This document shows positions 1 through 64,000 of a stretch of DNA of 64,000 nucleotides, piece after piece; within the stretch, counting starts at the first letter, position 1, and each line of letters opens with the position of its first letter. The translations under genes were made by a program, and so were the position numbers. This DNA is from Methylobacter tundripaludum SV96 (GTDB lineage Bacteria; Pseudomonadota; Gammaproteobacteria; Methylococcales; Methylomonadaceae): the NCBI RefSeq assembly GCF_000190755.2, contig NZ_JH109153.1, positions 991,872 to 1,055,871 on the forward strand, in the 5' to 3' direction. The notes under the pieces are model-generated. The model was not told the origin of the DNA and searched no databases. It saw only the letters and a program-made list of their open reading frames with translations.

Positions 1-398
1 TTGAGATACAAAAAGGCGTTTCGGTGGGCGCCCGCTGCAAAATATCCAGCCATACGTTTATTTGTGAAGGCGTTGACATTGAGGATGGCGTCTTCATCGG
101 CCACGGTGTCATGTTTACCAATGATGTTTATCCAAAAGCGGTTAACGAGGACGGAGAGCTGCAAACAGAGGACGATTGGCACGTTATCAGAACCCGCATC
201 AAGGCCCGTGCCTCTATAGGCAGCAACGCGACCATCCTTTGCGGCATCACTGTTGGCGAAGGGGCTTTGATTGGCGCTGGAGCCGTGGTTACCCGCGACG
301 TGCCCGATTATGCAATTGTCGCCGGCGTCCCTGCCCGAGTCGTTGGCGATGCGCGCATACGGGGAGAAGGCCGCGAGACGGTAACAAGTTTTGCCTAG
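1..398 (+). CDS. Nucleotide-sugar N-acetyltransferase, left-handed beta-helix (WbpD-like), 5' truncated
   Basis: The reading frame is open from base 3 and runs off the left edge, so the N-terminus is missing. The visible 131 residues are a hexapeptide-repeat acyltransferase. Repeats such as VSVGARCKI, ASIGSNATIL and VGEGALIGAGAVVTRDVPDYAIVAGVPARVV are typical of acetyl-CoA-dependent sugar N-acetyltransferases. The ISSHTFICEGV and GHGVMFTND segments resemble WbpD/WlbB, which acetylates the 3-amino group of UDP-2-acetamido-3-amino-glucuronate in the cytoplasm. A Gfo/Idh/MocA oxidoreductase and a DegT aminotransferase follow directly, which are the expected partners in that pathway. The family is clear; the exact substrate is inferred. 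Confidence 0.85.
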   Translation, partial: EIQKGVSVGARCKISSHTFICEGVDIEDGVFIGHGVMFTNDVYPKAVNEDGELQTEDDWHVIRTRIKARASIGSNATILCGITVGEGALIGAGAVVTRDVPDYAIVAGVPARVVGDARIRGEGRETVTSFA

Positions 399-558
399 TC
401 CACGGACTGGGGATTATTCGCATCAGCTCGGCCGTGGCTAACTTTTATGCCGGGGGGCGTTGGAATTGTCCTCAATCTTCGATGATTTACCGTTGCTACA
501 CAAGAAGACCCATTTTTTTAGTAAAACAATTATTTCATTCCAATTAAGGAGAACTATC

Positions 559-1602
559 ATGATTAGAATAGGTGTTATTGGATACGGCTACTGGGGGCCC
601 AACCTGGTGAGGAATTTCGCCGAGACACCGGGGCTTACCGTTGCCGGCGTTGCTGATCTCGACCCGAAAAAACTCGAAATTGTTCAAAAGCGCTTTCCCG
701 GGGTAGAAACCACATCGCGTTTTCAGGATTTGCTTGAGAATAAAGACATCGATGCCATCGCGATAGCGACCCCGGTCAATAGCCATTTCGAACTGGGAAT
801 GGCAGCTCTCAAGGCCGGTAAACATGTCTGGCTGGAAAAACCGATGACGGAAACCGCGGAGCAGGCACGCAAACTGATTAATGAAGCCGAGAAACGCAAG
901 CTCGTATTGATCGTCGACCATACCTTCATTTACACAGGCGCGGTGCGCAAAATGGCGGATCTGGTCAAGTCGGGAGAGCTGGGGCGTATTCATTACTACG
1001 ATTCCACCCGGATCAATCTCGGTTTGTTCCAACGGGATGCCAACGTCATCGCCGATTTGGCGGTACATGACTTCTCGATCCTCGACTATCTGCTGGGGGA
1101 ACAGCCGGTGGCGGTGTCCGCCGTCGGTACCAACCACTTTCCCCACACACCGGAAAACCTGGCTTACATTACCCTGTTTTACGACTCAGGAATGATAGCG
1201 CATATCAATGTGAGTTGGCTGGCACCGGTAAAATTGCGCCAGATTCTGATTGGCGGCAGCAAGAAAATGATCATCTACGATGATCTGGAGCCGAGCGAAA
1301 AGATCAAGATTTACGACAAGGGCGTCAATTTCACCGATGACCCGCAAAAGATTTACGAAATGCGGGTCGGCTATCGTACCGGGGACATGTGGGCGCCGCA
1401 GCTGGACTCTTCAGAGGCCTTGCGCGTCGAGGGCGAACATTTTGTCGATTGTATCGAAAACGGCAAGACGCCGCAGACCAGCGGTTCTCTGGGTCTGCGG
1501 GTGGTGGAATTAATCGAGGCGGCGACCCGCTCAATGAATGAACATGGCCGATCCGTTGAAATCAACGGTTCAACCATGTACCAAGGTAGGAGAGTAGCAT
1601 GA
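559..1602 (+). CDS. Gfo/Idh/MocA-family NAD(P)-dependent sugar oxidoreductase
   Basis: A 347-residue protein. An upstream in-frame start is possible, but the ATG at 559 has an AAGGAGA ribosome site 6 bases before it and gives the family N-terminus [15 protein letters not shown] with the GxGxxG dinucleotide fold. The EKPM motif near residue 93, a family hallmark, is present. Members oxidise or reduce the C3 hydroxyl of nucleotide sugars. With the acetyltransferase before it and the aminotransferase after it (ATGA overlap), it probably makes the 3-keto intermediate of a 3-amino-3-deoxy sugar, as WbpB/WlbA do. It lacks clear signs of being WbpB itself, so the substrate is an inference. Confidence 0.88.
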
Positions 1603-2717
1603 TACCGTTCGTAGATTTAAAAGCGCAGTACACGGGAATTAAGGATGAAGTGAACGCGGCCATTCTGGGCGTACTGGATACCTGCCAGTTTACCTTGGGC
1701 AGCGAAGTGGCAGCGTTTGAGGAGGAATTCGCCAGCTATAGTCAGGCCCAATACGGAATTGGCGTGAATACCGGCACCAGCGCGTTGCACCTTGCCCTGC
1801 TCGCGGCCGGAATTGGCCCCGGCGATGAGGTGATTACCGTTCCCTTTACCTTTGTGGCGACCGTAGCGGCGATTTACTATACCGGCGCTACGCCGGTGTT
1901 TGTGGACATCGATCCTCGCACCTTCACGATCGATGTGAAGGCGATCGAAGCCGCAATCACTGATAAAACCAAGGCCATCCTTCCCGTACACCTGTATGGG
2001 CAACCGGCGGATATGGATCCCATTCTGGACATCGCCAAACGCCATGGTTTGGTGGTCATCGAAGACGCGGCTCAAGCCCACGGTGCGGAGTATAAAGGCA
2101 AACGCGTAGGCAGCATCGGCGACATGGGCTGTTTTAGTTTTTATCCCGGCAAGAATCTCGGCGCCTACGGCGAAGGCGGCATGGTGGTCACCAGCAACCC
2201 CGAATATACCCGGACCATCCGCATGCTGCGTGACTGGGGTGCAGAGCAGAAATACCAGCATGTGCTCAAGGGCTACAATTTCCGCCTGGAGGGCATTCAG
2301 GGAGCGGTTCTCAGAGTCAAACTGCGCCATCTGGAAGCATGGACCGAAGCACGGCGGGCAGCCGCAGCGCATTACAACGAGCTGATGTCAGATAGCGGCG
2401 TGGCAACGCCGGAGGCGATGCCTTATGCTCGACATGTCTATCATATCTATGCGATCCGTACCCAGCAGCGAAGTGAGTGGCAACAAGCCTTGCAAGACAA
2501 AGGGATTCAGACCGGCATTCATTACCCAATCCCTGTGCATCTGCTGCCGGCCTATGCCGATCTGGGCTATACCCAGGGGGATTTCCCCCACTCGGAGCAA
2601 GCGGCCAACGAAGTGCTTTCCCTTCCCATGTTCGCCGAGTTAAGCTTGGCTCAATGTAAAGAAGTCAGTAAGGCCGTCACCCTGCTTGCGAACCAGTCGA
2701 TGGCTGAGCCCGCTTAA
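1599..2717 (+). CDS. DegT/DnrJ/EryC1/StrS-family PLP sugar aminotransferase (WbpE-like)
   Basis: A 372-residue protein, normal length for the family, starting in a four-base ATGA overlap with the oxidoreductase stop, so the two are probably translationally coupled. [11 protein letters not shown]-type phosphate-binding residues appear near residue 55 ([11 protein letters not shown]). EDAAQAHGA and [15 protein letters not shown] follow, where the lysine of PGKN is the expected PLP Schiff-base residue. It transfers an amino group, normally from glutamate, to a 3-keto or 4-keto nucleotide sugar in the cytosol. Gene order (acetyltransferase, oxidoreductase, aminotransferase) favours a 3-amino sugar such as the UDP-diacetamido-glucuronate made by the Wbp/Wlb enzymes. 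Confidence 0.9.
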
Positions 2718-2735
2718 CAAAAAGGAGACATTGAT

Positions 2736-3377
2736 ATGCAAGACGCGCAGCCACTGTTGATTTTTCCCTACAACGGAAACGGTATCGAGGCATTGGATTG
2801 TATCGGAAGCGCCTACCGGTTCATTGGTTTTGTGGATGACACGCCGCAGAAGAGAGGCATCGATCCACATGGCTACCCCGTATTGGACAGAGGCGCATTC
2901 GCGCAGTTTTCCGATGCGCGCGTCTTGGCTATCCCAGGCAGTCCCAGTTCCTATCGGTCTCGAAAAGAAGTCATTCAAGGTCTGGGTATTGCCGAGGAAC
3001 GGTTTGCCAATGTGATCCATCCCACTGCCAGGGTGTCCCCCCTCGCCTCGATTGGCTGTAATGTGTTGATCATGGCGGGGGTGGTGATTACGAGCAACGC
3101 GGTCATCGGTTCGCACAGTTGCATTCTGCCGAATACGGTGCTCCATCATGACGTAGTGGTGGGCGATTGGGTTCTGATCGGCTCCAACGTAACCATTGCC
3201 GGCAGCACTGTCATCGAAGAAAACTGCTACATCGGCAGCGGTTCAAACATCATGAACGGTTTGCGCGTTGGCAGCGGAGCCTTGGTTGGTCTCGGTAGCA
3301 ATGTCATTAGCGGCATTGCGGCCGATACACGGGTTGTGGGTAATCCCGCCCACGAGATTGGAAAAAAGTTTTGCTAG
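2736..3377 (+). CDS. NeuD/PglD-family sugar O/N-acetyltransferase
   Basis: A 213-residue protein with a good AAGGAGA site before the ATG. The first ~80 residues form the PglD-type nucleotide-binding domain (LLIFPYNGNGIEALD, FVDDTP). Left-handed beta-helix hexapeptides follow to the end (IGCNVLIMAGVVI, IGSNVTIAGSTVIEENCYIGSGSNI) and it closes with GNPAHEIGK. PglD acetylates 4-amino sugars and NeuD acetylates sialic acid. Here it sits between an aminotransferase and an SDR epimerase/second aminotransferase pair, so it probably acetylates the product of one of the aminotransferases. The expected catalytic His lies in the VLHHDVVVGD segment. Confidence 0.87.
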   Translation: MQDAQPLLIFPYNGNGIEALDCIGSAYRFIGFVDDTPQKRGIDPHGYPVLDRGAFAQFSDARVLAIPGSPSSYRSRKEVIQGLGIAEERFANVIHPTARVSPLASIGCNVLIMAGVVITSNAVIGSHSCILPNTVLHHDVVVGDWVLIGSNVTIAGSTVIEENCYIGSGSNIMNGLRVGSGALVGLGSNVISGIAADTRVVGNPAHEIGKKFC

Positions 3378-3572
3378 CGGCTATCGCCACACTTTCCTTG
3401 TGGAGCCGGGGCGAGAGCAATTCTAAAAAATATAAATTACGACAATACTCAAGAAGGTGAATCGCGTAGAACGGGCTGTCCAACAGCACTGCATTGACTT
3501 GCCGTTACGCGATCAACCTCGGTATTTTTTGAGCATAAAACGAAGACGTCATTTAGAGAGGTAAATTGATTA

Positions 3573-4547
3573 ATGGACATTAAAGATTCGAACATACTGG
3601 TCACAGGCGGCTGCGGTCTGGTCGGTTCCACAACCATCGATTTGTTACTGCGGGACTATTCGCCCGCAAGCATCGTCATTCTCGATGACTTAAGTCGAGG
3701 GACGCTGGCCAATGTTGAGGCGGCTTTGAAAGATCCTCGCGTGACGCTGATTCAGGAGGATATTCGCGATCCGGAGGCCGTTCGCCGCGCGACTCAGGGC
3801 ATGGACGCAGTGATCCATATGGCAACCCTTCGCATCACCGCTTGCGCGGCCAACCCGCGTGATGCGATGAAGGTGATGTGCGACGGTAGTTTCAATGTCG
3901 TGGAAGCCGCGCAGGCTGCCGGCGTAAAAAAGGTAGTGGCGGCATCCTCGGCATCGATTTATGGCTTGGCCGACACCTTCCCTACTCGCGAGGATCATCA
4001 TCCTTACAACAACCGCACCTGGTACGGCGCCAGCAAAATTATGCTGGAAGGCTTGCTGCGGTCGTTCAATGAAATGTACGGCCTACCCTACGTGGCATTG
4101 CGCTATTTCAATGTCTATGGTCCGCGCATGGACATTCATGGCAAATACACCGAGGTGCTGATCCGCTGGATGGAGCGCATCGCGGCCGGAACGCCGCCGC
4201 TGATCCTTGGAGATGGCGCCCAAACCATGGACTTCGTATACATCGAAGACGTCGCCCGATCCAATATCCTGGCCCTGCAAGCGGAACAGACCGACGATGT
4301 CTTCAACATCGCCAGCGGCACCGAGACCAGCCTCAATGACTTGGCTATCACCCTGCTTAAAGTGATGGGTTCCGATCTGGAACCGGAGTATGGGCCGGAG
4401 CGAACAGTGAATCCTGTATCCAGGCGCTTGGCCGACACGACCAAGGCAGAACAATTACTTAAATTCAAGTCACAGATTGACCTGGAAGACGGGCTTTCGC
4501 AGCTGGTCGACTGGTGGCGCACAAACAAACCGGAGGTGCAATCATGA
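3573..4547 (+). CDS. NAD-dependent epimerase/dehydratase (extended SDR)
   Basis: A 324-residue extended short-chain dehydrogenase. The N-terminus carries the NAD-binding TGGCGLVGS glycine motif. SSASIYG supplies the catalytic Ser region and YGASK supplies the catalytic Tyr and Lys. RYFNVYGPR and DFVYIEDVA are typical of UDP-glucose 4-epimerase/dehydratase relatives. It should epimerise or dehydrate a nucleotide-diphospho sugar. The stop overlaps the start of the next aminotransferase, so the pair may make a 4-keto and then a 4-amino sugar. About 195 bases with no clear gene precede it, so it may start a new transcription unit. The exact reaction cannot be told from sequence. Confidence 0.87.
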   Translation: MDIKDSNILVTGGCGLVGSTTIDLLLRDYSPASIVILDDLSRGTLANVEAALKDPRVTLIQEDIRDPEAVRRATQGMDAVIHMATLRITACAANPRDAMKVMCDGSFNVVEAAQAAGVKKVVAASSASIYGLADTFPTREDHHPYNNRTWYGASKIMLEGLLRSFNEMYGLPYVALRYFNVYGPRMDIHGKYTEVLIRWMERIAAGTPPLILGDGAQTMDFVYIEDVARSNILALQAEQTDDVFNIASGTETSLNDLAITLLKVMGSDLEPEYGPERTVNPVSRRLADTTKAEQLLKFKSQIDLEDGLSQLVDWWRTNKPEVQS

Positions 4548-5740
4548 TCCCTATTACCAAACCCATGTTAGGCGAAAAAGAGGCTGAGGCGGCGCGGCGC
4601 GTCATCTTGAGCGGATGGACCAGTCAGGGTCCGGAAGTTGCCGCATTCGAAAAAGAGTTTGCAGAATACGTAGGCGCACCGTACGCCTGTGCGGTATCCA
4701 GTTGCACCACCGCCTTGCATTTGGCGCTGCTGGCTGTAGGCGTGCAGCCTGGCGACGAAGTGATAACCGTCAGTCACTCCTATATCGCCACCGCCAACGT
4801 GATTCGCTACTGTGGCGCCACGCCGGTATTCGTGGACATCGACCCCGATACGTTCAATATGGATCCCACCCAGATCGAAAGCGCCGTAACCGAACGCACT
4901 CGCGCCATTTTATGTGTACACCAGATCGGAATGCCCTGCGATCTTGCGGCGATTCTCGACATAGCGCACCGTCATTCGATCCCCGTCGTTGAAGATGCCG
5001 CTTGCGCCATCGGCAGCGAAATTCTTTGGCAGGGTCAATGGGAAAAAATCGGCAACCCGCAAGCCGATGTTGCCTGCTTTTCGTTTCATCCGCGCAAGGT
5101 GATCAGCACTGGCGATGGCGGCATGATCACCACGGCGAATGCGGAATGGGACGCCAAGTTCAGGCTGTTGCGACAGCACGGCATGAGCGTCCCCGATACG
5201 GTGCGCCATGGCGCAAGCCAGGTCATCTTCGAGTCTTATCCTATTGTCGGCTACAACTTCCGCATGACTGATATACAGGCGGCGGTTGGCAGGGAGCAAC
5301 TTAAGCGTTTACCGGAGATTGTCGACCAGCGCCGGGAGTTGGCTTCCCGCTACCAGTCACTGCTCGCCACGATACCGGGACTGGGTGTGCCGGTGGAACC
5401 AGACTGGGCGCGCAGTACCTGGCAAAGCTTTTGTGTTCGCCTGCCTGTTGAATCAGACCAACGGCAGGTTATGCAGTCCATGCTGGATGCGGGTGTGGCG
5501 ACTCGGCGAGGTGTGATGTGCTCACATCGGGAAGTCGCTTATCCGGCTAATGCATGGTCGTGTGTCGGTAGATCCGAGGGTTGTGTCTGCGCTGACGGAT
5601 CTTGTCAGCGCCTCCGGCATAGCCAGGAAGCTCAGGATCACACTATTATCTTGCCGTTGTTCCCTCAAATGAGTCCTGACCAGCAAGATTATGTAGTAAA
5701 GGCACTCCATGATGCATTGGGCGTTATGCCTGTTAACTGA
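4544..5740 (+). CDS. DegT/DnrJ/EryC1/StrS-family sugar aminotransferase (second copy)
   Basis: A 398-residue PLP enzyme. The ATG at 4544 overlaps the stop of the epimerase (ATGA) and has GGAGG 7 bases upstream; it was preferred over a start 30 bases earlier. Motifs include [23 protein letters not shown] and FHPRKVISTGDGG, with the PLP lysine expected in HPRK. The last third has a Cys-rich stretch (SCVGRSEGCVCADGSC) before ILPLFPQM, which I believe also occurs in close relatives. It probably aminates the 4-keto product of the preceding SDR enzyme. It is clearly different from the aminotransferase at 1599, so the locus probably makes two amino sugars. Confidence 0.88.
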   Translation: MIPITKPMLGEKEAEAARRVILSGWTSQGPEVAAFEKEFAEYVGAPYACAVSSCTTALHLALLAVGVQPGDEVITVSHSYIATANVIRYCGATPVFVDIDPDTFNMDPTQIESAVTERTRAILCVHQIGMPCDLAAILDIAHRHSIPVVEDAACAIGSEILWQGQWEKIGNPQADVACFSFHPRKVISTGDGGMITTANAEWDAKFRLLRQHGMSVPDTVRHGASQVIFESYPIVGYNFRMTDIQAAVGREQLKRLPEIVDQRRELASRYQSLLATIPGLGVPVEPDWARSTWQSFCVRLPVESDQRQVMQSMLDAGVATRRGVMCSHREVAYPANAWSCVGRSEGCVCADGSCQRLRHSQEAQDHTIILPLFPQMSPDQQDYVVKALHDALGVMPVN

Positions 5741-5764
5741 ATAGAATTCCCATTTTAAAAAGCT

Positions 5765-7498
5765 ATGGAACCCTACACTAAATCACTAGCCGATTACCTT
5801 GACCTTGTAAAACGGCGCAAGTATTACATCGTGGTGACTTGGCTGCTGGTCAGCTTAATATCAGTGGCCGTTGCGTATAATTTACCCAAAATTTATCGCT
5901 CAACGGCAACGATATTAATCGACGCGCCAATCCCGACCAGTCTTCTCGATTCGACTGTCTCTCAATTTGCGGATGAGCAGGTTCAATCCATTTATCAGCG
6001 AGTCATGACGACCGATAATGTACTTTCGATTATTGAATCGAATGGTCTTTATGATGATATTAAGAATAGCTTTACGAGATCTGATCTGGCGGATATTTTT
6101 AAGGGGAATACTGACGTTAAGTTAGCCACCTCCTCCTTAACGCCCCAGGCTAACTCCGGAATGGCCGAAATCGCCTTTAATATTTCGTTTAGCGATAACG
6201 ACGCAATCAAGGCAAAAGAGGTTGCCGATAAGCTGACTACTTTATTCATTGAGCAAAATGATAAGGCCAGAACTCAGCGCGCTATTAGAGCGACTGATTT
6301 CCTCATGGAGGAATCGGACAAACTAAACCGGGAACTTCAAGACATTGACGGAAAAATCGCAAAATACAAGGAGCAAAATAACTTCAGCTTGCCGGAGCAA
6401 GTGCAAGGGAATATGGCGGCAATAGACCGTATGGAGAACGAAATGAGGGACACCGATAGCCAGATCCGTACGACCAAGGAAAGGATGGCTTTCTTATCGG
6501 CGGAGTTGGCTAGAGCGCAACAAGAACTACCCGTCACACTCGATGACAAAGCGCCGCAAACCAAGGACGACGCCCTAAGGACCTTGCGGGCGCAATACCT
6601 TAAATTTTCCAGCATTTATTCCCCTACTCATCCGTCCGTGGTTCGCCTAAAACGTGAAATAAAGGCTTTGGATCCCTCCTTTGAAGGGCAACCCGCTGAG
6701 GAAGACGTTCTCAAACAGTTGACTGAGGCAAAGCGCGAACTCAAATTACTGGAAGAAACCTATGGCGGTAACCACCCGAATATAGCCCAGCGTAAAAAAC
6801 AAATCGATAAGCTGGAACAACAATTGAAAAACAAGCCGCCGCGTTCGCAACCGGAACAGGCGGTTATGCAGACAGCTAACCCGGCTTACTTCGGTGTAGA
6901 AGCACAATATAAAAGCAGTCAATCGGAACTTCAGTCGCTGGTACAGAAGCAGGACTATTTGAAAGAAAAACTTGAGAAAATGCACAATACCCTCTTACTG
7001 GCCCCTCAGGTTGAAATAGGCTATACCGACTTGATCAGGGAGCGGGATAACACCATAAAGAAATACACTCAGCTCAAAGAAAAATGGCTGGATGCCAAAC
7101 TGGTTCAAACCCTGGAACAGCAGCAGCAGGGCCAAACCATTACCATCATCGAACAACCTGTCATTGCTTCGCACCCGGAAAAAGCAATCAGGAGAAAAGT
7201 GGCCATCGGCGGTTTTTTTATGGGACTCATCGCGGGTCTTGGCGTTGCTTTTTTTGTCGAATTCATGGAACCCGGCGTTAGGGGGTATCGAGCAATTAGC
7301 CAAGTTACCGGTCTTATGCCGCTCGTTGTAGTCCCCTACATCGAGTCTCCAGCCGAGTTGGAAGACCGACTTGTCAAGCAGAGTCAAGAGAGGAAAATCG
7401 CAGTCTGGACCGGCGCAGTTTTGATCCTGTTGGTTATCGCCGTTTTAATATATTTCTTTTTCCTTCCGTTAGCGCCCTTCATGGAGAGAAATCAATGA
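5765..7498 (+). CDS. Wzz/GNVR-type polysaccharide chain-length determinant / co-polymerase
   Basis: A 577-residue inner-membrane protein. It has an N-terminal Wzz domain with a first membrane segment at ~20-42 (YIVVTWLLVSLISVAVAY). A long charged, coiled-coil-rich periplasmic part spans ~170-460, and a second membrane segment lies near ~475-497 (IGGFFMGLIAGLGVAFFVEF). A third hydrophobic helix occurs near 548-570, which plain Wzz proteins lack. Proteins of this type set polymer length and partner with a BY-kinase. The kinase gene overlaps its 3' end (ATGA at 7495), matching the split Gram-positive-like arrangement seen in many EPS loci. It has no fused kinase domain. Confidence 0.88.
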   Translation: MEPYTKSLADYLDLVKRRKYYIVVTWLLVSLISVAVAYNLPKIYRSTATILIDAPIPTSLLDSTVSQFADEQVQSIYQRVMTTDNVLSIIESNGLYDDIKNSFTRSDLADIFKGNTDVKLATSSLTPQANSGMAEIAFNISFSDNDAIKAKEVADKLTTLFIEQNDKARTQRAIRATDFLMEESDKLNRELQDIDGKIAKYKEQNNFSLPEQVQGNMAAIDRMENEMRDTDSQIRTTKERMAFLSAELARAQQELPVTLDDKAPQTKDDALRTLRAQYLKFSSIYSPTHPSVVRLKREIKALDPSFEGQPAEEDVLKQLTEAKRELKLLEETYGGNHPNIAQRKKQIDKLEQQLKNKPPRSQPEQAVMQTANPAYFGVEAQYKSSQSELQSLVQKQDYLKEKLEKMHNTLLLAPQVEIGYTDLIRERDNTIKKYTQLKEKWLDAKLVQTLEQQQQGQTITIIEQPVIASHPEKAIRRKVAIGGFFMGLIAGLGVAFFVEFMEPGVRGYRAISQVTGLMPLVVVPYIESPAELEDRLVKQSQERKIAVWTGAVLILLVIAVLIYFFFLPLAPFMERNQ

Positions 7499-8250
7499 TT
7501 AAAAATACTGATAAATACCCACTCGACTCGATCCGCTACACAAAAACTCACTCGGTCATGATTGATCCGGATGTACTGCGGAATAATCGAGTCATTATGG
7601 GGCTCAACAACGATCCACGAGCGGATTATTTTCGCGTGCTCCGGACCACTGTCCTCAAGCAACTGCGGGAAAATAACTGGAATAGCTTTGCCATAACGAG
7701 CGCGACCCCGGAGGCTGGAAAATCTTTCATATCCGTCAATCTGGCGATTGCCATAGCGATGGAGGGCAACCAAAGCGTGCTCATCGTTGATGCTGATCTC
7801 AGACGCCCAAGTGTGGGCCAATACCTGGGTCTCCAGTGTGAGTTCGGGCTGGTCGATTGCCTGACGAGCGATGTTCCATTGGAGGATGTTTTAGTCAATC
7901 CCGGCATTGAGCGCCTGGTTGTATTGCCCGGGAAAAGTTCCGATAACAATTCTTCGGAATTGATTTCATCCCGAAAAATGATCAGTCTGATTCAAGAAAT
8001 CAAATCGCGCTACGAATCCCGGATCATTATTTTCGATCTCCCTCCGCTGTTTGCAGCGGACGATGCGATGGTATTGATGCCCTATGCCGATGCCGCGCTA
8101 CTCGTTGTCGAGGATGGAAAGAATACGTCCGAAGAGCTTCAACATTCCATGTACATTCTGGAGCAGACCAACCTGCTTGGCCTCGTTCTGAACAAGTCGA
8201 GGCAGCCGCTGCCAACATACCAGTATGGATATGTATCCGAGGCTGACTAG
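7495..8250 (+). CDS. CpsD/CapB-family bacterial tyrosine kinase (BY-kinase)
   Basis: A 251-residue P-loop protein starting inside the stop of the chain-length gene. A Walker A motif (ATPEAGKS) lies at ~70-77, Walker A' (VLIVDADLRRP) at ~95-105 and a Walker B-like IIIFDLPPL at ~180, the three signatures of BY-kinases. The C-terminus has only two tyrosines close together (YQYGY), a poorer cluster than usual. It should autophosphorylate on tyrosine in complex with the membrane protein encoded upstream and control polymer assembly and export. Confidence 0.88.
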   Translation: MIKNTDKYPLDSIRYTKTHSVMIDPDVLRNNRVIMGLNNDPRADYFRVLRTTVLKQLRENNWNSFAITSATPEAGKSFISVNLAIAIAMEGNQSVLIVDADLRRPSVGQYLGLQCEFGLVDCLTSDVPLEDVLVNPGIERLVVLPGKSSDNNSSELISSRKMISLIQEIKSRYESRIIIFDLPPLFAADDAMVLMPYADAALLVVEDGKNTSEELQHSMYILEQTNLLGLVLNKSRQPLPTYQYGYVSEAD

Positions 8251-8323
8251 AACTGACGGCAAGCTTTGGATAATGAGTAAAGCACGGTTGTCGTCTTTTG
8301 CCGCACTAAATAGGAGGCGAATT

Positions 8324-8401
8324 ATGTTATTTAAAGAAACAGAGTATTTATCAACAGGAATGCAGGCCAACCCTTTCAACTATCGTAATGTGCCCGAATG
8401 A
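8324..8401 (+). CDS. Unrecognised 25-residue open frame with strong ribosome site
   Basis: In the gap after the BY-kinase, an AGGAGG site at 8313-8318 precedes an ATG at 8324 that opens a 25-codon frame (begins MLFKETEYLST, ends RNVPE). The frame matches no family I know. It may be a small protein, a leader peptide for the glycosyltransferase that follows, or the beginning of a lost gene. The strong Shine-Dalgarno spacing is the only support. Confidence 0.3.
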   Translation: MLFKETEYLSTGMQANPFNYRNVPE

Positions 8402-8473
8402 ACGAGGTTCATACCGAATCGGGAGATTGGCAGTTTCAGTTATCCTTATACTTTCCACAGGAGCGCTAACAAA

Positions 8474-9352
8474 TTGAACAATATACATAAATACATAATT
8501 ATAACGCCAGTACGGGATGAGGCGCTTTATATAGAGAAAACGCTCGAATCCGTCCTTTGCCAGACTATCCTGCCTTCCCAATGGCTCATTGTGGACGACG
8601 GTTCAATTGACGGCACCGGTGAAATACTGGATCTTCGCACCGCCCAGATTAGCTGGATAAAAGTGATTCATAGGGAAAACCGGGGATTCCGGGCTGCCGG
8701 CGGCGGGGTCATGGAAGCTTTCTATGCCGGGTACTCTGTACTGAACGATGAAAATTGGGATTTCATCGTCAAGCTAGACGGTGATCTGTCGTTTGCCCCT
8801 GATTATTTCGAACAGTGCTTCAAAATCTTTGAAGCCGAACAGAAATTGGGAATCGGCGGCGGGACCATCTGTCAGCTGGAAGAGGGTCAACTGAAAGTGG
8901 ATTCCGTAGGAGATCCGCTATTCCATGTCAGGGGGGCAACCAAAATTTACCGCCGCGCCTGCTGGGAACAAATCAACCCGCTAGTCAAAGCCTCGGGTTG
9001 GGACACCATAGATGAAGTCAAGGCCAACCTGCACGGCTGGGCTACACGGACTTTCGCTGAGCTCAAATTGGTCCAGCACAAGCCCACTGGCGGAGCGGAT
9101 GGTTTTTGGCGAGACCGGTTCAAAAATGGGCGGGCTAACTACATTACCGGCTATCACCCTATTTTTATGCTGGCCAAATGTGTGAAGCGAGCTCTACGCA
9201 AGCCTTTCCTTCTTGAATCACTGGCTTTGTTGGCAGGATTTTGTACGGGTTACTTGAAAAGAATCCCGCAGGTAGGGGACGTCGAAGCCATCCACTACCT
9301 GCGGCGGCAGCAGATTCGGTTCCTTTTGCGTCGGCCCGGCATATACGGATAG
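8474..9352 (+). CDS. Family 2 glycosyltransferase
   Basis: A 292-residue protein starting with TTG; an AGGAG site at 8458-8462 lies about 11 bases upstream and no ATG fits better. The GT-A fold is visible: IITPVRDEALYIEKTLESVL, WLIVDDGSIDGT (nucleotide-binding DDGS) and KLDGDLSF (metal-binding DxD-like DGD). It should transfer a sugar from a nucleotide donor on the cytoplasmic face of the inner membrane during repeat-unit assembly. Acceptor and donor are unknown. It is the first of six glycosyltransferases in the locus. Confidence 0.87.
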   Translation: MNNIHKYIIITPVRDEALYIEKTLESVLCQTILPSQWLIVDDGSIDGTGEILDLRTAQISWIKVIHRENRGFRAAGGGVMEAFYAGYSVLNDENWDFIVKLDGDLSFAPDYFEQCFKIFEAEQKLGIGGGTICQLEEGQLKVDSVGDPLFHVRGATKIYRRACWEQINPLVKASGWDTIDEVKANLHGWATRTFAELKLVQHKPTGGADGFWRDRFKNGRANYITGYHPIFMLAKCVKRALRKPFLLESLALLAGFCTGYLKRIPQVGDVEAIHYLRRQQIRFLLRRPGIYG

Positions 9353-9362
9353 CCCTAATCCC

Positions 9363-9437
9363 ATGGCCTTTTATCCAACACCCATGACATCGGTCGATCT
9401 TTCGATCATTGTCGTGAACTCTGATAAGGAAAGTTAA
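9363..9437 (+). pseudogene. Residual 5' stub of a family 2 glycosyltransferase
   Basis: A 24-codon frame starts at the ATG at 9363 and ends in a TAATG overlap with the asparagine synthase start. Its residues MTSVDLSIIVVNSDKES match the usual beginning of family 2 glycosyltransferases (VDLSIIVVNWNT-type), then it stops. It looks like the leftover start of a deleted glycosyltransferase that now acts as a coupled leader for the downstream gene. The match is only about 12 residues long, so chance cannot be excluded. Confidence 0.4.
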
Positions 9438-11350
9438 TGTGCGGAATCTGTGGAAAACTGAATTTTAATCGGCAAAACCCCGTTGGTCAGGGTCTCCTCC
9501 GCCAAATGATGGATATGATTCAACATCGAGGGCCGGACGGAAGCGGTGAGTTCCTGTCGGGACCTGTTGGCTTGGGCCACCGCCGATTGAGTATCATCGA
9601 TCTGGACACGGGAGGACAGCCTATGTCTAACGAAGATGGCACGGTGTGGGTGGTTTACAATGGAGAGATCTACAACTTCCACGAGCTGCGGACCGAGCTT
9701 GAAGAGAAAGGCCATCACTTCAAATCCACAACGGATACCGAGGTCATCGTTCACTTATATGAGGAGCTGGGCGATCAATGCGTGGCTCGACTTCGCGGCA
9801 TGTTTGCCTTTGCCCTTTGGGATGAGCGTAAACAGCGTCTGCTTTTGGCGCGCGATCGTGTTGGCGTAAAACCTCTTTACTATACTAATACCGGTAAATC
9901 CCTGATTTTCGCTTCTGAAATAAAATCGCTCCTCGTCGACCCGGACGTCGAGCGGCGGGTCAATCCGCACGCCATAGACCGGTTTCTTACCTACTATTAT
10001 CTGCCGGGAAATGAAACGTTGTTCGACGGCATCTTTAAATTGGATCCCGGCCATTACCTCACCGTACAGGACGGGCGGACATCGGTAGAACAGTATTGGG
10101 ATTTGCGCTTTGAAATACCGCCCTGCCCCCCTAGCTTCGATGAGGCTGTCGATGTTCTGCGGGAATTACTTAGCCGCACTGTGAAGGATCACATGATCAG
10201 CGATGTACCCGTGGGTGTGCTGTTAAGCGGCGGCGTGGATTCTACAGGGATACTGAGTTACGCGACTCAGCACGCGGATAGGCCGATGCATACGTTTACC
10301 ATGGGTTTCAGCGGCGCAAATTTTCAGGATGAGCGGCCCTATGCTAAATTGGCCTCGCAAAAATTCGGGACGATTCATCATGAAATCTCGATGTCCGCCA
10401 ATGATTTTCGCGAGTTTCTTCCCAAGTATGTCTGGCACATGGAAGAGCCGGTCTGCGAACCTCCTGCCATAGCGCTATATTTTGTGTCGCAGCTGGCCAG
10501 GCAATCCTCAGTCAAAGTGTTATTGTCGGGTGAAGGCGGCGATGAGGCTTTTGGCGGTTATCAAACTTACCGGAATCTTCTCATCCTTGAAAAATTGAAA
10601 TCGGCCTGCGGACCGGCTAAGGGTCTCCTGCGCCTAGGATTTCAAGCTCTGGGGCATGCAGGTTATAAGCGCATCGGACAGTATGCGAATCTGGTCGAGC
10701 CAACGCTTGCCGAATATTATTTGAGCCGCACAGCAACACCTTACACGCCGTTCAACCAACGCAAGCCTGAACTTTATAACAAGGAATTTGCGGCATTTCT
10801 CGACATGCAGTCATCGGGAATACCCACACGCAGATTGTTCGAGCAGGTGAGCGATCAACCCCTGCTGAACCGCATGCTATACGTGGACACTAAGACCTGG
10901 TTACCGGACGATCTGTTGGTCAAAGCGGATAAAATGACGATGGCGGCATCGGTTGAGCTTCGGGTTCCTCTGCTCGATTACAGGGTGCTTGAATTTGCGG
11001 CCTCGCTGCCGCTGCATTACAAAGTGAACGGCTGGAAACTGAAGCGCATCCTGAAGGCGGCTTTAGTGGAAACCGTTCCCCAGGAAATTCTCAACCGGAA
11101 AAAAACAGGCTTTCCGGTCCCCTACGATGACTGGATGCGTAAGGAGATGAAGGATTTTGTATTCGACACGATATTGGCAACAAATGCGGGTCTGGATTCG
11201 TATTTTTGTAAAGAAGCGCTTACCAACCTGTTGCAATCGCACCAGAAGGGTAAAGGTTATTCCAAAGAGGTTTTCAGCTTGCTGGTGCTGGCGCTTTGGC
11301 ATCAACAATTTGCCGGTCTGTCACCATCCCCGTTTGAGTCGGTAAATTGA
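9437..11350 (+). CDS. asnB: Asparagine synthase (glutamine-hydrolysing) type amidotransferase
   Basis: A 637-residue class II amidotransferase. After the initiator Met comes the nucleophile Cys2 (MCGICGK), with RGPDGSG and GHRRLSIIDL in the glutaminase domain (to ~200). The synthetase domain has the PP-loop ATP site LLSGGVDSTG near residue 265. Known AsnB members amidate aspartate. Copies inside EPS or O-antigen loci are thought to amidate uronic acids or other carboxyl sugars, and this position, with a uronic acid pathway nearby, fits that. The TTG of the next membrane protein overlaps its stop. Confidence 0.87.
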   Translation: MCGICGKLNFNRQNPVGQGLLRQMMDMIQHRGPDGSGEFLSGPVGLGHRRLSIIDLDTGGQPMSNEDGTVWVVYNGEIYNFHELRTELEEKGHHFKSTTDTEVIVHLYEELGDQCVARLRGMFAFALWDERKQRLLLARDRVGVKPLYYTNTGKSLIFASEIKSLLVDPDVERRVNPHAIDRFLTYYYLPGNETLFDGIFKLDPGHYLTVQDGRTSVEQYWDLRFEIPPCPPSFDEAVDVLRELLSRTVKDHMISDVPVGVLLSGGVDSTGILSYATQHADRPMHTFTMGFSGANFQDERPYAKLASQKFGTIHHEISMSANDFREFLPKYVWHMEEPVCEPPAIALYFVSQLARQSSVKVLLSGEGGDEAFGGYQTYRNLLILEKLKSACGPAKGLLRLGFQALGHAGYKRIGQYANLVEPTLAEYYLSRTATPYTPFNQRKPELYNKEFAAFLDMQSSGIPTRRLFEQVSDQPLLNRMLYVDTKTWLPDDLLVKADKMTMAASVELRVPLLDYRVLEFAASLPLHYKVNGWKLKRILKAALVETVPQEILNRKKTGFPVPYDDWMRKEMKDFVFDTILATNAGLDSYFCKEALTNLLQSHQKGKGYSKEVFSLLVLALWHQQFAGLSPSPFESVN

Positions 11351-12663
11351 ACGCTATAGGATTGCTATTCACATTAGTCGTCAGCGCATTTCTCCTCGTT
11401 TTGCCGAGAAGATTGGCCGCTATTCCTTTGTTGATTGGCGCTGCTTATATGACTCGTGGTCAGGTGCTGGAAATCGGGCCTGCGCATTTTACTGTGGTGC
11501 GGATTCTGGTGACGGTCGGTATTTTACGCGTCCTGTTAAAGGGGGAACGGATTGCAAACGGCATGAATCAAGTGGATCGATGGCTTGTTCTCTGGGCCGT
11601 TTTTTTAATTGCCAGCAGCATTTTCCATACCTCCGATGCATGGGTTTTCCGGATAGGTCTCATGTGGAGCGAAGTGGGATGCTATTTTTTATTCAGGGTT
11701 TTTATTCAAGACGCGAAAGACGTTGAGCAAATTTTCAAAGCGCTGTGTGTTGCTTTGGTGCCGATCGCGGTGCTCATGCTGTTGGAAAAAGCCACCGGGA
11801 AGAATTTCTTTTCAATTTTAGGTGGAGTAGAAGAAGTCGCCACTTTCCGTAATGGACATTTTCGTGCTTCCGGACCATTCTCTCACCCGATCTTGGCTGG
11901 AGTTGTGGGCGCCACATGTTTCCCGATGGCTCTGTATTTGTGGAAAAGTCACCGCAAGCACGCAGTGCTGGGATTGTTTTCTGCCGGGGGCATCATCTTT
12001 GCCAGCACTTCGAGCGGCCCCATCATGATGCTTCTTTTCATCCTATTCGGATTGGCTCTTTGGAAAGTCCGTGATCATTTACGCTCGATCCGTTGGCTCG
12101 CCTTAACAGCGATTGTCGCCTTGGACGCGGTCATGAAAGACCCTGTGTACTTTCTGATGGCGCGAATTGACATTTCCGGCGGCAGCACCGGCTATCATCG
12201 GGCGCAGCTGATTCGGTCGTCCATTGAGCATTTGGATGAATGGTGGTTAGCAGGTACCGACTATACACGGCATTGGATGGCGACAGGCATATTCGCTAAC
12301 GCTAATCATACCGACATTACCAATCACTTGCTGGGGATAGGTGTGATGGGGGGGCTGCCGTCTATGTTTCTATTTATCATGGTTCTGGTTGCCGGGTTCG
12401 GTAAAGTAGGAAAAACGCTGCGGGAGAATGAAAGTGCTTCGATGGAACAGAGGCTTCTCATCTGGACATTAGGAGCGATTTTGTTTGGACATGTGTGGAA
12501 CTTCTGGTCGATTTCCCTCTTCGACCAATCAGTTGTTTTCTTTTACCTTATTTTGGCCGGTATTAGTGCCGTTCAGGTTGCAAAGCCATTTGCCGTCAAT
12601 GTGGAGGTCAAACAGTCAGTCGGCCGCATGAGACAATCACGCTATGTATCGAGGTTGGGATGA
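11347..12663 (+). CDS. O-antigen polymerase/ligase-like multi-spanning membrane protein
   Basis: A 438-residue, strongly hydrophobic protein with about ten predicted membrane segments. A TTG at 11347 overlaps the asnB stop and gives a first helix (LLFTLVVSAFLLVL); no well-placed ATG was found nearby. A periplasmic loop around 270-330 (SGGSTGYHRAQLIRSSIEHL, AGTDYTRHW, NANHTDITNHLLG) resembles the large loop of Wzy/WaaL proteins. It is the best candidate in the window for the polymerase that joins repeat units in the periplasm. Sequence divergence in this family is high, so Wzy and ligase cannot be separated. Confidence 0.7.
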   Translation: MNAIGLLFTLVVSAFLLVLPRRLAAIPLLIGAAYMTRGQVLEIGPAHFTVVRILVTVGILRVLLKGERIANGMNQVDRWLVLWAVFLIASSIFHTSDAWVFRIGLMWSEVGCYFLFRVFIQDAKDVEQIFKALCVALVPIAVLMLLEKATGKNFFSILGGVEEVATFRNGHFRASGPFSHPILAGVVGATCFPMALYLWKSHRKHAVLGLFSAGGIIFASTSSGPIMMLLFILFGLALWKVRDHLRSIRWLALTAIVALDAVMKDPVYFLMARIDISGGSTGYHRAQLIRSSIEHLDEWWLAGTDYTRHWMATGIFANANHTDITNHLLGIGVMGGLPSMFLFIMVLVAGFGKVGKTLRENESASMEQRLLIWTLGAILFGHVWNFWSISLFDQSVVFFYLILAGISAVQVAKPFAVNVEVKQSVGRMRQSRYVSRLG

Positions 12664-12854
12664 AAAAACGAAATAAAGGAGGGATCGGACAACAGAAGAC
12701 TCATGCCTTGTGGAGACTCACTCAGCGAGTAAATCTCTCTGCAAAAACGTGTTGGATTAAGCGCTTGATTCCACGGTTAAGCACCGCGTATCCTGGCTTC
12801 CCTTCGGATAGCGCTGCCGGTTCAATCCCTAATATAGGGTTCCCCTTTTACTGA
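12660..12854 (+). CDS. Hypothetical 64-residue protein
   Basis: The ATG overlaps the stop of the polymerase-like gene (ATGA at 12660) and has GAGGTTGGG just before it, so translation by coupling is possible. The product (MKKRNKGGIGQQ start, 64 residues) is basic at its N-terminus, has no clear membrane helix and resembles nothing I recognise. It may be a small locus-specific protein or a chance frame. Confidence 0.35.
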   Translation: MKKRNKGGIGQQKTHALWRLTQRVNLSAKTCWIKRLIPRLSTAYPGFPSDSAAGSIPNIGFPFY

Positions 12855-12877
12855 ATCTACTCGGAGAGTACTCAATC

Positions 12878-13816
12878 ATGAAATCAATTTCTGTCATCAT
12901 AGTTAGTTGGAATGCCCGCGACTATTTGCGGGATTGTCTGAATTCGATTCGTCAAACAGGTGCGTCCTGCGTACAAGAAGTGATTGTGGTCGATAATGCC
13001 TCCAAAGACGGCTCGCCGGAAATGGTGGAGAAAGAATTTCCGGAGGTCACCTTAATTCGCGCCGGGGCAAATCTTGGCTTTGCACGGGCAAACAATCTGG
13101 CCATGAAGTGCGCCAAAGGATCCATGTACGCACTGGTGAATTCGGATGTGATTATCCACCCAGGCTGCCTGCAAACACTTGCCTCATTTCTTGATCAGCA
13201 TAATGACGTCGGTTTGGTTGGTCCCCGGGTCATCGGAGGCGACGGCAACTTGCAGCGGACGTGCCGTAAGGTGCCGACCGTTTGGAATACGGCATGCAGG
13301 ATACTGGCGCTAGACCGGATTTTTCCGGACTGGCAGCTGTTTTCGGGTTTTGAGGTGCCGCATCGGAACCATGCCAAATGCATGGAAGCGGAGGTATTGA
13401 GCGGTTGTTTCTGCGTGGCAAGAAAACAGGCAGTGGATGAGGTCGACGGCATGGATGAGCAGTTCTTTTTCTATGGTGAGGACATCGATTGGTGTAAACG
13501 TTTCCGGGATGCCGGATGGAAAGTGATGTTCGTGCCCGAAGCTACGGCGACACATTTTGGCGGTGCCAGCACATCAAACGCGCCGCTCCGTTACAGTATT
13601 GAAATACTGCGCGCCACATTGAAGTATTGGCGGAAGCATCACGGAATTGCCGGTCATATTGTTTGCTACTTGCTCATACTGGCGCATCATGGCTCTCGAT
13701 TACTGACTCGCGGCGTGAAGCGAAGCTTGGGCATGGGGAGCTCTATTGACAGCCGTCACAAGCTTAAGGAAGACACTGTGTGCTTGCGCTGGCTGTTGAC
13801 CGGTAAAGGGATCTAG
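12878..13816 (+). CDS. Family 2 glycosyltransferase (rhamnosyltransferase-like)
   Basis: A 312-residue protein with GGAGAG about 10 bases before the ATG. It starts SISVIIVSWNARDYLRDCL, then VIVVDNASKDGSPEM, NLGFARANN and LVNSDVIIHPG (the DxD-like site), all typical of the WbbL/rhamnosyltransferase branch of GT2. The FFYGEDIDWCKR segment near residue 200 is the usual catalytic region. It should add one sugar, possibly rhamnose or another 6-deoxy sugar, to the lipid-linked repeat unit in the cytoplasm. The donor is not determinable here. Confidence 0.87.
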   Translation: MKSISVIIVSWNARDYLRDCLNSIRQTGASCVQEVIVVDNASKDGSPEMVEKEFPEVTLIRAGANLGFARANNLAMKCAKGSMYALVNSDVIIHPGCLQTLASFLDQHNDVGLVGPRVIGGDGNLQRTCRKVPTVWNTACRILALDRIFPDWQLFSGFEVPHRNHAKCMEAEVLSGCFCVARKQAVDEVDGMDEQFFFYGEDIDWCKRFRDAGWKVMFVPEATATHFGGASTSNAPLRYSIEILRATLKYWRKHHGIAGHIVCYLLILAHHGSRLLTRGVKRSLGMGSSIDSRHKLKEDTVCLRWLLTGKGI

Positions 13817-13874
13817 CGCGGTAATCGGATTACCCAAAGCAGCCTAAAAAAATTCTTCAGAGAGGCCTTTTAAA

Positions 13875-15464
13875 ATGACAAAGCTTTACCACATTCAAAT
13901 TTCTCCGCATTTTAAATCCCCACCCGGAACGGAATTATTTTCCATCCTGGAGCAGTTATTACCGATAAACTTTATTTTCGGCGCACAAGACGGCATTGAA
14001 GCGGATGGTGCAATTGTTATCGATGACAGCGCCGACAAAGATGCGGCCGGCGTCCCCCGTATAAGCCTGTCGTCACCTGCCGAGCCAGCGAACAAATCTC
14101 CGCAAATTGAGACTGAAGTGGAATTTGCGAATGACCCAGACGTGCCGTTTCCGTTTCGAGGCCGCAGGGTAAACACCAAACTGGCGCAGGTCGAGTCTGT
14201 TCTTGCTGCGCGTCCCGATGAAACGGTTCTCGCGTCCAGCAAGCGGGGGCCGATTTGGGTACTGTCCAAAGTCGGTGGAGTAAAGCATTTCAGATCGGCT
14301 TTGCCTCTCCCGCACATCTCTACTGAAGAAAATTTCAACGATGTCTTTAATGGGGAATGCTTCCTGGAAATGCTTGTGCTGTTGCAATTCGTTCGTGAAA
14401 TCACTGCAAATACGGCTTATCAGAATGCACCCTTGCGGGCGGGGTTTATCATAGATGACCCAAACCTGCATTGGCCGCGATATGGCTTTGTTGATTATCG
14501 TGAGATTATTGCTCATGCGCAAAAAGAGAACTACCACGTTTCTTTCGCCACTATTCCACTTGATACATGGTTCACACATGCGGCAACCGCCGACCTCTTT
14601 CGAGCGAATTCGCAGTGGCTTTCGTTATTGATTCACGGGAACGACCATGCAAAAAAGGAACTGGCGCGGAATTACTCGGAAGCAATGCGGAAGGGCCTAC
14701 TGCAACAGGCAATTCAACGCATTAAACGCCTGGAGCGGAAAACTAATATTCACGTTTGCCGGGTGATGGTGCCGCCGCATGGCGCTTGCTCGGATGCAAT
14801 GTTGGCTGAGCTTTCAAAGTGTGGATTTGAATCGGCTTGCATTTCGACAGGGTCCTTGCGCGCACATAACCAAGACAAGCCGTGGACAAAAACTCTGGGC
14901 TTTTTTCCTGCTGAGATCATTCAGGACTGCCCGGTTCTCCCGCGATGGGGATTGACCAGCAATGTCAAAAACTCGCTGCTGCTTGCCGCCTATCTTGGTC
15001 AGCCGATGATCCTTAGAGGACATCACCAGGATTTGAAAGACGGGGGGGCGGTATTCGATGAATACGCACGATTCATCAATGGCTTGGGAAACGTATTCTG
15101 GTCAAACATGACCGACCTGAGCAGGCTTAGCTATCTATGGCGGATGGAAGGAACAACATGCCTCGTAAAACCGCTGGGGAGGAGCATCGCCTTTGAGCTT
15201 CCAAACGAGGCAACAAAAATCGTAATCGAAAGTCCCGAATCAATTGATAATTGTACTTGGCAAACGACTTCTGCCGATGGATTTCAACGCAAAATAATGT
15301 CGGGCGAGCATCTGCTTTTGTTGAAGGAAATGGGTTCTAAAATCCTCATTGAGCGCGCGCCCCCCTCCTCCCCTTGCGTTAAAGCAAGCCTCAAGCCGAC
15401 AGGAGTGCCACTCATTTTACGCCGTTTACTGACCGAGGCTAGAGATCGTTTGTTAGTGTTGTAG
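13875..15464 (+). CDS. Polysaccharide deacetylase (NodB)-like protein with N- and C-terminal extensions
   Basis: A 529-residue protein with no signal peptide. The central part (~190-400) resembles a NodB-type barrel. AGFIIDDPNLHW carries a DD pair near residue 194 where the metal-binding Asp is expected. LLIHGNDHAKKELAR gives an HxxxH metal pair near residue 256, and MVPPHGACSDAML resembles the next conserved loop. The ~180-residue N-terminal part and the ~130-residue tail match nothing I recognise. It may remove acetyl groups from a sugar or be a non-catalytic relative. It stands in the glycosyltransferase run, so a role in polymer modification is likely. Confidence in the fold is moderate. 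Confidence 0.6.
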   Translation: MTKLYHIQISPHFKSPPGTELFSILEQLLPINFIFGAQDGIEADGAIVIDDSADKDAAGVPRISLSSPAEPANKSPQIETEVEFANDPDVPFPFRGRRVNTKLAQVESVLAARPDETVLASSKRGPIWVLSKVGGVKHFRSALPLPHISTEENFNDVFNGECFLEMLVLLQFVREITANTAYQNAPLRAGFIIDDPNLHWPRYGFVDYREIIAHAQKENYHVSFATIPLDTWFTHAATADLFRANSQWLSLLIHGNDHAKKELARNYSEAMRKGLLQQAIQRIKRLERKTNIHVCRVMVPPHGACSDAMLAELSKCGFESACISTGSLRAHNQDKPWTKTLGFFPAEIIQDCPVLPRWGLTSNVKNSLLLAAYLGQPMILRGHHQDLKDGGAVFDEYARFINGLGNVFWSNMTDLSRLSYLWRMEGTTCLVKPLGRSIAFELPNEATKIVIESPESIDNCTWQTTSADGFQRKIMSGEHLLLLKEMGSKILIERAPPSSPCVKASLKPTGVPLILRRLLTEARDRLLVL

Positions 15465-15771
15465 TGCTTAGAATGCTAGGTATTTGTACCAATATATTCT
15501 TTCCTGCTTTTCATATTTAATAACATCAAGTGTTTAGTTATTGTTGCTGCGACGGTTTTGTAACGGGTCAAAAATCCTACCGAATTTAAAACCTGCCTGT
15601 CATTAAATAACTGACCACCCGCTAGGCTGATGGATGGATTTCATACGCAGGTGAATCAATAATACTGTTTTTTGCCGTTAGTTATTATCGGCCGCCTATC
15701 GACACTTATTGTGCAATATACCAAGCTTGAAATTTCGGACTCAGTTTGACTAAAACTTAAAAGGAATCAAT
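15465..15771 (+). other. Gene-free stretch upstream of a dehydrogenase relic
   Basis: These 307 bases are AT-rich and hold no open frame or strong hairpin that I can support. An AAAAGGAATC ribosome site at 15759-15768 serves the relic frame that follows. A promoter may lie here, but no convincing -35/-10 pair was found. Confidence 0.5.
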
Positions 15772-16035
15772 ATGGAAATTAACATATTTGGACTGGGTTA
15801 CATCTGTATTTCGGCGGCTTGTCTTGTCACCGATGGTCACAACATGTTTACAGTGAGTCCCAACTACGCTGAAGTTGACTTAATCAACCAAAGTAACAGC
15901 CCGGTCGCCGTCACGAAAAACTCGCCGGAATACGCTAATGCACGACAACGATTATGCCCTAATCAGGCAATGATTGATTTGGTGCGTAATGAGGATGCTC
16001 TAATGGGGGAACGGTACTATGCCATCATCGGTTAG
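15772..16035 (+). pseudogene. Internally deleted UDP-/GDP-sugar 6-dehydrogenase
   Basis: An 87-residue frame that starts like a nucleotide-sugar dehydrogenase (NIFGLGYICISAACLVTDGH, EVDLINQSNSPV), the NAD-binding end of AlgD/Ugd-type enzymes. It then jumps to what looks like the family's C-terminus (RLCPNQAMIDLVRNEDAL then GERYYAIIG, where relatives end in GICW). About 340 central residues, including the catalytic Cys region, are missing, yet the frame is maintained. The glycine motif is also altered (GLGYICIS). It cannot be an active dehydrogenase. Its ribosome site survives and it overlaps the next glycosyltransferase by 17 bases, so it may persist for translational coupling. Confidence 0.65.
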
Positions 16036-17245
16036 AGTGTTGTTACTTGTCGAAAATAATTCGTACCCTTTTGATTTCCGGGTACGCAGGGAGGCGCAGG
16101 CATTACTTGAGGCCGGATACCAAGTGTCCGTTATTGCTCCTCGAGGCCCTGCTCAACCGTGGACAGAAGACATTGAAGGCGTCAGTGTCTATCGGTTCCC
16201 CGCCCCGCCCGGCGGCGTAGGAGTACTCAGCTATGCTTTTGAATTTGGCTATGCCACTTTAGCCATGTTGTTGTTAACGACATGGGTCTCGATAAGCAAA
16301 GGCGTTGACGTAATCCATGCAGCCAATCCACCCGATACGCTTTGTGTCATTGGCATCCTATTTAAATTGTTTGGAAAGCGGTTTGTGTTTGACCAACATG
16401 ACCTTGCGCCGGAGACTTATCTTTCTCGCTTTGAGCAACCGCGTGCAAACCTTATTTATAAAATTTTGTGTTTTATGGAGCGACTTTCCTACGCGGCGGC
16501 TGACGCAGTTATCGTTACCAATGAATCCTACAAGCAAGTAGCCATCAAGCGGGGAAGCAAGCATCCTGACAAGGTGTTTATTGTCCGGAATGGCCCCCCT
16601 CTTACCTACCAACCGCTGGAGCCCGATCCTGACTTGGTTCGGCGAGCAAATTATCGGATTGGATACATTGGCACTATAGGTCCGCAAGACGGAGTTGACT
16701 ACTGGCTGCGGGCTATACGCGAAATGGTATTTACTCTTGGACGACGTGACTTTCTGGCCATCATCATCGGAAGCGGGGATGCCTTAGCCGGTGTGCAAGC
16801 CTTGGCCAAGGAGTTGGAAATTGAAGCTTACGTTTTGTTTACCGGTCGCCTTTCCGAGTTCGAATCCCGTAAGCACCTTTCGGCAGTTAATGTGTGTGTG
16901 CAACCGGATCCGTTAAGTCCATTGAATGACAAATCTACTATGAACAAGTTGATGGAATATATGGCATTAGGCAAACCGACAGTCGCGTTCGACTTGGTCG
17001 AAACTCGCTTTTCCGCTCAGGATGCAGCCATTTATGTAAAACCGAACGACGAGCTGGAGTTCGCGAAGCAAGTTAGCCGGTTATTGGACAATCCGGACGA
17101 ATGCGAAAAAATGGGTGAAATTGGCCGTGATAGAGTAGCCAATGCATTGGCATGGGAATACTCGGAGCCCGAATTGATTTCCGCATATAGCGAAGGCTTG
17201 GGCTTGTCTCCAGTTGCCCTGGCCCAATCCATGAAGGTTGGGTAA
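16019..17245 (+). CDS. Family 4 glycosyltransferase
   Basis: A 408-residue GT-B glycosyltransferase. The N-terminal half has LLLVENNSYPFDFRVRREAQALLEAGY and VDVIHAANPPDTL. The C-terminal GT1-type domain has RIGYIGTIGPQDGVDYWLRA, FTGRLSE and NKLMEYMALGKPTVAFDL, where the EYMALGKP loop binds the nucleotide. The ATG at 16019 lies inside the preceding dehydrogenase relic, so translation is probably coupled. It should transfer a sugar with retention of configuration to the growing repeat unit; the substrate is unknown. Confidence 0.88.
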   Translation: MPSSVRVLLLVENNSYPFDFRVRREAQALLEAGYQVSVIAPRGPAQPWTEDIEGVSVYRFPAPPGGVGVLSYAFEFGYATLAMLLLTTWVSISKGVDVIHAANPPDTLCVIGILFKLFGKRFVFDQHDLAPETYLSRFEQPRANLIYKILCFMERLSYAAADAVIVTNESYKQVAIKRGSKHPDKVFIVRNGPPLTYQPLEPDPDLVRRANYRIGYIGTIGPQDGVDYWLRAIREMVFTLGRRDFLAIIIGSGDALAGVQALAKELEIEAYVLFTGRLSEFESRKHLSAVNVCVQPDPLSPLNDKSTMNKLMEYMALGKPTVAFDLVETRFSAQDAAIYVKPNDELEFAKQVSRLLDNPDECEKMGEIGRDRVANALAWEYSEPELISAYSEGLGLSPVALAQSMKVG

Positions 17246-17331
17246 AGCTGTTCATAATGACAACAGGAACCGGCATGCTGTGCATAGCCATGCCTGTACA
17301 TGAAAACTATTGATTAATTTAGAGGTATTGC

Positions 17332-18369
17332 ATGAGCACCGTCGATGTTGTTATACCCTGTTACAACTATGCAAGGTATTTGAGCGCCTGCGTTCATAGC
17401 GTGCTATCCCAGTGCGGCGTCAATGTTCGCGTACTCGTAATTGATGACTGTTCATCGGACAACACAGCTCAAATCGGTCAGGAACTGGCCGCGGCTGATA
17501 GCCGGGTCGAGTTCCGCAGGCACGAAGTGAACAAAGGTCACATTGCGACGTATAATGAAGGATTGATGGGCTGGTCAGCTGCCGAATACAGTGTTTTGTT
17601 ATCGGCAGACGACTTGCTGGTCCCCGGCTCGCTTAGCCGGGCGGTCCAAATTATGGATATCGACAAAAGCATTGGCTTAGTCTACGGACGTTCGCTCTAC
17701 TTCGCCCAAGAGGACGATATCCCACGCATCAAGAGTCGAGAGTGCAGCTACACCCGGTGGTTAGGAACCGAATGGCTGGAAGGTAGATGTCAAGGCGGAC
17801 ACAATGTCATTTCGTCACCCGAAGTTGTGGTGCGAGGAACCGTTCAGAGAGCCGTGGGTGGCTATCGTCCCGAACTTCCCCATACCGGCGATCTTGAGAT
17901 GTGGCTAAGGATTGCCGCAGTCTCCAATATTGCGTATGTGCGGGGCGTACCACAGGCCTACTATCGCGTACACGCGGCCAGCATGCAGCGTACCAAATAC
18001 CAAAACAAGCTAGTCGATTTACAGCAGCGCAAAGCTGCGTTCGACAGCTTCTTTCAGCACCATCAAAACGTTGTCACAGATGCCTATCGTCTCCACGATC
18101 TTGCCAACCGTGCCCTTGCACGCGAAGCTCTATGGGAAGCGTGTCGGGCGTATGATCGCAACGAAGTGGAAGAATGCGCTGCCAATGAGTTGGAGCGATT
18201 TGCAACGACAACCTATCCTAAAGTAACACCTGAGTCCGTAGCGCTCCGTCGTCGGCGATTCGTCGGACCTATTATATGTAACCGAACCCAAGTCTTCGCC
18301 ATACCGGCTATTGTGCGTCGAGTTTGCAGCTTGTTGCGACATGAGAGGTGGAAATGGCAAGGAATATGA
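17332..18369 (+). CDS. Family 2 glycosyltransferase
   Basis: A 345-residue GT-A enzyme with an AGAGGTATTG region just before the ATG. It has VDVVIPCYNYARYLSACVHSVLSQ, VLVIDDCSSDNT and LLSADDLLVPGSL (the DxD-like ADD), then GGYRPELPHTGDLEMWLRIAA, the common acceptor-side motif of the family. The C-terminal ~100 residues are an extra helical domain without a known function. The 3' end overlaps the next gene by 16 bases, so the two are probably coupled and act in the same repeat-unit assembly. Confidence 0.87.
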   Translation: MSTVDVVIPCYNYARYLSACVHSVLSQCGVNVRVLVIDDCSSDNTAQIGQELAAADSRVEFRRHEVNKGHIATYNEGLMGWSAAEYSVLLSADDLLVPGSLSRAVQIMDIDKSIGLVYGRSLYFAQEDDIPRIKSRECSYTRWLGTEWLEGRCQGGHNVISSPEVVVRGTVQRAVGGYRPELPHTGDLEMWLRIAAVSNIAYVRGVPQAYYRVHAASMQRTKYQNKLVDLQQRKAAFDSFFQHHQNVVTDAYRLHDLANRALAREALWEACRAYDRNEVEECAANELERFATTTYPKVTPESVALRRRRFVGPIICNRTQVFAIPAIVRRVCSLLRHERWKWQGI

Positions 18370-19586
18370 TTGATCGAGCTGGATTCCAGCTTTCGCGCCG
18401 TTACCGGCAGTTACGTAACATCTGGAAGGCCGAAGGGTACGGCGGAATTATCCGTCGAACGCGAACAGCACTAGTGCAATGGGCTACCCCGAAAGACATT
18501 ATGATGCCAGTCCGCCCTATTGATGTTATAGAGGCTGACCTATCCCGGCCTTTCCCTGTAATAGTTCCGAAGGCCGCCCCTGATCAGCCGGTATCCATCA
18601 ATTGGGTGATGATCCCTGCCGGTGCCGGGTCGGGCGGCCATACTACGCTATTCCGTATCATCAGATATCTTGAAGCACACGGATATGTCAACCGGGTTTA
18701 CTTCTACGATATTCACCACGTCGACCATCAATATTATGAATCGATCTTGCGTCATTCTTACGGTTTCCATGGGCATGTGGCAAATATTGACGATGGAATG
18801 GAAAACGCTCACGCTATTGTAGCCACCTCTTGGCCCACGGCATATCCAGTATTTAATGCTCGTAGTGAAGGAAAACGCTTTTACTTTGTACAGGATTTTG
18901 AACCTTACTTCTACCCCGCGGGAGCCTTAAACGTTCTAGCCGAAAATACCTACCGAATGGGTTTTCACGCCATTACCGCCGGCCGGTGGTTGGCGGAAAA
19001 ACTCCGTTCCGAGTTCTCTATGGATGCCGACTACTTCGAGTTCGGGAGCGATAGCTCTCACTATAAGCGCTTGTCGGATTGCCGGCGTTCCGGTGTAGCA
19101 TTCTACGCCAGGCCTGAAGTAGCGCGTCGCGGCTTCGAACTTGGACTGATGGCGCTCGAGATATTCGCTAAGCGTCGGCCGGAAATCGAACTTCACTTCT
19201 ACGGAGATAAGATGGGCAATCTGCCATTCACCTTCGTTGACCACGGTCGTGTTACACCCGAACAACTCAACGATATTTATAATCGGTGTTATGCGGGGCT
19301 AAGTTTATCTCTGACGAACGTATCGCTGGTTCCCCATGAGATGCTCGCGGCTGGATGTATACCTGTTGTTAATGATGCCGTTCACAACCGCATTGTCCTG
19401 GACAATCCATTTGTTCGTTATGCGCAGCTGAACCCACACGCATTGGCAGCAGAGCTTGAGGCCTTGGTCACGATGGTCGATTTCGACACGCTATCTCAGG
19501 CGGGTACGGCAAGCGTACACTCCGCGACCTGGGATGACGCGGGTGCTACTGTCGATGCTATATTTCGGCAAGCGTTCGGAGCGTGA
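18354..19586 (+). CDS. WsaF-like family 4 glycosyltransferase (rhamnosyltransferase-type)
   Basis: A 410-residue protein. The ATG at 18354 with AGAGGTGG before it was chosen over a GTG six bases earlier. It resembles WsaF-type transferases: INWVMIPAGAGSGGHTTLFRIIRYLE in the first domain, FYFVQDFEPYFYPAG in the middle, and SLTNVSLVPHEMLAAGCIPVVND in the second domain. WsaF is known from an S-layer glycan pathway, where it adds beta-1,2 rhamnose. Here the donor is not proven. About 75 N-terminal residues precede the recognised domain. A perfect hairpin starts at its stop codon. Confidence 0.8.
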   Translation: MARNMIDRAGFQLSRRYRQLRNIWKAEGYGGIIRRTRTALVQWATPKDIMMPVRPIDVIEADLSRPFPVIVPKAAPDQPVSINWVMIPAGAGSGGHTTLFRIIRYLEAHGYVNRVYFYDIHHVDHQYYESILRHSYGFHGHVANIDDGMENAHAIVATSWPTAYPVFNARSEGKRFYFVQDFEPYFYPAGALNVLAENTYRMGFHAITAGRWLAEKLRSEFSMDADYFEFGSDSSHYKRLSDCRRSGVAFYARPEVARRGFELGLMALEIFAKRRPEIELHFYGDKMGNLPFTFVDHGRVTPEQLNDIYNRCYAGLSLSLTNVSLVPHEMLAAGCIPVVNDAVHNRIVLDNPFVRYAQLNPHALAAELEALVTMVDFDTLSQAGTASVHSATWDDAGATVDAIFRQAFGA

Positions 19587-19603
19587 CAGATATCGTCTGT
19601 CAC
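19583..19603 (+). other. Hairpin overlapping the stop of the WsaF-like gene
   Basis: GTGACAGA at 19583-19590 pairs perfectly with TCTGTCAC at 19596-19603 around a 5-base loop; the TGA stop lies in the left arm. No T run follows, so it is not a classic intrinsic terminator. It may slow decay or mark a transcription-unit boundary before the ~90-base gap to the next glycosyltransferase. Confidence 0.5.
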
Positions 19604-19692
19604 ACTAGCAGGACTACTGGTCTAAAGCCTGCTATGGTCAAGGATAATTTTTTGAGAACCTTGTTATTGAGATAAATCAGAAGGAGAAAGAT

Positions 19693-20631
19693 ATGAAAGT
19701 ACATGGTCTTTGTATAGTTAAAGACGAAGCTGATGTCCTTGAGGAGTCCATGACAGCAGCACTGCGCTGGTGCGATCATGTTTATGTTTTCGATAACGGC
19801 AGCACCGACGGTACATGGGAACTCATCCATAAACTTGCTGAGCGCTATCCCCAGATCATTCCATACAAGCAGGACGATACTCCTTTCAGCGATGGTCTGC
19901 GTGCCGACATTTTTAATTCATTTCAGTCAAGATGTCGCCCGGGCGACTGGTGGTGTCGGCTTGATGCGGATGAGTTCTATATTGATGACCCTCGTATTTT
20001 TCTTGCTAAGATACCCACTAATGTCGACACGGTATGGACCGCTAGCTTCTCGTATTATTTTACTGATAAAGATGCGGAGCTATATCATCAGAATCCAGCA
20101 AAGTACTCTGAAACACCCGTTCAGCAGCGACTTCGCTTCTACGTTAATCATTGGAGTGAACCCCGATTTTTCAAACATCGAGATGGTATCGTCTGGACCC
20201 GTGAAGACGGTGGATGGCCAGAGTCTTTACATCGAGCGCAGGCTTACCCAGTTCGCATATGGGTAAAACACTATGCTTACCGTTCTCCCGAGCAAATCGA
20301 ACAGAGGCTACGGAGCAGGCGTACTGCAATCGAATCCGGAACGTCATTCGGTCATGAAGCGCTCGCAAATTGGAGCAGCGCTGTGGCGTCCGTACGCCAG
20401 ACGCGCGCCGGATTCGCTAATTCCAGCTCTGAGCTAGCGGGGGTGCATTGGGAAGAACGTGTCGTTCCGGCTTCCAGCCTAGACTTCGACGGTTTGGACC
20501 GTCGATACGTCGTCAACGAACAATTAATGCCGCAAATTCTTCAACCTAAATATTTGGATCTCAAGCGACTGCTGCCGGGGTTTATACGTAAAAATCTAAA
20601 ACGAGTACTGCGTTCATTGGGGCGAAAATAA
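19693..20631 (+). CDS. Family 2-like glycosyltransferase (Glyco_tranf_2_4 type)
   Basis: A 312-residue protein with AGAAGGAGAAAG before the ATG, one of the best ribosome sites in the locus. It has MKVHGLCIVKDEADVLEESM, VYVFDNGSTDGTWEL and WWCRLDADEFYID (DAD as the metal-binding motif). These features belong to the short GT2 relatives that act on cell-surface glycans. A basic tail (IRKNLKRVLRSLGRK) could hold it at the membrane. Donor and acceptor are unknown. Its codon mix is slightly more AT-rich than the first genes of the locus. Confidence 0.82.
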   Translation: MKVHGLCIVKDEADVLEESMTAALRWCDHVYVFDNGSTDGTWELIHKLAERYPQIIPYKQDDTPFSDGLRADIFNSFQSRCRPGDWWCRLDADEFYIDDPRIFLAKIPTNVDTVWTASFSYYFTDKDAELYHQNPAKYSETPVQQRLRFYVNHWSEPRFFKHRDGIVWTREDGGWPESLHRAQAYPVRIWVKHYAYRSPEQIEQRLRSRRTAIESGTSFGHEALANWSSAVASVRQTRAGFANSSSELAGVHWEERVVPASSLDFDGLDRRYVVNEQLMPQILQPKYLDLKRLLPGFIRKNLKRVLRSLGRK

Positions 20632-20765
20632 TTGCACTCCCATTTAGAACGAGCAAAGAAGGAATGGTTTGCGATACCGTATTTTGGATAGATTAGTGAG
20701 GAAAGTATTTTTGAATTATATGATTATTCATAACTTTATGTCTTTGATCCGAGATGAGGAAAGCA

Positions 20766-21959
20766 ATGAATCAACAAGATAAGCGAATTCGAGTTTTATA
20801 TAGCTTTCCGCACAAGCTAGGGGCCGATAGGATTTGCACAACTGCTTGGTATCAAGTGTATGGCTTGGCAAAGGCTGGAGCTGAAATTCTAGTGTTCCCG
20901 GGTGCTCTGAGTAGACCACTGCCAGCCGGCATAAAGATTAATCCAACCCTTTCTTGGGGAAAAATACGCATCCCGTATAAGGTTCTCGGTGACATGAGGG
21001 CTTTTTCTTTGCACGATTATATTGTTTCTCAGCGGCTCGAAAAATTGGCCGGGCAAATCGACATAGTCCACACTTGGCCGCTGGGCGCATTAAGAACATT
21101 GGAAACTGCAGCTCGTCTTGGTATACCTACAGTCATGGAAAGACCTAATGCACACACTAGATTCGCTTATGAAGTTGTGCAGAAGGAATGCGAACGGTTG
21201 GGGATGGTTTTGCCGCCAGATCACGAGCATTCGTATAAAGAGGACGTGCTCATCAAGGAGGAAGCTGAATACGCGTTAGCGACCCGGTTGCTGTGCCCGT
21301 CTGACTTTGTGGCACGTAGCTTCCAGGATCTTGGCTTCTCTAAAGAAAGACTCGCTCGACACCAATATGGTTTCGACGAACAGATCTATTATTCCGATTC
21401 GGGATCGCGTCAGGAGAGAGTCGGGCTGACCATGTTGTTTGTCGGTGGCTGCGCGCCAAGAAAAGGCGTTCATTATGCTTTGGAAGCATGGCTGAAATCT
21501 ACGGCATGCCACGAGGGAAAGTTCATGATCGCGGGTGGATTTGTCCCTGGATATGCTGAAAAACTTGCTTCGATGCTGTCTCATCCTAGTGTCCAGGTTT
21601 TAGGACATCGAACTGACGTACCCCAGCTCATGCGGCAGAGCGATATTCTGGTTCTGCCAAGCATTGAAGAAGGAAGCGCGCTCGTGACTTCGGAGGCGCG
21701 AGGCAGCGGATGTGTCTTGCTGGTATCGGAGGCCGCCGGTGCGATTTGTGAGCATATGGAAAATGCACTTGTGCATCGGGTCAGTGATGTCTCGACGCTC
21801 ACCCAACACATTAATCTGCTGCAAGAGGATCGCGAATTTTTGCAGCGATTGCGGACAGAGAGTCTTCGCCTTGTCCCGGAAATCACCTGGAATGCAGCTG
21901 GAGTGAAATTACTGGATGTTTATCGTGAAACCATCGCCGCGTATGCGGGAGCACAATAA
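20766..21959 (+). CDS. Family 4 glycosyltransferase
   Basis: A 397-residue GT-B enzyme. The ATG at 20766 with GAGGA at 20756-20760 was preferred over an ATG 12 bases earlier that overlaps this site. The second domain shows MLFVGGCAPRKGVHYALEAW, VQVLGHRTDVPQLMRQSDILVLPS and EEGSALVTSEARGSG, the EX7E motif of retaining transferases. VMERPNAHTRFA occurs in the first domain. It is the last glycosyltransferase of the main run; two genes of opposite orientation follow, so it probably ends the transcription unit. The sugar is unknown. Confidence 0.87.
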   Translation: MNQQDKRIRVLYSFPHKLGADRICTTAWYQVYGLAKAGAEILVFPGALSRPLPAGIKINPTLSWGKIRIPYKVLGDMRAFSLHDYIVSQRLEKLAGQIDIVHTWPLGALRTLETAARLGIPTVMERPNAHTRFAYEVVQKECERLGMVLPPDHEHSYKEDVLIKEEAEYALATRLLCPSDFVARSFQDLGFSKERLARHQYGFDEQIYYSDSGSRQERVGLTMLFVGGCAPRKGVHYALEAWLKSTACHEGKFMIAGGFVPGYAEKLASMLSHPSVQVLGHRTDVPQLMRQSDILVLPSIEEGSALVTSEARGSGCVLLVSEAAGAICEHMENALVHRVSDVSTLTQHINLLQEDREFLQRLRTESLRLVPEITWNAAGVKLLDVYRETIAAYAGAQ

Positions 21960-22165
21960 TAAAAGAACGAATACGGAAAAGAGGGCTGTATTGAGTGAAA
22001 ACGTAAGATTATAGAATGGTAATCTTGAAATGCAGCCCGCCCCGCGACCAGTCGATGAAAAACTCTCACTTACATCTTTCCAGAAATCGGAGCGGGATGC
22101 CCGCTAGTCAACTGCTTTGCTGTCCCTGCAAATTCCTCAAACAGCCTTCAGCATGTTGACCTCTC

Positions 22166-23377
22166 TCAGTTCACCCGCAAATTCGTAGGTGCAGAGAGTA
22201 TGGCTACGGAGGGGGGCGTCGTTGTTGTGCCGCCTGTGCCGATAGAGTTAATACCCACGTTGGTTCCGTCAGAAGCGGCTCCGTAGCCCAAAGAGCTTGA
22301 TGTTAATTGATAACCAGCCGGTGTGGTAGGACTAGTACCGCCAATAAACGTTGGAGTGCCAATGAGGTTATTGGTGCCATTGGCTGAGCCGCTACTGTCG
22401 AACAGGTTATGCATAATGGTGCAACTAGTACAGTTCAAACTAAAGTTGGCATTAATCATAATATTATCCTGAACTGACGCATTGGTACTTGCAGGTGATC
22501 CGGTTTTTGCATCAATGTCCACGGCTGTCCCTCTAACTGTATTGTGCTTAAACGTACCGTTTTTATGACTACCAAGTTGAACTGAATTTGCCCCTCCACT
22601 ACTCGCCCAAAATACATTGTTAGTGATTACCTCGGTATCGCCTCCATCAGGAGCCATAATGAAAGTAGAGTCATTCGTAAAAATATTTCCAGTTATTGTT
22701 GTATGGGATTGACCGTAAAGCTGAAGAGCGTCAACATGACGGCCATAATTTCCCTGTTGAATCCCCTCAAAAACATTTCCAGGCCCGATTACAACACCAT
22801 AAGTGCCAACCTGTATGCCGTCAGACTCCCCGCCACCGCCAAAGTGATTGTTGGTAATGGTAACGCCTACAGGCTGAGAGCCCATTGGGTATGAAGATAC
22901 CTGTAAACGTCCTTCAGCGCAGTTAGCACAAACAGATATACCGTCGAATGTATTGTTATCAATCAGAATATTGGCATTGACCATGCCTGATGTACCAATA
23001 GACGCTTGACCGGTAAACTTACTTCCAGCAACAGTGATATTTTTGGTAGTGCTATCGGATATATCCATCCCTGCTATCGTTAAATTCTGGAACTTAAGAT
23101 GGTTGGAACCGTTACTTATGCTGAGGGATGAAACTGAGGCGCCCTGTCCGGAAACCGATTGCACGATAACATCGCTCGTTTTGACAATATTGGAAAGGCT
23201 TACTCCGCCATAACTTCCTGAATTTAAACAAATTGTTGAGCCGGCAGCGGCACCCGAAATGGCTGTAGCCACATTGGCACCAGGGCTCAGGGTTTGGGTA
23301 CAAGCAGCCCAAGAAACTTGGGATGATCCAAGTAGAATGGAAAACAAAATGATTTTTTTAAAATGGTAGGTTTTCAT
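22166..23377 (-). CDS. Secreted right-handed parallel beta-helix protein
   Basis: A 403-residue protein with a signal peptide (residues 1-24, cut after VSWA). The rest is a repetitive Asn/Gly/Ile-rich solenoid (LKFQNLTIAGMDIS, ILIDNNTFDGI, VTITNNHFGGG), as in pectate-lyase-like and PL6-like proteins. Such proteins degrade, epimerise or bind acidic polysaccharides outside the cytoplasm. No catalytic residues can be assigned with confidence. It ends with a Thr/Pro linker and APTNLRVN, which resembles the first strand of a fibronectin type III domain that is then missing. It may cleave or trim the polymer made by the locus. Confidence 0.72.
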   Translation of the reverse strand: MKTYHFKKIILFSILLGSSQVSWAACTQTLSPGANVATAISGAAAGSTICLNSGSYGGVSLSNIVKTSDVIVQSVSGQGASVSSLSISNGSNHLKFQNLTIAGMDISDSTTKNITVAGSKFTGQASIGTSGMVNANILIDNNTFDGISVCANCAEGRLQVSSYPMGSQPVGVTITNNHFGGGGESDGIQVGTYGVVIGPGNVFEGIQQGNYGRHVDALQLYGQSHTTITGNIFTNDSTFIMAPDGGDTEVITNNVFWASSGGANSVQLGSHKNGTFKHNTVRGTAVDIDAKTGSPASTNASVQDNIMINANFSLNCTSCTIMHNLFDSSGSANGTNNLIGTPTFIGGTSPTTPAGYQLTSSSLGYGAASDGTNVGINSIGTGGTTTTPPSVAILSAPTNLRVN

Positions 23378-23644
23378 TAATTTCTCTTTACAAAATATAT
23401 TAAGTTGAAATGGTTAGGCATCAACACTCATCTATAAATATCGATTTCAGATTTTGTTAATTATGCACTAGCTAACATGTCCTTGATCAGACATTTGTTC
23501 GCCAGAAACTGCCTCCAGCTCAGTTGGATCCAAATGCCGGTAGATTATTACCGGCCCGCCTGTGCGGTAGCCGACGGAGACTGGCCTCGCCCAATGCGAT
23601 GCCAGCCCCATCGGTATGCCGCTTAAGCTGTCATTGACCCGTTA

Positions 23645-25423
23645 TTAATAGCCATTCCCAAAGGCTGACATATTCGAACTGGCTTTATATGCCGAGCCAG
23701 TCCATGTAGCGGGTAAGCTCGTCAGGGTGGTGGAAGCACTCGATTCCAGCGCACCGGTTCCCGATCCCAATAGATCAAGGAATCCGATTTGCCCTTTCGA
23801 TCCCAGTATCGCAATCCAATAAGGCTGGGCTGCGGTAACAGAGGCTACGGGAACCGGTACCAAGTTCCACGCTCCAGACTTAAGCGTACTCAATTTACCT
23901 TGAGCGACAAGAGCCCCAGGATGACCGCTATTGTCCTTATAAACACCGGCAACCAGTTCCGTTGCAGTTGAGCTTGCATCCAGATAAACCTGCACAGTGG
24001 TTACTACGCCGGTCTTCTGAGGTGTCGTCCGGTATGCTTGCGCTGTACCCTGCGGTTTATAATCGACCCAAGGCTCTTTGATTTTGTCGCCCATTACAAA
24101 CTGCTGCGGATTTGAAACACTGACTGCAGTCTTTAAGTTGTAAGTGACTTCTGTTGCGGTCAAAGCCCGATTATAAATGCGTACCTCATCAATATAGCCT
24201 TGGAAATACTCGCCCCAAACACTGTTTCCACCGATGCGCAACGCGCCTGTAGATTGCTGAATCAGGCCAGTCTGTGCTCGCTTGGCAACCTCTACACCGT
24301 TCACATAAATCCGCTGATATTGCCCATCATAGGTTGACACAAGATGTGCCCACTGATTTGCCGGCAACTGGCTGGGACCTGATATGACGCGATAACTTCC
24401 ATCATTGAAAGAAGAAAGAGGTACATTGGCATCCTCATTGGCATAGAGGTTATAGACCGCCCCTCCGGACTTTTCCTTCGAGAATACAGTTTTTCCGCCG
24501 GTAGTCAGGGATGTTGGATACACCCATGCCTCAAGGGTCATACTGGTTGAAAGATCCAGTGCTGCGCTGTCATTGACTGAGACCCAGGCATTCGTACCAT
24601 TAAAACTCAGTGCATTTCCACTATGACCGTTGGTTATCCTGGTTGCATTACTAATAGTGCCGAGGTTACCTTGACCCGATGCATCCGCAACAGTAGTGCC
24701 ACTGACTTCATCAAAGCCATAGGCTGCCACCAAGCCGGTATTACTGGTAGATGTAGTCGGCGCTGGAGTCGGAGTCGGAGTCGGCGCTGGCGCTGGAGTC
24801 GAAGTCGCCGTCACGGTAATCAGGTTCGGATAGGTCTTGGTGATGCTTCCGCTGGCTCCGGTTACCGTCAGGCTTACACTATACGTCCCTGGGGTCGCAT
24901 AGGTCGCTGTGGTAACTTTAGCCGTTGTGTTCGTCACGGTAGGCGTGTAGGAACCGGGAAAAGACCATGCCCAGCTGGTAATGGTCCCGGTTGTGACAGG
25001 CGTGAAATCCACCGCCAAAGTTGCGACACCGCTGGTTTTACTTGCTGTAAAATCCGCCGTTACTGCCGTCGTCGCGGCAGGTACTGTCAAATTGGACTCA
25101 TTAGAATAAGCGCTCTCGACGGTCTTGGTCGAATCATAGGCCTTCACAGCGAAATAGTATTTGGTACCCGCTTGTAGACCCGATACCGCGGAAGTAGTTG
25201 CATTGCCTACATCAATGGTTGAGGTGTAATTGCCGCTACTTAAACCGTAAGCTACTTTATATCCCCCCACACTGGATGACGTACTGGCATTCCAGGCGAG
25301 GTTTGCGCTTCCAGCTAATAAATTGCCACTGAATAAAAACAGGGCGAGTCCGACCAACAAAAAGTGAGGGAACAGCTCGCGCAAGGAGGTGTTCGTAAGA
25401 TAATTTTTCATAATAGATTCCAT
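23645..25423 (-). CDS. Secreted FN3-PKD-LamG multidomain protein
   Basis: A protein of up to 592 residues; a second Met four codons in (25411) is an alternative start. A hydrophobic signal segment at ~20-37 is followed by a fibronectin type III domain (~38-112) and a PKD domain (~119-205, SWAWSFPG and TYATPGTYSVSLTV). A Pro/Thr linker (~206-222) leads to a LamG/concanavalin-type domain (~226-430, TLEAWVYPTS, YIDEVRIYNRALTATEV) and a ~150-residue C-terminal beta domain. These are carbohydrate-binding and adhesion folds. It probably binds surface or environmental polysaccharide outside the cell. No enzyme domain is visible. Confidence 0.8.
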   Translation of the reverse strand: MESIMKNYLTNTSLRELFPHFLLVGLALFLFSGNLLAGSANLAWNASTSSSVGGYKVAYGLSSGNYTSTIDVGNATTSAVSGLQAGTKYYFAVKAYDSTKTVESAYSNESNLTVPAATTAVTADFTASKTSGVATLAVDFTPVTTGTITSWAWSFPGSYTPTVTNTTAKVTTATYATPGTYSVSLTVTGASGSITKTYPNLITVTATSTPAPAPTPTPTPAPTTSTSNTGLVAAYGFDEVSGTTVADASGQGNLGTISNATRITNGHSGNALSFNGTNAWVSVNDSAALDLSTSMTLEAWVYPTSLTTGGKTVFSKEKSGGAVYNLYANEDANVPLSSFNDGSYRVISGPSQLPANQWAHLVSTYDGQYQRIYVNGVEVAKRAQTGLIQQSTGALRIGGNSVWGEYFQGYIDEVRIYNRALTATEVTYNLKTAVSVSNPQQFVMGDKIKEPWVDYKPQGTAQAYRTTPQKTGVVTTVQVYLDASSTATELVAGVYKDNSGHPGALVAQGKLSTLKSGAWNLVPVPVASVTAAQPYWIAILGSKGQIGFLDLLGSGTGALESSASTTLTSLPATWTGSAYKASSNMSAFGNGY

Positions 25424-25752
25424 AGTCCTCTTAATTGGATTTAAAGGCGTAGGGGGTAATTCTAGGGGGCTGAGACAAGCTAAAGACCGCTTCTGAAAAG
25501 CGGATTAGGGGCGAAAGCAAAAATACCAATTTAGTCGATTTATTCATAATGTTACCTCTAATACATAAGACCATTAATTTACGAGACATTCGATCTCTAT
25601 TTTTTATATCATATTGAATTATATTGAAAATTTATAAGAATCATATGATCCATTTCATCCATGCAAAAGGATTTCTATAAGACTCGCCTAAAGTGTAACG
25701 TAGAAAAATCACAAAAATCGTGAAGTCTCTTCCATTTTATCCATGCGATATT

Positions 25753-26176
25753 ATTTCTATATAACTCAACTAGAGTGTATTGCTGGAATATTAACGTTTT
25801 CTTAAATATACGTACTATTACTTACATATTTTTACGTAGGTGATAACACGTAAGCATTGACGCTTACTGCCCCCCCCCCCCTATGTCGTTAGCCGCTTCA
25901 CTGAAATTAATTTACTCACCAGGCGGCTCAAATCAGGACGTCCCATTTGAGCAAGATTGGGTTACATATTTCTATATACCCCGCTTAAAGTGTATTAATC
26001 AGACATTAACGCTTGCTTAAATTACGTACTATTAGTTACATGTTTTTACGTAGGCAAAAGTACATAGGTATTAGTGCTATTTGACAGTCAATATGTCGTT
26101 AGGTAGCCTATTGAAATGACTTTACTCATCAGTCGGACCAAGCCAGGACGTCCCATTTGAGCGCAATTGGGTTACG
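25753..26176 (+). repeat. Two degenerate direct copies of a ~215-base unit
   Basis: Copy 1 (about 25753-25966) and copy 2 (about 25968-26176) share several blocks in the same order. They are ATTTCTATATA near the start, AGTGTAT, ATTAACG, ACGTACTATTA, TTTTTACGTAGG, TATGTCGTTAG, TTTACTCA and AGGACGTCCCATTTGAGC, then ATTGGGTTAC at the end. A third partial copy of the first block lies at 25655-25700. The arrangement looks like a duplicated regulatory region upstream of the flippase gene. Confidence 0.7.
25870..25881. repeat. Homopolymer run of 12 C
   Basis: Twelve consecutive C lie in the first copy of the duplicated region; copy 2 has no such run at the same place. Runs of this length are prone to slipped-strand change, so the length could vary between cells or be mis-assembled. 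Confidence 0.9.
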
Positions 26177-26324
26177 TTCCAGTGTGACCTCGAGCCAACA
26201 CCGCTTTCTTAGGGGGTAGTGGCGACGAAGAAGCGAAAAATGGCGCTAATAGATCTCGGAAAAGATCGTTTGTTGTGGCAATTCAGCATGTTCGGCTTTA
26301 GCATCTTACTAATATGGAAATTCC

Positions 26325-28070
26325 ATGACTAAAAAACATACCTACGGACAGATTTTAAAGTCTTCGGCGTTGATCGGCGGTTCGTCGATGCTGAACATCA
26401 TCATTGGGATCATTCGCACCAAGGCTATGGCGATGTTGCTGGGCCCGTCCGGAGTCGGCTTGATGGGCCTGTACGGATCGATTACCGACCTTACGATTAG
26501 CGTTGCCGGCATGGGCATTAATAGTAGCGGTGTGCGGCAGATTGCCGAGGCCGTCGGCTCGGACGACACGGAGCGGATCGCGCGAACTGCCGCAGTGCTG
26601 CGACGAATATCGATCTTGCTCGGAGTGCTTGGCGCAGTTTTTCTTATCGGGTTTTCCGGGCCGCTGTCGAAGCTGACTTTTGGCAACGACCAACATGCTA
26701 CTGCTGTAGCGCTACTGTCAATTGCTGTATTTTTCAATCTAGTCTCCGCAGGTCAGGGCGCATTGATACAAGGCATGCGCAGAATCTCCGACCTCGCCAA
26801 GATGAGTGTATTGGGGGCGCTTTTCGGGACGCTCATCAGCATCCCCACGGTATATTTTCTCCGCGAAGAGGGTGTAGTAATATCGCTCGTACTTGTCGCC
26901 GCGATGACGCTCCTCACGTCATGGTGGTACAGCCGAAAAATACAGACACAAATGCATACAATATCGGCTTCTCAAGTGGGGCAGGAAGCAGCGGCCCTGT
27001 TGAAGCTCGGTTTCGCATTCATGGTCAGCGGCTTGTTGATGACTGGGGCCGCCTATGCGGTGCGCCTCATAGTCGTTCGCAAAGTCGGCTTCGACGCAGC
27101 AGGATTGTACCAATCGGCTTGGGCGCTGGGTGGACTCTATATCGGATTCATTTTGCAGGCGATGGGAGCGGACTTCTATCCTCGCTTAGCCGCTATCGCC
27201 AAGGACAATCCCGAATGCAACCGCGTGGTGAATGAACAAGCCCATGTCAGCATGTTGTTAGCAGGACCGGGCATTATAGCAACCCTGACCTTTGCACCAC
27301 TGGTCATCGCGCTCTTCTACACCCCTAAATTCGAAGGCGCGGTGGAAATCTTGCGCTGGCTATGTCTGGGCATGATCCTTCGCGTGATTTCCTGGCCGAT
27401 GGGCTTTATTATCGTCGCAAAAAACGTGCAAAACCTCCTGATATTTTCAGAGCTGGCTTGGACTGTCGTCTACCTTGGTCTCGCTTGGGTCTGTGTGAGC
27501 TCTTTCGGTTTGAAGGGTGCCGGTATCGCGTTCTTTGGATCCTATGTTTTTCATGCGTTTATGATCTACGCAATCGTTCGGCGGCTCAGCGGTTTTCGCT
27601 GCTCCACCGCGAACTTGCAAACAAGTTTTCTGTTTCTTGGCTTGATCGTAGTCGTTTTCTGCGGCTTCTATGCATTGCCATTTTTGTTGGCGATGGGGGT
27701 CGGTACACTGGCTGTTTTACTAAGCGGTGTTTACTCGATTCAAGTTTTCCTCAATCTCATTTCACTGGATAGAATTCCGCGTCCGGTACTAAAGTCACTG
27801 CAATGGCTCCGTCTTGCGCCCTCTGGTTATAGCGGACTCAATGACTTGGAACCTATTTCCAAAACCGCGATAAGCGACTCAGCTGTGAAAAACAAGCTAT
27901 TTGTAGACATAAAATGGTCAATATTGGCATTCATGGTTTGCGCTTTATTTTCCATGTGGATTTATGGGTATGACCGGGGCGCTGACTGGTCGGTCGGATT
28001 GGATTCTTTTGAGTCGAAGCTTGAGATGTTACTGTCAATTTTTCATATTAAGATAAACAGCGGAATTTGA
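26325..28070 (+). CDS. Wzx-type polysaccharide flippase (MOP superfamily)
   Basis: A 581-residue membrane protein with about twelve helices in the first ~470 residues, beginning SSALIGGSSMLNIIIGIIRTKAMAMLLGPSGVGLMGLY, as in O-antigen translocases. It should move the lipid-linked repeat unit to the periplasmic side of the inner membrane. It is ~100 residues longer than usual. The tail contains a soluble stretch and one more hydrophobic helix (WSILAFMVCALFSMWIYGY), which has no known role. It stands alone downstream of the repeat-rich control region, apart from the glycosyltransferase run. Confidence 0.85.
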   Translation: MTKKHTYGQILKSSALIGGSSMLNIIIGIIRTKAMAMLLGPSGVGLMGLYGSITDLTISVAGMGINSSGVRQIAEAVGSDDTERIARTAAVLRRISILLGVLGAVFLIGFSGPLSKLTFGNDQHATAVALLSIAVFFNLVSAGQGALIQGMRRISDLAKMSVLGALFGTLISIPTVYFLREEGVVISLVLVAAMTLLTSWWYSRKIQTQMHTISASQVGQEAAALLKLGFAFMVSGLLMTGAAYAVRLIVVRKVGFDAAGLYQSAWALGGLYIGFILQAMGADFYPRLAAIAKDNPECNRVVNEQAHVSMLLAGPGIIATLTFAPLVIALFYTPKFEGAVEILRWLCLGMILRVISWPMGFIIVAKNVQNLLIFSELAWTVVYLGLAWVCVSSFGLKGAGIAFFGSYVFHAFMIYAIVRRLSGFRCSTANLQTSFLFLGLIVVVFCGFYALPFLLAMGVGTLAVLLSGVYSIQVFLNLISLDRIPRPVLKSLQWLRLAPSGYSGLNDLEPISKTAISDSAVKNKLFVDIKWSILAFMVCALFSMWIYGYDRGADWSVGLDSFESKLEMLLSIFHIKINSGI

Positions 28071-28423
28071 CCGCCGACAATATCAAGCCATTGTTAATTT
28101 TTTGCCACAAACACTGGCCCCAATCTACCGTTACGATCACGCGACGTTGTAACCTCAATCGCACCCTGCTCGTCCTTCAGGGTTTTACGGCTGTTGCCGG
28201 TGTTGCCACCCTCAGCCGAATATAAGCGGTTACACGTATTTATTTACCCTCCCCATAGGACTAACATTATTCATCATTACTTGGTTTGTTTTATTTAACC
28301 CCGGAACTTTAGTTATAAGTTGAGTGTTCTACTTTTTCTGATCATCGCTTTATCGTTCTATTATCTAAAGAATTATCCTTGTCGTTTGGCAAAGGCATTG
28401 TAAGAATTAGGAGTAATAATTAA
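28071..28423. other. Gap between flippase and sugar dehydrogenase
   Basis: This 353-base gap holds an IS256-type transposase fragment on the - strand (28094-28219) and otherwise AT-rich sequence. A TTAGGAG ribosome site at 28408-28414 serves the dehydrogenase. I see no other feature. Confidence 0.55.
28094..28219 (-). pseudogene. Fragment of an IS256-family transposase
   Basis: Read on the - strand, 41 codons ending at a stop spell an IS256-type N-terminal region: GNTGNSRKTLKDEQGAIEV, then TSRDRNGRLGPVFVAK. The GN(x)R...KTL..(x)G.IE(x)..(P/S)RDR(x)G pattern is typical of the part before the DDE domain. Nothing of the catalytic DDE region remains and no terminal repeats are seen. It is a relic marking an old insertion between two EPS genes. 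Confidence 0.65.
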
Positions 28424-29704
28424 ATGACTACTGTTGCAATTCTCGGTCTCGGTTATGTTGGTCTCCCGCTTGTCATTGAGTTCGGCAAGCATTCGCGCAC
28501 TATCGGTTTCGATATTCATGTGTCCAAGGTAGAATCCTGCCTGCGTGGCGTCGATCCTTCCCGTGAGCTACCCGATGAGGAAATGCGTGCTGCGGTGCAT
28601 GCCGAGTATTCGGCTGACCCAGCGTGTTTGGCCGAGGCCGACATCATCATCATCGCCGTGCCCACGCCAGTGGATGGGGCACATATCCCGGATTTTTCTC
28701 CGTTAATCGGCGCCAGCCGCAATGCCGGTCGGAACATGAAGAAGGGCGTCATTGTGGTGTATGAATCCACGGTATATCCGGGCGCGACCGAGGAAATCTG
28801 TATCCCCGTACTGGAGCGCGAATCCGGCATGAAATGGAAGGAAGACTTCTTTGTGGGATATTCACCCGAGCGTATCAACCCGGGCGACCGTGAGCATACA
28901 TTGACAAAAATTCTCAAAGTGGTTTCGGGCGATACGCCGGAAACCCTGGAGAAAGTTGCAGCACTCTACGAAAGTATCGTGGAACCCGGTGTGTATCGAG
29001 CTTCTTCAATCAAGGCGGCGGAAGCGTGCAAGGTGATTGAGAACACACAGCGCGACCTCAATATCGCCTTAATGAACGAGTTGGCCATAATTTTTGATAA
29101 ATTGGATATTGACACCAGCGAGGTGCTTAGGGCGGCCGGTACCAAATGGAACTTTCTTAAGTTTAGCCCCGGCTTAGTGGGAGGCCACTGTATCGGCGTA
29201 GATCCTTATTACCTTACGCACAAGGCTGAGATGCTGGGTTATCACCCGCAGGTGATTTTAGCCGGACGCCGGATCAACGATGGTATGGGCAAGCTTATCG
29301 CCGAACAAACAGTCAAGAACATGATTGCTTCAGGTAGTTACATCAAAAGCGCACGAGTAAATGTGCTCGGCCTTACTTTCAAGGAAAACTGTGCCGACCT
29401 ACGCAATTCCAAGGTGGCAGACGTAATCAACGAGCTCAAGAGCTACGGTATTGAAGTGTTTGTGCATGACCCCTATGCCGACCCGGAAGAAGCGCTGCAC
29501 GAGTACGGTGTTCATCTTCTTGACTGGGACGAGCTGCCTCGCGCCGATGCCATAGTGGCGACGGTCTCCCACAAGCAGCTGACATCCATCACGGCAGATG
29601 ATTTCCAGAAAAAACTGATCAAGGGCGGTTGCTTTATCGATGTTAAAGCGTGTTTTGATCGGGCCAGTCTGGAGCAAGCCGGCATTCGGGTTTGGCGCCT
29701 TTGA
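28424..29704 (+). CDS. UDP-N-acetylhexosamine 6-dehydrogenase (TviB/WbpO/WbpA-like)
   Basis: A 426-residue NAD-dependent nucleotide-sugar dehydrogenase. The N-terminal Rossmann motif is VAILGLGYVGLPLV. STVYPGATE and YSPERINPGD follow, and the catalytic Cys lies in GGHCIGVDPYYL near residue 263. LGLTFKENCADLRNSK and a C-terminal domain complete the family length. These motifs fit the UDP-GlcNAc/GalNAc branch better than UDP-glucose enzymes. It oxidises C6 to the carboxylate, giving a UDP-HexNAc uronic acid. That is the expected first step for the diacetamido-uronate pathway at bases 1-2717, though it lies 26 kb away. Confidence 0.9.
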   Translation: MTTVAILGLGYVGLPLVIEFGKHSRTIGFDIHVSKVESCLRGVDPSRELPDEEMRAAVHAEYSADPACLAEADIIIIAVPTPVDGAHIPDFSPLIGASRNAGRNMKKGVIVVYESTVYPGATEEICIPVLERESGMKWKEDFFVGYSPERINPGDREHTLTKILKVVSGDTPETLEKVAALYESIVEPGVYRASSIKAAEACKVIENTQRDLNIALMNELAIIFDKLDIDTSEVLRAAGTKWNFLKFSPGLVGGHCIGVDPYYLTHKAEMLGYHPQVILAGRRINDGMGKLIAEQTVKNMIASGSYIKSARVNVLGLTFKENCADLRNSKVADVINELKSYGIEVFVHDPYADPEEALHEYGVHLLDWDELPRADAIVATVSHKQLTSITADDFQKKLIKGGCFIDVKACFDRASLEQAGIRVWRL

Positions 29705-30375
29705 TTTTAGGATATGGTCAGTAATAACTTCCCGATATGGATTGAGTGAAATTTTTCCGTTCGCCCTGAGCTTGTCGAAGGGTGAGCGGGAAAATTTCGG
29801 CCTACCGCGTCAAGCCGATCATGCTTCGACAAGCTCAGCACGAACGGCTCGACGATCGAAAATAGTGGTTTCGGGAAGTTATTTTCAACCAAATTCTTAG
29901 TCGCTGCCAGGGCCGGCAATATCGGTTCTCATAATGAAGATAGGCATCCTTTCAGGAATATGTCCGAGAATAGCGTTATAGATTTCTTGCATACAGGATG
30001 TAGCTTACAGACCAGGCATGCCGCGCTATATGTTATTTTTAATTTTCTATTCTCGAACAGTCCCCTAAGTATTCCCACTAATTGTGCCGGTGATTTTTTT
30101 CCTCTACTATGATCTTGCTTCCGCCATTCCAACGATTTTATTTAAGTTTATGGATTAGGACTCAGTATGCGTCCCTCTCTGCTTTAAAACTTCAGCTTGA
30201 CTGAGGCACATTGGCGAAATTAAAGCCAATCCTGTTGAAAAGTTGTAACAGGAGGGAGGCGAGGGGCTCTAAATCCAAAACAAGCTAAACTACCCAAGCA
30301 ACCTTATTAATGTTGCATACAGCAGTTCGGCTTTTCTTTTCTCACCAAACAAAATAGAAAACTGAGGTAATTTAT
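29705..30375. other. Gap with a nested palindromic element
   Basis: This 671-base gap contains the 161-base inverted-repeat element at 29723-29883. Further on is a small imperfect hairpin near 30228-30250 (CCTGTT ... AACAGG), and the rest holds no frame or RNA I recognise. The sorting-signal protein starts at 30376 after CTGAGGTAATT, so its promoter must lie in the last few hundred bases. Confidence 0.5.
29723..29883. repeat. MITE-like nested inverted-repeat element
   Basis: AATAACTTCCCGA at 29723-29735 is perfectly repeated in inverse as TCGGGAAGTTATT at 29871-29883. Inside lie GAAATTTTTCCG and its near-inverse GGGAAAATTTC (about 29748-29797). A second inner pair is built on the widespread unit CTGAGCTTGTCGAA (29766-29779) and TTCGACAAGCTCAG (29825-29838). 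There is no coding capacity. The structure looks like a non-autonomous element or a composite of REP-like units; no flanking target duplication is obvious. Confidence 0.7.
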
Positions 30376-30627
30376 ATGAAAATTCAACAAATATTATTAA
30401 CGGGCGCAGCGACGATTATGTTACTGACAACGGGTCCTGTTTGGGCTGAACGTGGAGGAGAAAACAGGCCGCATGTAGAGGCGCATGAACATAGGCATGG
30501 AGATAGGCACGGACATGGGCATGTAAAGGCCCCTGAAATTGATGCTGCATCCGGAACCAGTGCGATCGCCCTGCTGGCGGGCGCTTTATTGCTAGCGGGT
30601 GAAAGGTCTCGGTCTCGACGCTCTTAA
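30376..30627 (+). CDS. VPEID-CTERM-type sorting-signal protein, His-rich
   Basis: An 83-residue secreted protein. Residues 1-24 are a signal peptide (cut after VWA). Residues 33-49 contain seven His in an alternating His/Arg/Gly/Asp stretch (HEHRHGDRHGHGH) that could bind metal ions. Residues 52-56 are APEID, followed by a hydrophobic helix (~60-75) and the basic end RSRSRR. This three-part tail is the known VPEID-CTERM signal recognised by exosortase E. The matching exosortase is the next gene, 406 bases downstream. The mature part would be only ~30 residues. Function unknown; the sorting assignment is strong. Confidence 0.82.
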   Translation: MKIQQILLTGAATIMLLTTGPVWAERGGENRPHVEAHEHRHGDRHGHGHVKAPEIDAASGTSAIALLAGALLLAGERSRSRRS

Positions 30628-31033
30628 CATTACTTGATGTTGAGTATTAAAACCGGATCAGAACATTGAAAGAATACAAAAATGCAGCATTAGCAGAACA
30701 CCGCGTAGCTGCATGGAGTATTTTGGCGAAGCTGGAACGCTAGTGAAAGTGCAGTCAAAATACAAGGCCGTCCGACACGGAGTCAAGACATTGCATTCAC
30801 CTTGTCGTGTGCAAACGAAATAAAGTATGCGACAGGGTGGATGCAGGACGAACGCGAGCCGCCGAAGGACGATAACCGCTAGGTCATTTTTTACTGCTAA
30901 AATCGAATAGTTACCCTTATTAGCAAAAAAACGTCTAGCTTCTGAAAAATCGACAAGCCCTTATTATTCAAAAAATTAACTAGGTTGAACGCATCCTGAT
31001 TTGAACGTTTTTTGCGCAAGATGAGAATAGTGA
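30628..31033. other. Gap between sorting-signal protein and exosortase
   Basis: These 406 bases contain short near-repeats but no open frame, tRNA-like fold or T-tailed hairpin that I can support. A weak GAGAATAG precedes the exosortase start. The gap may carry a separate promoter for the exosortase. Confidence 0.45.
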
Positions 31034-32707
31034 ATGATTTCTGAATATGTGATGCCAGTAAACATGCCCGTAACCTCGAAACGATTGGCTATTCGTTGGA
31101 TGGCGCTTCTAGCAATCATGGCATTCGAACTGATAGTGATAACCGCTCAATATGAAGTGCCCCTCCTATTGGTCAATAATGCCAATTGGTCAGCGTGGCT
31201 GTTCCATTTTTCGAAAGAGATATGGTCGTTAAGTCTCTGGATTTTTTGCGCTTGCCTCCTTATCGCCAGTCCACGACTTAAGCTCATTCTCAGCAATTTA
31301 CAGGAGCAGTCGAGCGATTATCGCTGGTCGGTTTGGCTGGCATTCCATATCCTCGCTTTCATTGCATTCGCGATTATCACCGCACTTATATTTGAAACGC
31401 CCACCAATCCCGCTCGTCTGTCGACCCTCTGGTTTACAGGTTGGTTTGCGTTGGCAAGCGCAACACTGCTGCTATGGCTGCTCGCCTTGGCTCCAGGCCA
31501 TTTTTGGTTGCGGCTGATTCGCCAAGAGCAGATGTCATTACTCTTGGGATGCCTGCTGGGACTATGCGCCTGGATGCTCATAGGAATGCTCGTCCGGCAA
31601 GAAGCTCCCCTCGGTCAAAAAGAATTTTGGAACTCTCTGGCCGTACCTACCTTGCAACTCGTCCATTCACTGCTCGGCTGGGTTTATTCCGACCTCGTCT
31701 ATCAGCCGGAGAGATTCTTATTAGGCACCGCCGATTTCCAGGTTGAAATCAGTTACGCCTGTTCGGGTATCGAAGGTATTTCCCTCATCACGGTATTTCT
31801 TGCAATCTATCTTTGGCTATTCCGCAAGGAACTGCGTTTTCCGCAAGCTTTCTGGCTTTTTCCTCTCGGGATAATCACTATCTGGTTAGCCAACGCCCTA
31901 CGCATCGCCATACTGGTTGTGATCGGAGCATCTTTTTCCTCTGAGATAGCGGCATGGGGTTTTCATGCGCAAGCCGGCTGGATAGCGTTTACCCTAATTG
32001 CACTCGGTGCAATTGCTCTGTCGAACCGGTTGCAGTTCTTTGCCGCTACCCAACCGGACGTTCCAGTTAGCACCGGTAAACCTCTTGCCGTCGCCCTGCT
32101 CGTTCCCTTCCTGGTTCTGATGGCGGTTTCAATGGTGACATCGGCTTTCTCCAGCGGCTTTGACACGCTATATCCGCTACGCGTTGTAGCTATCGTCATA
32201 GCGCTTTACTATTTTCGCAAGGCCTATGCCGGCCTCGGTTGGCGATGGACTTGGCATGCACCGGCAATAGGGGCCGCGGTATTCATAATATGGATATTAC
32301 TGGAACCGGATATTGACAGCAGCAAGACAGCGCTATCGCAAGGCTTGGCGGAGCTTACCAGCGGGTCGGCGGCAGCCTGGTTGGTGTTTCGTGTACTCGG
32401 CTCGGTAATCACCGTGCCTTTGGCCGAGGAACTTGCCTTCCGCGGTTACTTGATCCGTAAGCTGATTGCGAAAGACTTCGAAAATGTACCGCTCGTGCAG
32501 TTCTCATGGTTTTCGTTCATGCTTACGTCGGTACTTTTCGGATTACTGCATGAGCGCTGGATTGCGGGGACTCTAGCCGGAATGTGTTATGCCTTGGCCC
32601 TTTATCGCCGCGGACAGATTGGCGATGCCGTCATTGCCCACATGACGACTAACGCACTGATTGCCATTTTCGTCCTGACCCAGGCACGGTGGTCTTTATG
32701 GTCATGA
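31034..32707 (+). CDS. xrtE: Exosortase E fused to a CPBP-family membrane protease
   Basis: A 557-residue multi-spanning protein. The first ~340 residues are an exosortase with the expected triad: Cys243 in ISYACSGIEG, Arg290 in NALRIA and His311 in GFHAQAGW. The last ~200 residues are a CPBP (CAAX/Rce1-like) protease with EE at 465-466 and Arg470 (EELAFRGYL), His506 (GLLHERW) and HMTTN at 536-540. This fusion is the known exosortase E/protease of VPEID-CTERM systems. It should cut the sorting signal of the neighbour at 30376 in the inner membrane and perhaps pass it to a cell-surface acceptor. All key residues are present. Confidence 0.88.
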   Translation: MISEYVMPVNMPVTSKRLAIRWMALLAIMAFELIVITAQYEVPLLLVNNANWSAWLFHFSKEIWSLSLWIFCACLLIASPRLKLILSNLQEQSSDYRWSVWLAFHILAFIAFAIITALIFETPTNPARLSTLWFTGWFALASATLLLWLLALAPGHFWLRLIRQEQMSLLLGCLLGLCAWMLIGMLVRQEAPLGQKEFWNSLAVPTLQLVHSLLGWVYSDLVYQPERFLLGTADFQVEISYACSGIEGISLITVFLAIYLWLFRKELRFPQAFWLFPLGIITIWLANALRIAILVVIGASFSSEIAAWGFHAQAGWIAFTLIALGAIALSNRLQFFAATQPDVPVSTGKPLAVALLVPFLVLMAVSMVTSAFSSGFDTLYPLRVVAIVIALYYFRKAYAGLGWRWTWHAPAIGAAVFIIWILLEPDIDSSKTALSQGLAELTSGSAAAWLVFRVLGSVITVPLAEELAFRGYLIRKLIAKDFENVPLVQFSWFSFMLTSVLFGLLHERWIAGTLAGMCYALALYRRGQIGDAVIAHMTTNALIAIFVLTQARWSLWS

Positions 32708-32881
32708 AAGTCTGTCAGGAGAAACAACGTAGGATAGATCACGCGCGGCCGGTGGTTCGGTTTTTTCAGCGTTTTTTCATAAAGGAGCGGCTTCAGTCTA
32801 TTGACTGTTTGCATCAGAATCCCTTGAAGGCCGCCAAGAATACATAGACACGCCATCTCCACAACTTTTGAGCATAACGCT

Positions 32882-34078
32882 ATGGATACACGAAAATCTT
32901 TTCTCCTTGTCGGCGGCGGTTTGGTCGGCTTGGCAACTGCTTATCGGCTACAGGAGCGATTCCCGCTGGCAAGTATCACCTTGCTTGAGAAAGAGACCAT
33001 CGTCGGCGCGCACCAGAGCACGCACAACAGCGGCGTGTTACACGCAGGCCTCTATTATGCGCCCGGTTCGGCCAAAGCTAAATTAGCCGTAACCGGCATC
33101 CGGCAAATGACAAAATTTTGCCGAGAGGAAGGTATCGCGCATGAAATCTGCGGCAAACTCGTGGTGGCTGTGACTCCCGAAGAATTGCCGCGATTGGATG
33201 AATTACTCCGGCGCGGTATCGCCAACGGTCTACAAGGATTACGGAAAATCGAAACCACTGAAATGCGCAAAATCGAACCGCATGTCAACGGTCTCGCCGC
33301 CGTGCATGTGCCGGAAGAAGGCATTGTCGATTACCGACAGGTCTGCGATCGACTGGCGTTGCGCATTCAAGAACGAGGAGGCCGTATTATCACAGGCGCC
33401 AAAGTAACACGCCTTGAGCGCAAAGCCGGCGCGTGGGTCGCCACCACGCAGACAGCGGAATTCGATGCCGATTTCCTGATCAACTGCGCCGGGTTGCACT
33501 GCGACCTCGTGGCTAAGCAGGCGGGCGAACAGCGAGATATACGAATTATTCCATTTCGAGGCGAATACTATAATCTCAAGCCTGAGGCCCAACATCTGGT
33601 GAAAAATCTGGTTTACCCCGTACCCAATCCGCAATTCCCGTTCCTGGGTGTCCATTTCACACGGATGATTCAAGGCGGCATCGAGGCCGGTCCGAATGCG
33701 GTTCTCGCCTTTGCTCGCGAAGGTTATCAATTAACGAAATTTAACGGCAGTGACATGCTGGATATGCTGTTTTTCCCCGGCTTATGGCGTTTTCTCCGTA
33801 AATACCCTGCTATGGCATGCACAGAACTGATCCAATCATTCAGCAAAATACACTTTTGTCATGCGCTGCAACAGCTTGTACCTGACATCCGCGCATCTGA
33901 CCTTGTACCCGGCGGCGCGGGCGTCCGCGCGCAAGCCATGAAGCCTACAGGGGATTTCGTGGATGACTTCCATCTGCTAGTCCGTCAGGATGCCTTACAT
34001 GTTCTTAACGCGCCAAGTCCTGCCGCTACAGCTTCACTGGCAATTGGCGAGCACATCGTTAATCAATTACCGATTTGA
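32882..34078 (+). CDS. lhgO: L-2-hydroxyglutarate oxidase
   Basis: A 398-residue FAD enzyme of the DAO family. The FAD motif FLLVGGGLVGLATAYRLQ lies at residues 7-24. ETIVGAHQSTHNSGVLHAGLYYAPGS follows, and this HNSGVLHAG(L/I)YY stretch is characteristic of LhgO. PFRGEYY near residue 222 and PGGAGVRAQA near residue 343 are also conserved. It oxidises L-2-hydroxyglutarate to 2-oxoglutarate at the membrane, feeding electrons to quinone. Copies are often found inside EPS and exosortase-linked regions, but no metabolic link to them is known to me. Confidence 0.88.
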   Translation: MDTRKSFLLVGGGLVGLATAYRLQERFPLASITLLEKETIVGAHQSTHNSGVLHAGLYYAPGSAKAKLAVTGIRQMTKFCREEGIAHEICGKLVVAVTPEELPRLDELLRRGIANGLQGLRKIETTEMRKIEPHVNGLAAVHVPEEGIVDYRQVCDRLALRIQERGGRIITGAKVTRLERKAGAWVATTQTAEFDADFLINCAGLHCDLVAKQAGEQRDIRIIPFRGEYYNLKPEAQHLVKNLVYPVPNPQFPFLGVHFTRMIQGGIEAGPNAVLAFAREGYQLTKFNGSDMLDMLFFPGLWRFLRKYPAMACTELIQSFSKIHFCHALQQLVPDIRASDLVPGGAGVRAQAMKPTGDFVDDFHLLVRQDALHVLNAPSPAATASLAIGEHIVNQLPI

Positions 34079-34447
34079 GGCAGTTATGAAAAAGATTCGA
34101 CTCGGAATCACTAATAGCAAAATTTCGGTCCTGTCTCTACCGAAAACGAAAGGGCTGCGAGTGTATGGGGCGTCAAAACGGTGCTGAGTGAAGCAGGCAG
34201 AAGCTACCATTCAGTAGGCTTGGGGAACGAAATAACTCTTCTACCTGCTTTCAAAAATGGTAGACTTATTGTTGAAAATTTTGATTCGTTCCTCGACGAA
34301 CACTTGCGCTGCCTAGCGGCCCAAGCCGAGGCTATTACGATTGGATACACCGCTGCTGAAACATTGACATCCTGTCATGGCATGCTGAATTGGAATCTTT
34401 CGAATTCAGCTTATTGGTTAACAACTTAATGAATTAACGCAACGATT
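34079..34447 (+). other. Gap with two short unrecognised frames
   Basis: A 369-base gap between lhgO and the exporter. The first frame (ATG at 34087, 33 codons) stops at 34187. A second frame overlapping it runs on to 34429 and has a protein-like composition. The pair might be one frameshifted gene. No RNA or hairpin feature is evident. Confidence 0.35.
34181..34429 (+). CDS. Hypothetical 82-residue frame, possibly a gene remnant
   Basis: The frame opens with GTG at 34181 and could be extended upstream in the same frame without a stop to about 34130 (TENERAASVWGVKTVL). It contains GLGNEITLLPAFKNGRLIV and FLDEHLRCLAAQAEAITIGY, which look like a folded protein, not random sequence. I do not recognise the family. 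With the overlapping short frame at 34087 it may be a degraded gene; no good ribosome site was found. Confidence 0.25.
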   Translation: MLSEAGRSYHSVGLGNEITLLPAFKNGRLIVENFDSFLDEHLRCLAAQAEAITIGYTAAETLTSCHGMLNWNLSNSAYWLTT

Positions 34448-35047
34448 ATGAATACATTCACCTTAAAGAGTTTGATACCTTCATATTATGGTCGCAGTCT
34501 CGGGGCGATTTTTTTCGGCTGCATACTTTTGCTGTCCAATCAGACTTCCGCTCTGGCAGGCAGTGTTTACCGCCTAAATCCTGGCGACAAGCTGGAAATC
34601 ACCGTTTGGCAAGAGGAAAACCTGAAACAGGAGGTCGTAGTGCTGCCGGATGGCACGATCTCTTTTCCCTTGGTCGGACACGTCCCCGCTGCCGGTAAAA
34701 CGACTGAAGACCTGGTCAGGTTATTGCAGGAACGCCTTGATAAATTTATCCCTGACTCCGAAATAAACGTCAGGCTGCTTGCCGCAGAGGGCAACCTTGT
34801 TTATGTCACCGGCGAGGTCGCCCATCCGGGGCAATTCGTAATGAAAGGCCCCATGGATGTGATGCAAGCCTTGAGCATGGCTGGCGGCTTAACGGCATTT
34901 GCAAAAAAGAACAGCATTATAGTTTTGAGGCGTCAAGCGGACGGTCAAACCAGATCCTTTCCTTTCGAATACGGCGATGTGGAGGACGGCGAAAACATAG
35001 AATCGAATATTCTGTTACAAAGCGGCGATACTATTGTTGCGCCTTAA
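34448..35047 (+). CDS. Outer-membrane polysaccharide export protein (short Wza/OPX type)
   Basis: A 199-residue protein with a signal peptide (~1-38, ending SALAG). The Poly_export domain follows: YRLNPGDKLEITVWQEENLKQEVVVLPDGTISFPLVG, then a SLBB domain (NLVYVTGEVAHPGQFVMKGPMDVMQALSMAGG). It lacks a lipobox Cys and the extra domains and C-terminal helix of full Wza. Short forms of this kind are common in EPS and exosortase loci. It should form part of the periplasmic export channel with the chain-length protein and the barrel encoded next. Confidence 0.87.
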   Translation: MNTFTLKSLIPSYYGRSLGAIFFGCILLLSNQTSALAGSVYRLNPGDKLEITVWQEENLKQEVVVLPDGTISFPLVGHVPAAGKTTEDLVRLLQERLDKFIPDSEINVRLLAAEGNLVYVTGEVAHPGQFVMKGPMDVMQALSMAGGLTAFAKKNSIIVLRRQADGQTRSFPFEYGDVEDGENIESNILLQSGDTIVAP

Positions 35048-35063
35048 ATTATTTCAGAAAAGC

Positions 35064-36305
35064 ATGTACCGCAACCAAAGCATAGCCCTGCTTGTTCTAG
35101 CCTGTATTGTTCCCGGCAAAGACGTAGCTGCCGCCGAATGGGCTTTGAAAGGCTCCTTGGGACAACAGCTGCATTATGACGATAATATTTCCTTGAGCAC
35201 TATTCGAAAAGAGTCTGTTGCCGGATACCTTTTGGCGCCAAGTTTACAAGCCTCCAGAAAAACGGGGGCGCTGGACGTTGCCTTAGAAGGCCGAGGCGAT
35301 ATTCGTCGTTACGATGATTCACGCTGGGATTGTAATAGCTATAATCTAGGCTCGAACAATGATTATCGGGCAAAGCGTAGTGTTTTTAGTTTAAGCGGCG
35401 GGTACGCCGTTAGCTGTTCCTATTCTCAACAAATCACGGATACAGGATTGCTCGTGCCGGCCAGTCAGGCTGAAAACTATCGTTTGGCGCCCTCGTGGAC
35501 TTGGCAGTGGACACCCCGGGATCAGATGACCCTGGGCACTTCGTACTCCAAGACAAGCTATAGCAACTCACTTAACGGCAGCGCTTCAAATATTGGCACC
35601 GGTTTCAGCGGCAATGATACCTATACCGTTAACCTGGGCGGGAATCATGAATGGAACCGACGCCTTTCCCTAAATGAAAAACTTTTTTTTTCCAATGTCC
35701 AATACACTGAACCGAACGCATCGACTCAAAACCTGTTTGGCTTTCAACTGGGTGCGAATTACAAAATCAATCACGACTGGGCCATAAGCGCGGGTGGAGG
35801 GCCATTGTGGGTTGATACCCAGCTGAGTTCGGATAGCACATCAGGTCAGAGTTCTTCGTTATCCTTGGGTAGTGTCGCTAATATCAATTTAAGCTATAGT
35901 ACTCAGCTAACCCAATTCTCTACCGGTTTTTCCAACGCAGTTAACCCGAGCGCCATCGGCCAAACGCTGGAAACCAGCTCCACCTTCGCTAATTATTCAT
36001 ACCATTTAACCAAGCATCTTTTGCTGGATCTCACAAGTAATTATTCACGCAGTAAATCGATCGGCGGACAATCATTCAATAACTCAACCAATCAATTTAA
36101 TCGGAACTACTTCACTGTGGCTCCAGGTATTGCCTGGGAGCTCGCGAAAAACTGGAAACTCAAGGGCAGCTACGTTTACAGATGGCAGGATTACCAGCAA
36201 GACAAGAATTTGCAAAATTTCAATTTAAATGCGGGAACCAGTGATTCTAACGCCGTGATGTTTTCACTGGGCTATTCTTGGGATGGAATACGAGCTTCCC
36301 GTTAG
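35064..36305 (+). CDS. Outer-membrane beta-barrel protein of an EPS locus
   Basis: A 413-residue protein from the ATG at 35064, chosen over a TTG 30 bases earlier because it gives a compact signal peptide (~1-23, ending DVAAAEW). The rest alternates polar and aromatic residues (GQQLHYDDNIS, YSKTSYSNSLNG, LGGNHEWNRRLSLNEKLFF, LKGSYVYRWQDYQQD), as in barrels of 14-18 strands. The start WALKGSLGQQLHYDDNISL resembles the outer-membrane proteins that accompany exosortase/EPS systems and EpsL-type porins. It probably provides the outer-membrane pore or anchor next to the short exporter. The strand count was not computed. Confidence 0.75.
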   Translation: MYRNQSIALLVLACIVPGKDVAAAEWALKGSLGQQLHYDDNISLSTIRKESVAGYLLAPSLQASRKTGALDVALEGRGDIRRYDDSRWDCNSYNLGSNNDYRAKRSVFSLSGGYAVSCSYSQQITDTGLLVPASQAENYRLAPSWTWQWTPRDQMTLGTSYSKTSYSNSLNGSASNIGTGFSGNDTYTVNLGGNHEWNRRLSLNEKLFFSNVQYTEPNASTQNLFGFQLGANYKINHDWAISAGGGPLWVDTQLSSDSTSGQSSSLSLGSVANINLSYSTQLTQFSTGFSNAVNPSAIGQTLETSSTFANYSYHLTKHLLLDLTSNYSRSKSIGGQSFNNSTNQFNRNYFTVAPGIAWELAKNWKLKGSYVYRWQDYQQDKNLQNFNLNAGTSDSNAVMFSLGYSWDGIRASR

Positions 36306-36459
36306 CTCATTACACTGATCAGGCATATAGCGCGCCCGCCAAGTTAACTCTTCGTGCCTTAGCCTTCAGTGCCCTCTGGGGCAAATAATTGTTAGCCTGA
36401 TTTGAAACCTGGTTTGAATAAATATCGCCGCCTTCAACATCCATCGGCAGCCTTGCGCA

Positions 36460-37173
36460 TTAATTACGCGATTTTTTTCGATTGATTTCAGTCAATAGCT
36501 CAAGCTGTATCTCTTGAATCTGCACTAAACGCTCCCATTGATGAGAAAGCAGATGGTCAATTTTTTCATGGAGATGGCGTATTTCCAGTTCAGCCTTCAG
36601 ATTAACCTGATAGTCGTGTTGCGAGCGAATCCGGTCTTTCGCTTCCTGGCGATTTTGACTCATCATAATAATCGGCGCTTGAATTGCAGCAATGCACGAT
36701 AGCACCAGATTTAGCAGGATGAACGGATACGGATCAGCTGGTTTATCTAGAAACGCCAGCGTGTTCACTGCAATCCAAGCCATGAGAAAAACAAAGAATA
36801 TAATTAAGAATCTCCAACTCCCTCCAAAGCTGGCGATCCGGTCAGCCAAACGTTCGCCAAACGTCCAAACCTGCTCAAATTCCATTTCTATATTTTTTGA
36901 AAGAAGTTCATGCTCACTAAGACTATCAAGCACCTCCTTCTCAAGCGATGTAAGCTCTCCGTTTTCTGTTTCGAGTAATGAATGAACATATTGACTCCGA
37001 TACCGCCCTATATCCGATAAGCAAATAAAGCTATCGGAAGACCAATTCGGCACATCCATGCGTATTTGATTCGCAATCGATTCACGAACCACGTCTCCGG
37101 AAAGCAAATCTTTGCAGAGAAACGTTTTTCCACAGACTGCGCAACTAGCTTTTCGATGTTTTTGGTACTCCAT
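36460..37173 (-). CDS. DUF1003 membrane protein with N-terminal zinc-ribbon-like motif
   Basis: A 237-residue protein. The ATG at 37173 with GGAGG upstream was chosen over a TTG 12 bases earlier. Near the N-terminus two Cys (CAVCGK) could form a half zinc ribbon. Two membrane helices lie at ~120-140 and ~150-170 (FLIIFFVFLMAWIAVNTLAF and FILLNLVLSCIAAIQAPIIMMSQNRQ), the DUF1003 signature. A long charged coiled-coil tail follows (HLHEKIDHLLSHQWERLVQIQEIQLE). The function of DUF1003 is unknown. It is transcribed away from the EPS genes. Confidence 0.82.
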   Translation of the reverse strand: MEYQKHRKASCAVCGKTFLCKDLLSGDVVRESIANQIRMDVPNWSSDSFICLSDIGRYRSQYVHSLLETENGELTSLEKEVLDSLSEHELLSKNIEMEFEQVWTFGERLADRIASFGGSWRFLIIFFVFLMAWIAVNTLAFLDKPADPYPFILLNLVLSCIAAIQAPIIMMSQNRQEAKDRIRSQHDYQVNLKAELEIRHLHEKIDHLLSHQWERLVQIQEIQLELLTEINRKKSRN

Positions 37174-37254
37174 CACAACCTCCAAATCACCTCAGCCCGT
37201 ACAAAAATGTAATGCCACGCACTGCTTAGTTATGTGGCACACACTCTCATATTG

Positions 37255-39168
37255 TTACTGATACCTGCTCAGCCGATGCGACCAAATATAATCCGCCGAC
37301 TGGTAATAAGCCATGTTTTCCGTAACCAGTGAGGCGGCTGCATCCATATCCAGCTGTTTGTGCGCGCCTAACGGATCGTCAATCACATCGACCTTTTGTT
37401 GAGGCGACAAGTACACCAGTTTATTGCCTTTAAACAAGCCCAGTTTCTGGTAATTACTAACCAATGCCCTGCCCTCGTCTTTGTGCATCTGCATAATATC
37501 GCGCCCATAAAACTGGCTTTCATAGTTGAGGTTTAAAAAACCAAGCACGGTTGGGGCGACATCAATCTGGCTGGACACGATGTCGTTTCTTGTTGCCGGT
37601 ACATGTTTGGGCGCATAGATAAACAAAGGGATATGGTATTTATCCACGGGCAGCTCGGTTTTGCGCGCGCTACCGGCGCAGTGGTCCGCCACCATCACGA
37701 ATACGGTATTATCAAACCAGGGTTTGGTTTTAGCCTGCTCGATAAATTGATGTATTGCATAATCGGTATACTTAACCGCACCTTGTCGACCGCTGCCTGA
37801 GGGAAGATCAATTTTTCCTTCCGGATAGCTGTAAGGACGATGATTGCTGGTGGTCATGATCTGAAAGAAGAACGGCTTGTTGTTTTTAAAATCCTGATCG
37901 GCTTCTTTGATAGTACGGTTAAAAATGATGTCATCGGAAACGCCCCAGGCATTGGTAAAGGTTATTTCCTCCGGGGTGAAATCGGTTTGGTCAACGATGC
38001 GGTAACCGTTGCCGGAATAAAACGCGTTCATATTGTCAAAATAACCCCGCCCCCCGTATAAAAACGCGGTGTCATAGCCCTTTTGCTGTAAGACTCGGCC
38101 AAAGCTGAATAGATTGCCGTTATCGGGTCGTTTGACAATGGCTTGGCCGGGCGTGGGCGGAATGGACAAGGTTAAGGATTCAAGGCCTCTGATGGTGCGG
38201 GTGCCGGTCGCGTAGAAATTGGTAAACAATAATCCCTCTTTAAACCATTCATCCATGTACGGCGTGATATTCTCTTTATTGCCGAAGGTTGCCAAGAAAT
38301 CGGCACTTAAGCTCTCGACGGTAATTAAAACGACATTCAGGCGTTTTTCTTCGCCTGCCGGTTTAATCATGCGTTTGATGTCATATAAATCTCCAGATGC
38401 ATCCTCGGCACCCAGTTGTTTTTTGATCACGCTGGATAGCTGCCGGTCATCGCCCACCTTGTAAAAGTGCCGGTAATCCAATTCATTATTTCGAAACGCA
38501 GAAAAGAACTGATAAGGGCCATTGGCGGCCAATTCATTAAGATAGGTATTAGTTGAAAACTGGTACCATGTCGAATCGACAGCGGCGTAACTTATAACCG
38601 GCAACAGCAGCAAGACACCGGTAATTTTCAACCGGGACAAAAACGACTCCTCGGCATTAAACGTACGCGACAGAGTTTTTCTTACCAGCAAAAAACAAAT
38701 CGCGGTAATGGCTAAAATACCTGAGAGCAACCATCCCAGAGGATAGGATTCAATGATATTGCTGACCACCTCATGAGTATAAATCAGGTAATCAACGGCA
38801 ATAAAATTAAACCTGACCCCGAATTCATCCCAGAATGTCCATTCCGATAACTCGATAAAAAACAGGCCGTATAAACAGACAATAAAGACCGAAAAACTGA
38901 TTATTTTATGGATTTTGCTTTGGTAAATACGATTGGGCAGCACCAGCAAATACAGAACGAAAGGGATTAACAAGTAACTGAAAAAAGCCAGGTCATGAAC
39001 CATCCCTATCAGGAAAGCCAGCGCTATCTGGTAAATCGGCGTGTCGATGTCGACCAGTTGTTTGATCAGCAAGGCTACTCTTAGCAATGCAAAAGTACCT
39101 AAATTAATCAATAAAAACAGCAGCACAATAGTGAACCGTGATCTTGAAAACAATGCGTTTACGCTCAT
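37255..39168 (-). CDS. LTA-synthase-like sulfatase/phosphoethanolamine transferase family protein
   Basis: A 637-residue membrane enzyme. Five hydrophobic helices occupy the first ~200 residues. A sulfatase-fold periplasmic domain follows (~255-600): NVVLITVESLSADFL starts it, and ATGTRTIRGLESLTLS carries the Thr expected to be the nucleophile. Further metal sites are FVMVADHCAG and STNHRPY-like TSNHRPYSYPEG. Relatives transfer glycerophosphate or phosphoethanolamine to surface polymers or cleave phosphodiesters. In Gram-negatives the substrate is often unknown; a role in modifying membrane glycans is likely. Confidence 0.83.
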   Translation of the reverse strand: MSVNALFSRSRFTIVLLFLLINLGTFALLRVALLIKQLVDIDTPIYQIALAFLIGMVHDLAFFSYLLIPFVLYLLVLPNRIYQSKIHKIISFSVFIVCLYGLFFIELSEWTFWDEFGVRFNFIAVDYLIYTHEVVSNIIESYPLGWLLSGILAITAICFLLVRKTLSRTFNAEESFLSRLKITGVLLLLPVISYAAVDSTWYQFSTNTYLNELAANGPYQFFSAFRNNELDYRHFYKVGDDRQLSSVIKKQLGAEDASGDLYDIKRMIKPAGEEKRLNVVLITVESLSADFLATFGNKENITPYMDEWFKEGLLFTNFYATGTRTIRGLESLTLSIPPTPGQAIVKRPDNGNLFSFGRVLQQKGYDTAFLYGGRGYFDNMNAFYSGNGYRIVDQTDFTPEEITFTNAWGVSDDIIFNRTIKEADQDFKNNKPFFFQIMTTSNHRPYSYPEGKIDLPSGSGRQGAVKYTDYAIHQFIEQAKTKPWFDNTVFVMVADHCAGSARKTELPVDKYHIPLFIYAPKHVPATRNDIVSSQIDVAPTVLGFLNLNYESQFYGRDIMQMHKDEGRALVSNYQKLGLFKGNKLVYLSPQQKVDVIDDPLGAHKQLDMDAAASLVTENMAYYQSADYIWSHRLSRYQ

Positions 39169-39183
39169 TTGAGTCGTTTCCTG

Positions 39184-39221
39184 AAAAAATAAAAAATAAA
39201 GGGCGACCGAAGTCGCCCTTT
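39184..39221 (-). terminator. Rho-independent terminator of the fadE-like gene
   Basis: On the - strand AAAGGGCGAC and GTCGCCCTTT (10 bp, perfect) pair around a TTCG loop, 22 bases downstream of the fadE stop, and are followed by a T-rich run (complement of 39184-39197). Stem, tetraloop and U-tail all fit an intrinsic terminator. It separates fadE from the sulfatase gene. Confidence 0.9.
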
Positions 39222-39242
39222 AGTGCCACTCAATTTAATAAA

Positions 39243-41699
39243 TTAAATAGTGTTCCGATTGCTTTGCATTTTAACACCAACGCTACTTAATTGCTCAGGG
39301 CTAAAATCATCCACGCTAATGGCTGTAAACCGAGCCTTTTCAGCATCCACTATCAACTCGGCTTCTTTTTTGCTGATAATGGCCTTGCTGATCGCCGCAT
39401 CCAGCACATCCAGAATCGCGCCTTTCGGCAGCTGTTTTTGCTTTTGTGCGGTCTGAATTTTGGTTTCCACATGCGTCGCGGCAAACACGGCCTGAAAGGC
39501 GACTTCAATTCTGCCGGTCACATCATCGGGCTTATGGTTGATGTAGATACCGTGGGTCAGGCGATTTCGAGCCGGAGAATTTTTCAGCAGCAAAGCCGCC
39601 GTCTGGTGAATCAAATGGTCGGCCGGCGGTGAGTAGGGTTTGCCGCCGGGGAAAAGCACAGCTCTTAACAGATAAGCCGGAAAGCGCATAGGCAAGGTGT
39701 GAAAAATAGCCAACAAGGATTGCTGGGCGCGGTGCAGCGTTTGTTGGCAAGCCCAATGCAGCAACGGTAGGTCGTCTTGCTGACGTCCCTGATCCTGATA
39801 ATGTTTCAGCACACAGGAGCACAAATAAAGATTACTCAGGACATCGGCAAAGCGCCCGGAGAGCCGTTCCTTGCGTTTAAGCGAACCGCCCAGCGTCAGC
39901 AACGCAAAATCTGCGACCAGCGCAAAGCCGACGCTGAGCCTGGCAATCTGCCGGAAATAACCTTGGGTATCCTGATCGCCCGGCACATCGACAAAGCGGG
40001 CATTGCTGAGTCCCAACCAAAAACCTGCCGCCAGATTATGCAGCACCGAACCGATATGCTCAAACAACACTCCATCAAACTGCTGCAAAGCCAGCTCGGG
40101 ATTTTCCTGGCCTAGAGCTTCCATCTCCCTCTGGATGTAAGGATGACAACGCACCGCGCCCTGGCCGAAAATCATCATAGTGCGGGTCAGGATATTGGCG
40201 CCTTCGACGGTAATACTGACCGGAATCACCTGGTACATTCGCCCGAGATAGTTTTTAGGCCCCAGGCAAATACCGGAACCGCCTTGTATGTCCATTGCGT
40301 CGTTAATGACCCGGCGCATTCTTTCGGTCAGCTCGTATTTGATAATGGCGGAAATAACCGACGGCTTCTGTCCGTCGTCCAGAGCGGCGGCGGTCACTTT
40401 GCGCGCGGCATCGATAATATAGGTTTCACCGGCGATGCGCGACAGCGGCTCTTCAATGCCTTCAAACTCGCCGATCGGCAGGTTGAATTGCTTGCGGATA
40501 CGGGCATAAGCGCCGGTATTGCGGCTGGCCATTTTTGCCGCGCCGGTGCTGAGCGCCGGCAACGACACTGCCCTGCCGGTAGCAAGACATTGCATCAGCA
40601 TCTTCCAGCCGTTGCCGACCTGATCGACGCCGCCGATGATCCAGTCCACCGGAATAAACACGTCCTTGCCCCAGTTCGGTCCGTTCTGGAATGCCGAATC
40701 CAGCGGAAAGTGGCGCCTGCCGATAGAAACACCTTGAGTATCGGTCGGAATCAGCGCGACGGTAATGCCGATGTTTTCCTTTTCGCCGATCAGGTGTTCC
40801 GGGTCGTAAAGCTTGAATGCCAGACCCAGCACCGTGGCGACCGGACCTAAGGTGATGTAGCGTTTTTCCCAATTGAGACGTATGCCCAGCACTTTGTCCT
40901 GGCCTTCGAATTTGCCGTAGCAGATCACGCCGGTATCGGGCATGGCTCCCGCATCACTGCCTGCATGGGGGCCCGTCAGCGCAAACGCGGGGATTTCCTC
41001 GCCTGTTGCCAGACGCGGCAGATAATGATTTTTCTGCTGCTCGGTGCCGTAAGCCAGCAGTAACTTGGCGGGACCTAAGGAATTGGGCACCATGACCGTG
41101 ACGGCGGCAGTGCTGCTGCGGCTGGAAATTTTCATCACGATTTCGGAATGCGCGTACTCGCCGAACTCCAGACCGCCGTAGCGTTTGGGAATAATCATGC
41201 CGCAGAATTTATGCCCCTTGATATAGTCCCAGACTTCGACCGGCAGATCGCGGCGATTGTGGGTAATGTCCCAGTCATCCAGCATACTGCACAAGGTCTC
41301 TACAGGACCGTCGATGAAGGCCTGCTCTTCGGCGGTCAGTTTTGCGACGGGCAAATCCAGCAAGACTTTCCAGTCGGGATTGCCGGAAAACAATTCGGCA
41401 TCCCACCAAGTATTGCCCGCTTCCAGCGCTTCGCGTTCGGTTTGCGACATTTGCGGCAACATTTTTTTCATGATCTTGAAAATCACGCGGCTGAATAATC
41501 TTTTGCGGATAGCCGGAACATTGAGCGGGATAAAAACAGCATCGAAAACAACCCATAACAAAAGTACAAAGTTGCCGCCCCCTTTCGCCATCGAATAAAG
41601 CCCTAACCATCCGAACAAAACCAGCGTAGTCCAGCGTAGAGACGCCCGGCCATAAGCCAAAACACCGACGAGAATGAGTAATGCGATTAACCAGATCAT
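39243..41699 (-). CDS. fadE: Acyl-CoA dehydrogenase of the long FadE type
   Basis: An 818-residue protein, the length of gammaproteobacterial FadE. Two N-terminal hydrophobic segments (LIALLILVGVLAYG; LFGWLGLYSMAKGGG) precede the dehydrogenase body. Motifs include ALTGPHAGSDAGAMPD (FAD/substrate region) and IQGGSGICLGPKNYLGRMYQ, which precedes the catalytic region. A ~200-residue C-terminal extension is typical of FadE. It catalyses the first step of fatty acid beta-oxidation at the inner membrane and passes electrons to ETF. It probably works with the hydratase/dehydrogenase and thiolase upstream, although a 550-base repeat-rich gap separates them. Confidence 0.9.
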   Translation of the reverse strand: MIWLIALLILVGVLAYGRASLRWTTLVLFGWLGLYSMAKGGGNFVLLLWVVFDAVFIPLNVPAIRKRLFSRVIFKIMKKMLPQMSQTEREALEAGNTWWDAELFSGNPDWKVLLDLPVAKLTAEEQAFIDGPVETLCSMLDDWDITHNRRDLPVEVWDYIKGHKFCGMIIPKRYGGLEFGEYAHSEIVMKISSRSSTAAVTVMVPNSLGPAKLLLAYGTEQQKNHYLPRLATGEEIPAFALTGPHAGSDAGAMPDTGVICYGKFEGQDKVLGIRLNWEKRYITLGPVATVLGLAFKLYDPEHLIGEKENIGITVALIPTDTQGVSIGRRHFPLDSAFQNGPNWGKDVFIPVDWIIGGVDQVGNGWKMLMQCLATGRAVSLPALSTGAAKMASRNTGAYARIRKQFNLPIGEFEGIEEPLSRIAGETYIIDAARKVTAAALDDGQKPSVISAIIKYELTERMRRVINDAMDIQGGSGICLGPKNYLGRMYQVIPVSITVEGANILTRTMMIFGQGAVRCHPYIQREMEALGQENPELALQQFDGVLFEHIGSVLHNLAAGFWLGLSNARFVDVPGDQDTQGYFRQIARLSVGFALVADFALLTLGGSLKRKERLSGRFADVLSNLYLCSCVLKHYQDQGRQQDDLPLLHWACQQTLHRAQQSLLAIFHTLPMRFPAYLLRAVLFPGGKPYSPPADHLIHQTAALLLKNSPARNRLTHGIYINHKPDDVTGRIEVAFQAVFAATHVETKIQTAQKQKQLPKGAILDVLDAAISKAIISKKEAELIVDAEKARFTAISVDDFSPEQLSSVGVKMQSNRNTI

Positions 41700-41762
41700 G
41701 GGATGTTCCTTAAGTTAATTACTGATGTTAAACAAACATATAAAGACACCACGAAGTCACCT

Positions 41763-42014
41763 CGTTCCCACGCGCTACGCTCATCGTTATACGCAAGTGT
41801 CTGTGAGACAACGTAGGGCGTGCCGTGCGCGCCTTTGGCTCCGTTCGAAACGTCCCGCCTGTTCAGATCGTTGCCACTTAGACCTTCCAGGTTTTAAAAA
41901 CCTGGAAGGTCTGTATATCGGCCTGTTTTCCGCCTACCGCCAGGTAAGGAACTGTCGGAATGGCGACAGCTCGCAGATACTTGTGTATAACGATGAGCGC
42001 GCTACGTGGAAACG
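41763..42014. repeat. 252-base element with ~40-base imperfect terminal inverted repeats
   Basis: Left arm 41763-41803 and right arm 41974-42014 are near-inverse copies. Both carry CGCTCATCGTTATAC, followed by CAAGT and TCTG with single mismatches, and CGTTxCCACG at the outer ends. Inside is a perfect palindrome at 41880-41912 and the unit GTAGGGCGTGCCGTGCGCGCC (41813-41833), which recurs at 58682. There is no coding capacity. It looks like a MITE or a composite of intergenic repeats. Confidence 0.65.
41880..41912. repeat. Perfect 16-bp-arm palindrome
   Basis: AGACCTTCCAGGTTTT at 41880-41895 is exactly inverted at 41897-41912 around one A. It could fold into a long hairpin in RNA or a cruciform in DNA. 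It lies inside the 252-base element. Confidence 0.85.
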
Positions 42015-42127
42015 CAGTGAAGGCCCGCTACGCCGCGAATCACGGTCAAATGTACATCGCATAAAACGAGACTTAGCGAGTGGAAACGAGAAAATTCAAC
42101 TAATTTTTCTAAACTTAATTATTTAAT

Positions 42128-42227
42128 CCTTCGTGTTCTTCGTGTCTCGGCAACTGCTCCTTGCGTCGCTTAAAGCGCCTACTGTTGGTGCTCTACCTCC
42201 TGCATCCATGCAGTCGTTCGTGGTGAA
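42128..42227. repeat. Dispersed intergenic repeat, copy A
   Basis: The segment starts CCTTCGTGTTCTTCGTGTC and ends CAGTCGTTCGTGGTGAA. The same sequence occurs in inverse orientation at 61437-61514, nearly base for base. Copy A contains about 22 extra bases in the middle (TTAAAGCGCCTACTGTTGGT region). Both copies lie between genes. Confidence 0.85.
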
Positions 42228-42250
42228 AATTTCTTAGTCATTGCGTAATA

Positions 42251-44590
42251 TCAATTACGTAAAGGCTTACCTGTTTTAAGAAGATGCTCCAGCCTAGCCA
42301 GAGTGCCCGGCTGTTGAACTAAATGCAAAAACGCGTTCAACTCCAGATTTAACAAACCGTCTTCGGTCAGCGGCTCTGTGATGTCGCACTGGCCGCCGCT
42401 GAGCACGTCCGCCAATTGCTGCGAAATTTCCACGTCATAATCCGTTATTTTTCCAGCCATCTTTAAGTTGTTGATTGCAACATCCATTGCAGCTCTGGCG
42501 CTGGCTCCCGGCAATTGATAACTACTGGATTTAGGCGGCATATAACCCGGCACCAGCCGTAACGCTTTGGATTTGGCGTCAGCCAATAAACGGTCTTTGT
42601 TCATGGTAATGCCGTCGGTGGTGGACAAAAACAGCATCTCCTTGGCTTCCGCCGCCGATTTGGATACCTTGGCCATGCCGATCGTTTCAAAAGCCTGGGC
42701 AATGCCCGGCATCGGGCCGCCGGGACGTCTCGCAAACTCCAGCCAGCGGCGCAGATATTCCTTGCACCCGCCCCAACCCGGAACCAGACCCACGCCCACT
42801 TCGACCAGACCGATATACAGTTCTGCATGCGCCTGAATCGCATCGCAATGCAGCAGGATTTCGCAACCGCCGCCCAGAGCCAATCCTGAAGGCGCGCCGA
42901 CCACCGGGAACGGCGCATACTTCAATGCTTTATACGTCTGTTGCCCCTGTTTGATCAATTGCCCTACCGCAGGCCAGTCCTGGCTGTGGATGGCCTGCAC
43001 CAGTAAAGTCAAATTAGCCCCAGCCGAAAAATTGTCGGCATCATTATGGATGACTAATGCGGAAAAATCGGTTTTGACCTTTTCGACGCTTTGCCGAACC
43101 AACGTCAGACTATCCATATCCAGCGTATTCATTTTGCTGTGAAATTCCAGGCAGGCAACGCCGTCGCCAATATCCCACAGACTGGCCGACGGGTTTTCCA
43201 GTATCGCCGGAGCCGACAATTTAATATCGGCTAACAGCAGGACACCGTCTGTTCGGCGGACAGTCTGATAATTGCCGGACAAATCGACAAACGACCGCTT
43301 GCCTGAATCGATCTTGTACAGGCGGTGACGACTTGCCAGCAACGGTGGCACATCACGGTTTTTCGCAAGCAATCGATCAACAAACCAATCCACGCCGATC
43401 CGATCCAGCAGCTCGAACGGCCCGAATTTCCAGTTATACCCCAGACGCATCGCGGTATCGACGGCAACAATGTCATCGGCAATTTCTGGAATCAGGCTGG
43501 CGCTATAAACCAAAGTGTTGGATAACACTTGCCAGGCAAAACGACAGAGGGCGTCATCGCCGGACAAAAAAACTCTTAACTCATCCTGCGTTTTGGCTAC
43601 CTCCGGCAAGGCGAATTTTTCGCTAGGCTGATAACCGCCGGTTTGCAGGTTAATGGATTCCTTGACGCGCTTTCCGCCTGTTTCGTTCAAACGATAAAAA
43701 CCGCCCTTGCCTTTCCTGCCTGTGTAACCGTCCGCTATCATGGTCTGAACCAGTTCGGGCAGAAAATTGACCTGATGAAAGGCATCTTCCTTGGGTAAAG
43801 CCAGTTTCATCCCGCCCAAAATATGCGGAATCAAATCGAGCCCGACCAAATCCAGCAACCCGAATATGCCGGTTTTCGGTATGCCAAACGGCGCCGACAT
43901 CACCGCATCGGCCTGCTCCACGGTCAAACCCAGCTTGATCGCTTCCAGCAGCCCGCATTGCAGCCAGTAAATACCGATGCGGTTGCCGATAAATCCCGGC
44001 GTATCCTTGCAGATAACGCTGTCTTTACCCAGATGAGTGTCGGCAAAACGGCTGACGGCCGCAACCAGTTCCGGCCGGGTCGCGGCACCTGAAACCAGTT
44101 CCAGCAGGCGCATATAGCGGGGCGGATTAAAAAAATGAGTGATCATGAAGCGCTGTTTGAAGCTGTCCGGCATGTCGCGGGCCAGCAGTTTCAACGGCAA
44201 AGTCGAGGTATTCGATGAAATCAGGGTATCGGGGCCGCAGATGTTATCCAGTTTCCGGTAAAGTTCCTGCTTGATGGCCGGGTTTTCAAGCACCGCTTCA
44301 ATCACCCAGTCAACGTCCCCCACCCAGTCAAGATGGTCTTCAATGTTGCCGGGAGTCACCAAACGGGCATAGTTCTTATGCATGAATGCGGCGGGCTCGG
44401 CTTTAAGCAGCTTGGCAATGGCTGATTCGGCAATGCTGTTCCGGTTATCAACACCCGATTGCCCTGAGCCCGGTCGAAGGGTAGGCACGATATCCAGCAA
44501 ATAGACGGGAATACCGGCGTTGGCGATATGGGCGGCGATACCGGCGCCCATGACCCCCGCGCCAATCACCGCGACTTTTTTGATGTCCAT
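42251..44590 (-). CDS. fadB: Fused 3-hydroxyacyl-CoA dehydrogenase / enoyl-CoA hydratase
   Basis: A 779-residue protein from the ATG at 44590, which shares one base with the thiolase stop (TAATG), so the two are coupled. The dehydrogenase is N-terminal: VAVIGAGVMGAGIAAHIANAG (NAD site), SSNTSTLPL and THFFNPPRYMRLLELV. The hydratase is C-terminal (~490-690; GALALGG-type SGLALGGGCEILLHCDAIQAHA). This order is the reverse of E. coli FadB and matches the FadN-type enzymes. It performs the second and third steps of beta-oxidation. A short insert at ~37-47 (TLRPGSGQSG) is encoded by a repeat-like sequence and lies just after the NAD-binding region. Confidence 0.88.
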   Translation of the reverse strand: MDIKKVAVIGAGVMGAGIAAHIANAGIPVYLLDIVPTLRPGSGQSGVDNRNSIAESAIAKLLKAEPAAFMHKNYARLVTPGNIEDHLDWVGDVDWVIEAVLENPAIKQELYRKLDNICGPDTLISSNTSTLPLKLLARDMPDSFKQRFMITHFFNPPRYMRLLELVSGAATRPELVAAVSRFADTHLGKDSVICKDTPGFIGNRIGIYWLQCGLLEAIKLGLTVEQADAVMSAPFGIPKTGIFGLLDLVGLDLIPHILGGMKLALPKEDAFHQVNFLPELVQTMIADGYTGRKGKGGFYRLNETGGKRVKESINLQTGGYQPSEKFALPEVAKTQDELRVFLSGDDALCRFAWQVLSNTLVYSASLIPEIADDIVAVDTAMRLGYNWKFGPFELLDRIGVDWFVDRLLAKNRDVPPLLASRHRLYKIDSGKRSFVDLSGNYQTVRRTDGVLLLADIKLSAPAILENPSASLWDIGDGVACLEFHSKMNTLDMDSLTLVRQSVEKVKTDFSALVIHNDADNFSAGANLTLLVQAIHSQDWPAVGQLIKQGQQTYKALKYAPFPVVGAPSGLALGGGCEILLHCDAIQAHAELYIGLVEVGVGLVPGWGGCKEYLRRWLEFARRPGGPMPGIAQAFETIGMAKVSKSAAEAKEMLFLSTTDGITMNKDRLLADAKSKALRLVPGYMPPKSSSYQLPGASARAAMDVAINNLKMAGKITDYDVEISQQLADVLSGGQCDITEPLTEDGLLNLELNAFLHLVQQPGTLARLEHLLKTGKPLRN
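44457..44491. repeat. REP-like unit inside the fadB reading frame
   Basis: The + strand reads GCCCTGAGC, CCGGTCGAAGGGT here, nearly the same as GCCCTGAGCTTGTCGAAGGG in the intergenic element at 29723-29883. Translated on the - strand it gives the TLRPGSGQSG segment between LLDIVP and DNRN. From memory, relatives read LLDIVPEGADNRN-like at this place, so the unit seems to be an in-frame insertion. Confidence 0.6.
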
Positions 44591-45729
44591 TAGATAGCCT
44601 CCAAAATAGTCGCTATGCCCTGCCCGCCGCCGATACATTGGGTGGCGAGAGCAAACTGCTTGTTTTCCCGTTTCAGCAGGCTGGCGGCTTTACCGGTAAT
44701 TCTGGCGCCTGACGCGCCCAACGGATGGCCTAAAGCAATCGCACCCCCGTCCAGATTCAACTTTTCCAGCGAAATCGGCAACTCTTTTAATACCGCCAAA
44801 GATTGCGCGGCAAAGGCTTCGTTCAGCTCAACGATGTCGATATTCTGTAAGGTCAAACCGGCCCGTTTCAAGGCTTTATGGGTGGCGCTGACCGGTCCTA
44901 TGCCCATAATTTCGGGCGCACAACCGGATACTGCGATAGCCCTGATACGGGCAAGTTTTTCCAAACCGTGAAGGTCTGCATATTTCTCACTGCACACCAG
45001 CACCGCGGCAGCGCCATCGGTTAATGGTGAGGAGGTTCCGGCAGTAACGCTGCCGTTTTTAAGGAAGGCCGGTGGCAATTCGGCTAATGCCTGAAGCGTG
45101 GAGTCCGCCCTGATGCAGCCGTCGTATTGAACGGTCTCGCCGTCAGCGCGTTTAATGGGAATAATTTCAGTGGCGAACAAGCCGTTTTGCTGGGCCGCGC
45201 CCGCTTTTTGCTGGCTGGCTACGGCGAAAGTTTCCTGGGCCAAGCGGTCGATATGATATTGCAAGGCCAGATTCTCCGCCGTCTCACCCATGCCGATATA
45301 GGCTTGAGGATAGGCTTTATAAAGACCGGGGTTGGGCAGGTAATTAAAGCCGCCCATCGGAACCCGGCTCATGGACTCAACACCGGCGCAGATAAACACC
45401 TCACCGGCATTCATTTGAATCGCGCCTGCCGCATTATGTATGGCCTGCATTGAGGAGCCGCAAAAACGATTAATGGTAGTGCCGGCTATGGTCATAGGCA
45501 ACTCGGCAAGATGAACGATTAATCGCGCCAGATTCATGCCCTGTTCGCCTTCCGGGAAGGCGCAGCCTAAAATTAAATCTTCAATATCTCCCGGATTAAC
45601 ACCGGTATCATGGATTAAGCCTTTGATGACCTGTGCGACAAGATCATCCGGCCTGACTTTAGCCAATTGGCCTTTTTGCGCCGGAGTGAAAGGCGACCTG
45701 CAATATCCTGCGATAACTACATTTTTCAT
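44590..45729 (-). CDS. fadA: Acetyl-CoA acyltransferase (thiolase)
   Basis: A 379-residue thiolase of usual length. Catalytic Cys90 lies in TINRFCGSSMQAI. GHPLGASGARI supplies the His, and CIGGGQGIATI near the C-terminus the second Cys. NEAFAAQSL is also conserved. It cleaves 3-ketoacyl-CoA with CoA to acetyl-CoA and a shortened acyl-CoA, the last step of beta-oxidation, or runs in reverse to make acetoacetyl-CoA. The fused dehydrogenase/hydratase follows with a one-base overlap, so the pair is one operon. Confidence 0.92.
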   Translation of the reverse strand: MKNVVIAGYCRSPFTPAQKGQLAKVRPDDLVAQVIKGLIHDTGVNPGDIEDLILGCAFPEGEQGMNLARLIVHLAELPMTIAGTTINRFCGSSMQAIHNAAGAIQMNAGEVFICAGVESMSRVPMGGFNYLPNPGLYKAYPQAYIGMGETAENLALQYHIDRLAQETFAVASQQKAGAAQQNGLFATEIIPIKRADGETVQYDGCIRADSTLQALAELPPAFLKNGSVTAGTSSPLTDGAAAVLVCSEKYADLHGLEKLARIRAIAVSGCAPEIMGIGPVSATHKALKRAGLTLQNIDIVELNEAFAAQSLAVLKELPISLEKLNLDGGAIALGHPLGASGARITGKAASLLKRENKQFALATQCIGGGQGIATILEAI

Positions 45730-45753
45730 TTTACTGCCCCCATATTTGTTGTT

Positions 45754-45820
45754 TTCACCACGAAGACACGAAGGTCACGAAGAAAAAATCAAGGTAAAAA
45801 CTTCGTGTCTTCGTGGTGAA
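45754..45820. repeat. Inverted repeat of the CTTCGTGTCTTCGTGG family
   Basis: TTCACCACGAAGACACGAAG at 45754-45773 is exactly inverted at 45801-45820. Related single arms occur at 41751, 42128, 45968 and 61655. The unit lies upstream of the thiolase start, in the gap to the acyltransferase-hydrolase gene. Confidence 0.85.
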
Positions 45821-45923
45821 TAAAAAGACTTTTAATCACCTTTTCTCCTGATCCCCATAGACTCAAGTGAAACCCCAACAGCCCGCGCTACGGGCTACCG
45901 CGGGGCGCAACGCGCCTAAACTG

Positions 45924-45948
45924 CATTCCCACTCGGTGCGTGGGAATG
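45924..45948. repeat. Small hairpin repeat
   Basis: CATTCCCAC at 45924-45932 pairs with GTGGGAATG at 45940-45948 around a 7-base loop. It shares the TTCCCACG motif with the outer end of the element at 41763. It lies 17 bases beyond the stop of the acyltransferase-hydrolase gene and has no T run. Confidence 0.6.
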
Positions 45949-45964
45949 AGCAATCCTAATGCTT

Positions 45965-48307
45965 TCAATCTTCGTGTTCTTCGTGCCTTCGTGGTGAATT
46001 AAAAATGTTAAACGTGACATTGTGTAGGGCGCTTAACTCGTTCAAAAAGTCATCAATCACACGCCAAGCGCCGCCGATATTTTCCATTAAAATACCGTGG
46101 CGCTGGGATTTAATGGCGTGGATTTGCTTATGTTTGGAACCGAGTTTAGCCATAAGGATCGGCGCGCCTTTGGGAGAGACAATAGGATCCTCATCACCAT
46201 ACATAATCAGCACAGGCAGGCTAATCTGCGGCAGCAATTCATCAAGCTGTGCGATTAACAGCCTCAGCTCATAAAGCGCCCTGACCGGCGTATTGCGATA
46301 GTTAATGCCGGGGTGTTCCGGTTCGTTATCAATAAACGGCTTTACGCCTTCAAAAGCCGAAACCCAAGCGACCAGCTTGTTGGTGCCATGCAGTAACGGC
46401 ACCAACATAAAAGCCGGATTAACGAACTTTAACGGCACCGAAACGGCAATAACGCCGATCATTTCAGGGTAGTGTTCAGTGGCCAGTTTTAACGCCAATG
46501 CGCCGCCCGTGGAAAAACCGACAACAAGAATACGCGAACAATGCACCTTGAGTATATTGAAACCCCGTTGCACGCAACGATACCAATCTTCCCAGCTCTG
46601 GTCGCGCAACGCATAAGGCGATGTGCCGTGGCCTTTCAGCCGAACACCCAATACCGTGTAACCTTGTTTAACCAGGTATTCACCATAAGCTCTTAATTCA
46701 GCGGGGCTGGCGAGCAATCCGTGAACCAGCAAAACGCCGAAGCCGTTGGCAAGTTCCGGCTGGATGAAAAAAGGCGAAGGATCGGCAACCGCCGCTTCTT
46801 CATAGCTGATGTCGCCAAACAAAGGTTTAGAGTAAGCCTGCTTTTCCCATGCCAAAGTGCGGCATTCATCTTCAAAATGCCAGGCGGCCAATTTGTCTTT
46901 ATCGGCATTTGAGCATTCGCCTATCGCATCAATCAGGGTATCGCGAACGGTATGCTGAGGCGCGGCTTCGTTGTTGTAAACAGCAATCGGATTTTCCAGG
47001 CGGATGGTGTCAAAGTCGGATTCGACACAAAGTTTGGGCAAAAACCGGTAGTAATTTTCATCCTCCTTGATCAGACCGGCGTCTTTTGCGACGCACATGA
47101 AATAATCGAAACGCTTGTTAGCCGCCTTAAACAGGTCGCTATAATCATCGGGATTAAGCAGGCTTCGATGCAGATGAATTACCGTGTTGTTTTGCAAGTG
47201 TTTGATAGCAATATACAAAATACTGTAAAACTTGTGTTTCTCGATATACATCCGTCCCTGACCGACGTAATGCATGATCAGCGTTGCCGCCAGATGACTT
47301 AAATTGATAGTAACATTGGCATAAATACCTTCCATGTATCGATCGCGGGAACATTGGGCATTTTTTATAAAATACGATCCCAGTAAACGCTGCCTCCAGT
47401 TTTTAGGCCTGGAATTCAGCGTAAAAACATCGTCTATCGTGTTAATTTCCGGAATAACCTTGTTCATCAGATAACGGGTTCGCCAACCCCAGGCCCCACA
47501 AGGATCGACAGGGTTACCCATGCGTATATCCATATCGGTATTCTTGAGCATAATATTGCCTTCAATCAGCAATTCCTCGGACTGCCGCAAACTCAGGCCA
47601 TTAGAAAACAGCTCAACGCTTTTAAACAACAGGTTTTCAGAGGAACGAATCGGATAAAAAGTAATATTGGCAGGAACCATCAGCGTCGGTTTATTCGCTA
47701 CGGCTATCAGCTGATCGATACTGTCGATTTGCAAAGCATCTTTCCATTGCCGAAGCAGCGCAACATCGTTTTGACTATGGGCGTGACGGATAGCCGCTTT
47801 AAAGGTTTCCAAGCCCTGCGCCAAAACAGCAGGCCCCGTGTGCAATTTGCGCCGGTTGCCGGTGACCCGTGAGTAAATGCTGTAATGACCGCGTTTGTCG
47901 ATAACCCGCCGGTCTTTTACCATGCCGCCTTCAGGAAAAATAATGACTTTACGACCGCGCAGAATATGCCCTGCCAGCAACGCAAACAGTCGGGCATGGT
48001 TGTGAGGAAAAACACCAACGTGTTTTAAATACCGCGACAGTACATTGTCTTCTTGAAAGAATTCCGCAGAGGCAATGGAACAACTGTAAGCCCCGGTTTT
48101 CTCGTAAATAAGAAACTGCGGTATGAACGTTTCAAACCGGGAAAAATGATTAAATAAAAAGATGTCGCCTTCCAAAACCTGTGGATCGGCGTGCAGATCA
48201 AGCTTGACGCTCAGCATGTTTTTGACGGCGTTAAACAACTTGACCGACCTGTTGTAGAGCTTGGTATCTATATCAGGCCAGTCATCGGGGTAAGGTGTTT
48301 TATTCAT
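45965..48307 (-). CDS. Fused glycerolipid acyltransferase and alpha/beta hydrolase
   Basis: A 780-residue protein with two enzyme parts. The N-terminal part (~40-350) has the PlsC/PlsB-type acyltransferase site NHFSRFE near residue 53 and FPEGGMV near residue 125. The C-terminal part (~525-765) is an alpha/beta hydrolase with GVLLVHGLLASPAELR (oxyanion), nucleophile Ser in VVGFSTGGALA, Asp in YGDEDPIVS and His in SQRHGILME. One half should put an acyl chain on a glycerol backbone and the other cleave an acyl ester or monoglyceride. It is placed next to the fad genes, suggesting lipid remodelling. The middle (~350-520) is unassigned. Confidence 0.8.
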   Translation of the reverse strand: MNKTPYPDDWPDIDTKLYNRSVKLFNAVKNMLSVKLDLHADPQVLEGDIFLFNHFSRFETFIPQFLIYEKTGAYSCSIASAEFFQEDNVLSRYLKHVGVFPHNHARLFALLAGHILRGRKVIIFPEGGMVKDRRVIDKRGHYSIYSRVTGNRRKLHTGPAVLAQGLETFKAAIRHAHSQNDVALLRQWKDALQIDSIDQLIAVANKPTLMVPANITFYPIRSSENLLFKSVELFSNGLSLRQSEELLIEGNIMLKNTDMDIRMGNPVDPCGAWGWRTRYLMNKVIPEINTIDDVFTLNSRPKNWRQRLLGSYFIKNAQCSRDRYMEGIYANVTINLSHLAATLIMHYVGQGRMYIEKHKFYSILYIAIKHLQNNTVIHLHRSLLNPDDYSDLFKAANKRFDYFMCVAKDAGLIKEDENYYRFLPKLCVESDFDTIRLENPIAVYNNEAAPQHTVRDTLIDAIGECSNADKDKLAAWHFEDECRTLAWEKQAYSKPLFGDISYEEAAVADPSPFFIQPELANGFGVLLVHGLLASPAELRAYGEYLVKQGYTVLGVRLKGHGTSPYALRDQSWEDWYRCVQRGFNILKVHCSRILVVGFSTGGALALKLATEHYPEMIGVIAVSVPLKFVNPAFMLVPLLHGTNKLVAWVSAFEGVKPFIDNEPEHPGINYRNTPVRALYELRLLIAQLDELLPQISLPVLIMYGDEDPIVSPKGAPILMAKLGSKHKQIHAIKSQRHGILMENIGGAWRVIDDFLNELSALHNVTFNIFNSPRRHEEHED

Positions 48308-48814
48308 GTCACCTTCTTTGTCTAAAGGTAGAAGTCTAGGAAATCACCATTGTGTCAAACTCACATTTTCAGTATAACCCGCTCTGAAAGCTATGGGGTA
48401 ACTGTAAAATTATCGGCCTGAGATTTTTTACCACTCTGCAAGCTAACCCGATGATACCCCTTATCTGTAGTGTTAGCTATATTGGAACGAGACGATATAT
48501 CTACTGAAAAAACTTAATAGATTGACTATAGGTCCACCGCTTTGGAGGTTGGCCCGGTGGCGATGAAGTCAACGCCGCATAGATTCCCTACCGCTTCCAA
48601 TCGTACCACCGACAACGCCGCGCAAACGCTGAAAATGGCTACGCTAAATACGCGTCAGTTTTTGCCACGTATTATCAACGTTATAGCTTACAATATCCCT
48701 TTGCCCTGTTCAGAATTATTTATCCAGGTTATACGAGTAAAATTTTTCTGTATTTAACGCAGATAACCTTCAACCGAAACAGACATAATTCATTAATTTT
48801 AATGAGGATTTTTT
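48308..48814. other. Gene-free stretch before the DUF917 gene
   Basis: These 507 bases divide the - strand lipid genes from the + strand DUF917 gene, so promoters for both should lie here. A GC-richer block at 48540-48670 has a 71-codon frame without ribosome site or known features. ATGAGGATTTTT just before 48815 provides a weak ribosome site. No RNA or repeat was recognised. Confidence 0.5.
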
Positions 48815-50128
48815 ATGCTTAATGATTTTAATAAAATTTCAATTCAAAAATCATCATTTGATAAAGACAAACCGATAAAAAAAGCGGGTGTAAATGACTA
48901 TAAAGTAAAAGATTTTGGCCCAGGCAATTATCAATTAACGAAAAAAGATATTAACTACATTGTCTATGGCGCATGCTTTTTAGCATCCGGCGGCGGCGGA
49001 TCAATTGGGTTGACCCTGCTTTTTATGGACAAAATGATTAACGATGTCGATGTTATGTATTATGTAAATCCTGATAACCTTGAAGCAAATAAAAACATAT
49101 CTCTTCTGGCGGTTTTAGGCTCTCCCGCTAAAATGCTTGAAGGTTTCGGGAAAACGGCTTCATTAAATGCTTTCTTGGAAATGGATAATTATCTAGCCCA
49201 ATCCGGCCAAGAACCCTTAGGCTATTTGATCCCCGTTGAAATGGGGGCAATGAATGCCTTAATCCCTTTTATAATTTCAGCTAAAAAGGGGATCGCAGTA
49301 ATTAATGGGGATCCCTGCGGCAGAGCAGTACCGGAATTGAGCATGACGCTTTTCAATATTAATAAGCTATCACTAAATCCTGTTATCTTGACTTCCGATA
49401 CAGACGAATCCGGACATTATCAAAAAATAATTGTACAGGTAAAAGATGCAGAGGATGCGGAGAATCAGGCACGGCGATTTGCCCAGTCACATAACAGCAC
49501 CGCTGGTTTAGCATGTTATCCAATGCAGGGCTCTGACTTAAATTGCTCAATTTTATCTAGCCAAAACCAAGCCAAATTCATTCAATGGACAGTGGGTGTT
49601 GCATGGAATTTAGGCCAGAACATGATTGAATCCAGAGATTATCATGAATTCCTGAAATTTCTGGGTAGCTTTTCACTAGCCAGTTATACATTATTTGAAG
49701 GCATAATCACCAATAAGGAAGAGAGAAAAATAAGCGGTTTTGAAGCTGGAAAAATCACGGTAACAAATGGAGATGAAACAATTTTCATCTATTATAAAAA
49801 TGAAAATCTATTAGCATGGAATGTAACAAGGAAATGCTATGCTGCTATGGGGCCTGATTCAATAAACTTTCTTGCCAGGAAAGACGCTCAACCATTCTCA
49901 AATACCGATATAAATAGTGATCCTGAAAAAAACCCTAAAAACATACCGTTAGAAACAGAGGTCGGTATTATCGGGCTGTGTGCTTATGAAAAATTGCAAA
50001 ATACTATACTTGTGAGCTTGTTTTTATCAAATATTCAAGAAACCTTGGCTGCGTTCCCTGAAGATCATGTACCTATTCCCGACAAATATATTCCACTGCC
50101 GGATTTAATGGCGTATTACAACGGATAA
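48815..50128 (+). CDS. DUF917-family protein
   Basis: A 437-residue protein. CFLASGGGGSIGLTLLFMDKM near residue 55, VEMGAMNALIPF and INGDPCGRAVPELSMTLFN are features of DUF917, also called the S-methyl thiohydantoin desulfurase domain. A few members act on thiohydantoins, but most have no known role. The N-terminal ~45 residues are Lys- and Asp-rich and unlike the family. The gene is clearly more AT-rich than its neighbours, stands alone and points away from both of them, which suggests acquisition by transfer. The reaction is not predicted. Confidence 0.75.
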   Translation: MLNDFNKISIQKSSFDKDKPIKKAGVNDYKVKDFGPGNYQLTKKDINYIVYGACFLASGGGGSIGLTLLFMDKMINDVDVMYYVNPDNLEANKNISLLAVLGSPAKMLEGFGKTASLNAFLEMDNYLAQSGQEPLGYLIPVEMGAMNALIPFIISAKKGIAVINGDPCGRAVPELSMTLFNINKLSLNPVILTSDTDESGHYQKIIVQVKDAEDAENQARRFAQSHNSTAGLACYPMQGSDLNCSILSSQNQAKFIQWTVGVAWNLGQNMIESRDYHEFLKFLGSFSLASYTLFEGIITNKEERKISGFEAGKITVTNGDETIFIYYKNENLLAWNVTRKCYAAMGPDSINFLARKDAQPFSNTDINSDPEKNPKNIPLETEVGIIGLCAYEKLQNTILVSLFLSNIQETLAAFPEDHVPIPDKYIPLPDLMAYYNG

Positions 50129-50457
50129 TGGAAATCTTTGCATTTTTAGATAATAACTTGTTAGGTAGCCAAGATCGCCCCTGTCTGGCTGCGTTTTTTG
50201 ATGAGGGGCAAACCGGTACTCTTTCACATTGAGTGATGGGTTTTCACATTAACCCTTTTAGAAAGGAGAAATAAAATGATCTATTAAGAACCTAACCCGT
50301 AAGGTGGATTCGCCGAAAGGCAATCCACCGCTCTACAAGTTACAAGCTATGCCTAACATATCACCCTAGGATTATTTTTAAAGCTTATTAAAAAGGGATT
50401 TTTGCTAGACCTCTAATTTATCCATGCTTCTATTCTCGTATGTATTACGTTCCTTAA
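50129..50457. other. Gap after the DUF917 gene
   Basis: A 329-base gap between two convergent genes. It holds the hairpin at 50303-50329 and an AGAAAGGAGAAA site at 50261-50272 that precedes ATG GATCTATTAAG-like sequence which stops within two codons. No gene is supported. Confidence 0.5.
50303..50329. repeat. Hairpin repeat with GAAA loop
   Basis: GGTGGATT at 50303-50310 pairs with AATCCACC at 50322-50329, and the inner CGCC pairs partly with GGC around GAAA. It is a familiar type of intergenic palindrome in proteobacteria. It lies between the convergent DUF917 and receptor genes and could stop or stabilise either transcript. Confidence 0.65.
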
Positions 50458-52469
50458 TTAAAATTTCAGGCTGACATGCCCAAAAAAGGATCTTTCGGTC
50501 ATTTGATAATCACCTATAAAATTCAAGCTGGCGGGAGCCGGATCGTAATAACGTTTATCAAATAAGTTGTAGACATTAAAACTGATGTCGACTTGCTTGC
50601 CAAACATGTTTTTCCCCAGTAAGCCCAGATCGAATAAGGCATATCCAGGCACATCCGGCCGTGTGTCGCCTAAATTGCGCAATGTACTGCCTTTGATAAG
50701 GACATGCGCAAAGCTACTCCAGGTATTATCGAAAGCCCACAAAGCTGTCAGGTTGGTCCGCTGCCGCGGCACATCCGCTAACTGCTGATTAAGCTGGACG
50801 CTATGCTGCAAGACATGATTGGCGCTTATATAAGAACCTTGCAGCTTGCCGCCAAAGTCATAACGCGTCTCCAATTCAACGCCCTCGGCAACTACGCTGC
50901 CATTATTGTCGTAACGCAAAAACGTTGTTTGCCCGAAAACTTGTGTGATAATTTGATTGATTGCAGAGTGATAATAGGTAGCCTGAGTCGTCAAGCCCGT
51001 CACAGGATGGGCGATAATGCCCGTTTCAAAAGTTTTAACCTGCTCCGGTTTAAGTGCTGGATTACCCAATAACACAGGATTGTTGATAGAACCAAGCTCA
51101 CCGAAAGAAGGTGCCCGATAAGCGGTGCCATAAGAAAATTTGAGTGAATAATTTTTAATAAACTCCCAGTTAAAGCCCATCCTGGGATTAAATGTGCCGC
51201 CAAAGTCGCTGTATCGGTCATAACGAGCACCCACGGTCATCCGTAAGTTTTTTAATGGATCCCACACATCTTCAATGTAAACGCCCCAACGTTGACGTGT
51301 TCTTGCTTCGGTACTAGGTAGCACCTGTGTCAGATGTGCCGGATCGGTTCCTGCTTGATCTATAAGGTTACCCTGCTGCTCTTTTGCATAAGAAAATCCC
51401 GCGATCACGGTTTGGGCATCATTGAGATGATAGTTAGCCTGAATTTCACCGCCGGTACGCGTATCCTGAAGCCCGAAACGGCTAAATTGAGCCGGTGCAA
51501 CCTGCCATAAATTATCATAACTAAAAAAATCGTGAAATAGCTGGGTATCTACCGTGAACTTATCTTGAATCTTCCAGGTCCGACTCAAGCGCAGGAAATA
51601 ATCGTTATAATCTTGTTGAGTCCTGTCATCGCTAAGAATAGATGTTGCTCCCAAAAATGTACCTGCTTTTTTATTGATATAACGCCCGTCCAGTTTAAAG
51701 TCCTGATACCCTAACTGCCATTCCAGGTCATAACGACCCTCAGTGAGTTGGCTTTTACCGGGCGCAGCGGAATTGAGACCTTGTACGCTCGAACTATCGG
51801 CGGGAATTGGCGAATTAATACCGTTGGTATCGGTAAAATTAAAATGCAACGCCGCTTCGGCGCTATTATGAAATTGCTTGCCCCAGGATGCCCGATATTG
51901 CTGGGTATCGAGCTACCCCAACCGGCTGAGGTATGCAGTCCATTCAAGTCCTTGGCGTTTTGGGTGATGATGTTGATAACGGCAAGGAAAGCATTAGCGC
52001 CGTATAAAGCCGAACCCGGACCACGCACCACTTCCACGCGCTTGATTGTATCAACCGGTAAATCATCGTAAACCCAAGCACTGCCGGCATTTTGCAGGTT
52101 ATGATCCAGCGGATGCCCGTTCAACATAATCTGCACTTTTTCGGACAGCGATGTTTTAACACCGCGCACCTCAATTTCACGTAACCCAATCTGATTTTGA
52201 GTAATACCGATCCCCGGAACCAAACGCAACACATCCAACAAATTACGTGCGCCGATATGTGCAATATCGTCCTGGGTAATGACGGTAGTTGTAGCAATAG
52301 TTTTGTCCACATGCTCTTCCATTTTCGAAGCCGTAACCACGACTTGCCTTTCGGCGGCAAGATACGCCAATTCCTTTTCCAGATCGTCATTCGGTGCTGA
52401 CGCGTCAGCAAAAGCACTCGAATTCAAGACCAAGGCGCCAACCAGTAGGGTGTATAAATATTTAATCAT
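50458..52469 (-). pseudogene. TonB-dependent outer-membrane receptor split by a frameshift
   Basis: Two overlapping frames together make one receptor of ~670 residues. The first (from the ATG at 52469) has a signal peptide, QVVVTASKMEEHVDKTIATTTVITQDDIAHIGARNLLDVLRLVPG and VEVVRGPGSALYGANAFLAVINI, the plug domain of BtuB/FepA-like receptors. The second carries the barrel (RMTVGARYDRYSDFGG, YGTAYRAPSFGELG, GYALFDLGLLGKNMF) and ends in a Phe-terminated strand (FFGHVSLKF). The frame changes near 51909-51914, where one missing C would restore GS-LDTQQYRASWGKQF. This is a true mutation or a sequencing error. Its start overlaps the binding-protein gene upstream (ATGA). Confidence 0.85.
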
Positions 52470-53401
52470 TTATTACACTCCACGATTTTATTAACCGAAT
52501 CCAGAGCGTCTTGATTGAAATTGAGCCGCAAGGCGTCGAGAGCGCATTTATTTAAAGTAACCGTTGAGCCCGCGGGGTTTTGCACCGTCCCCTCCGGCAC
52601 TTTATCCTTATCCACCATTAGAGCTAAACTTGCCGATTGTCGCCCAATCGTTGCAAGATCGGCAGAAATTGCCAAAACCGCGCCTTGTTCTATAAACACA
52701 TCGCTGTAGGCGTAAACCGGCTTTTTCCGTTGTTGCGCCGATTGAAAAATTTGCTGCACTGACGCTTTGCTGCTTAAAACAACCGGATCGGAAATAATCC
52801 AGAACATATCTATTTTCGGCAGCAATTCATTGAGCGCATCGCCGATTTCTTGCGCATCATTAATGGGCTGATTAATGATATTTATGCCTAAGGCTGAGGC
52901 ATCTTTTTTAATGGTTTCTACGTATTCGCGGCTGAATTTATCATTGTAGAGTAAGCCTATGTTTTTAATTGTTGGAAAGAAATAGCGTAACAACGATATT
53001 TCTTGCGCAGACGACAATTCATTGGCTACACCATAAGTTCCTTCGCCAATATCCAATCTTCGCCAATTAATAGCGGCTGAAAATAACAATTTCTTGTTAG
53101 AGGCAACATTACGCGCTAACGAATAAGCTTTGGTTCCAATGCAATAAATAAGCACAGGATTTTCTTGTTGGATAAGCTGTTTCAGCTCCGCTTCGGCATC
53201 GGCATGACTGTTTAAATTAAACTCAGTCCATTGATAAGCGTTTTGCTGCAAGACTTTTTTAAATTCAGAGGCGATTGTTCCATATCGAAAAACGGCATTA
53301 TCACTATTAACAATCAGCACCTTACTCGGCTGGGCAAAACCGGCGCTAACCCAAAAGACACTCAATAGGATTAAGACCTTACAAAATTCCATTATTTTCA
53401 T
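52466..53401 (-). CDS. ABC-type substrate-binding protein (ABC_sub_bind family)
   Basis: A 311-residue periplasmic binding protein with a signal peptide (~1-23, ending GFAQP). It has LIYCIGTKAYSLARNV, IKNIGLLYNDKFSREYVETIKKDASALGINI and AVLAISADLATIGRQSASLALM, as in the PF04392 family. Members often lie beside, or are used by, transporters of unknown or amino-acid-like ligands. No permease or ATPase gene lies in this window. The gene overlaps the receptor start by four bases, so the binding protein and the receptor are co-translated and probably serve one uptake or sensing route. Ligand unknown. Confidence 0.82.
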   Translation of the reverse strand: MKIMEFCKVLILLSVFWVSAGFAQPSKVLIVNSDNAVFRYGTIASEFKKVLQQNAYQWTEFNLNSHADAEAELKQLIQQENPVLIYCIGTKAYSLARNVASNKKLLFSAAINWRRLDIGEGTYGVANELSSAQEISLLRYFFPTIKNIGLLYNDKFSREYVETIKKDASALGINIINQPINDAQEIGDALNELLPKIDMFWIISDPVVLSSKASVQQIFQSAQQRKKPVYAYSDVFIEQGAVLAISADLATIGRQSASLALMVDKDKVPEGTVQNPAGSTVTLNKCALDALRLNFNQDALDSVNKIVECNK

Positions 53402-53447
53402 AGGGGGCTCCTGTCTTTATAAGACGCGCGGCGATTATTGAAGCATT

Positions 53448-54236
53448 TCATTGCATTGCCCTCCAGCCATCTATGCCCAGTAACTTTAAATTCTCTCCAC
53501 CGGCATCGGCTTCCGACATTTTTCGTAACACTTCCAGTAATTCCGCTTCTTGCCGCTCCGGCTTTTTCAATGTTGCCGCAACTAATAAATAATCCTTTTC
53601 GCTAAACCCCAAGCTATGTAATTCTCTAAATTGATTGGGATTAATCATCGCCAGCTTATCTAAACCGCTTTCTGCGGAAATGGCAGCACTCGCCATGCCA
53701 AAACCCACCGCCATAATCGCATCGATGTCTTTAGGCACAATGAGTATTTTGATGTCTTTAAGTAACGCTTCCTGCTCTTTGCCGAGTATTTGCTTCAATA
53801 CACTGTGAATGTATTCTTCACTTCCTGCACCTGCAACTACGGTATTCTTAAGCATACTGACATCGGCAATGTCTTTTTTCGTACTTAATACCTTCCTTTG
53901 CATGGTGTTGCCCTTTGACGTGCCGACCAAGGCTATTTTCAACGGCACATTTTTCTGCTGTAATGCCTTTAAATGCCAACTGGATAATAAATAAATATCG
54001 CCTTTTTTTTCCTTGATTACCGCTTCAAAATTTTCCCTGCTATCAAAAGGCTGGAAATAATAACCGCCATGGTTCACCAAATACGTATCAAAAGCTGTTT
54101 TTAACGTGGCAAAATTATTGATGTTTGTTTCCGGATTATAAAAATAGATAGTCGACCCTACATTGGAATAGGCAGACCAGTAACTTCCGGTAATAAATAC
54201 AGAAAAGATAAAAAAGACAGGCAAGATGCGTTTCAT
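53448..54236 (-). CDS. PhnD-like periplasmic binding protein
   Basis: A 262-residue protein with an N-terminal signal or anchor (MKRILPVFFIFSVFITG). A phosphate/phosphonate-binding (PhnD) fold is suggested by FATLKTAFDTYLVNHGGYYFQPF, DIYLLSSWHLKALQQKN and LKNTVVAGAGSEEYIHSVLKQILG. Such proteins bind oxyanions or small organic ligands, and in the absence of transporter genes some act in sensing. It is 46 bases upstream of the binding-protein/receptor pair on the same strand, so the three genes probably form one operon. The family call is moderate because motif conservation is low. Confidence 0.65.
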   Translation of the reverse strand: MKRILPVFFIFSVFITGSYWSAYSNVGSTIYFYNPETNINNFATLKTAFDTYLVNHGGYYFQPFDSRENFEAVIKEKKGDIYLLSSWHLKALQQKNVPLKIALVGTSKGNTMQRKVLSTKKDIADVSMLKNTVVAGAGSEEYIHSVLKQILGKEQEALLKDIKILIVPKDIDAIMAVGFGMASAAISAESGLDKLAMINPNQFRELHSLGFSEKDYLLVAATLKKPERQEAELLEVLRKMSEADAGGENLKLLGIDGWRAMQ

Positions 54237-54414
54237 TTCTAGTATATTTCGTTAAAACCGCACGTTAATACCAAGAAAGAAGCCTTTGGGGAGATCATTT
54301 ATTATTCTTTTAATTATAAGAAGTCGCAATAATAGCCTTTAAAGAAAAATAAAGCACCGTAAAAATACCACTAAATCCTCTTCCAATGAATCATTATCAC
54401 CGTCGCCTGGGAAC

Positions 54415-56001
54415 TCAAAAAAATATCGAACCGGATTGTTCGCAGTTCATATTTTTTTTGACGCACATCACAAATTCGTTATTTAAAGCAGTCTCATCCC
54501 AGCCCAGCGTTGTTGCAGTCATTTCGGCGAGAGACCGTAATTCGGACTGCGTCATTTTTGCCAGGATTAACAAGGGAATCCGCCGTCTGAGCAAATCTTC
54601 CAAATGAACGACCATTTCATTACCGGCACAAAACACCAAATCAGCGAGAATAAAAGGTAGCGAAGGCGTTATTCGCCTTGCCAACGCCGCATCCTGTTCG
54701 ATTAATTGAAAAATCATCGACACGCGTTTTGCATGTCGCCATATCAGCCATTGGGCGCTTTCTTTGTCTATGCCCAGTGTTACGGCTTCGGCCACAGCCG
54801 CCTTCGACCACAGCTGATAATCCTGATCAGGCAGCCACGGAAACGGCCTGCCGTTAGTTTTGCAGGGTTCACTGATACCTAAGTTTTCACAAAGCATATT
54901 GACTATTTGAGCTGCGTCTTCCCGCGCCGAAGTGATTTTTCCGCCGATGGAGGTCAAGAGGCCGTTATCAGCGACTTTCAGCTCCCAGTCGCGACTGACC
55001 GCAGACGGCGTAGTTTTTGAACTCTGTTTTAAAACGCGCAGTCCTGCATAACGGCCAATAATGTCGGCCTCAGTCCAGTTTACTTCAAGCACACGATTGG
55101 CTTCGGTCAGCAGATAATCGACTTCATCCGCTTCGACGCAAACCTGATCGACATCGCCGCTATAATCGGTATCGGTGGTGCCCAGCAGCGTCAGCCCGTA
55201 CCACGGAATCATGAAGAACACCCGCCCGTCCGCTTTCGCGGTCAGCAACAGCGCTTCATTGCCCAGCGCCTTGGGCAGGATTAAATGCACGCCCTTGGTT
55301 AGTCGGCATCCGCTTTCAGCCGTCCATTGACCGATGGTGTTAACGATTTGTCGGGCGTAAACGGCTGCTGTTTTGCCGTCGACCTTGTCTTGAACCTTAG
55401 CGCCGCAGACTTGTCCCTTATTCTCAATAAAACCGGTTACTTTGCAGTAATTCACGCACACCGCCCCGGCCGATAACGCACCATCGATCAATTCCAGAAC
55501 CAAGCGGGCATCGTCTGTTTGAGCGTCGGCATAGGTAAAACCGCCTGTTAACAATGTAGGATTGAGACAGGGAAAACGCTCCGCGAAGGCGTCCCGACTG
55601 AAATGACGATGAACTTGGTCGGAGCCAAGCGCTCCGGCCAGAAAATCATAAAGCATCAATCCGACTTTCAGGCGAATACTATTTAGTCGACTGTCCTTAA
55701 AAACCGGAATGCCAAAACGCAACGACCAGACGCGATGCGGAGCGACTTTCTTCAACATCTCGCGTTCGCGCAAGGCTTTTTTAACCAGTTTGAAATCCAG
55801 CGATTCCAGATAGCGCAGGCCGCCGTGTATCAGTTTGGTGGAAGCGGATGAGGTTCCCGAGGCCCAGTCGCCCTGATCAATGATCGCGACCTTGAGACCT
55901 CGCAAAGCGGCATCATACGCCGTCCAGGCGCCGTAAATTCCGCCGCCGCAAATCAGCACATCAAAATACTGATCGGCCAGTTGGACAAAATCCCGTTTCA
56001 C
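54415..56001 (-). CDS. glpD: Aerobic glycerol-3-phosphate dehydrogenase
   Basis: A 528-residue FAD enzyme of family length. The FAD motif VLICGGGIYGAWTAYDAALRG is near residue 15. GTSSASTKLIHGGLRYLE and PWYGLTLLGTTDTDY are GlpD signatures, and AGLRVL and GGKITSAREDAA follow. The C-terminal ~130 residues form the usual cap. It oxidises glycerol-3-phosphate to dihydroxyacetone phosphate at the inner membrane, giving electrons to quinone. It overlaps the stop of the phosphodiesterase gene (ATGA at 55998), so glycerol-3-phosphate released by that enzyme is probably its substrate. Confidence 0.92.
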   Translation of the reverse strand: MKRDFVQLADQYFDVLICGGGIYGAWTAYDAALRGLKVAIIDQGDWASGTSSASTKLIHGGLRYLESLDFKLVKKALREREMLKKVAPHRVWSLRFGIPVFKDSRLNSIRLKVGLMLYDFLAGALGSDQVHRHFSRDAFAERFPCLNPTLLTGGFTYADAQTDDARLVLELIDGALSAGAVCVNYCKVTGFIENKGQVCGAKVQDKVDGKTAAVYARQIVNTIGQWTAESGCRLTKGVHLILPKALGNEALLLTAKADGRVFFMIPWYGLTLLGTTDTDYSGDVDQVCVEADEVDYLLTEANRVLEVNWTEADIIGRYAGLRVLKQSSKTTPSAVSRDWELKVADNGLLTSIGGKITSAREDAAQIVNMLCENLGISEPCKTNGRPFPWLPDQDYQLWSKAAVAEAVTLGIDKESAQWLIWRHAKRVSMIFQLIEQDAALARRITPSLPFILADLVFCAGNEMVVHLEDLLRRRIPLLILAKMTQSELRSLAEMTATTLGWDETALNNEFVMCVKKNMNCEQSGSIFF

Positions 56002-56825
56002 GAATCGCGCATCTGTAATGCCAGCTGCGGGTAATCGGTAATCAGGATATTGACCTTCAGATCCAGTGCTTTTTGAATCTCCTGCTCACTGTTGCAGGTA
56101 TAAACCCCGACGCCTTTGCCCTGCTCTCGCAAAAGCTTTGCAATGGATTCGTTATGAATGTCGATGGGCAGGCAAAAACCGGACAGGAAGCTGTAATCTT
56201 TCATGCCGGGCTTTCCTGCCCGGCACCCTGCGGGTAAATGCAAATTCGCTCCCGGCGAATTTGTCAGGAACCGCTCAATATCAGCTTGAGTGTGATGGCC
56301 GGACAGCAGATAGTAAAGCGGCAAATCCGGTGAGTGTTGATGGGCAAAAATCAGGCCGGGCAGACTGTATGAGGAAATAAACACGCCATCGGCGGCCAAT
56401 GTGCCGATAATAGCCAGCATTTGCAGTATCTTGCTTTCCAGCCGTTGCTGCGGTTCCCCGTCGCGGCTTTTAAGCTCAATATCCAGACCGCAACGCCCCC
56501 GATAACTGTCAATAAACTCCTTAAGACTCAAAGCGCCTTCCGGCACCGCATCGGGCGAGCTGTATCCCGCAAAATCCATTTGTTCAAGCTGCGCGAAATT
56601 AAAATCGTCGATGTATTTTCCCGGATGGCCCAGCTTATCCAGCTCCCAGTCATGCCAAAGCACCGGCACCTCATCCAGACTCAACTGCACATCCGTTTCA
56701 ATGCCGTCTATCGGGTGTTGCAGTGCTTTATTGAAGGCGGCGCGGGTGTTTTCGGCAATTAAGGTTCCTGCCTCTTTATTTCCGCCACGGTGGGCAAAGA
56801 TCAAACATGTGCTCTGGTTGCTCAT
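55998..56825 (-). CDS. Glycerophosphodiester phosphodiesterase (cytoplasmic type)
   Basis: A 275-residue TIM-barrel enzyme without a signal peptide. The catalytic residues are visible: HR in FAHRGGNKEAG (residues 11-12), ENTRAAF, then E/D in GIETDVQLSLDEVPVLWHDWELD with the second His. CGLDIELKSRD supplies another acid. It hydrolyses glycerophosphodiesters to glycerol-3-phosphate and an alcohol. Its gene precedes glpD in a four-base overlap, a clear substrate-product pair for recycling phospholipid head-group breakdown products. Confidence 0.9.
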   Translation of the reverse strand: MSNQSTCLIFAHRGGNKEAGTLIAENTRAAFNKALQHPIDGIETDVQLSLDEVPVLWHDWELDKLGHPGKYIDDFNFAQLEQMDFAGYSSPDAVPEGALSLKEFIDSYRGRCGLDIELKSRDGEPQQRLESKILQMLAIIGTLAADGVFISSYSLPGLIFAHQHSPDLPLYYLLSGHHTQADIERFLTNSPGANLHLPAGCRAGKPGMKDYSFLSGFCLPIDIHNESIAKLLREQGKGVGVYTCNSEQEIQKALDLKVNILITDYPQLALQMRDS

Positions 56826-56848
56826 TGGGTTATATCCTTATACTTGCT

Positions 56849-57508
56849 TCACGGCAGAACGAAACGAGCAACATCGTGTAGAGCCCCGACCCGGACTAAC
56901 TTTTCCTTGCATTGGCCTTTCATAGCATCATCGTATGGGTCATGATGCGGCTGTGCGATCTGCTGTACAAGTTTGAATGCTTGTCTCGTGCCAAAACACA
57001 GCCTGAACTCTTCCTGTTCTTTGTAGAATTCGTTCTTGACGAACGCGAGTTGCTTTGGTTCCTTAACATCAAATAGTGCCGGTTCGGCGGGGTGGTAATA
57101 GTGAACAGGTTGAGCGAGAAGTCCTACTCGATGTACTGATGTCAAACGCGCTAGAGTAAAGCGGATCCGACGGATAAATTCATCCGGTTTGAAAATCTCT
57201 ATACATGCATCACACTCAAACTCAGTCATCAAGCCTTTACTGAGTCGTTTGGAAAGACAAAAGGCGAATACAAGATCAGCGTTCGTAGAGTTCAGGAGCG
57301 AGAATTTCCCCACTGACCGAATTCCTTGGGTGAGACTCTCTAAAACGATGTCTGTTCCAGGGTGGTTCTTATGAATGCCTTCATAAACATCACCACGAAC
57401 CTTTCCCTCGTGCTGTCGAAAATAAGTCAGGTTTCTGAACAGAATTTCGCCGCGATCGAGAAATTCAGGAGCGTACCTTGATGGCAAATACTTATACAAG
57501 ACGGGCAT
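56849..57508 (-). CDS. DUF2971-like hypothetical protein
   Basis: A 219-residue soluble protein. It starts with LYKYLPSRYAPEFLDRGEILFRNLTYFR and has ADLVFAFCLSKRL and FVKNEFYKEQEEFRLCFG near the end. These three patterns resemble DUF2971, a family of unknown function with a possible link to phage- or defence-like genes. No membrane helix or known catalytic motif is seen. It is 24 bases from the phosphodiesterase on the same strand but has no obvious functional tie to it. Confidence 0.65.
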   Translation of the reverse strand: MPVLYKYLPSRYAPEFLDRGEILFRNLTYFRQHEGKVRGDVYEGIHKNHPGTDIVLESLTQGIRSVGKFSLLNSTNADLVFAFCLSKRLSKGLMTEFECDACIEIFKPDEFIRRIRFTLARLTSVHRVGLLAQPVHYYHPAEPALFDVKEPKQLAFVKNEFYKEQEEFRLCFGTRQAFKLVQQIAQPHHDPYDDAMKGQCKEKLVRVGALHDVARFVLP

Positions 57509-57667
57509 TGTCAGTTCTAACGTGCTATATCCAACAGCGACTGCCTTATAAAAAACCTAACTTGTCGTATATGCTTCATAAATTCATCGTGTAATTGTTT
57601 TTGATTGAACCGAGTATATGCCAACAGGACATGGCGTACAAACAAATGCGGAGCTTGTGCTGGAACA

Positions 57668-57712
57668 AGCTGGTAGGATGGGTTTCGCGCTGCTCTACCC
57701 ATCCTACCAGCT
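57668..57712. repeat. Inverted repeat with 16-bp perfect arms
   Basis: AGCTGGTAGGATGGGT at 57668-57683 and ACCCATCCTACCAGCT at 57697-57712 are exact inverses around a 13-base loop. It begins 9 bases beyond the stop of the glutathione S-transferase gene, so it may act as a transcript end-stabiliser. The TAGGATGGGT core resembles common gammaproteobacterial intergenic repeats. Confidence 0.8.
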
Positions 57713-57720
57713 AGCGAATC

Positions 57721-58329
57721 TCAAACCAACCCTTCTTCCTTCAACGCTTTTTGCACTGCGGGACGCGCGGAAATTTTAGCGGCATAGTCCGCCAGCACCG
57801 GCCAACGCGAAATATCGACATCGACATAAGCGCCCCAACCCAGCATGACAAACAAATAAGCATCGGCCACGGTAAACTGTTCGCCGAGCAAAAATGCCCG
57901 GTTCGAAAGATGCTCTGCAACGGTTTCCAGACGCGAAGTCAATGTCGCAATCGCCATTTTTTTAGCGGCCTCAGGCGTGGCGGAATTAAACAAAGGCGCA
58001 AACCCTCCTTTATGAATCTCGGTTGAAATAAAATTCAACCATTGTTGCAGCTGATAACGCTCGAATGTGCCTGCCGGTGGGACTAATTCTTTATCCGGCG
58101 CCTGATCGGCAAGATACTGCACAATAGCGGGACCTTCCATCAGCTTGTTGCCGTCGTCAAGGATCAGCACCGGCACGTAACCGTTAGGATTTATCAACCG
58201 GAAATCCTCCCCGATTTCGGTACGTTTTATTTGCAAATCGACTTCAATCAATTCAATCGGCAGTTCCGCTTCGCAAGCGACGATATGGGGAGATAGCGAA
58301 CAAGCGCCTTTGCTGTAATAAAGTTTCAT
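57721..58329 (-). CDS. Glutathione S-transferase (beta class-like)
   Basis: A 202-residue protein; the ATG at 58329 (MKLYYSKGACSLSPH) was chosen over one 33 bases upstream because it matches the family start. Cys10 in KGACSLSPH and His106 in ISTEIHKGG are the pair known in bacterial beta-class enzymes. NPNGYVPVL and LMEGPAIVQYLAD form the glutathione site, and FTVADAYLFVMLGW the C-terminal domain. It conjugates or reduces electrophiles with glutathione in the cytoplasm. A broken YceI gene lies just upstream on the same strand. Confidence 0.9.
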   Translation of the reverse strand: MKLYYSKGACSLSPHIVACEAELPIELIEVDLQIKRTEIGEDFRLINPNGYVPVLILDDGNKLMEGPAIVQYLADQAPDKELVPPAGTFERYQLQQWLNFISTEIHKGGFAPLFNSATPEAAKKMAIATLTSRLETVAEHLSNRAFLLGEQFTVADAYLFVMLGWGAYVDVDISRWPVLADYAAKISARPAVQKALKEEGLV

Positions 58330-58368
58330 GGTTTTTTTCCTCTGAGCTGCATTAACAAACAAGGCCGA

Positions 58369-58647
58369 TCAGTCTTTGATCGTTTCAACTTGAAGCACGA
58401 TGTTGACTGCATCAGCGAGGGTCGGCGCATAGTTGTCTACGCCAAAATCAGATCGTTTGATAGTCGCCGCCGCGGGTGTTGTTCATGGCGACCATACTCA
58501 TTCCGCAATAAAAACAATCTACCACCAAATACACCGGCTTGGTAATACCGTGCAAGCTTAAATTATCATCAACGACAATGAGTTAACCTTAATTAAAGCT
58601 GGATTGTCCGATAAAAAGGTAATCTGTAGATAGCCGGTAGAAGTTTG
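58369..58647 (-). pseudogene. Decayed YceI-family gene, multiple frameshifts
   Basis: On the - strand three pieces in different frames resemble the C-terminal half of YceI: TSTGYLQITFLSDNPALIKVN, then NLSLHGITKPVYLVVD, then DFGVDNYAPTLADAVNIVLQVETIKD before the stop at 58369. In intact YceI proteins these follow in order in one frame (NLTLHGVTKPV, DFGVDNYAP). At least two frameshifts and an in-frame stop break the gene, and no N-terminal half or signal peptide was found. It cannot make a working protein. Confidence 0.75.
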
Positions 58648-58681
58648 CGTAATAGCGCTTATTTCGTAAGCGTTACTTTGT

Positions 58682-58761
58682 GTGGGGCGTGCCGCGCGCG
58701 CCAGAGAGAATCAAGCTCATCAATCCCACGCCACGAAGAAGGCGCGCACGGCGCGCCCTAC
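58682..58761. repeat. GC-rich imperfect inverted repeat
   Basis: Arms 58682-58702 and 58741-58761 (GGCGCGC and CGTGC-rich) are inverse with three mismatches. The left arm also matches 41813-41833 inside the 252-base element. The two places carry one dispersed repeat family. Confidence 0.7.
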
Positions 58762-58773
58762 GCTGAGACAGCT

Positions 58774-60342
58774 TCATTCGTGAATCATAGCCGCCTTTTC
58801 GCCATCCACCTTCTTTAGAAATGGCGCAATCGCAAGCGAAGCCAAGAAGATAACGGCGATAACCTGAAACAGGTTATTAAAAGTCATCACTTCCGCTTCC
58901 CGCAAGGCAAGCCCAGTGATTTGTTTTAACGCGGCCAAATCAGGATCGGGTAAATTCATTTGCTGCATCGACGCGGTTAATCCTTCCAGCATTTCCTGCG
59001 CCTGATAACTGGTTGCGGTAACCGAGTCTCGCAACCTTGCATAATGGGCTTTGGTTAAATAAATCATTTGCGTGTTGGCAACCGCAAGTCCTATCGCACC
59101 GCCCAAATTACGCATCAGGTTATAAAGTCCGCTGGCGTTCTTGATTTCTTCCACCGGCAACAGGCCTAAGGCCAAGGTGTTGATAGGCAGGAAACACAGC
59201 ATTAATGCGCCGCCCCGAATAGCCTGCGGCCAGAAAAACTCCCAATACCCGGATTCGGCGGTTAATCCGCCATTCATCCATGAGCCCAACGCAAACAAGC
59301 CAAAGCCCAGGCACAGCATCCAGCGCAAATCCATTTTTTTCTCCAACGGCCCGGCTATAAACGCCGAGAGCAATTGAAAAACCCCGACAACCATTAAGTA
59401 GTAGCCGATTTGCAGGCTGTTAAGGCCTTTAACGCTGGACAGGTAAATGGGCGTCAAATAAATGATGGTATAAAGCCCCACGCCCAGCACAAAACTGTAG
59501 CCGCAGCCCACCGCAAAATTGATATTGCGGAATGCGTAGAGATCGATAATCGGGTGAGGATTTTTCAGCTCCCAAATCAACATGACGATGCCGCTAACGA
59601 CGGCAACAATCGTCAAGGCGACAATCAGATGGTCTTCAAACCACTGCTTGCGCACGCCTTCTTCCAGCACGAATTGCATGCTGCCCAAGAAAACCGCGAT
59701 CAGCGCTATGCCGACAAAATCGATTTTCTGCAACAGCGCCCAGTCGGGCTGATCAATATCAAGATACTTCCACACCATCATGCAGACTATGATGCCGGGG
59801 ATGATGTTGATCAAAAACAGCAATTGCCAGTTGTAGGTTTCGGTAAGAAAACCGCCGAGCACCGGGCCGATGGTCGGCGCCATGGTCACAATCAATCCGA
59901 GTACGATGGTCATGGCCGGTTGCAAACGCGGGGGAAACAGAATGAAGATCACGGTAAAAGTCATCGGAATCATCGCGCCGCCAAGAAAGCCCTGCAAGCA
60001 GCGGAACACGATCATCGACGGCAGATTCCAGGCGAATGCGCAAAGCAGGCTGGCCAGGGTAAATCCGCCCGCAGAAATGACATATAAATAGCGGGTCGAG
60101 AAAACCCGGCCCAGCCAGCCGGACAACGGAATAATAATGACTTCGGCAATCAGGTAAGAGGTCTGCACCCAGGCAATTTCATCCTTGGTAGCGGACAGCC
60201 CGGCCTGTATTTCCTGTAGCGAACTGGCGACAACCTGGATGTCCAGCACCGCCATGAACACGCCAACCGCCATACTGAAAAAACCGATCCACTGGCCCAG
60301 GGTCAGCGGCGTTTCTGTTTGCTGATTATCTGTTTCCATCAC
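58774..60342 (-). CDS. emrB: DHA2-family MFS multidrug transporter (EmrB-like)
   Basis: A 522-residue membrane protein with about fourteen helices. It contains VFMAVLDIQVVASSLQEIQ, WVQTSYLIAEVIIIPLSGWLGRVFSTR and GPVLGGFLTETYNWQLLFLINIIPGI, all typical of DHA2 transporters. It should export drugs or toxic compounds using the proton gradient. It lies 4 bases downstream of the EmrA-like adaptor gene on the same strand, so they form an operon. TolC-like and TetR genes stand on the other side, completing a likely tripartite pump. Confidence 0.9.
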   Translation of the reverse strand: MMETDNQQTETPLTLGQWIGFFSMAVGVFMAVLDIQVVASSLQEIQAGLSATKDEIAWVQTSYLIAEVIIIPLSGWLGRVFSTRYLYVISAGGFTLASLLCAFAWNLPSMIVFRCLQGFLGGAMIPMTFTVIFILFPPRLQPAMTIVLGLIVTMAPTIGPVLGGFLTETYNWQLLFLINIIPGIIVCMMVWKYLDIDQPDWALLQKIDFVGIALIAVFLGSMQFVLEEGVRKQWFEDHLIVALTIVAVVSGIVMLIWELKNPHPIIDLYAFRNINFAVGCGYSFVLGVGLYTIIYLTPIYLSSVKGLNSLQIGYYLMVVGVFQLLSAFIAGPLEKKMDLRWMLCLGFGLFALGSWMNGGLTAESGYWEFFWPQAIRGGALMLCFLPINTLALGLLPVEEIKNASGLYNLMRNLGGAIGLAVANTQMIYLTKAHYARLRDSVTATSYQAQEMLEGLTASMQQMNLPDPDLAALKQITGLALREAEVMTFNNLFQVIAVIFLASLAIAPFLKKVDGEKAAMIHE

Positions 60343-60346
60343 AGGA

Positions 60347-61363
60347 TTAATGTACTTTTACTTTGACTGCAACCGATAAGCCCGGCCTCAATAACTGAAT
60401 GTTCTCAGCCGAATCGAAAACTATTTTTACCGGTACCCGGCGCACGATTTTGGTGAAGTTGCCGGTGGCATTTTCCTCAGGTAGGATGCTGAATTCGGAA
60501 CCGCTGGCCGGTGAAAAACTGTCCACTTTACCGGTCAATTCAAGATCGGGATAGGCATCCACTTTAACCGTAACCGGCTGCCCCAAGCGCATGTGTTGCA
60601 ACTGGGTTTCCTTGAAATTCGCCTCCACCCAGATTTTGCTGTTTTGCACCAACGAGGCCAACGCAACGCCGGGACGCACCAATTGTCCAAGCTGTACGCC
60701 GCGATTGCCGATGATGCCGTCTACCGGCGCTTTGACCTGGGTATGTTCCAGGTCGATTTTCGCCAAGGTCAATTGCGCCTGGGCGTTTTCCAAGCGGGCT
60801 TCGGTTTCGGTGATTTCAATGTCGAGCGTGGCCAGTTGATTGTGTTCGGCGCTGGCTGAGGCTTGGGAGCCTCTGAGTTCAGCCGCTGCCTGTTTGGACT
60901 CCGATTGAACTTTATCCAGGGATTGCCTGGCCGCCGAACCCCGATCGATCAGGTTATTAACGCGCTGCAAATCTTTTTGGATTTGCTCCCGTCTGGCTTG
61001 CACCGCAACGATATTGGCACCGGCGGTTTCGATGTGCGCGTGCTGGGAGGTTTTCATTGCCCGCAGCCGCTCAATGTGAGCTACTTCCGCGCTAATATTG
61101 GCTTCCGCCTGAATAACCCTGGCCTGATAATCCCGGTCATCAATCGTTACCAGAACGTCATTTTGCTTGACGGCCTGGTTGTCATTGACAGCTATGTGCG
61201 TCACATAACCCTGTACTCTGGGGCTGATTAACACGATATTGCTTTGCAGATAAGCATCATCAGTAGTCTCATAATGCTGACGATCCAGCAGCCAATAGCC
61301 GGTTCCTGCGATTAAAGGAATGGCTATCAATAAAATCAGTAAAACAGAGCGAAAACGGGGCAT
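60347..61363 (-). CDS. emrA: HlyD/EmrA-family membrane fusion protein
   Basis: A 338-residue adaptor. An N-terminal anchor helix (residues ~6-25, SVLLILLIAIPLIAGTGYWLL) is followed by the biotinyl-lipoyl-like half TDDAYLQSNIVLISPRVQGYVTHI, a long alpha-helical hairpin (~90-200, many Ala/Gln/Glu) and KAPVDGIIGNRGVQLGQLV, the second half of the lipoyl domain. It joins the MFS pump to an outer-membrane channel across the periplasm. Palindromes just before its start suggest control by the divergent TetR gene. Confidence 0.92.
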   Translation of the reverse strand: MPRFRSVLLILLIAIPLIAGTGYWLLDRQHYETTDDAYLQSNIVLISPRVQGYVTHIAVNDNQAVKQNDVLVTIDDRDYQARVIQAEANISAEVAHIERLRAMKTSQHAHIETAGANIVAVQARREQIQKDLQRVNNLIDRGSAARQSLDKVQSESKQAAAELRGSQASASAEHNQLATLDIEITETEARLENAQAQLTLAKIDLEHTQVKAPVDGIIGNRGVQLGQLVRPGVALASLVQNSKIWVEANFKETQLQHMRLGQPVTVKVDAYPDLELTGKVDSFSPASGSEFSILPEENATGNFTKIVRRVPVKIVFDSAENIQLLRPGLSVAVKVKVH

Positions 61364-61377
61364 AAAATGACCTTGAT

Positions 61378-61407
61378 AAACTAAACGGTTTAGTTTAGTC
61401 TAAACTA
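61378..61407. promoter_or_regulatory. Two overlapping palindromes, likely TetR operator
   Basis: AAACTAAAC-G-GTTTAGTTT at 61378-61396 and TAGTTTAG-T-CTAAACTA at 61391-61407 are both perfect palindromes that share 6 bases. They sit 15-44 bases upstream of the emrA start. Size, symmetry and position fit operators of TetR-family repressors. The regulator is probably the TetR protein encoded at 61728. Confidence 0.75.
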
Positions 61408-61436
61408 TCATTTGGCATTACGCAAAAAGTTATAGA

Positions 61437-61514
61437 TTCACCACGAACGACTGCATGGATGCAGGAGGTAGAGCAACGCAAGGAGCAGTTGCCGAGACAC
61501 GAAGAACACGAAGG
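61437..61514. repeat. Dispersed intergenic repeat, copy B
   Basis: The inverse of the sequence at 42128-42227, lacking its ~22-base central insert. It starts TTCACCACGAACGACTGC and ends AAGAACACGAAGG. It is 19 kb from copy A and lies in the emrA-tetR control region. Confidence 0.85.
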
Positions 61515-61654
61515 TTTAAAGAATAGAATACTTCCTGCTGCCATATAAATTTCAGTCAGGTTATTAGCTTTCCCTAATAGCCGTCATATTGAAACTGGGA
61601 ATAATATCATTTCAAAATGACTGAAGATTGTAACCATCAAGGAATGCCCAATAA

Positions 61655-61682
61655 CTTCGTGCCCTTCGTGTCTTCGTGGTGA
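61655..61682. repeat. CTTCGTGTCTTCGTGG-type unit
   Basis: CTTCGTGCCCTTCGTG then TCTTCGTGGTGA lies 46 bases upstream of tetR. It is a single arm of the family at 45754-45820 and, with the left end of copy B, bounds a 245-base stretch between TTCACCACGAA and TTCGTGGTGA. Confidence 0.7.
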
Positions 61683-61727
61683 TTTTTTCTGACTATAAAT
61701 CGCATCACTCTTAAAATTTAACAAAAC

Positions 61728-62342
61728 ATGACTTCAGAACCCACCGACCCCAAACGCCAAGCCATTCTTAGCGGTGCAACCCGCATGTTTCTGGCGCACG
61801 GCTACCGTAACGTCAGCATGGAAAAAATCGCCCAGGCCGCGCCGGTTTCCAAGGCGACGCTGTACAACCATTTCGACAGCAAAAACGCCCTGCTCGCGGC
61901 AGTCATTTCCGATCTTTGCGAGTCTTTATTGCAAACCATGACCCAGCTGACTATCGAGTCGGATGGCGTGGAAAACAATCTGACCCAAATCGCGACCTCC
62001 GCAGTGGATTTGATTTATGCCGAAGATGCGCTGGCCATTTACCGGCTGGTGGTGGCGGAAAGCCCGGACTTCCCGGAACTGGGTCAATTGTTTTATCAGA
62101 GCGGCCCGCAAGCCGTATTGACGCAGCTGGAGGACTATTTCCGGCAACTGAATGCCGACGGCAGCTATCATATCGCCGATCCGGTATTTGCGGCGGATGC
62201 GTTTTTCAGCATGCTGAAAGGCGACCTGCATTTGCGCTGCCTGTTGTCGAAAACGCTACGGCCTTCCGCCGACGAAAAAAAACGCCTGGTCTCACAAGTC
62301 ATTGCTTTTTACATGCGGGGTATGCTCCATGCCAAGTCCTAA
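61728..62342 (+). CDS. TetR-family transcriptional regulator
   Basis: A 204-residue protein. Residues ~25-50 form the helix-turn-helix (YRNVSMEKIAQAAPVSKATLYNHFDSK), with the usual second recognition helix TLYNHF. The C-terminal ~140 residues are the ligand-binding helical domain, which starts LLAAVISDLCESLLQ. It probably represses the emrA-emrB operon and perhaps its own operon by binding the palindromes at 61378-61407. The tolC-like gene overlaps its stop by 14 bases, so the two are co-expressed. Confidence 0.9.
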   Translation: MTSEPTDPKRQAILSGATRMFLAHGYRNVSMEKIAQAAPVSKATLYNHFDSKNALLAAVISDLCESLLQTMTQLTIESDGVENNLTQIATSAVDLIYAEDALAIYRLVVAESPDFPELGQLFYQSGPQAVLTQLEDYFRQLNADGSYHIADPVFAADAFFSMLKGDLHLRCLLSKTLRPSADEKKRLVSQVIAFYMRGMLHAKS

Positions 62343-63606
62343 AAATCATTTAATCGGACTGTTACTGGTTCTGACTGCATCGGGGGCTTCGGCGGAAACG
62401 CTGGAAGACGCCTGGAACAGCGCCATTAATAACAACCACCAGATCAAGTCGGCGAAAGCCGATACCAGCGCCTCCGAACAGCAATTGCAATCTGCCCAAG
62501 GGCAGCGCTTACCCGATCTTAACGTAAGCAGCGGTTACACCCAGTTTAGCGAAACACCGGCGGCAAAAGCCCAGATAGCGGGGCAATCGGCCCAGTTCAA
62601 CACCGCTCAGGCCGGAAGCGTCAAAGCCCAGGCGATTGCCTCGGTGCCGATTTTCACCAGCGGACGTATCAGCCATAACATCGATGCCGCCGAAGCCTCC
62701 TTGCAAGCGGTTCAATCCAATGAAACCACCTCGGTATTGAATATCAAAATGCAGGTGGCGGAAGCCTATATCACGGTATTGCGCATGGATAGCGCCTTGC
62801 AGGTTGCGCAAAGCCATGTCGATACTCTCGACCTGCACATGAAGGATGTGAATAACCTGTTCGATCAAGGCATGGTCGCGCGTAACGACGTATTGGCGGC
62901 CAATGTGGAGCTGGCCAATGCCCGGCAGCTGGTCGTGCAGGCAAATAATCAACTGGACATTGCCAAGGCGCACTATAACCGGCTACTGGACCGGAATCTT
63001 GCCGATGAGGTTAAGCTGGCTCATCAATTCCCTGAATCCCCGCAAGGCACATTAAACGACCTGAGCGGCAATGCGTTAAAACAACGGCCCGAATTGGTCA
63101 CGCTGGCGCAGCAAATAGAGTCGTTAGACCAACAGGCACAGAGCGTAAAAGCCGGACTGTTGCCGCAGGTCGCCGTCAATGGCGGCTATCAATACCAGGA
63201 AAACCGCTATCAGGCCTTTGAAGGCATGTGGATGGCCAATGTCGGCGTGGATTGGAAAATATTCGACGGCAGCTCCGGTCATCGTAGCGATGCGATTACC
63301 CGTCAAGCGATTGCCTTAAAAGAGCAACGCGACGACTTATCCAGTATGATCGGCTTGCAGGTGCGCCAAGCCTGGCTGGATATTCAAGAAACGCAAAAAC
63401 GCATCGCCGTGACTCAGCAAGCCATCGCGCAAGCCGATGAGAACTTAAAAGTCACCACCGACCGCTACCAGCAGGGCTTGTCCACCAATACCGACTTGCT
63501 TAAGGCGGAAGATTTGCGCAAGACGATGCACGATAATTTTAATAATGCGAATTATGATTCCACACTGGCGACACTACATTTGCGGCGCGCGTTAGGCATT
63601 TTATAA
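62329..63606 (+). CDS. TolC-family outer-membrane efflux protein
   Basis: A 425-residue protein. The ATG at 62329, inside the end of the regulator gene, gives a signal peptide (MPSPKNHLIGLLLVLTASGASAE); an in-frame start 27 bases upstream does not. Two OEP repeats follow: TLEDAWNSAINNNHQIKSAKADTSASEQQLQSAQGQRLPDL and a second with LVTLAQQIESLDQQAQSVKAGLLPQVAVNGGYQYQ. These coiled-coil and strand-forming segments form the channel through the outer membrane. It should serve the EmrA/EmrB-like proteins, the second HlyD adaptor, or both. Confidence 0.9.
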   Translation: MPSPKNHLIGLLLVLTASGASAETLEDAWNSAINNNHQIKSAKADTSASEQQLQSAQGQRLPDLNVSSGYTQFSETPAAKAQIAGQSAQFNTAQAGSVKAQAIASVPIFTSGRISHNIDAAEASLQAVQSNETTSVLNIKMQVAEAYITVLRMDSALQVAQSHVDTLDLHMKDVNNLFDQGMVARNDVLAANVELANARQLVVQANNQLDIAKAHYNRLLDRNLADEVKLAHQFPESPQGTLNDLSGNALKQRPELVTLAQQIESLDQQAQSVKAGLLPQVAVNGGYQYQENRYQAFEGMWMANVGVDWKIFDGSSGHRSDAITRQAIALKEQRDDLSSMIGLQVRQAWLDIQETQKRIAVTQQAIAQADENLKVTTDRYQQGLSTNTDLLKAEDLRKTMHDNFNNANYDSTLATLHLRRALGIL

Positions 63607-63628
63607 CACTGGGTTCCCTGCATCGAAT

Positions 63629-64000
63629 ATGGAAAATAAAACCGGAATATTGACTGTTATCGCGCTGCTCATCAGTGGTTTGCTCATTGCACTGGTCGTC
63701 TGGTGGCTGGCGTGGCGCGAACCGCCTTTTCCCGAAGGACTGGTTCAGGCTAATGGCCGCATCGAGGGCGATCATTACACCGTGGCCGGTAAATGGCCGG
63801 GACGCGTCACTGAATTGCTGTCCAGGGAAGGCGATCCGGTTGAAAAAGGCCAAATTCTGGTCAAACTGGATGATGTCCAGACCCGCGCCCGATTAGATCA
63901 GGCCAAATCGGCGGTGGATGTCATTAAAGCAAAGCTCACGGCCGCGCAGACATCGCTGGCAATTTTCAAGAAAAACATCCCGTTAAAGGTAGAAACGGCT
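63629..64000 (+). CDS. HlyD-family membrane fusion protein, 3' truncated
   Basis: 124 codons are visible before the right edge. A membrane anchor lies at ~8-28 (LTVIALLISGLLIALVVWWLAW). RIEGDHYTVAGKWPGRVTELL and GDPVEKGQILVKLDDV form the first lipoyl half, then the helical hairpin begins (QAKSAVDVIKAKLTAAQT). The start lies 22 bases after the TolC-like gene, so they are probably one operon. The partner transporter (ABC or RND) should lie beyond the window. Confidence 0.85.
   Translation, partial: MENKTGILTVIALLISGLLIALVVWWLAWREPPFPEGLVQANGRIEGDHYTVAGKWPGRVTELLSREGDPVEKGQILVKLDDVQTRARLDQAKSAVDVIKAKLTAAQTSLAIFKKNIPLKVETA

Follow-up and report, generated by a model that had tools for sequence, protein, structure and literature searches.

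The 64,000 nucleotides of the methane oxidizer Methylobacter tundripaludum SV96 analysed here (the window) hold what is very probably a dedicated enzyme-target pair: an 83-aa protein with a VPEID-CTERM sorting tail and, downstream of it, a 557-aa fusion of an exosortase E to a CPBP protease. Membrane enzymes of this known kind probably trim exported proteins and sort them. Judged by profile scores, the locus is a further member of the NCBIfam pair TIGR04161/TIGR04162, and because that pair is curated we count the locus as already known in kind. That a dedicated exosortase system with very few targets is the whole explanation of the locus is a reading that we hold to be probable. In the genomes compared, enzyme and tail co-occur closely at the level of sequence. 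We know of no acceptor, product or role for exosortase E/protease. Since the pair is compact, with two candidate targets, one exosortase found in the genome and near kin among named species or strains of Methylobacter and Methylomicrobium, one or two peptides could suffice to read cutting and attachment.

The substrate, the fusion enzyme and their nearest known systems

Both open reading frames of the original prediction were confirmed in the places that it had given them. The first (30376..30627, + strand) encodes the 83-aa protein, which consists of a signal peptide (residues 1-24), a His-rich linker (25-52), the motif APEID, a hydrophobic helix and a basic end. The Sec-type signal peptide is MKIQQILLTGAATIMLLTTGPVWA; here and in all relatives such peptides were called by sequence and a home-made rule, and single cuts may err by several residues. 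The C-terminal sorting signal, APEIDAASGTSAIALLAGALLLAGERSRSRRS (30529..30624, +), was recognized by TIGR04161, by tail alignment and by our profile A3, in which this tail is itself one row. Against TIGR04161 the protein scored 56.5 bits (cut-off 33), with residues 52-82 on positions 1-31 of the 31-position model, which upholds its assignment to VPEID-CTERM; the substrate is also as tiny as had been claimed, with an 83-aa precursor and a 28-residue linker. The frame is short and partly of low complexity, and might on that account be suspected of being spurious, with its likeness to a sorting tail due to chance. We regard this as excluded by the score against a curated model, by the retention of the frame in relatives with in-frame changes of length, and by the co-occurrence of enzyme and tail.

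The second gene (31034..32707, +) encodes the 557-aa enzyme, which scored 241.5 bits against TIGR04162 (cut-off 150; model positions 43-515 of 516), 151.1 bits against TIGR03008 (cut-off 81.05), 61.7 bits against TIGR04178 (cut-off 23) and 53.4 bits against the Pfam Rce1-like family (cut-off 22.4), and narrowly missed Pfam Exosortase_EpsH (23.0, cut-off 25.7). The TIGR04178 match, on residues 237-330, marks the exosortase core with Cys243, Arg290 and His311 (31742..32023, +), and the Rce1-like match, on residues 448-542, marks the CPBP core with Glu465-Glu466, His506 and His536-x3-Asn540 (32375..32659, +). The fusion is therefore as originally described, with all eight named residues in place. 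These residues were invariant in alignments of 7 and of 59 proteins, the window protein being part of both. Among a wider set of 83 proteins, Cys243, Arg290, His311, Glu465 and Glu466 agreed in 82/82 rows reaching the column and His506, His536 and Asn540 in 81/81, counts that leave out L039 (its right frame stands in the alignment of 7) and in which L062 is cut by a contig end; the patterns used for fetching this set contain His311 and Glu465-Glu466, so the conservation of these is partly due to selection and only the remaining five residues are unbiased. With the original prediction, we take Cys243, Arg290 and His311 to be catalytic. For the cysteine this role comes partly from an early account of exosortases (PMC1569441), and the EE, H and HxxxN motif of the other half matches that given for CPBP glutamic proteases in PMC11980579. 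The predicted structure (AlphaFold2) is confident, with a mean pLDDT of 88.8 and a pTM of 0.79. A sequence search for solved relatives gave none at E 1 or better, and when the model was compared with PDB folds, nothing reached E 0.001 (the best stood at 2.3); as even the Rce1-like half drew no listed relative, the fold comparison supports no conclusion.

Of the systems described so far, TIGR04162/TIGR04161 is the closest. Both window proteins pass the curated cut-offs along nearly full models, the small substrate lies beside the enzyme with its stop codon 406 bp before the enzyme start, and the genome carries the fusion enzyme that accompanies TIGR04161. What sets the window apart is the His-rich linker and a second, unlinked substrate in the genome. 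With the XrtA/PEP-CTERM system (EpsH; Haft 2006, PMC1569441) the pair shares, as far as that system is set out there, a signal peptide and tripartite tail and a Cys/Arg/His exosortase core, as well as an EPS locus whose chain-length, amidotransferase and export proteins are XrtA-type homologues, each scoring under its cut-off; the window tail, however, has PEID in place of PEP, and the window enzyme is fused to a CPBP protease. The MrtJ/JDVT-CTERM and myxosortase MrtX systems, in the portions of PMC11980579 consulted, likewise have a CPBP protease acting on a C-terminal sorting tag, and MrtJ has a two-gene enzyme-target neighbourhood; those portions describe no exosortase domain, and the MrtJ/MrtX tag has an invariant Cys whereas VPEID tails do not. 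Rhombosortase and its GlyGly-CTERM target are reported to be adjacent in most single-target genomes (PMC3237569), but this enzyme is given there as a serine rhomboid protease, of an unrelated family. The open-access literature, which was the extent of our search, yielded no paper naming VPEID-CTERM, nor one naming XrtE beside exosortase.

The window genome comprises three contigs (4.85 Mb, completeness 100), and the nearest named loci by enzyme are from Methylobacter. A TIGR04178 search of this genome found one exosortase, the fusion enzyme. No XrtA-type exosortase was found in it, the fusion enzyme itself scoring 22.6 bits for TIGR02602 (cut-off 105.55). Two proteins exceeded the VPEID-CTERM cut-off, and the same two were found with A3 at E 1e-9 or better. 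The second has 92 aa and lies on another contig, unlinked to the enzyme, where it adjoins heptosyltransferase-like genes and a ferredoxin-like gene (named from sequence, with no family search). It shares its tail with the 83-aa substrate and little else, as expected of a sorting signal; its export is unsure, since it lacks a positive charge before the first hydrophobic stretch. The original prediction had called the small protein the enzyme's own substrate, which is incomplete: this genome has a second VPEID-CTERM protein elsewhere, and the fusion enzyme is the one exosortase that the search brought up.

Co-occurrence of enzyme and tail, and the anatomy of targets

Seven of 101 relatives had TIGR04162 above its cut-off. 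TIGR04161 detected tails in six of these seven fusion-bearing genomes (five above cut-off) and, at E 0.001, in none of the 94 others. Profile A3, built from 47 tails, detected them at E 0.01 in 7/7 and 0/94, an agreement that is partly built in because A3 was made from tails beside this enzyme; the tail was identical to an A3 row in three of the seven, leaving four. The genome missed by TIGR04161 (G006) has a 59-aa APEIG protein directly upstream of the enzyme. Among 369 genomes of the class, the full fusion or the tail occurred solely in the window genome (thresholds 1e-15 and 1e-4, respectively), and five others matched the CPBP part alone, below cut-off. In the order of G109, which is the Singulisphaera genome of L038, 45 genomes were searched. 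The tail was found there at 1e-5 in 16/45 genomes, seven of which have a tail identical to an A3 row and nine do not, and all 16 were among the 19 with the fusion (17 above cut-off, one that scored 133 bits where its contig ends and one split in two frames; one-sided Fisher 1.5e-9). At 1e-10, TIGR04162 matched 42 of the 45, with 23 of them, those lacking the fusion, matching by the CPBP part alone. Three fusion genomes fell under the threshold set for tails: in G507 a tail can be recognized by eye, and in G500 and G539 none was seen in the 3.2 kb around the enzyme. We consider the fairest tests of co-occurrence to be the absence of tails from the 94 other relatives and from 368 class genomes, together with the independent TIGR04161 count.

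We then turn to the surroundings of the enzyme in 80 loci, kept from 292 confirmed relatives that a scan of genome contigs with sequence patterns had returned; by their record titles they belong to Gamma-, Beta- and Alphaproteobacteria, Planctomycetes, Acidobacteria, Myxococcales and others. In 61/80 loci a pattern scan placed a tail ORF no more than 4 kb from the enzyme, and looser rules added four more; the match in L053 is an ordinary PEP tail and was discounted, leaving 64/80. Of the 16 loci with no nearby tail, seven (L045, L065, L084, L092, L097, L101 and L104) have a contig that extends for less than 1 kb ahead of the match. The other nine (L031, L036, L050, L053, L058, L061, L062, L089 and L096) were included when A3 was run at E 0.01 on 33 of the 80 genomes, all 33 of which have 1-8 tails, compared with a median of eight and up to 65 reported for PEP-CTERM (PMC1569441). 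In the seven of the nine that were checked for this (L031, L036, L053, L058, L061, L062 and L089) the best tail lies outside the fetched flanks, and the best one in L096 is weak (2.9e-4, on a frame of 365). Homologous exosortases with no such neighbour had been named as evidence against the pairing; some enzymes do lack an adjacent target, but all nine of these genomes have a tail elsewhere, one of them weak.

Under a stricter rule that requires a signal peptide, 62 of 82 loci gave 87 targets, one false match having been dropped (the 82 are the 80 surveyed, the window and L023; the 62 include 60 of the 80). Taking the nearest target in each of the 62, the median precursor was 76 aa and the median linker 19.5 residues; 23/62 linkers had at most 10 residues and 7/62 more than 100. 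The target gene lay upstream of the enzyme on the same strand in 54/62, and 14/62 loci had 2 to 5 targets within 5 kb, the longest tandem row counting five (L081). Nor are micropeptides the enzyme's only targets, since this tail also closes larger proteins, of 229-367 aa, in L032, L079, L082, L098 and L102. We compared 64 pairs of targets with a tail identity of at least 75%: mean identity was 22% in the linker, 85% in the tail and 46% in the signal peptide, and the linker was less alike than the tail in all 64, which is partly a matter of selection because the pairs were chosen for alike tails. By sequence, then, a variable linker sits between two better conserved signals.

This anatomy bears on what the tiny proteins are. 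Instead of cargo they may be small proteins that partner or regulate the enzyme in the membrane, whether or not they are processed. Linkers of 10 residues or fewer accord with such a role, as processing would leave almost nothing of these proteins, and so do the poorly conserved linker, with the bias of pair choice just stated, and the usual position of the gene upstream on the same strand. Large proteins with the same tail and tandem copies up to five fit cargo better than a subunit, and we judge the partner role improbable. In another reading, exosortase E/protease might in essence be a micropeptide system: the target in many lineages would be a signal peptide with the sorting signal almost directly behind it, and the product would have 4-10 residues. 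What the enzyme makes would then be short peptides for the envelope (tags, primers or signals), with no sorting of proteins, and the 28-residue His-rich peptide of the window would be among the longer products. We think this unlikely. Whichever holds, targets across the family are, as their sequences read, often nearly all signal with hardly any body and deserve a second look: the purpose of the system must also fit targets with nearly no body, which narrows what it can be for.

The histidine-rich linker

The original prediction had seen in the His-rich part of the substrate a possible metal-binding or adhesive function. The window linker has 7 His among 28 residues, the highest His share of all linkers of at least 10 residues, and seven or more of 28 would arise with P = 8e-6 if His were as frequent as in long frames of the loci, and with P = 2e-4 if it were as frequent as in the other linkers. 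Histidine makes up 5.1% of the 1211 residues in linkers of 10-75 aa (4.6% without the window), 1.9 times the 2.7% in long open frames of the same loci, a background whose frames need not all be genes, and linkers with His recur in L073, L067 (Singulisphaera), L026 and L029. There is also a precedent in ZepA, a PEP-CTERM exoprotein that is reported to handle zinc (PMC10957091) and resembles the substrate in being an exported protein with His and a C-terminal sorting tail. These observations would favor selection for a surface tag that binds metal or adheres and that the exosortase anchors.

The closest relative found (L025, enzyme 85% identical) argues against such a tag, as it has 0 His of 22 linker residues; its identity to the window protein is 94% in the tail, 83% in the signal peptide and 29% in the linker. 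An imperfect tandem repeat with a 12-bp period (30483..30523, +; Tandem Repeats Finder, 3.4 copies, 79% match) underlies the greater part of the His run (residues 37-49). Cys, Ser, Trp, Asn, Lys, Pro and Gly are likewise raised in linkers, as in generic disordered ones. ZepA, as portrayed in PMC10957091, is a folded, two-domain protein with a conserved His motif, whereas the window linker is short and repetitive; conserved His ligands of this kind were looked for in the relatives, and the linker His proved unconserved. Among 30 window proteins scanned with NCBIfam, no metal-handling gene stood out. As an exception, a TonB-receptor-like gene lies about 18 kb from the pair.

A selected His tag is quite unlikely, and as a general function it finds no support, given L025 and the 23/62 nearest linkers of at most 10 residues. 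We read the linker as loosely constrained, probably disordered and locally expanded by a repeat, with the His run not being a conserved function; this strain might still make some use of its own of the run.

The polysaccharide setting and a possible order of events

Around the pair, the window holds a flippase-like protein, a UDP-sugar dehydrogenase, glycosyltransferases and Wza-like and barrel-like proteins, together with XrtA-type chain-length and amidotransferase homologues below their cut-offs. The Wza-like export protein (Pfam Poly_export, 83.4 bits) and the outer-membrane barrel-like protein (Pfam OMP_b-brl, 28.2 bits, slightly under the cut-off of 28.7) are encoded at 34448..36305 (+), and tblastn found both near the pair in 7/7 other close loci. 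This is the setting in which the exopolysaccharide of the locus had been suggested as the acceptor of the peptide. A similar polysaccharide linkage is a working idea for cyanoexosortase B (PMC12188702), and Methylomonas LW13 reportedly makes less EPS when its epsH is disrupted (PMC11072679, citing earlier work).

Across the wider family this association thins out. With tblastn at 1e-6, which will miss distant glycosyltransferases, homologues of 11 EPS-type window proteins were found in 12/55 loci of at least 13 kb; they flank the pair in 7/7 loci with an enzyme 63-85% identical, as opposed to 5/48 other loci. We also searched Pfam with 20 hand-picked neighbor proteins from ten other loci (18 of 60 listed and two of L021), and none of the 20 matched a polysaccharide family, eight having no match at all; the neighbors there include a UvrD helicase, a lipoamide-dehydrogenase-like protein, a fructose-bisphosphate aldolase and M49 and M61 peptidases. 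From these flanks the pair seems to be a self-contained cassette, with an EPS link local to one clade. The polymer as acceptor thus finds some backing in the 7/7 close loci and little in the 5/48 others, and we hold it possible, on balance doubtful.

For the dedicated pair with very few targets, which we prefer, we propose the following order of events. Sec would export the precursor, which would be cut after VWA (residue 24) and stay in the inner membrane through its C-terminal helix. Near PEI it would be cut by the exosortase half (Cys243/Arg290/His311), and the peptide of 25-30 residues would go either to a small acceptor in the envelope or to water. Removal of the left-over helix, or else a further cut, would fall to the glutamic CPBP half (Glu465-Glu466/His506/His536/Asn540). 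The neighboring Wza-like and barrel proteins may, in the Methylobacter-like clade, let the product out together with the polymer. That two complete active sites come in a fixed fusion suggests that one tail undergoes two acts, the cysteine site transferring or cleaving and the glutamic site cutting the helix; for such a two-step division of labor between the halves we see the chances as about evenly balanced, and assigning helix removal to the CPBP half is guesswork. Proteins that join EpsH-like to CAAX-protease-like domains were already noted in 2006 (PMC1569441), and cleavage of a C-terminal sorting tag has been reported for a CPBP protease (PMC11980579).

Finally, we looked at the DNA between and beside the two genes. 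A sigma-54 promoter upstream of the target is a trait of the XrtA/PEP-CTERM system, but none was found near 30376 with the consensus pattern TGGCAC-N5-TTGC (one mismatch allowed; 4 matches in the window vs 5.8 expected), and sigma-70-like sites were no more frequent than by chance (5 vs 5.9 expected). An L-2-hydroxyglutarate oxidase gene (32882..34078, +; NF008726, 528 bits, cut-off 299) is probably unrelated to sorting; by tblastn it occurs near the pair in 5/82 other loci, all within the seven close ones. The two genes are separated by a 406-bp spacer (30628..31033, +), approximately 300 bp of which have no counterpart in L026, L028 and L030 by DNA alignment. A repeated mobile element was rejected as its origin, as 30640-30960 has a single copy in the genome. 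In L026, L028 and L030, a short inverted repeat, CCGGATCAG / CTGATCCGG, lies between the two genes, a putative hairpin seen in the alignment.

Spacer and neighbouring genes of the pair

Between the substrate and enzyme genes lies a segment of about 300 bp (window 30640-30960), which a search of the window genome found in single copy. It has no counterpart in the close loci L026, L028 and L030; in these three, the stretch separating the two genes contains a short inverted repeat. The L-2-hydroxyglutarate oxidase gene between the enzyme and a Wza-like gene (window 32882-34078) has matches also in L020, L025, L026, L029 and L030, and none in L027 and L028. Homologues of the large LamG/PKD/fn3 protein (window 23645-25423), which lacks a VPEID tail, were found close to the pair in L020, L026, L027, L028 and L029.

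EPS genes and a second VPEID-CTERM protein

The EPS genes at window 460-21959 include XrtA-type homologues (chain-length protein, amidotransferase); no exosortase other than the enzyme of the pair was found in this genome. It also encodes a second VPEID-CTERM protein of 92 aa (L024:9750-10028, equivalent to G000:C1:2014749-2015027), whose first hydrophobic stretch is preceded by no positive charge. Heptosyltransferase-like genes adjoin it, and the enzyme gene is unlinked.

Two-frame enzyme and micropeptide arrays

In G511, a genome from the order of the L038 Singulisphaera, separate frames of one contig (G511:C251:1412-2867) match the exosortase and CPBP parts, reflecting either a natural split or a frameshift. 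Three loci with enzyme homologues carry four to five micropeptide genes in tandem (L081:8685-9689, L103:8907-9699 and L085:4360-5109), with similar tails and dissimilar linkers of 5-12 residues, apart from a single linker of 26.
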